Shown here: positions 1 to 21,823 of the stretch, piece by piece
Numbering within the stretch: the stretch's first letter is position 1
How the letters are laid out: each line of letters starts with the position of its first letter
NCBI GenBank assembly: GCA_002714125.1
Contig: PAWP01000120.1
Coordinates: 1-21,823 of the forward strand
Reading direction: 5' to 3'
DNA length: 21,823 nt
Source of the DNA: Gammaproteobacteria bacterium
GTDB taxonomy: Bacteria > Pseudomonadota > Gammaproteobacteria > Pseudomonadales > Azotimanducaceae_A
Notes under the pieces: model-generated
Databases searched by the model: none
Told to the model about the DNA's origin: nothing
What the model saw: only the letters and a program-made list of their open reading frames with translations
Translations under genes and position numbers: made by a program

Positions 1-378
1 AATCAGACCCAGACCCATCGTATCGATGTCGTTTTTCTTCGCCGCGTTCGCAGCCATCTGAAATGCGACGCTGGCAAGTGCGAGCAGTAAGGTATTGAGC
101 CAGAGCAGGACCGGCTCCTGCAGCGGGCGCCAGTCGAAGTACTCCATGCGCAAAAAGTACGCACTGAAAAAAAGTGAGAAGACGCTCGTGACGACCGCGA
201 GAAATACATAAAGCGCGGTGCGGGCCGCCGGCCGCAGAGGATCTACCTCCGAAGGGTGATCTTCAATCACTCCTTCTTGTAGCCAGGGCTTTTCAGTAAC
301 GCGCTGACGCCAGAGCCAGGTCCAACCGAACCCAACTGCTACAAATATGAAGATGACAATGGCTGCTTCACCGCCCAA
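1..378 (-). CDS. ctaE: Cytochrome c oxidase subunit III, N-terminal part (runs off left edge)
   Basis: This is the start of a haem-copper oxidase subunit III, an integral membrane subunit that stabilises the oxidase core. 126 residues are visible. An N-terminal membrane helix (about residues 5-24) is followed by a polar linker, then the family-typical run with LAVVTSVF, SAYFLRM, DWRP and LLWLNT (about 62-105). The start is a TTG at 378: an in-frame TGA lies two codons upstream and no ATG or GTG fits better. An AGAGG lies about 9 nt before it. It begins 47 nt after the ctaD stop, so it is the third gene of a coxB-ctaD-ctaE operon. The extra helix before the COX3 core is a little unusual. The left part of the gene is outside the window. 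Family assignment is firm; the exact start is less so. Confidence 0.85.
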   Translation of the reverse strand, partial: MGGEAAIVIFIFVAVGFGWTWLWRQRVTEKPWLQEGVIEDHPSEVDPLRPAARTALYVFLAVVTSVFSLFFSAYFLRMEYFDWRPLQEPVLLWLNTLLLALASVAFQMAANAAKKNDIDTMGLGLI

Positions 379-425
379 CTGTCAGTGCCTCTGCGTTATT
401 CCGATGTTTAGGATCACGAGCACCG

Positions 426-2171
426 CTATGTGCGGTGCTCTCCGCCCCCTTCTCGTACCGGCTCGTCTTGCGGCACAAAGTCCGTCTCCCGGCCCGGTAC
501 GCTGTAGTCATACGCCCAACGGTGTACTACAGGCAGCTCCTTACCCCAGTTTCCATGGATCGGAGGGCTGTGCTCTGTACGCCACTCAAGCGAGTTAGCG
601 CTCCATGGGTTGAGCGGCGCTTTCTTGCCGTTCCAGATAGAAGTAAGCATGTTCCAGAAAAAGATGATCTGAGTCGCTGCGACAAAGAGCGCTGCGATCG
701 TGATAGCCGCGTTCAAATCTTGCACCGAATCGGGCATGAAGTCGGTGACACCATTCGCGTAGTAGCGACGAGGTACGCCCAGAAAACCAAGGTAGTGCAT
801 CGGCAGGTAGATGGCGTAGGTGCCAAAAAACGTCATCCAGAAATGCCACTTGCCAAGCGTCTCGTCGTACATCCGACCGGTAATCTTCGGATACCAGTGA
901 TAGATCGCAGCGAACACCACCAGAATCGGAGAAACGCCCATAACCATATGGAAGTGCGCAACCACAAAGTAGGTATCGGATAGCGGTAGGTCGATGACTA
1001 CGTTCCCCAGGAAGAGCCCCGTCAGACCCCCGTGAATAAAGGTGAAGATGAAGCCAATCGCAAACAGCATGGGCGTTCGCAGGTGAATATTGCCCTGCCA
1101 GAGGGTCAATACCCAGTTGTAGACCTTGATGGCCGTCGGCACCGCGATGATGAGCGTCGTCGTAGCGAAGAAGAACCCGAAGTAGGGGTTCATGCCCGAC
1201 ACATACATATGATGTGCCCAGACAATGAAGGACAGGCCACCGATCGCAACAATGGCCCAGACCATCATGCGGTAGCCAAAGATGTTCTTACGCGCGTGTA
1301 CGGAGAGCACGTCAGAAACAATGCCGAAAGCCGGCAACGCAACGATGTACACCTCAGGGTGACCGAAGAACCAGAACAAGTGCTGAAAGAGCACCGGGCT
1401 GCCACCTTTGTAGTCAAGCTGTTCACCGAGCGAAATGATCGCCGGCATGAAGAAGCTGGTACCAAAGAGGTAGTCGAAGGTCATCATGATGGCGGACACA
1501 AACAGTGCCGGGAACGCCAACAGACCCAGAATGGTTGCAACAAAGATACCCCAGACCGACAGCGGCATGCGCATCAGCGTCATACCTTTGGTACGCGCCT
1601 GCAGAACAGTGGTGATGTAGTTGAGACCGCCCATGGTGAAGGCCACGATGAAGACCGCAAGCGAGATGAGCATCAACATGATGCCCCAGGTTGCACCGGG
1701 GGTACCAGGCAGAATGGCCTGCGGCGGATATAACGTCCAGCCAGCACCTGTAGGCCCTCCAGGAACGAAGAAGCTCACCATCAGAATGATGACCGAGAGC
1801 AGATACACCCAGAAACTCAGCATGTTCATAAACGGGAATACCATGTCCCGACATCCACACATCAGGGGGATGAGATAGTTACCGAAGCCCCCCAGGAATA
1901 AAGCGGTAAGGAGGTAGATCACCATGATCATTCCGTGCATGGTGACGGCCTGATAGTACTCACTCGGCGTAATGACCGAGAAGGTATCAGGGAACCCGAG
2001 TTGCAAGCGCATAAGCGCGGACAGCACCAGCGCGACTACGCCTACCAGTATGGCAGTGCCGCCGTATTGAATTGCAATGACCTTGTGGTCCTGGCTCCAG
2101 ACGTACTTGCCGATCCAGGTATGCGGGTGCGCAAGTTCCTGACCTCTGTCTGCAATTGCCACATATGCCAT
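426..2171 (-). CDS. ctaD: Cytochrome c oxidase subunit I (aa3-type, A-family)
   Basis: This is the catalytic subunit of the terminal oxidase in the inner membrane. It reduces O2 to water at a haem a3-CuB centre and pumps protons. The 581 residues show all key groups: H79 and H408 (haem a), H406 (haem a3), H271, H320 and H321 (CuB), and Y275 of HPEVY (crosslinked tyrosine). D109 of the CRDMVFP segment is the D-channel entry, E273 the conserved glutamate and K349 the K-channel lysine, which together mark an A-family proton pump. About twelve membrane helices are predicted by eye. The ATG start at 2171 is preceded by AAGGAG 7 nt away. It lies 91 nt after coxB and just before ctaE, in one transcription direction. 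No ctaG or cox11-type assembly gene lies between subunits I and III. Length and motifs are normal. Confidence 0.98.
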   Translation of the reverse strand: MAYVAIADRGQELAHPHTWIGKYVWSQDHKVIAIQYGGTAILVGVVALVLSALMRLQLGFPDTFSVITPSEYYQAVTMHGMIMVIYLLTALFLGGFGNYLIPLMCGCRDMVFPFMNMLSFWVYLLSVIILMVSFFVPGGPTGAGWTLYPPQAILPGTPGATWGIMLMLISLAVFIVAFTMGGLNYITTVLQARTKGMTLMRMPLSVWGIFVATILGLLAFPALFVSAIMMTFDYLFGTSFFMPAIISLGEQLDYKGGSPVLFQHLFWFFGHPEVYIVALPAFGIVSDVLSVHARKNIFGYRMMVWAIVAIGGLSFIVWAHHMYVSGMNPYFGFFFATTTLIIAVPTAIKVYNWVLTLWQGNIHLRTPMLFAIGFIFTFIHGGLTGLFLGNVVIDLPLSDTYFVVAHFHMVMGVSPILVVFAAIYHWYPKITGRMYDETLGKWHFWMTFFGTYAIYLPMHYLGFLGVPRRYYANGVTDFMPDSVQDLNAAITIAALFVAATQIIFFWNMLTSIWNGKKAPLNPWSANSLEWRTEHSPPIHGNWGKELPVVHRWAYDYSVPGRETDFVPQDEPVREGGGEHRT

Positions 2172-2262
2172 GGGGCTACTCCTTCACCTTCCGGTGTCTT
2201 TTACCACTTACCCGTCGCCGGGCATTTATCTCAATACCGTACTTATCGCGGGCTGTGCCGCT

Positions 2263-3714
2263 CTACTCTCCCGAACCCGCAGGTCGATCCTGCTCCGCCT
2301 GTGCGATCTGCAACTCTGCAGGCTGCGGCGCCGTTACCTCCGACACATTCGCGACTGGCATGGGCAGTGTGTTGATGTAGGCGACCACATCTTTCATAGC
2401 CTGCTCATCACGCAACATCTTTGTCATCAGCGCCATCTGGGGGCCAAATAGGTCCCGGCGATCTCCACCGCGAACCAAATGCTTGAAGTTCTGCAGTTGG
2501 CGAACCATGTACCAGTCATCCTGCCCTGCGAGACGGGGCGAGTTCGTAGCCCACCGGCCTTCACCCTGTGCGCCATGACAGGCGCTGCAGGTCAGGTAGA
2601 GCTCTTCACCTTCCGCCACGTCTCCGACTACGCTGGGGGTCGGTGGCACTGGCGGCATAGAAGCTATGTAGGCAGAAATGTTGCGTATCGCCTGCGCGTC
2701 AGCCAGTACGGCAGCCATCGGTGCCATCTGCGCCCCGTAGGTATCACCCTCGCCACCCCGGTAGCCGGACTTGAAGTGCTCAAGCTGGCGTTCCACGTAC
2801 CAGGCTTCCTGACCCGCGATACGGGGTGCGTTCAGCGCAAGATTGCCTTCGCCATTCATACCGTGGCAGGAGGCACAAACCGGATACAGGGCCTGCCCCA
2901 TCGTGGTATCCGATTGCCGGGCGTAGAACTCTTTGAAGGTCGGTTGAGTCGCGACCCAGTCCTCGAACTCGGTCTGCTCCATAACGCTCACCTGGCCGCG
3001 CATCGTGAAGTGCGCAATACCGCAATGCTCCTCGCACAGCAAATCGTAGGTGCCTACCTTATTCGGCGTGAGCCACAGATAGGTTATGAGCCCAGGCACC
3101 GCATCCATCTTTACGCGGAATTCCGCAACCGTGAAGTTGTGCAGCACATCCTTGGCCCGCAGCAGTATTTTCACCGGCTTATCGATGGGCATTGCAACGT
3201 GATTGCTCGTCACGATGACGTCGTCCTGACCGCGAGGGTCCTCAGGATTCACGCCGTGCGGGTTGAGTTCAGTGATCAGCGAGGTGTCAGAAGTACCAAG
3301 CACGCCGTCTTTGCCCGGCAGCCGGTAGGTCCAGCGCCATTGCTCACCAATGGCTTCAAGCTCCCATGCCTCTTCCGGCGGCTCTACAAACTCCGCCCAG
3401 ACGTAAAGGCCCGGGGCCAGCATTGCAGCTACACCAATCGCCGTGACAATTGTCAGCCAGAACTCGAGCTTGCTGTTCTCGGGCTCGTACATGGCCCGCT
3501 GGTTCTCGTCACCCGTGTGTTTGAACTTCCAAACGCAGTAGGCCATGAACAGGTTCACCGCTATGAATACCGCTCCCGTAACCCAGAACGTAATCAGGAT
3601 TGTGAGATCAATGAAATCCCAGTTCGCGGCCGAGTCCGTGAACCACCACGGACTCGCAAAGTGGAAAACCACCGAGCCAACGACCAGAAAAACCAGCGCG
3701 ATGGTCATGAACAT
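2263..3714 (-). CDS. coxB: Cytochrome c oxidase subunit II fused to two cytochrome c domains
   Basis: Subunit II receives electrons at CuA and passes them to subunit I. The 483 residues contain hydrophobic segments at about 1-20, 38-60 and 86-108, the W-rich electron-entry motif EQWRWTY (124-130), and the periplasmic CuA site: H192, then C227, E229, C231, H235 and M238. After this come two haem c domains, with CASCH at 280-284 and CSACH at 376-380. Each is followed by an AGQ..WY..RQL..FK block and a QMA.M segment that would supply the methionine ligand. The two domains look like an internal duplication. Most subunits II have no haem c and caa3 types have one, so this is a ccaa3-like diheme form. 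ATG at 3714 follows AAGGAA with good spacing. It is first in the coxB-ctaD-ctaE operon. Confidence 0.97.
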   Translation of the reverse strand: MFMTIALVFLVVGSVVFHFASPWWFTDSAANWDFIDLTILITFWVTGAVFIAVNLFMAYCVWKFKHTGDENQRAMYEPENSKLEFWLTIVTAIGVAAMLAPGLYVWAEFVEPPEEAWELEAIGEQWRWTYRLPGKDGVLGTSDTSLITELNPHGVNPEDPRGQDDVIVTSNHVAMPIDKPVKILLRAKDVLHNFTVAEFRVKMDAVPGLITYLWLTPNKVGTYDLLCEEHCGIAHFTMRGQVSVMEQTEFEDWVATQPTFKEFYARQSDTTMGQALYPVCASCHGMNGEGNLALNAPRIAGQEAWYVERQLEHFKSGYRGGEGDTYGAQMAPMAAVLADAQAIRNISAYIASMPPVPPTPSVVGDVAEGEELYLTCSACHGAQGEGRWATNSPRLAGQDDWYMVRQLQNFKHLVRGGDRRDLFGPQMALMTKMLRDEQAMKDVVAYINTLPMPVANVSEVTAPQPAELQIAQAEQDRPAGSGE

Positions 3715-4024
3715 ACGTCATTTCCTTAATTCGGGTCGCGTCAGCCACCTCCCCAGCGGTACCGCGACACTCCTATTCACAGGCACCCTCAGGCACCTCT
3801 AAAGGCTCTATCCAACGCTGCGACCCTGACTACCCCCCACTATTCCACAGTGTGTCGCCAGCGGTCTTCGCGCGCACGAAAAGAAGCACCCTCAGAGGCA
3901 CCACCTTCGTCCAGGGCGGAACCTACCCATTCTCTTTTGCGTCGTCAAGGCGGAACGGCCCGTAGCGCCCGTCTGACGGCTACTTCGGCGTTTCGCGACC
4001 CACTAAAACCAGGAAAACCTGTGA
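3715..4024. other. Intergenic region upstream of coxB, with an imperfect repeat
   Basis: About 310 bases separate coxB from the EamA transporter gene, which reads in the same direction. The region should contain the cox promoter, but I see no convincing -35/-10 pair. Read on the minus strand, GGTGCCTGAGGGTGCC (3782-3797) recurs about 100 bases upstream as GGTGCCTCTGAGGGTGC (3886-3902), differing mainly by a two-base insertion. This could be a regulator site but that is a guess. No terminator with a T-run is evident. Confidence 0.4.
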
Positions 4025-4921
4025 TCAGCGCACACCGACAGCGCCGGCCTGCTCTGAAAGTGCAATGCCGCCGAAGACTAGCGCCAACCCAATCCCGTGA
4101 TAAAGCATAAATCGTTCGCCAAGGATCATCACCGACAGCAGCGCAGCCAGAACCGGAACCAGGTTCACGAAGATGCCCGCGCGACTCGGCCCAATGAGCT
4201 CCACTCCCCGTATGAACCACACCTGGGCAAGCAGAGACGGAAATACCGCGGTCGCAAGAGCGATTCCCCAACCACGAAGCGTGGTCTCCTGAGGCCCGAC
4301 CAGACCAATCTCAGCTATCAACATGGGCCACGAAGCAAACCATGCACCTGCGGCCATGATGGCAAACTGACTGAGCGGCGCAATCTGCGGCCGGTTGCGC
4401 AACCAAACCGTATAACCAGCATAGATTGCGCAGGCGCCCATTATCAGGCCATCGCCAAGGTTCAGCGCAAAAGCCGCCAGGCCGCGTAGGTCGCCTCCGG
4501 CCGCCACGACGACGACCCCCGCGAGGGTGACGGCAACCCCAAGCAGTTGCAGCGGGACGAGCCCGCCCCCCGGGCTCAGGGCAACCCCTAGGAGCACAAA
4601 AACAGGAATGACGCCCTGCAAAATCGAGATGTTCAGTGCCGAAGTATGGTGAGCCGCCAGATAGAGCAAGCCGTTAAACGTCGCAAAACCAACGGCGCCA
4701 AGTGTAAGTAGCAGACCCAGATATTTGCGCAGAACCTCCCAATCTCTGCGCAACGACGGCAGCGCAATTACGCACACCAAAGACAGAGAGAAAAACCAAC
4801 GAACCGAGACCAAGGCCATTGGTGAAATCTCACCAACCGCCAACTTGGCGAGAATGGTGTTAACCGCCCAACAGCTCGCAACAGCGGTCAGGAGGGCATA
4901 GGCTCTGAGGCTGTCAGACAC
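4025..4921 (-). CDS. EamA/DMT-family transporter
   Basis: This is an inner-membrane permease of the drug/metabolite transporter superfamily, whose members typically export or import small metabolites. The 298-residue product is almost wholly hydrophobic, with about ten helices arranged as two EamA repeats. The first opens with a WAVNTILAKLA segment and the second contains SRAGIFVNLVPVLAALLS and ILGER near the C-terminus, both typical of the family. I chose the GTG at 4921, which overlaps the end of the upstream lyase gene by 8 bases (GTGTCTGA). A longer reading back to 5014 adds a polar, unrelated N-terminus inside the lyase gene. The overlap implies translational coupling, so the substrate may be connected with the lyase product or substrate, but this is inferred only. 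Substrate unknown. Confidence 0.9.
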   Translation of the reverse strand: MSDSLRAYALLTAVASCWAVNTILAKLAVGEISPMALVSVRWFFSLSLVCVIALPSLRRDWEVLRKYLGLLLTLGAVGFATFNGLLYLAAHHTSALNISILQGVIPVFVLLGVALSPGGGLVPLQLLGVAVTLAGVVVVAAGGDLRGLAAFALNLGDGLIMGACAIYAGYTVWLRNRPQIAPLSQFAIMAAGAWFASWPMLIAEIGLVGPQETTLRGWGIALATAVFPSLLAQVWFIRGVELIGPSRAGIFVNLVPVLAALLSVMILGERFMLYHGIGLALVFGGIALSEQAGAVGVR

Positions 4922-5837
4922 TGATTTCCAGCGGCCGACCGAGATCCTGACCGGGGAACGTGAGTTGGAGCTTAGCCCGCAATTCAGCGATGGTTGCCTC
5001 ATCCACCGCCGCACCGGGGGAACGTAATACAGGCTCGGCTAGCAGGCCACGAGCCGCATAGATCCATTTGCGCGCGGCCAGACCTAGTCGATCCTCGAGC
5101 TGTAACAGGGGGAGGTATCTTTGCTCGATTCGTGCAAGAGCAGCAGGGTCGCCCCGGTGTTGCAGCATCGCAAGTAATATCTCCGGTACGGCAACGCCGG
5201 TCATGAACCCGTCGGCCCCCCGGCCAAGATCGTTTGCCCCGTTTACCGCGCCGAGCCCTGCAAGCACTGGTACCCGCCGCCCGGCCATGCCCTCGCGCAG
5301 CGCGGTGATTTTCGGGCCGGTGTTGCGTACTTCCTCCTTTATTGCAGCGACCATTGGCAACTCATGCACCAATCGGAGCAAAAGCTGTGTACTCATATTG
5401 ACACCGGAGGACTCCGGATGGTCTTGGACAACAATCGGCAACTCCGGTGAGGACGCCCGCTCAAACAGCTCATAAACGTGTGCCTCAGTGAGCCCGGGCG
5501 CATTTGTCGGGGACAACAGGGTTGCCACGGCACCCGCAGCCCGCGCACGCGTCAGACGGTCGGCAACGATGGCAGGAGAGCCTCCATTGCTACCCACGCA
5601 AACGGGCAGCCCATCTGACTCCGCAACCGCCCTTGCGACGATTTCGAAGCGCTCGGATTCTGTGAGTTTAGCCCCCTCCCCCAAGACGCCCGCGACAGTG
5701 ACTCCCGTGACGCCGAGTTCGGCCATGAAGCGGACGATGGTGCCGAGCGCATCCAAGTCAACAGGCTCCCCTGCACCCGCCTGAAACGGCGTTGGAACGA
5801 TGATCCACACTCCTGGTGTCAGTTCAGCTTGAGCCAT
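4914..5837 (-). CDS. Dihydrodipicolinate synthase (DapA)/N-acetylneuraminate lyase superfamily protein
   Basis: This is a class I aldolase or dehydratase-type TIM-barrel protein in the cytoplasm. The 307 residues include the GVLGEGAKLT.ER segment (about 51-63), equivalent to the G-T-G-E loop of the family, and the Schiff-base lysine K167 in AAIKEE. At the place of the catalytic tyrosine (YNVP in true DapA) the protein reads QDHP (138-141), so the tyrosine is missing and Q138 stands instead. That argues against lysine biosynthesis and for a divergent lyase or dehydratase with another 2-oxo acid substrate. ATG at 5837 follows AGGAGG 7 nt upstream. It lies between a DUF2784 gene (63 bp gap) and an overlapping EamA transporter, and probably forms an operon with them. 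Superfamily certain, reaction unknown. Confidence 0.92.
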   Translation of the reverse strand: MAQAELTPGVWIIVPTPFQAGAGEPVDLDALGTIVRFMAELGVTGVTVAGVLGEGAKLTESERFEIVARAVAESDGLPVCVGSNGGSPAIVADRLTRARAAGAVATLLSPTNAPGLTEAHVYELFERASSPELPIVVQDHPESSGVNMSTQLLLRLVHELPMVAAIKEEVRNTGPKITALREGMAGRRVPVLAGLGAVNGANDLGRGADGFMTGVAVPEILLAMLQHRGDPAALARIEQRYLPLLQLEDRLGLAARKWIYAARGLLAEPVLRSPGAAVDEATIAELRAKLQLTFPGQDLGRPLEISV

Positions 5838-5900
5838 GTGCCAGCCTCCTAAGTCATAAGCACAACAACCACCCCTGGGCAGTATTGGGATGGCGCGCCA

Positions 5901-6323
5901 TCATCCGGTTGGCCCGCCGGCGGCGTCAACCGAACGTCTGGGCCGCACCAAAACCCACGACAGCAGCACGAGCAAAAAAAACAAGGTGTAGACAACGGTA
6001 AACACCAAGGGCGGCGCATCCCAGTATAGGAAGGCATGCAGCCAGCGCGAGACAAACGTGCCTTCGTAACCCACTTCCCCGCCGATCGCTCGCAGGTCAT
6101 TCTCCCAGCGTGTCAATGGGCAGACGATTCCAAGCCAAGCCTCAGCCACAACTATGCCCATCGCCGCGACATGCGCGAGTCTGAACCAGATGCCTCGAAC
6201 CCAGCGCCAGCCGAGCGCGCCCCCTAGCAGTGTTAGCACGAGCCCTAGGATCACAAAAAGGACGAACCCGACATGGACGGCAAGGACCCCATCCGCAAGC
6301 AGCAGGTAATTCACAGTACCCAC
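5901..6323 (-). CDS. DUF2784 domain membrane protein
   Basis: This is a small integral membrane protein of unknown function. The 140 residues contain four hydrophobic helices (about 5-36, 45-66, 92-104 and 105-127). The hallmark ICPLTRWEN segment lies after helix 2 (about 66-75), followed by GEVGYEGTFVSRWLH, which matches the conserved core of DUF2784 proteins as I know them. The start is a GTG at 6323; a second GTG three codons on is an alternative, and neither has a strong Shine-Dalgarno. It is the first gene of a set with the DapA-superfamily lyase and EamA transporter downstream. No biochemical role is established for the family. Confidence 0.88.
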   Translation of the reverse strand: MGTVNYLLLADGVLAVHVGFVLFVILGLVLTLLGGALGWRWVRGIWFRLAHVAAMGIVVAEAWLGIVCPLTRWENDLRAIGGEVGYEGTFVSRWLHAFLYWDAPPLVFTVVYTLFFLLVLLSWVLVRPRRSVDAAGGPTG

Positions 6324-6405
6324 TCGCTACCCGGCTGCCCCGGCTCAGCCCAGGTTAGGCTTGACAACGCACGGTCGCCAGAACTTGCCGCGCCACTACG
6401 CCAGA

Positions 6406-6750
6406 TCAGCCGAGTTCGACGTCAAAGACTTCCTGATTAAAACCAACAAACAGCGTCTTGCCGACCCGAATGGTTGGCGCGCGAAGATTGCCGGTGGGTC
6501 CCAACATGGCTGTGACCGCGTCTTCAGGAACCGCTTTTTTGACATCAAACTCGCTGACCTTCTTACCTTTCATAGCTACTAGGCGGCTCGCGGGGCCCAG
6601 CATGTCACGCGCGTCACTCGCTTGCAGCTTGCGGGATGCAGGCGCCTTGTCAGCAATCTCAATCGCACGATCCTCCATGAACTTGGAGGCTTTTTTGCAA
6701 GTTGTTCAGTTATTGCGGTAGTAGTACCAGTCGACACTCTTGACGGCCAT
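6406..6750 (-). CDS. ArsC-family selenoprotein (UxxC thioredoxin-fold), UGA read as selenocysteine
   Basis: This is a 114-residue arsenate-reductase-like thioredoxin-fold protein, probably a cytoplasmic thiol/selenol oxidoreductase. The N-terminus reads MAVKSVDWYYYRNN, then an in-frame TGA (6706-6708, codon 15), then TTCKKASKF, giving the motif U15-T-T-C18 at the usual redox-active site. The remainder matches the family closely: SRLVAMKGKKVSEFD, then LGPTGNLRAPTIRVGKTLFVGF near the end. The reading frame is open on both sides of the TGA and ends with TGA at 6406-6408. The ATG at 6750 has GGAG 6 nt upstream; another ATG abuts it at 6753. Taking TGA as stop would leave only an N-terminally truncated 90-residue frame starting at 6678. 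A hairpin just after the TGA fits a bacterial SECIS. No selA, selB, selC or selD is in the window. The substrate is unknown; arsenate is not implied. Confidence 0.88.
6672..6689 (-). promoter_or_regulatory. Candidate bacterial SECIS hairpin
   Basis: On the coding strand CCTCCA-AGTTCA-TGGAGG forms a perfect 6-bp stem with a 6-base loop. It begins 16 bases after the UGA, within the coding sequence, which is where SelB-binding elements lie in bacteria. The loop contains the GU pair of bases common in such loops. Beyond a small internal loop, GCA and TGC could add three outer pairs. Folding has been done only by eye. Confidence 0.7.
6706..6708 (-). other. In-frame UGA selenocysteine codon
   Basis: The plus strand reads tca here, that is TGA on the coding strand, at codon 15 of the ArsC-like gene. 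It occupies the first position of a UxxC motif where relatives carry Sec or Cys. Protein homology continues in the same frame before and after it, which distinguishes recoding from a chance stop. Confidence 0.85.
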
Positions 6751-6776
6751 CATGTGCTCCGTAGTTTGACTGAGTA

Positions 6777-6805
6777 ACCATAGCCACGCAGCTCTCACGG
6801 AACAA
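6777..6805 (-). promoter_or_regulatory. Possible sigma-70 promoter of the selenoprotein gene
   Basis: On the minus strand TTGTTC (6800-6805) and TATGGT (6777-6782) are separated by exactly 17 bases, with the ATG about 26 bases further on. Both hexamers are imperfect, so this is only a plausible assignment. Confidence 0.3.
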
Positions 6806-7358
6806 GCGCCACAAACAACGGAACGCAGCCACTTGTAAAACCTATAAGAAAGCCAATTTGGCGTCAGAGACCCAGCTTAACCGCAGCGTCCAAAAGCTGG
6901 CCGCACAGACAATGTCAACAATGGAGCCAGTATCTAGCTCCAGCGCACTGATTCAGGCCCTTCCTTCCGCCTTCGACAACAAGCCGCCTTCGCGCACCCC
7001 GAAACGGACGAGGGCGCTGAAGGATTCGGAGGCGCAAACTCGGCGCAAGTGCGCCAGACTGATCTCAAAGCCGATCTCAGCCTCACCCGGGGCATGACCC
7101 TCGGTCCGCAGACCCGCGCAACCAATCAGCGTTACAGTACCAGTCAGAATCTTAGAAATCTGATAATTCTGCCAGGTTTTTGCGACAGTTCACGCGAGTG
7201 TCGTGTCAACAGTAGCTGCAGCAAACGGTGGCTATGCATAGTGCTGTAGATAGATGGAATCCGCCTGCTAGGCCGCCAGCGTCGCCAACTCAAACTGCTG
7301 CATTTCTCCGAAGCTCCAGCCGCTCGGTTGTAAGACGCATGGAGTAGTTGGATCGCGT
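6806..7358. other. Intergenic region without a supportable gene
   Basis: About 550 bases lie between the selenoprotein promoter region and the 3' end of selO. Short open frames exist on both strands (for example plus 6858-7097), but none resembles a known family and none has a good ribosome binding site. A minus-strand frame at about 6955-7190 reads in a protein-like way (with IGFEISLAHLRRV) but has no standard start codon, so it could be a decayed remnant. No clear terminator or RNA gene is seen. Confidence 0.4.
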
Positions 7359-8936
7359 TCAGGAACTGCAGGACAACATCGAGCAGCCCGGTCGCGTCCG
7401 TGCCCAATCAGGGCGCTTTTCCGCAAAGTGCTCCCGCTCCGGCTGCTCCGCGTAAGGCTGACGCATTGTGTCGAGCAGTTCGTGAACCAGACTGAAGTCA
7501 CCGGTTTCAGCCTTGTCGATAGCCAGCTGTGCAAGATAGTTGCGCATCACGTATTTAGGGTTAACGGCATTCATCGACGCCGCCACGTCAGCGCCCGGGC
7601 GACCCACCCCCTGCAGACGTTCACGCCAGCGCGCAACCCAGGCATCTAGGCGTTCACGATAGGGCGCGTCGATCTGCGCAGGGACATAGTAGGCATCCTT
7701 CAGCGCCTCGACGTTGTCGTCATCCTCATGGCTGACCATGTTCGCCAGCCTGCGATAAAAGAGAGGCATATCAGTCTCAACGACGGGCAGCAGTTCCAGC
7801 AGGTCATTGACCAGCGACGCATCCTGCTCCACCTCGAACGCTGGCAGGCCGAGCTTCGCCACCTGCATGGTCTGCCAGGCGTCTTGATAGATGTCGACAA
7901 AGGTCTTGAGCGCCGCCTCGAGAGGTGGAGCCTTACCAACAAGCGGATAGATCGCGTTCGCAAGCTGCAGCAGGTTCCATTGGGCAATGCCTGGCTGATG
8001 CGCAAAGCGGTATCGCTTGCTTGCTGCGTCCGTTGTATTTGGCGTCCAGCCCGGATCATAGTCTTCGAGCCAGCCGTAGGGACCATAGTCAATGGTGAGC
8101 CCCAGAATCGACATGTTGTCGGTATTCATCACACCATGCACAAAGCCAACCCGCATCCACTCGCAGACCATGACGGCGGTACGCTGGGTAATCTCCTCGA
8201 ACCACTGCACATAGACATCGTCTGCGTCAGGATCCAGCTCGGGAAAATGGTGTTCGATCGTATGATCAGCCAGACGTTTGAGAAGTTCGTGGTCCTGCTG
8301 CGCCGCCAGGATTTCGAAGTTGCCAAACCGGATAAAACTTGGAGCAACCCGACATACCACCGCGCCCGGTTCGGGTTTGGGATCACCGCTGTAAAGAATG
8401 TCACGGACAACGTCGTCACCGGTCGTAATCAAGCTCAGCGCGCGGGTGGTGGGCACCCCTAGGTGGAACATCGCTTCACTGCAAAGAAACTCGCGCAAAG
8501 ACGAGCGCAGCACAGCCAGCCCGTCGGCGGTCCTTGAGTATGGCGTCATACCTGCACCCTTGAGTTGCAGCATCTGACGCTTGCTGTCTCTGACTACCTC
8601 ACCCAGGGCAATCGCTCTGCCATCACCCAGCTGGCCGGCCCAGTTGCCAAATTGATGACCGCCATAGCACATAGCGTGCGGATCCATCCCAGACAGCACC
8701 GTATTGCCTGCAAAAACGTTGGCAAAGGCCTCTGAGGTGACATCCGCGGCGGACAGGCCAAGCTCAGCGCTCACCTCCGGGGAATGAGCCACCAGTGTTG
8801 GGTTCGGTACTGGCGTCGGCGCTACCCGGGAAAAACACGCCCCCGCGACTTCACGAACATAGTTCGCTTCCGTTGGATCGGCTGGCAGTTCCCGAGTAAA
8901 AGCGTTATCAAAGCGGAGCGCGTCAAGGCCGGTCAT
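7359..8936 (-). CDS. selO: Protein adenylyltransferase SelO (YdiU/UPF0061 family)
   Basis: SelO is a pseudokinase-fold enzyme that transfers AMP from ATP to protein hydroxyl groups and is linked to redox stress in bacteria. The 525 residues carry the family signatures: YGGHQFGNWAGQLGDGRA (91-108), the nucleotide-binding lysine K126 in QLKGAGMTPYSR, the catalytic loop HGVMNTDNM (267-275) with N271 and D273/N274, and D283 of DYGP as metal ligand. The C-terminus ends CSMLSCSS, so the position that is selenocysteine in vertebrate SelO is cysteine here. ATG at 8936 follows GGAG by 6 nt. A longer frame upstream to 9395 crosses the promoter and overlaps dctP antisense, so I rejected it. It is divergent from the TRAP operon. 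Confidence 0.97.
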   Translation of the reverse strand: MTGLDALRFDNAFTRELPADPTEANYVREVAGACFSRVAPTPVPNPTLVAHSPEVSAELGLSAADVTSEAFANVFAGNTVLSGMDPHAMCYGGHQFGNWAGQLGDGRAIALGEVVRDSKRQMLQLKGAGMTPYSRTADGLAVLRSSLREFLCSEAMFHLGVPTTRALSLITTGDDVVRDILYSGDPKPEPGAVVCRVAPSFIRFGNFEILAAQQDHELLKRLADHTIEHHFPELDPDADDVYVQWFEEITQRTAVMVCEWMRVGFVHGVMNTDNMSILGLTIDYGPYGWLEDYDPGWTPNTTDAASKRYRFAHQPGIAQWNLLQLANAIYPLVGKAPPLEAALKTFVDIYQDAWQTMQVAKLGLPAFEVEQDASLVNDLLELLPVVETDMPLFYRRLANMVSHEDDDNVEALKDAYYVPAQIDAPYRERLDAWVARWRERLQGVGRPGADVAASMNAVNPKYVMRNYLAQLAIDKAETGDFSLVHELLDTMRQPYAEQPEREHFAEKRPDWARTRPGCSMLSCSS

Positions 8937-8966
8937 GCTGTTCTCCAGATAAGCGTGCGCAGGCAC

Positions 8967-8972
8967 ATTATA
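8967..8972 (-). promoter_or_regulatory. -10 box of selO
   Basis: A perfect TATAAT on the minus strand sits 30 bases before the selO ATG inside GC-rich DNA, giving a leader of about 20-25 bases. The hexamer 17 bases upstream (GCGGGC) does not resemble a -35 consensus, so an activator or an alternative sigma factor may contribute. Confidence 0.45.
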
Positions 8973-8983
8973 CGGTTTGCGGA

Positions 8984-9007
8984 CGCGGGGCCCGCGGGTG
9001 CGCCCGC
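8984..9007. repeat. Overlapping GC-rich palindromes between selO and dctP
   Basis: CGCGGG-G-CCCGCG (8984-8996) is a perfect interrupted palindrome and it overlaps GCGGG-TGCG-CCCGC (8994-9007). They lie just upstream of the selO -10 box and 56 bases before dctP, where an operator for the divergent pair could be. No regulator gene is adjacent. Confidence 0.35.
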
Positions 9008-9062
9008 ACTTGCCGCCCCCACCCCGAAACGCTAGGGTCCGGGACGCCAAAGGGGGGATTGC

Positions 9063-10175
9063 ATGTTTTCCAAGCAGGCGCTGTTGACTGCCGTTGCCGC
9101 AGCTTTCATCGTGGGGCTGATAACCAGCCTTGCGGTCCGGCCACCCTCCGCGCCGGCAGATGGGGCGGCCCAGACAACTGCGGACGGCAGAGTTGTCGAA
9201 CGGATCCGCTGGCGGATTCCGCTGTCCTCCTCCAGAAATCTGCCAGGTAGCGGCGAGACCCAGATTTGGATGGCTGATGCGGTATCCAAAGCTTCCGGCG
9301 GTGGCATTCGCTTTCAGCTCTTCGATCCCGGGGAGGTAGTTCCCGCGTTTGCCATCACCGACGCTGTCCGTGATCGCAAAGTCCCGGCTGGCCACACCTG
9401 GCTCGGTTATGACCAGGGCAAGATCCCAGCTTCAGCCCTGTTCGGCGCCACGCCTTTCGGCCTGCGCCCGTGGGCTTACATCGGGTGGTGGTTCTTTGGT
9501 GACGGGGAGAAGCTCGCCAACGAAATCTACGCCGAACACAACATGAAGCCGCTGCTCTGCGGTATCACTGGTCCAGAAACGGCCGGCTGGTATGCCAAAC
9601 CCATCGAGAGCCTGGACGACATCCAGGGGCTGAAGATTCGCTTTGCCGGGATTGGCGGTAAGATCATGCAGCGTGCCGGTGCCTCGATCACCATGCTGCC
9701 GGCCGGTGAAATCTTCCAGGCCCTTGAGACGGGCGTTATCGACGCGACTGAGTACAGTCAGCCGATCACTGATCAGGCGCTAGGCTTCTCGCGGATAGCC
9801 AAATACAACTACTACCCAGGATGGCACCAGCCGTTCAGCGCATCGCACCTGGTCGTCAATCTGGACATATGGAACTCGATTTCCGGCGCGGACCGCGAGC
9901 TGATCCATATGCTCTGCAGTGCAGCCACCGGGCGCCACCTGGGTATGACTGAGTCGCTGCAAGGGGAGATCATCAAAGGCTTCCCCGACATCGGCGTCAC
10001 GGCAATGGAGACGCCGGTTCAAATTCTCCGGGAACTCGAAGGCCATGCAGCCGTCGTCCTGGATGAAGACGCAGCGAAAGATGCAGACTTTGCGCGGGTG
10101 CTCGCCTCCCAGCGGGCCTTCAAGGAGAACCACGACTTCTGGCGACGTCTCGCATACCTGCCACGGGAGTTTTAG
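9063..10175 (+). CDS. dctP: TRAP transporter substrate-binding protein (DctP family, 2-oxo/monocarboxylate-like)
   Basis: This is the periplasmic solute receptor of a tripartite ATP-independent transporter, which delivers an organic acid to the DctQM membrane complex. The 370 residues begin with an uncleaved or signal-type hydrophobic segment (about 6-25). The family core follows: LDDIQGLKIRFAG, then the arginine-containing strand, and ALETGVIDATEYSQP at about 220-234. The E-Y-x-x-P-x-x-D-x-x-LGF pattern is like TakP-type receptors for 2-oxo acids or lactate, a tentative substrate hint. ATG at 9063 follows a strong AGGGGGG. It is 3 bases from dctQ, forming a dctP-dctQ-dctM operon. Length is normal. 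Confidence 0.93.
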   Translation: MFSKQALLTAVAAAFIVGLITSLAVRPPSAPADGAAQTTADGRVVERIRWRIPLSSSRNLPGSGETQIWMADAVSKASGGGIRFQLFDPGEVVPAFAITDAVRDRKVPAGHTWLGYDQGKIPASALFGATPFGLRPWAYIGWWFFGDGEKLANEIYAEHNMKPLLCGITGPETAGWYAKPIESLDDIQGLKIRFAGIGGKIMQRAGASITMLPAGEIFQALETGVIDATEYSQPITDQALGFSRIAKYNYYPGWHQPFSASHLVVNLDIWNSISGADRELIHMLCSAATGRHLGMTESLQGEIIKGFPDIGVTAMETPVQILRELEGHAAVVLDEDAAKDADFARVLASQRAFKENHDFWRRLAYLPREF

Positions 10176-10178
10176 CGG

Positions 10179-10751
10179 GTGGCTACACTCGAATTGCCGA
10201 AAACCCCGGTGTCACGCGCTATAGACGCAGTACTCGTAGTAGTTGGGCGGGCCTCAGTCTGGATTTGGGTTGTGCTGATGACGGTTGTGGTCATCAACGT
10301 TGCGATGCGGCACCTGTTTGGCCAAGGGCGTGTCGAGCTCGAGGAGTTGCAGTGGCACATGAACTCAATGGGGTTTCTACTCGCCATCTCGTACGCGTAT
10401 CAGGCCGATGCACACATACGCATTGACCTTGTCTCGCAACGACTTTCCGAGCGCATGCGCGCATGGATAGAACTGTACGGCACCTTCATCCTGCTGCTGC
10501 CATTTGTAATTATGATCCTCTGGTTCAGTGTCCCGTTCGTTTCCCAAAGTTACGCCGTGGGCGAGGTATCCCAGTCCCCCGGGGGCCTGCCGTTGCGCTG
10601 GTTGATCAAAGCCATGTTGCCGCTTGGGATGGCCCTGCTGCTCCTCGGCATCATTTCACGCATCCTGCGGGTTTGGGCATTTCTTTGTACTCCGAAGGCG
10701 GCGCTCAAAGCGCAGCGAAAGGATGGGGATGCCGAGGAAGAATTAGCATGA
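10179..10751 (+). CDS. dctQ: TRAP transporter small permease subunit (DctQ)
   Basis: This is the small membrane subunit that pairs with DctM in the inner membrane for sodium-driven uptake. The 190 residues hold four hydrophobic helices (about 13-45, 62-76, 97-125 and 140-170). They include the RHLFGQGRVELEELQWH segment and an ADAHIRIDL motif typical of DctQ proteins. The start is GTG at 10179, three bases after the dctP stop, with GGGAG about 9 nt upstream. Its TGA overlaps the dctM ATG by four bases (ATGA), so translation is coupled. Confidence 0.93.
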   Translation: MATLELPKTPVSRAIDAVLVVVGRASVWIWVVLMTVVVINVAMRHLFGQGRVELEELQWHMNSMGFLLAISYAYQADAHIRIDLVSQRLSERMRAWIELYGTFILLLPFVIMILWFSVPFVSQSYAVGEVSQSPGGLPLRWLIKAMLPLGMALLLLGIISRILRVWAFLCTPKAALKAQRKDGDAEEELA

Positions 10752-12106
10752 CGGGCGCCGAGGTTCTCGCGGTCGGGATGTTCTTTGCTTTCATCGTGCT
10801 GATTTTTACCGGGTTCCCGATTGCCTGGGTTTTGGGCGGACTCTCGATTGTCTTTACGGCGCTCGCGATCATCTTCGAGGTGGACTTTGCGATTTCCTCC
10901 GGTGTCGACTGGTACTACACATCGGTCACCGTGGATCGAATATGGAACACCATGGAGAACTGGGTCATGGTGGCGTTGCCCATGTTCATCTTCATGGGCA
11001 TCCTCCTTGACCGCTCGGGCATCGCAAGAGATCTGCTCACAAGCTTCTCCCGCCTGCTGGGACCCGTGCGCGGCGGGCTTGCGATCACCGTGATCCTGAT
11101 TGGCGTTCTGCTAGCAGCGACGACGGGCATCATTGGCGCCTCGGTTGTGTTGCTGGCCCTGCTCGGCCTGCCGGTCATGCTGGACGCAAAATACAACCCC
11201 AGGCTGGCCACCGGAACCGTATGTGCTGTCGGCACCCTGGGTATCCTCATACCACCCTCAATCATGCTGGTAGTCATGGCTGATCGGATGGCCATGAGTG
11301 TCGGCGATCTGTTTCTCGGCGCGCTGTTCCCGGGGATGATGCTAGGCGCGCTCTACATCACTTACCTGGTCGGGGTCGGTTTGTTCCGGCCAAACGAGGC
11401 GCCAGCGACCCAGGGTGAACCCATCACCTTCGACGTGATCTGGGACCTTATCAAGGCGATTGTGCCCGCCGCGTTTCTTATCCTTGCAGTTCTTGGAAGC
11501 ATCTTCTTCGGCTACGCCACACCCACCGAGGCAGCCGGTGTTGGCGCCTTTGGCGCCCTGCTGCTCGCGCTGACAAAACGAACATTGAGCGTTGCGATCC
11601 TCAAAGACGTGCTGGAGGAAACGGCGCGCACCACAGCGTTCATTTTCGGCGCGCTGATTGGCGCGGTGGCCTACACGCTGGTGCTGCGCGGACTGGGTGG
11701 CGACGAGCTGATCTCAGGGCTGTTGCTGGGGCTGCCGTTTGACGGCACCGGCATCATCATCTGTATCCTGCTCGCTACTTTCCTGCTGGGGTTTTTCCTG
11801 GACTGGCTGGAACTGACGCTGATCGTGCTGCCGCTGGTTTCGCCCGTTGTGGTGGATCTAGGCTTCAATCCAGTGTGGTTTACGGTGTTGTTTGCAGTGT
11901 GCCTGCAGACCAGCTTCCTAACCCCGCCGGTCGGCTTTGCAATCTTCTACCTCAAAGGGGTCGCGCCTGATCACATTACCCTGCAAACCATCTACAAAGG
12001 GGTCATACCGTTCATTGTGATCCAGCTGATTGGACTCGCAATCATTTTTAACTGGGAAGCGCTGGTTACCTGGCTGCCCGCGCAGGCGTATACCGCCTCC
12101 GGATAG
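10748..12106 (+). CDS. dctM: TRAP transporter large permease subunit (DctM)
   Basis: This is the transport channel subunit that carries the substrate with sodium across the inner membrane. The 452 residues are highly hydrophobic with about twelve helices. Family segments include FTGFPIAWVLGG near the N-terminus, ATTGIIGASVVLLALLGLP, GTLGILIPPSIMLV, ATPTEAAGVGAFGA, and the C-terminal TSFLTPPVGFAIFYLKGVAP. I chose the ATG at 10748, which overlaps dctQ by four bases and follows GAGGAA. An open frame back to 10463 lies wholly inside dctQ and is not homologous. It is last in the operon; no clear terminator follows. Confidence 0.96.
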   Translation: MTGAEVLAVGMFFAFIVLIFTGFPIAWVLGGLSIVFTALAIIFEVDFAISSGVDWYYTSVTVDRIWNTMENWVMVALPMFIFMGILLDRSGIARDLLTSFSRLLGPVRGGLAITVILIGVLLAATTGIIGASVVLLALLGLPVMLDAKYNPRLATGTVCAVGTLGILIPPSIMLVVMADRMAMSVGDLFLGALFPGMMLGALYITYLVGVGLFRPNEAPATQGEPITFDVIWDLIKAIVPAAFLILAVLGSIFFGYATPTEAAGVGAFGALLLALTKRTLSVAILKDVLEETARTTAFIFGALIGAVAYTLVLRGLGGDELISGLLLGLPFDGTGIIICILLATFLLGFFLDWLELTLIVLPLVSPVVVDLGFNPVWFTVLFAVCLQTSFLTPPVGFAIFYLKGVAPDHITLQTIYKGVIPFIVIQLIGLAIIFNWEALVTWLPAQAYTASG

Positions 12107-12404
12107 GAGCCAGTGTGCCGTTCCTCCACGATTGGAGCGCGGCATGCTATCCCGCGTTGTGCCAGCCGCCTTGCCCGTCGGTCATTAATGCCACAGTCGA
12201 CCTAAAGGATCGCCATTGGAAGCGCACTGACGGCTGTTTATGCACCGTTCGAGCGGCGTAATGGCAATTCCGGCCTTAGGGGGGACATAGCGCATTCTAG
12301 TAGGGCATTAATCCAGGGCTATAGTAGTGAACAGAATATTCAGCCCCGCAGACGGTCGAAGCAATAGTTCCAGCATTAGCGCACAACCCACCCGACAACT
12401 AGTC
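12107..12404. other. Intergenic DNA downstream of dctM
   Basis: I find no gene, RNA or convincing terminator in these roughly 300 bases. Confidence 0.4.
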
Positions 12405-12736
12405 CACTATGGCGCTAGTCTCGGACGAAATGCAGTGTACCTAGCACGCTCACGCCGCAGCCGTAAATGGGCCGCTTGCCAGACCCTGAATACCGACTAC
12501 GCGCCCTGGGCGTGGACGTCACGCACGTCCTCATCGACGGGGGCGAGGCTCCCGACACCCTGGGCAACATGCTGAGGTCCCAGCGATTCAAGGAACTGCG
12601 CCATGCCCGCGATGCGGAAGATAGTCTGGTGCTACTGGTCGAGATTGCAGAGACCTACTTTCACGTTGCGCACCAGCACCGTTTCGCCTGGACCTAAGAA
12701 CTGAACCCACGCTCATTCTTCGATCTCGCCTGGTAG
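12405..12736 (+). pseudogene. Remnant of a short-chain dehydrogenase/reductase (C-terminal part)
   Basis: Fragments in two frames together read like the end of an SDR-family oxidoreductase. One frame gives CQTLNTDYAP (ending near 12506). A shift of frame then gives LGVDVTHVLIDGG, and further on EIAETYFHVAHQHRFAWT (to 12694). Next comes an in-frame TAA at 12695-12697 and ELNPRSFFDLAW to a TAG at 12734. In intact relatives the pattern is 'AQSLA.EYAP.GIHVAHVVIDG', 'IAETYWHLHQQ.RSAWT.EL.LRP'. The N-terminal Rossmann half and its glycine motif are not found. At least one frameshift and one stop separate this from a working gene. Assignment rests on remembered family sequences. Confidence 0.6.
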
Positions 12737-12765
12737 AACCACGCGCCGGCCTGGTCCCTTTCCAA

Positions 12766-13173
12766 CTACGGTTCAATCTTGGGGAGTTCCGGCTCAAGGG
12801 GCTGATCCATGCCCCACAATGCCCAAACGCTCCAGAAGCCAAAGCCGGCGACTGCACCGTACGCCGCCATGACGCCAACCGCAGCGAAGTAGCCTAGCCA
12901 AACCCCAGGCGCGGGCTCTCCAGGCAGCATCAGCGGCCAAGACCAGACTGCTGTGGGGATAAGCCCGCACACTGCCCCTATGCCGACAAGCGTCCACCAG
13001 CGCAGTCGCGCAAAAACGAAGTGTGCCACTAGCGCAGGTAAGCCAAGGAAGGCGAAGTGCAGGGCTGCAGTAGCAATAGCGTCGGCCATCGGCGCCCAAT
13101 CACCAAACCACGCATACGCGATGGCAAGGGGTGGCAGTAGGGCACCGGCAAAGGCTGTGAAGATTTTTAGCAT
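12766..13173 (-). CDS. Small membrane protein, unknown function
   Basis: I do not recognise the family. The 135 residues contain four likely membrane helices (about 5-22, 33-54, 60-80 and 88-118). The first is signal-like, the protein is rich in tryptophan and alanine, and a short polar C-terminal tail ends in ELPKIEP. ATG at 13173 has only a weak GGCGAGG before it. It stands alone between an eroded dehydrogenase and a non-coding stretch, so no operon context helps. Codon pattern and hydrophobic regularity make it more likely real than a chance frame. Confidence 0.6.
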   Translation of the reverse strand: MLKIFTAFAGALLPPLAIAYAWFGDWAPMADAIATAALHFAFLGLPALVAHFVFARLRWWTLVGIGAVCGLIPTAVWSWPLMLPGEPAPGVWLGYFAAVGVMAAYGAVAGFGFWSVWALWGMDQPLEPELPKIEP

Positions 13174-13738
13174 GCCTCGCCTAGCTGCTCGGACAGGTTA
13201 TTTGACGGAGATCGTCCGCGGGGTGCGAACGGCGGCCATAGGTACCTACGCATCCGGGCTGAATGTACCGGGTGCATTGGCGGTTCACTAAGGGATAGCC
13301 ACACTTGCCCCAAGCCCATCAGCAAAGCCGTCCGGCACTGCTCTTGGGGGAAACAATCCATTGGGCGCGTGCATAATCCTCTGATAAGAATGATCGTTGA
13401 GAAAGGTAGCGGGCAGTAACTGACCACCAGGAGTGAACGAGCCGAGGGCGTCCACGCCCTATACAAAGCGGAACGCCTATACGGCTCAAGCTCGTCGGTG
13501 AGGTCCCAAGACGCAACAACCAAAGGCTTGAGAAGCAGACCGCTGCCGACATGAATGCTTTTCTCCTTTGGTCATCATCAAACGGCTTTGGATATAGCCC
13601 CCAACGTCCTACAATGCCAGGCCCGTTGGCTGCCGGCATACCGTCGCACCGCATACAGTACCGGCCAAAACTACACTACTGGTCGCCACGGTTTCTTACT
13701 ACCAAGCGTTTGTCGCGAACCAAAACAGAACCCGATTT
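13174..13738. other. Intergenic region upstream of the P450, with a possible decayed frame
   Basis: No recognisable gene lies in these 565 bases. A minus-strand frame from a GTG at 13455 to TAG at 13288 encodes 55 residues that read like natural protein (LLPATFLNDHSYQRIMHAP, then PDGFADGLGASVAIP). A stop sits just two codons before the GTG, so it may be the tail of a decayed gene. I cannot name a family. The promoter of the P450 must lie here but I see no clear boxes. Confidence 0.35.
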
Positions 13739-15052
13739 ATGAGTGAACAGCCCACGGCCACTGAGCCAACCGAGACCCTAGCAGCCGCACCCGAGACCGA
13801 GAAGAAAGACCCACCACCGATCCCTGACCCGTGGAAAGATCCGGTTGAGCTCATCAATCCAATCGATCCACGCCTTTTCGAGCAAGATATCATTTGGGAT
13901 CACTTTGCGCGTCTGCGCAGAGATGATCCCGTTCACCTGAATGAGATGGGCTGGTCTGGTCGTTACTGGTCTCTCACACGGTTCGAAGACATCATGTATG
14001 TCGACAAACATCACGACCTCTTTTCTTCGGCGCATGGCATTACGCTCGGCACAGCCATCGACTCCGAAACGGACCCGGATGAGCTGCCCATCGAGATGTT
14101 CATCGCAATGGACCCGCCGAAGCACGACCTGCAGCGCGCAACCGTGAGCCCGGTCGTCGCACCACCAAACCTGAAGCAGCTCGAAAGCACCGTCCGCGAG
14201 CGGGCCGGCTGCATCCTCGACAGCCTGCCCGTCGGTAAAACGTTCAACTGGGTCGACCTGGTTTCAATCGAGCTGACCACTCAGATGCTCGCGACACTGT
14301 TCGACTTCCCGTTTGAAGAGCGGCGCAAACTGACCCGTTGGTCCGACGTCGCAACTGCAGCGCCCGGCGGAGGCATCATCGAGTCCGAAGACGAGCGCCG
14401 GGCAGAACTGCTGGAATGTCTTAGCTATTTCACCCAGTTGTGGAACGAGCGCAGCCAGAAGGCGACCGGCAACGACCTCATCTCCATGCTGGCCCACGGT
14501 GAAGAAACACGGCACATGCAGCCGTATGAATTCCTGGGCAACCTGATCCTGCTGATCGTGGGTGGCAACGACACCACGCGTAACTCTATTTCCGGCGGCG
14601 TACTGGCCTTGAATCGCAACCCTGACGAGTATGAAAAGCTGCGCGCTAACCCGGCGCTCATCCCAAACATGGTTTCGGAGATCATTCGGTGGCAGACGCC
14701 GCTCGCTTACATGCGGCGCACTGCGAACCAGGATGTTGAGATTGGCGGCAAACAGATCAAGGCCGGTGAACAGTTGCTCATGTGGTACGTGTCGGGCAAC
14801 CGAGACGAGACTGCCATTCCAAACGCTGATCAGTTCATTATCGACCGACCCAATGCTCGGCGACACCTCTCCTTTGGTTTCGGCATCCACCGCTGCATGG
14901 GCAACCGGCTGGCAGAAATGCAGCTGCGCATCATCTGGGAGGAGATCCTGAAACGCTTCCACACGGTGGAAGTAGTGGGTGAGCCCAAGCTAGTGCCATC
15001 GAGTTTTGTTCGCGGGTTTACCGACCTGCCTGTGCGCGTGCACCCGCTGTAA
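13739..15052 (+). CDS. Cytochrome P450, CYP153 family (terminal alkane/fatty-chain hydroxylase)
   Basis: CYP153 enzymes are soluble bacterial P450s that hydroxylate the terminal carbon of medium-chain alkanes, and some act on fatty acids. The 437 residues have the I-helix GGNDTT (275-280), the ExxR pair E314/R317, and haem ligand C386 in FGFGIHRCMGN. Several stretches closely match CYP153A sequences I know: MFIAMDPPKHD (120-130), LLIVGGNDTTRNS, NMVSEIIRWQTPLAYMRR and RLAEMQLRI. The N-terminus is proline-rich and polar, with no membrane anchor. ATG at 13739 lacks an obvious Shine-Dalgarno. CYP153 normally works with a ferredoxin and a ferredoxin reductase; neither is adjacent, so redox partners must be elsewhere. 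Family assignment is strong, substrate not proven. Confidence 0.92.
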   Translation: MSEQPTATEPTETLAAAPETEKKDPPPIPDPWKDPVELINPIDPRLFEQDIIWDHFARLRRDDPVHLNEMGWSGRYWSLTRFEDIMYVDKHHDLFSSAHGITLGTAIDSETDPDELPIEMFIAMDPPKHDLQRATVSPVVAPPNLKQLESTVRERAGCILDSLPVGKTFNWVDLVSIELTTQMLATLFDFPFEERRKLTRWSDVATAAPGGGIIESEDERRAELLECLSYFTQLWNERSQKATGNDLISMLAHGEETRHMQPYEFLGNLILLIVGGNDTTRNSISGGVLALNRNPDEYEKLRANPALIPNMVSEIIRWQTPLAYMRRTANQDVEIGGKQIKAGEQLLMWYVSGNRDETAIPNADQFIIDRPNARRHLSFGFGIHRCMGNRLAEMQLRIIWEEILKRFHTVEVVGEPKLVPSSFVRGFTDLPVRVHPL

Positions 15053-15317
15053 TAATCCACGCACCGTAAACGGCTCCCACAGGCCGCGCCATCGAGAAGG
15101 GTGAGCTACGCAAGGCTGCACCCTCCAGCGCTGACGCGTTCTGATGTTTGAAGACGGCAGCGGTGCCCTTGGCCAGAAGCTCTTTACTGTCCAAGCGTCT
15201 CCTTTGGCGGCGGTTGGGATTGTAGTTCAGCCAGCCAAGGCGTTGGAATGAGAGATGTAATGTCGGCTGAAGGCTCTAGTCGTTTTCGGAATCACGATCA
15301 TAGATATCATAGCGCTA
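15053..15317. other. Intergenic DNA between P450 and amidase
   Basis: These 265 bases show no terminator, promoter or gene that I can support. Confidence 0.35.
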
Positions 15318-16718
15318 TTGCAAAGTTGCTCCATCTCAGGGCTGCACCAGGCCTACCGAGATGACAAAGTTCAACCGCGCGAAGTAACCACACACTTCCT
15401 TGAAAGGATCGAACGCTTCAATCCCGAGCTTCACGCTGTGATCGAAGTGAATCCGGCAGCCCTCACTGACGCAGGAAGACTTGCTAACAAAGGCATTAAC
15501 GGTAGCCCGCTGTTTGGGGTACCCATACTTATTAAGGACAATATCGAGACAGCTGATCAGCCCACCACCATAGGCGCACTCGCGTTCGAGGGTAGCTCGA
15601 CCGGTCGCGAAGCATCGGTAGTGACAAGACTGCGCAACGCCGGCGCGATCATACTGGGCAAGGCCAATCTCTCTGAGTTGGCCAACTTCAAAACGAACCT
15701 TTCTGTCTCAGGCTGGAGTGATGTCGGCGGTCAATGCCGCAACCCTCATGACACAAGCTGCAACCCGAGCGGGTCGAGTTCTGGTTCCGCCGTGGGCGTG
15801 GCTGCAGGGCTCTGTCTTGCAGCGGTAGGCACAGAAACCAGCGGATCGGTCGTTTGCCCCGCTGCGATAAACGGCGTGGTGGGCTTCAAACCCACAGTGG
15901 GCAGGGTCCCAGCTGAACACATTGCGCCAATCAGTCACAGCCAGGATACCGCAGGACCACTGACCCGGTGCGTCGCCGACGCGGCGCTCATGGACCGCGT
16001 CATGAGTGGCGAAATTGACCATGCTCTTGCGCCGGCAACAATTCGCCTGGGCGTCTTTCCTGAACCCCGGGCATCGGAGGCGGCGGACAATCTTCTAAGA
16101 GACACTCTGGCACAGCTTGGACGGGTAGCAACGGTCGCGGAGATCGACCCACCAGAGTTCGACGAGGCGTTTAATTACCACCATTTCACTCGCCTGCTCT
16201 ATGAATTCAAAGCCGGCCTGAACGCGTACCTTGGCGGCCGGCCAGGCGAGGGGCCCAAGACCCTCGAAGCGCTCATCGCCTTCAACGAGACCAACCCAGG
16301 AAAGCTCGCTCACCTTGGCCAGGACCTATTGGAGCAGGCTCAGGCAACCACTGATCTCACAGACCCCATCTATACAGAATCGAACGCGTGGCTTGCCAAG
16401 CATGTGCCCGCCGCAATCAATACAGCGCTCGACGCATATGATCTTGATGCACTAATGACTGCCACCAACTGCCCCGCATGGCCAATCGATCACGAGCATG
16501 GGGATTCAGGCCAAAGGATCTGGATGTACGCCGCACCAGCTGCGGTTGCGGGCTTTCCACATCTGACGCTGCCCATGGGACGTGTTAACGGTTTGCCCGC
16601 GGGTGTATCACTGATCGGCAGGCGTGGAGCAGATCAGTCGCTCCTAGCGTTAGGCATTGCGATCGAGGCAGCGCTCGGCAAAGGGACACTGGCTAACCCG
16701 TTCAACCAGCGCAGCTGA
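15318..16718 (+). CDS. Amidase-signature family enzyme
   Basis: This is a Ser-cisSer-Lys hydrolase that cleaves amide bonds. The 466 residues show lysine K73 in LIKDNIE, the cis-serine in the NPSGSSSGSAVG loop (S153/S154) and nucleophile S177 in GTETSGSVVCPA, so the catalytic triad is intact. Residues after 200 are divergent, as is usual. GatA is unlikely since no gatB or gatC is adjacent. The start used is TTG at 15318. No ribosome site is evident and the frame is open for some codons upstream without ATG or GTG, so the true start may differ by 10-20 residues. It stands alone between the P450 and csaA. The natural amide is unknown. Confidence 0.9.
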   Translation: MQSCSISGLHQAYRDDKVQPREVTTHFLERIERFNPELHAVIEVNPAALTDAGRLANKGINGSPLFGVPILIKDNIETADQPTTIGALAFEGSSTGREASVVTRLRNAGAIILGKANLSELANFKTNLSVSGWSDVGGQCRNPHDTSCNPSGSSSGSAVGVAAGLCLAAVGTETSGSVVCPAAINGVVGFKPTVGRVPAEHIAPISHSQDTAGPLTRCVADAALMDRVMSGEIDHALAPATIRLGVFPEPRASEAADNLLRDTLAQLGRVATVAEIDPPEFDEAFNYHHFTRLLYEFKAGLNAYLGGRPGEGPKTLEALIAFNETNPGKLAHLGQDLLEQAQATTDLTDPIYTESNAWLAKHVPAAINTALDAYDLDALMTATNCPAWPIDHEHGDSGQRIWMYAAPAAVAGFPHLTLPMGRVNGLPAGVSLIGRRGADQSLLALGIAIEAALGKGTLANPFNQRS

Positions 16719-16929
16719 CCCTCGACGTATCGTCAAAATACAGCCCCCCGCGTTGGTTGAGCGCATATAACCCCGCGGCCGGTGAACCGTAACGTCTCCC
16801 GCCCCCGGGATTCACGACCCAAATCAGCCACCACAAACGAGCCTCCAGGCAAGCGCCAGACCTCGCTGCAACTTAGACTAGAGCGTTTCTTCAAAGCGAC
16901 CGCACTACTTGCGGCTATTAGGACGCACT

Positions 16930-17268
16930 ATGGCGAAGATTACGTGGGCGGAGTTCGAGAAGGTGGACCTTCGCGTCGGTCGGGTCATACGCGCCGAGCC
17001 ATTCCCGGAGTCGCGAAACCCCGCGTACATCCTGCACGTGGACTTCGGTGAGACGATCGGTGTCAAGAAGTCGAGCGCCCAGATAACCAACCTTTACGCT
17101 CTAGGGAACCTCGTTGGGAAACTCGTGGTTGGTGTCGTCAACTTCCCGAAGAAGCAGATAGGGCCAATTATGTCTGAGTGTCTTGTGACAGGCTTTCACG
17201 ATGCCGAGGGCAACATCGCGCTTTGTGTTCCGGATACCGATGTACCCCTGGGCTCCAAACTGCTTTGA
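16930..17268 (+). CDS. csaA: CsaA-type tRNA-binding domain protein
   Basis: CsaA is a small OB-fold protein with a tRNA-binding domain, described as a secretion-related chaperone in Bacillus; its role in proteobacteria is less clear. The 112 residues match the whole family: FEKVDLRVGRVI (about 8-19), FPESRNPAYILHVDFGE, GVKKSSAQIT, and VGVVNFPKKQIGPIMSE..V.GF near the C-terminus. ATG at 16930 follows AGGA 6 nt upstream; a TTG 21 bases earlier gives an atypical extension. It is a single gene reading away from the amidase. Normal family length. Confidence 0.95.
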   Translation: MAKITWAEFEKVDLRVGRVIRAEPFPESRNPAYILHVDFGETIGVKKSSAQITNLYALGNLVGKLVVGVVNFPKKQIGPIMSECLVTGFHDAEGNIALCVPDTDVPLGSKLL

Positions 17269-17532
17269 TGAGTAGTTGCCTTTCGGCCGCTTGTTGGTCC
17301 TGTACTTCGAGCGTTTTGAGCAGCGATACGTTGCATTTGGCACAGCCTTGATATAGGGAAAGCGGCACAATCAGACACCGCAAGCGCCTCGTAGCTACAC
17401 AAGACGCGACCAAGCACCACCACAAAAGGAAGGATCTACAAGTCGGAAAGTCCAGGCGTACCGTGTAATTCCAGACCGACATCGCCCTGGCGGCTGCGGA
17501 GCGAGCAACAGGACATCGGTACACACTCCGAA
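17269..17532. other. Intergenic DNA downstream of csaA
   Basis: No gene or clear terminator is seen. Long minus-strand frames here lack family resemblance and are best taken as chance. Confidence 0.35.
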
Positions 17533-17933
17533 AATCGATCTGTCGAGTATTGCGCGGGCCTCGCCACCACGAAATTTGTGCACCGCCCTGGCCAAGCTCG
17601 AAGATGCGCTGGATCCTGACTTCAAGCCGCAGCCCTTCGAGACATAATTGACGCTGCATTAGCGCAAAAAGAGGCGATCATGGCTAATCCTGCGCAATGG
17701 GATTAATGGGGCCGCTTGGACCAGCTTTCCCCCTATATGAGCGAAGTGCCTGAAGCCAAACGCCAGAAGTTCGTTGGCTCTATCGCCTGCTGTACACCTC
17801 CGATCCTTTCAATCGCCTCTGCTGCAACAGCATGCACATTATCTCAACCGTGATGCGACGCTGACTCTTGAGCGATTCTGGAGGCTTCCTCGACGTCCAT
17901 CGACCCCTAATCTGCGGCGTCATTTGCTCGCAA
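17533..17933 (+). pseudogene. Multiply frameshifted gene remnant, family not identified
   Basis: Protein-like segments occur one after another in different plus-strand frames. They are ALAKLEDALDPDFKPQPFE (to about 17640), DIIDAALAQKEAIMANPAQWD with an in-frame TAA near 17704, then WGRLDQLSPYMSEVPEAKR, LYRLLYTSDPFNRL (about 17780-17818), and finally LLQQHAHYLNRDATLTLERFWRL (about 17820-17888). Joined, they look like the C-terminal part of one helical protein. At least three frame changes and one stop break it. I do not recognise the family, so no function is offered. The 3' end runs into the tail of the HAD gene on the other strand. Confidence 0.45.
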
Positions 17934-18515
17934 TCAGGTCAGATTAAGCAGTGACAGCACTTCGCCCAGTTCCCTGACTACGTGGTCAGCCCGAGCTTCT
18001 AGTTCAGGCCTGGGCTGGAACGGTGGAGCAAACAGGCAGCTCGGCATCCCCGCAGCCTCAGCCGTAAGTAAGTCCCAGATGAAGTCACCCACAAACAGAA
18101 TCTCAGAAGGGGCTGTGCCCCATTCGGTCGCGAGCAGCAAAGGACCTTTCGGGTCAGGCTTGGGCGTGCAGTCTTCGCGTGCAAGAAGGCGTACCCCCTG
18201 CACACCGAGGGCTTCGAGGGAGAGTAACGCCGCCTCGCGGGTGTTGCGGGTCACGACCGCATACGGTACGTCTGCGGCATCCAGCCCTGCAAGCAGGGAC
18301 GCGGCCCCCGGCATGGAAACAGCCGCATGAGCCCCGGCGAGTTCCTGCCGGCGGACTTCAGCCTGCGCCTGCACCCGATCCCGCTCCGGTAGCGCCGCTA
18401 TGTGTTCAAGAATCCCGACCCCCTGGGGAATACCCAGGTGATCGCGCACTAACGCGAAATCGACGTTGGTCTCAACTAGCGTGCCATCCAGATCGAAGAT
18501 CACTGCGCGAATCAC
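17934..18515 (-). CDS. HAD-superfamily hydrolase (phosphoglycolate phosphatase-like)
   Basis: This is a cytoplasmic phosphatase of the haloacid dehalogenase superfamily, subfamily I with a small helical cap. In the 193 residues motif I is FDLDGT (nucleophile D8, acid D10), motif II T89 in VVTRN, motif III K119 in PKPDP, and motif IV GDFIWD (D144 and D148). The serine usual in GDS is phenylalanine, a mild variation. The start is GTG at 18515 without a strong ribosome site. It is divergent from the alpha/beta hydrolase with 134 bases between. Substrate not determinable from sequence; Gph-like by overall form only. Confidence 0.93.
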   Translation of the reverse strand: MIRAVIFDLDGTLVETNVDFALVRDHLGIPQGVGILEHIAALPERDRVQAQAEVRRQELAGAHAAVSMPGAASLLAGLDAADVPYAVVTRNTREAALLSLEALGVQGVRLLAREDCTPKPDPKGPLLLATEWGTAPSEILFVGDFIWDLLTAEAAGMPSCLFAPPFQPRPELEARADHVVRELGEVLSLLNLT

Positions 18516-18649
18516 AATCCAAACCCCATTCTCAAAGGCGCGCGAACCTTAACTGCTCGGGCCATTGCATCCAACCTAGGATGAAACCGGACCGAAGGGG
18601 CTACCAAACATGATAATGTGCCGCGCCCGATGGAAGGGGAGCGAAATCT

Positions 18650-19588
18650 TTGTACCTCAACGAGTTCAGCGATAGTCTGGCACCGCTCGATCTAAGTCGG
18701 AGCGATGAATTCAGGAGTCTGCTCGACAGCGCGGCGGACCTTGGCATCGGGGCACCGCAATCCGTCCGCTACCGCTCACACAACACGGTCCTGCGCAGTC
18801 AAAGGTTCCACTTTCTGGAATGGGGTGACCCTTCCAACCCCACTCTGGTCTTTCTCCATGGCAGCAACCAGTCCGCCCACTCCTGGGACCTGGTAAGCCT
18901 CCATCTGGCGCAGGACTGGCACGTGTTTGCGCTGGACCAGCGCGGCCACGGTGACTCAGAATGGAGTCGCACCGCCGACTACTCCGTACACGAAATGGCG
19001 GCTGATCTCGGCGCCTTCATTGATCAAATCGGCGTCAAAGACCCGATCATTGTCGGCCACTCGATGGGCGGCATGGTGACACTGACTTTTACGCGTGATC
19101 ACCCCGAAGTGCCCCGCGCCATCACCGTTGTCGATATGGGACCTGAGATCAACTCCGAAGGCTCAAAAATGATCCGCGAATTTGTGGGCCGCAACATCGA
19201 GTTTGACGACATGGAGGTTTTCCTCGACCGGGTTGAGAAATATGACCCCTATCGAACCCGGGCGCACATCGCCAAAACGCTCAAGTACAACCTTCTGCGT
19301 CGCGCTGACGGCAAATACGTCACCAAGAACGATCGCCGCAGATTCCACGCCGAAGGCGATGTCAGGCGTACGCCGACCCTGAATGAGCTCGAAAAGCTGG
19401 CAGTGCCGATGCTAATTCTTCGTGGCGGCGAGTCGAATGTGCTGGTGCAGGATGCTGCGGAGCGCTTTGTTGGCGTGCTTCAGAACGGGCAGCTCATCAC
19501 CATTCCCGACTGCGGACATAACGTCGCATCCCAGAACACACTGGGCTTCCTCGACGCACTGAAGGGCTTCCTCGCGAATCTGGCCTAG
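18650..19588 (+). CDS. Alpha/beta-fold hydrolase
   Basis: This is a cytoplasmic esterase- or C-C hydrolase-like enzyme. In the 312 residues the oxyanion region is FLHGSNQSAHSWD (about 68-80), the strand with DQRGHGDS follows, the nucleophile elbow is GHSMGG (S at about 138), and the histidine is in PDCGHNV (about 289). The acid is probably the E of RGGESNVL (about 260), where D is more common. The start is TTG at 18650, chosen because AAGGGGAG lies 8 bases upstream; no ATG in frame fits. It has no signal peptide. The neighbouring genes (HAD, CoA-transferase) do not fix the substrate. Confidence 0.93.
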   Translation: MYLNEFSDSLAPLDLSRSDEFRSLLDSAADLGIGAPQSVRYRSHNTVLRSQRFHFLEWGDPSNPTLVFLHGSNQSAHSWDLVSLHLAQDWHVFALDQRGHGDSEWSRTADYSVHEMAADLGAFIDQIGVKDPIIVGHSMGGMVTLTFTRDHPEVPRAITVVDMGPEINSEGSKMIREFVGRNIEFDDMEVFLDRVEKYDPYRTRAHIAKTLKYNLLRRADGKYVTKNDRRRFHAEGDVRRTPTLNELEKLAVPMLILRGGESNVLVQDAAERFVGVLQNGQLITIPDCGHNVASQNTLGFLDALKGFLANLA

Positions 19589-19609
19589 CCCCCGCGACTG
19601 TTCAGAATA

Positions 19610-19626
19610 GCGGCGTCGAACGCCGC
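19610..19626. terminator. Hairpin between convergent genes
   Basis: GCGGCG-TCGAA-CGCCGC is a perfect 6-bp stem with a 5-base loop, 22 bases after the hydrolase stop, between convergent genes. There is no T-run, so an intrinsic terminator is only possible. Confidence 0.35.
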
Positions 19627-19774
19627 AGCGACTTTGCCTGGTAGCAGATCGCCAGCACCTGTCTGCGCCGTCATCTCAGAGGGCGCTCGCAACTCCGACC
19701 GCTTGAACGGTCACCAAAAACCGAAGGGGGTAGCTTTGCTGTGCGAAGACCAAGCCACTATCTCTGGCAGTGCT

Positions 19775-21118
19775 CTACTGACGACCCTTGTGGGTGACGC
19801 CGGCGTCGATAAGTGCCGCAGCTTCGCCAGCGTCAATCCCAATCTCGCCAAGCAGCGCTTCAGTTTCCGAGCCAAATGCCGCAATGGGGTATCCGGCCTT
19901 GAAGCCATCGCCATCAATCTGTACTGGCGGAGCCAACACAGTGATGTCGCCAGCGGTAGGGTGCGGCAACACGTGGAACATGCCGTTCGCTGTTGCCTGA
20001 TCGTCCTCAAACAGCTCGAGTGGAAACTGCACGGCCGAGACTGGCACCCCCGCAGCTGAAAAAGTGGCAACCCAATCTTCCGCGGTACGCGTTCGGAACA
20101 GAGCCTCCGCTTCGGCCTGCAGGGCATCGTAGCGTTCGCCCCAGCCGGAAAGATCGGTTTCAAACAATCCAGGATCATCGAGTCCGGTCACCTCGACAAA
20201 CGACTCGCGCAGCTTCTGACTGCCGCATGCAACCGCGATGGTTAGATCCGCCGTCTCATAGGTCCTGAAGTAGACCTTGAGCAGCGGCATGGCGCGTGCG
20301 GAAGGAATCACCTCCATCTGCTCCGCAAAGGGTGCGTTCGCCGCCCGCTTTTTCGCTAGCTCAGCGCGGACTTCCCGATGGCGCTCGGCATCGTGCTGTT
20401 CCGAGCGCACCAGCTGGTTATTGGCAAGGGTCATCGCTGCCTGCATGAGAGAGACATCCACCGAGCCACCACGCCCAGTTCGTTCCCGTCGCAGCAGCGC
20501 GGAACTCACCCCAAAGGCAAGCGACATGGCGCACATGTAGTCGGCAGAAACCGGGTCGCCAGGTGCCGGCCGTCCTTCGATCAGGCGACCGTTCGCGGCC
20601 ATAAGCCCGCTGCGGGCCTGAACTACTATATCCATCCCAGCAAGCCCGGCATCGGGCCCTGCCTTGCCAAACGGCGATACCGCGCCGACGATCAATCTCC
20701 GGTAACGCGCTGAAAGTGATGTGTAATCCAGGCCCAACTTCTCAGCCAATCCAGGCCGGAAGTTCGTGAGGATCACATCCGCCCACTCTAACAGTGCGTC
20801 GATGACAGGCCGAGCTCCAGGGTCGGATAGTGCCAGAGGTAACGAGTGCTTGTTGCGGTTACGGGAGATGAAGGTTCGTGACTCATGGGGCGCGATCGGG
20901 CTAAGCCTGCGAGTCGGGTCCCCTTCTAGCGCTTCGATCTTGATCACGTGCGCGCCGCCTTCGCCAAGCAGCTGTGCGGCAAATGGCACCGCCACAAACT
21001 GGCCAAACTCAACGATGCGGATCCCCTCAAAGGGTCTTGCGGAATCGTCCACGACAGCTCCGGCGCGAATAGAGTCGCCCCATTCTCTCACGGCCCCTAC
21101 CCGCTGCGGGCTCTCCAT
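19775..21118 (-). CDS. CaiB/BaiF family (class III) CoA-transferase
   Basis: This enzyme transfers CoA between carboxylic acids, or activates one by CoA transfer, in the cytoplasm. The 447 residues carry the family opening FEGIRIVEFGQFVAVPFAAQLLGE (30-53) with HVIKIE after it, the LTNFRPG and LGLDY..L segments (117-134), and the catalytic aspartate D163 in AGMDIVVQA. A central insertion with charged repeats (about 240-265) is ordinary. The start ATG at 21118 has a poor ribosome site and the first 27 residues precede the homologous core, so a later GTG is possible. It lies 46 bases after the csoR remnant. The acyl substrate is unknown. Confidence 0.93.
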   Translation of the reverse strand: MESPQRVGAVREWGDSIRAGAVVDDSARPFEGIRIVEFGQFVAVPFAAQLLGEGGAHVIKIEALEGDPTRRLSPIAPHESRTFISRNRNKHSLPLALSDPGARPVIDALLEWADVILTNFRPGLAEKLGLDYTSLSARYRRLIVGAVSPFGKAGPDAGLAGMDIVVQARSGLMAANGRLIEGRPAPGDPVSADYMCAMSLAFGVSSALLRRERTGRGGSVDVSLMQAAMTLANNQLVRSEQHDAERHREVRAELAKKRAANAPFAEQMEVIPSARAMPLLKVYFRTYETADLTIAVACGSQKLRESFVEVTGLDDPGLFETDLSGWGERYDALQAEAEALFRTRTAEDWVATFSAAGVPVSAVQFPLELFEDDQATANGMFHVLPHPTAGDITVLAPPVQIDGDGFKAGYPIAAFGSETEALLGEIGIDAGEAAALIDAGVTHKGRQ

Positions 21119-21164
21119 CCACTCAGGGGGATGAACGGTAGACAGGGAGCAGTACCTGCCCAGC

Positions 21165-21436
21165 TCAGAGCTTCATGCGGGCAAAGAAGTCCAGCAGCTC
21201 ATTGAATTTCTCGCGCTGCTCGTCGGCATCGCCGCTTTCGATGGCCGACTGCACGCAGGTCCGCGTGTGCTCCTTCAGCACGGCGTCTTCCACCCGCGCC
21301 AGGCCGCCTCAATGGCCTGCTACTGTTGCAGCACATCAATGCAGTAGCGGTCTTCTTCGATCATGCGCGAGATACCGCGAACCGGACCCTCGATGCGGGA
21401 CAGGCGTTTGGTACGAGCTTCTTTATCGTCGGTCAT
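21165..21436 (-). pseudogene. Broken CsoR/RcnR/FrmR-family metal-responsive repressor
   Basis: Pieces match a copper-sensing CsoR-type helical repressor. Frame 1 from ATG 21436 gives RLSRIEGPVRGISRMIEEDR and YCIDVLQQ, with C32 as first ligand, then TAG at 21320-21322. After QAIEAA a single base seems missing near 21301-21303 (GCCTGG where GCCCTGG would keep frame). A second frame then continues VEDAVLKEHTRTC, holding the H-x-x-x-C ligands, to FFARMKL and TGA at 21165. The highly conserved GQVRG reads GPVRG. So there are a stop, a frameshift and a key substitution. Either a true pseudogene or base errors; the original protein would have had about 90 residues. Confidence 0.8.
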
Positions 21437-21454
21437 GTTTGGCCAGGTGGGATC

Positions 21455-21823
21455 TCAAAAGATCGACTGCATCTGCCAGGCGTCACACCTGACCAACCGC
21501 GCTCGTTGGCCTTGGGCCCGAATGCTGACCGCCGTACTCGCTGGGTTCGCGGGGTAAACGCGGGTTGCCACACACTGCAGCTCACCAGCGAACACCTCGA
21601 CAATACTCTTATCGATGAAAACCCGCAGCTTGAGCGGTTCAGACCGGGAGATACGTACAGGCGCCGTCTCCGGCGGGCGCGTACTGACATCCGCAGCAGT
21701 GGACCCATCGGTTGTATCCAACGTGAGCAAACCGGGTCGCGTTGCGGTGCCGCCAATCCGATCCCAGTAGCCTCGATCCGGGTAGTAAATGATGCGGGTC
21801 ACTTCGGTATCGGACTTCAATAC
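21455..21823 (-). CDS. Glycoside hydrolase family 32, C-terminal domain (runs off right edge)
   Basis: This is the end of a beta-fructosidase (levanase, inulinase or sucrose hydrolase type). The visible 122 residues form the C-terminal beta-sandwich: LRVFIDKSIVEVFAGE (about 64-79 of the visible part), then CVATRVYP and a final CDAWQMQSIF that matches the usual LDAWxMxSIW ending. The catalytic five-bladed propeller with its NDPNG and EC motifs would lie beyond the right edge. The frame is open to the last base (GTA), so the gene is a fragment only because of the window. It reads toward csoR, 18 bases away. Confidence 0.85.
   Translation of the reverse strand, partial: VLKSDTEVTRIIYYPDRGYWDRIGGTATRPGLLTLDTTDGSTAADVSTRPPETAPVRISRSEPLKLRVFIDKSIVEVFAGELQCVATRVYPANPASTAVSIRAQGQRARLVRCDAWQMQSIF

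What the first reader, a model, noticed from the sequence alone, without database searches (positions are those of the whole stretch)
6406..6750. Hidden ArsC-like selenoprotein: UGA in a UxxC motif
The coding strand reads YYYRNN-UGA-TTC with homology continuing in frame on both sides and ending in the family's GPTGNLRAPT...VGFN region. Reading UGA as stop leaves only a 90-residue frame from 6678 and drops the active site. Selenoproteins of arsenate-reductase-like type are known in marine metagenomes, so the family is established, but this gene's catalytic role is not.
Basis: partly seen in the sequence, partly recalled or inferred. Interest (0 to 1): 0.85.

Follow-up and report, generated by a model that had tools for sequence, protein, structure and literature searches.

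The report
ArsC/Spx-like selenoprotein with hidden selenocysteine
A small bacterial redox protein gene is cut short in standard annotation because its active-site selenocysteine is written as a UGA stop codon; the reading is well supported, but the protein belongs to a selenoprotein family that is already catalogued.

Summary
On the minus strand, 6750..6406 reads as 114 residues with UGA (6706-6708) at residue 15 in a UxxC motif. It is a member of a known selenoprotein family: NCBIfam NF041106 "ArsC family (seleno)protein", 112.9 bits against a cut-off of 85, listed in a 2026 review that cites the 2008 ocean survey.

Evidence added here: a hairpin at 6672-6689 meets the four published bacterial SECIS constraints. 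Its codons are unusually conserved in relatives (synonymous identity 0.78 against 0.39 elsewhere). Of 46 distinct relatives and window, 38 carry UGA and 8 a Cys codon. selB is present in 9 of 9 genomes with the UGA form in one order and 16 of 16 sampled Planctomycetota, against 2 of 8 with the Cys form. One bin (G004) has the gene without selB; its contig looks misbinned. The closest relative has selA, selB and tRNA-Sec, but no selD over cut-off.

The window's own genome could not be searched. The fold is Spx/ArsC-related; substrate unknown. Ordinary in kind, hidden by annotation.

The parts
6406..6750 (-). CDS of the ArsC/Spx-like selenoprotein (NF041106), 114 aa plus stop, ATG at 6750..6748
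   Evidence: start agrees with L001
6706..6708 (-). Sec codon UGA (U15 of UxxC)
   Evidence: TGA in 38 of 46 distinct rows, TGC/TGT in 8
6697..6699 (-). codon of Cys18, probable resolving Cys of the UxxC motif
   Evidence: invariant in the 14-row alignment A3
6672..6689 (-). SECIS-like hairpin: 6-bp stem CCUCCA/UGGAGG, 6-nt loop AGUUCA, loop 22 nt after the UGA
   Evidence: fold; paired changes; conserved codons; published constraints
6757..6760 (-). GGAG, probable ribosome-binding site 6 nt before the ATG at 6750
   Evidence: read from the sequence
6406..6678 (-). 90-aa frame that standard gene calling leaves, without the active site
   Evidence: 101 of the 120 best database hits are short forms of 78-100 aa without the motif

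Best explanation
The gene encodes a selenoprotein of NCBIfam family NF041106. During translation SelB brings selenocysteyl-tRNA to the UGA at 6706-6708, directed by the hairpin at 6672-6689 (inferred from comparison, not shown by experiment). The product is a small thioredoxin-fold protein of the Spx/YffB/ArsC-related kind. Sec15 is probably the attacking selenol and Cys18 the resolving thiol, forming a Se-S bond that a thioredoxin- or glutaredoxin-type system would reduce: most likely a thiol-disulfide oxidoreductase. The Sec reading is strongly supported; the redox chemistry is inferred from family and fold; the substrate is unknown.
Against: The window's own genome is not held. selD is over cut-off in only 3 of 7 relatives' genomes, and in the closest (G001) the best hit has 48.9 bits, below the cut-off of 125; draft bins may be incomplete. 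G004 has the gene without selA or selB over cut-off, explained by probable misbinning. The hairpin alone is not exceptional: 12 of 200 shuffles fold as well; under synonymous shuffling 5 of 38 UGA rows reach 0.05, none of the 15 gammaproteobacterial-type rows, the window standing at 0.06. In the pair count, one control slid by +1 has a higher covariation score (0.109 against 0.077), further pair types are no more than shuffled (189 of 500), and one pair fails in 10 of 13 rows. Rfam found nothing. Several Planctomycetota UGA rows lack this loop at this place. No expression or selenium data.
Confidence: 0.9

Rival explanations
1. The UGA is an ordinary stop; the gene is a pseudogene, or a shorter protein starts at 6678 without the active site.
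For: A 90-aa open frame with an ATG exists. 101 of the 120 best database hits are short forms of this kind.
Against: Protein homology runs upstream of and across the UGA. The same single TGA recurs at the same codon in 38 of 46 distinct rows and the other 8 have Cys there. Presence of the UGA form tracks selB.
Confidence: 0.03
2. The organism reads UGA as tryptophan (a changed genetic code).
For: 12 of the 120 best hits show W at this place; that they come from gene callers reading TGA as W is my inference.
Against: TGA ends this gene and SelO next door. Cys, not Trp, stands in the 8 of 8 non-UGA rows read at DNA level.
Confidence: 0.01
3. It is a selenoprotein and a genuine arsenate reductase.
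Confidence: 0.06

Closest known systems
NCBIfam NF041106, ArsC_rel_Se_1, 'ArsC family (seleno)protein' (review PMC13188914, Table 1: 'Arsenate reductase-like protein', UxxC)
   Same: Full-profile match over the cut-off, UxxC, Sec/Cys exchange among relatives
   Different: No difference found; one more member
'Arsenate reductase 2' (cd03032, UxxC, 42 sequences) of the Global Ocean Sampling survey, PMC2398784
   Same: UxxC, ArsC/Spx type; the review cites this paper for NF041106
   Different: Sequences of that survey were not aligned here
Spx (PDB 3ihq, 3gfk, 6ghb)
   Same: Among the closest PDB profiles and folds; CxxC at the same place
   Different: Sec for the first Cys; LRAP for LRRP; well below the Spx/MgsR model's cut-off; RNA polymerase binding not tested
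SACOL0876 (PDB 2m46, deposited as 'Arsenate reductase, putative')
   Same: Ties with Spx as closest by profile and fold; CTTCKKA at the active site
   Different: Cys for Sec; its own function is only putative in the deposit
Arsenate reductase (PDB 3f0i)
   Different: Weaker match; canonical motif CxxS is recalled (compare UxxS for ArsC 1 in PMC2398784)

Membership tests
NF041106 ArsC family (seleno)protein | score over curated cut-off, whole profile | tested here: met
   112.9 bits against 85, positions 1-107 of 107
NF041106 ArsC family (seleno)protein | U/CxxC motif with Sec/Cys exchange in relatives | tested here: met
   38 TGA and 8 TGC/TGT among 46 distinct rows
Bacterial selenoprotein gene | bSECIS: loop 3-9 nt, stem 4-16 bp, G in first two loop positions, 16-37 nt from UGA, MFE at most -7.5 kcal/mol | tested here: met
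   loop AGUUCA, 6 bp, 22 nt, -9.4 (30 nt) and -10.8 kcal/mol (47 nt); constraints from PMC13188914. The commoner extra pair across the loop is not formed.
Bacterial selenoprotein gene | selA, selB, selC, selD in the same genome | tested here: inconclusive
   own genome not held; closest relative has selA, selB, tRNA-Sec but no selD over cut-off
Bacterial selenoprotein gene | selenium in the protein | not testable with these tools
   needs 75Se labelling or mass spectrometry
Arsenate reductase (ArsC) | arsenate reduction | not testable with these tools
   no assay
Arsenate reductase (ArsC) | Pfam ArsC over gathering score | tested here: inconclusive
   23.9 bits against 24
Spx transcription regulator | NCBIfam Spx/MgsR (TIGR01617) cut-off | tested here: not met
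   35.1 bits against 75.05
Spx transcription regulator | binding to the RNA polymerase alpha C-terminal domain | not tested
   -

The most novel reading that the evidence does not exclude
The family is not an arsenate reductase branch but a selenol-based redox switch that works like Spx: Sec15-Cys18 senses oxidants and the protein acts on a protein partner rather than a small substrate. This would be a selenoprotein regulator in Gammaproteobacteria and Planctomycetota.
Probability: 0.08. Interest if true: 0.55.

Novelty: new member of a known kind. Interest (0 to 1): 0.25.

Why it matters
It corrects an annotation that loses the active site: the closest relative's protein is stored as a 90-aa 'hypothetical protein' (P0015). 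It also adds codon-level and some covariation evidence for a SECIS in this family, and shows the family in about a fifth of the sampled Planctomycetota genomes (66 of 294).

Tried and rejected
SelO (7359-9395, minus) as a second selenoprotein: it ends ...SCSS then TGA, so Cys stands in its C-terminal motif and the TGA is a plain stop. That bacterial SelO commonly has Cys there is recalled.

Other conserved in-frame TGA in the window against L001: 72 of 79 matched frames hold a TGA of one or both sequences at an aligned place. Judged by eye, not case by case, these are antisense or shadow frames of conserved genes or gene ends; 6708 is the one I found inside a gene's own frame with homology on both sides. 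Only the part of the window that L001 covers was tested so.

Gene neighbourhood as a clue to function: of 15 window proteins, only this gene (and one weak 26% match in L002) is found in L002-L007, so the neighbourhood is shared with L001 alone. Ten flanking genes of five relatives (L002, L003, L005, L006, L007) have no common theme; NUDIX occurs beside two, L003 and L006.

Rfam: nothing in the window at gathering scores or in 6600-6800 at E up to 5. No tRNA in the window.

L004, labelled Planctomycetes TMED75, breaks the selB rule: its bin has no selA or selB over cut-off, and its best tRNA-Sec match is a tRNA-Ser. About 5.4 of the 7.4 kb of the contig align at 78-81% identity to the Pseudomonadales contig L003, and the two proteins group in the tree, so a binning error is likely. 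G002 has selA and selB, but its best tRNA-Sec match is a tRNA-Ser too.

A wider sample of the class of G001 added nothing: 1 of 369 genomes, G001 itself.

A2 was a hand-picked set of rows with a visible hairpin and is used for no count. A1 holds the 13 distinct hairpin stretches of the 15 gammaproteobacterial-type rows; the distant L033 was left out. The name 'gammaproteobacterial-type' is mine and includes L004.

Full report
What is there. The minus strand 6750..6406 encodes 114 residues with an in-frame UGA at 6708..6706 (residue 15) in U-T-T-C. A GGAG stands 6 nt before the ATG. With UGA as stop, only a 90-aa frame remains.

Family. Read through, the protein scores 112.9 bits to NCBIfam NF041106 'ArsC family (seleno)protein' (cut-off 85), over the whole profile; Pfam ArsC is borderline, 23.9 against 24. 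A 2026 review (PMC13188914; passages seen) lists 'Arsenate reductase-like protein, NF041106, UxxC' in its Table 1, in the passages seen after the heading 'Predicted with high confidence', and cites for it the Global Ocean Sampling paper (PMC2398784; passages seen), which lists 'Arsenate reductase 2, cd03032, UxxC', 42 sequences. A 2006 paper (PMC1794560; passages seen) lists ArsC-like selenoproteins too, and a 2016 paper reports selenoproteins in Planctomycetes (PMC4807772; passages seen). So the kind is known. My paper searches showed no experimental study of this family in their listings; most of the listed papers were not opened.

Relatives. Of the 120 best of 2111 database hits, 101 are short forms (78-100 aa) without the motif, 12 have W and 7 have C at the Sec place: the pattern expected if gene callers stop at, or misread, UGA. 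At DNA level, 7 of 7 loci from genome contigs carry TGA. In the order of G003, 9 of 390 genomes have a member over cut-off, each with one TGA, plus one below cut-off with one TGA (weaker hits without a stop in this list score 38-39 bits or less). A sample of 369 genomes of the class of G001 found only G001. In the phylum of G007 (Planctomycetota), 66 of 294 genomes have a match at E 1e-15, 64 of them over cut-off; of the 67 matches 57 hold one TGA and 10 no stop. The 30 best-scoring of these 67 were fetched. The 49 rows read include 3 duplicates; the 46 distinct rows give 38 TGA and 8 TGC/TGT.

SECIS. The published bacterial model (legend of Fig. 2 in PMC13188914) asks for a 3-9 nt loop, a 4-16 bp stem, a G in the first two loop positions, 16-37 nt from the UGA and at most -7.5 kcal/mol. 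The window has a 6-nt loop AGUUCA, 6 bp, 22 nt, and -9.4 (30 nt) to -10.8 kcal/mol (47 nt); the commoner extra pair across the loop is not formed. In 15 gammaproteobacterial-type rows the codons under the hairpin are unusually conserved: synonymous identity 0.78 over codons 6-11 after the UGA, against a mean of 0.39 over 50 other columns (one of these reaches 0.82). The stretch was chosen after seeing the hairpin, but of 44 six-codon windows the best start at codons 5, 4 and 6. On 13 distinct hairpin rows, 86.5% of cells pair, against 19-48% in slid controls; 3 of 8 pairs have a change on both sides, each in one sequence only. Against this, the +1 slide has a higher covariation score (0.109 against 0.077), further pair types are as shuffled (189 of 500), and the 9-24 pair fails in 10 of 13 rows. 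The folding signal alone is weak (12 of 200 shuffles as good; 5 of 38 UGA rows and 1 of 8 Cys rows at 0.05 or less under synonymous shuffling, 0 of the 15 gammaproteobacterial-type rows). Mean energy is -9.5 kcal/mol in the 38 UGA rows and -5.6 in the 8 Cys rows, mean z -1.4 and -0.9. Some Planctomycetota UGA rows (L065, L072-L074, L077-L079 among them) have no G at the loop position shared by the others, so their SECIS probably differs.

Machinery. No genome is held for the window. In the order of G001, selB is over cut-off in 39 of 293 genomes, and all 9 genomes with a family match (8 over cut-off, one below) are among them (Fisher 5e-9); this sample overlaps that. Of 24 Planctomycetota genomes that I picked from the 30 fetched, the 16 with the UGA form have selB in 16 and the 8 with the Cys form in 2 (p 2e-4). 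For the 7 first relatives, selB is over cut-off in 6, selA in 6, selD in 3. tRNA-Sec scored over cut-off in 6 of 7, but ARAGORN named tRNA-Sec(UCA) in 5, the sixth (G004) being a tRNA-Ser. The exception in selA and selB is G004, whose contig is probably misbinned. The closest relative, G001 (L001), shares the gene order cox1-cox2-eamA-dhdps-duf2784-this gene-selO-dctP-dctM; it has selA, selB and tRNA-Sec, but for selD only a hit of 48.9 bits, below the cut-off of 125.

Verdict. A real selenoprotein gene, hidden by standard annotation, and a new member of a known kind.

Noticed in passing
window 7359-9395 (-): SelO (protein adenylyltransferase) gene next door ends ...SCSS then TGA; Cys form, not Sec. 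The frame called from 9395 overlaps dctP (9063-10175, +); the Pfam match begins at residue 186, so the true start is probably later.
   Followed up: partly
L004 (NHEC01000067.1): Contig filed under Planctomycetes TMED75 aligns over about 5.4 of 7.4 kb at 78-81% identity to a Pseudomonadales contig (L003), and its bin lacks selA and selB over cut-off: probably misbinned.
   Followed up: yes
G001, G002, G006 (genomes of L001, L002, L006): selA and selB present but no selD over the family cut-off: incomplete bins or a divergent SelD.
   Followed up: partly
L065, L072-L074, L077-L079 (Planctomycetota): These UGA members lack the G at the hairpin-loop position that the other UGA rows share, so the SECIS may differ within one family.
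   Followed up: no
L033: Distant UGA member (71.9 bits, below cut-off) in a genome with selB; it has a 7-bp hairpin with loop AGUUA.
   Followed up: no
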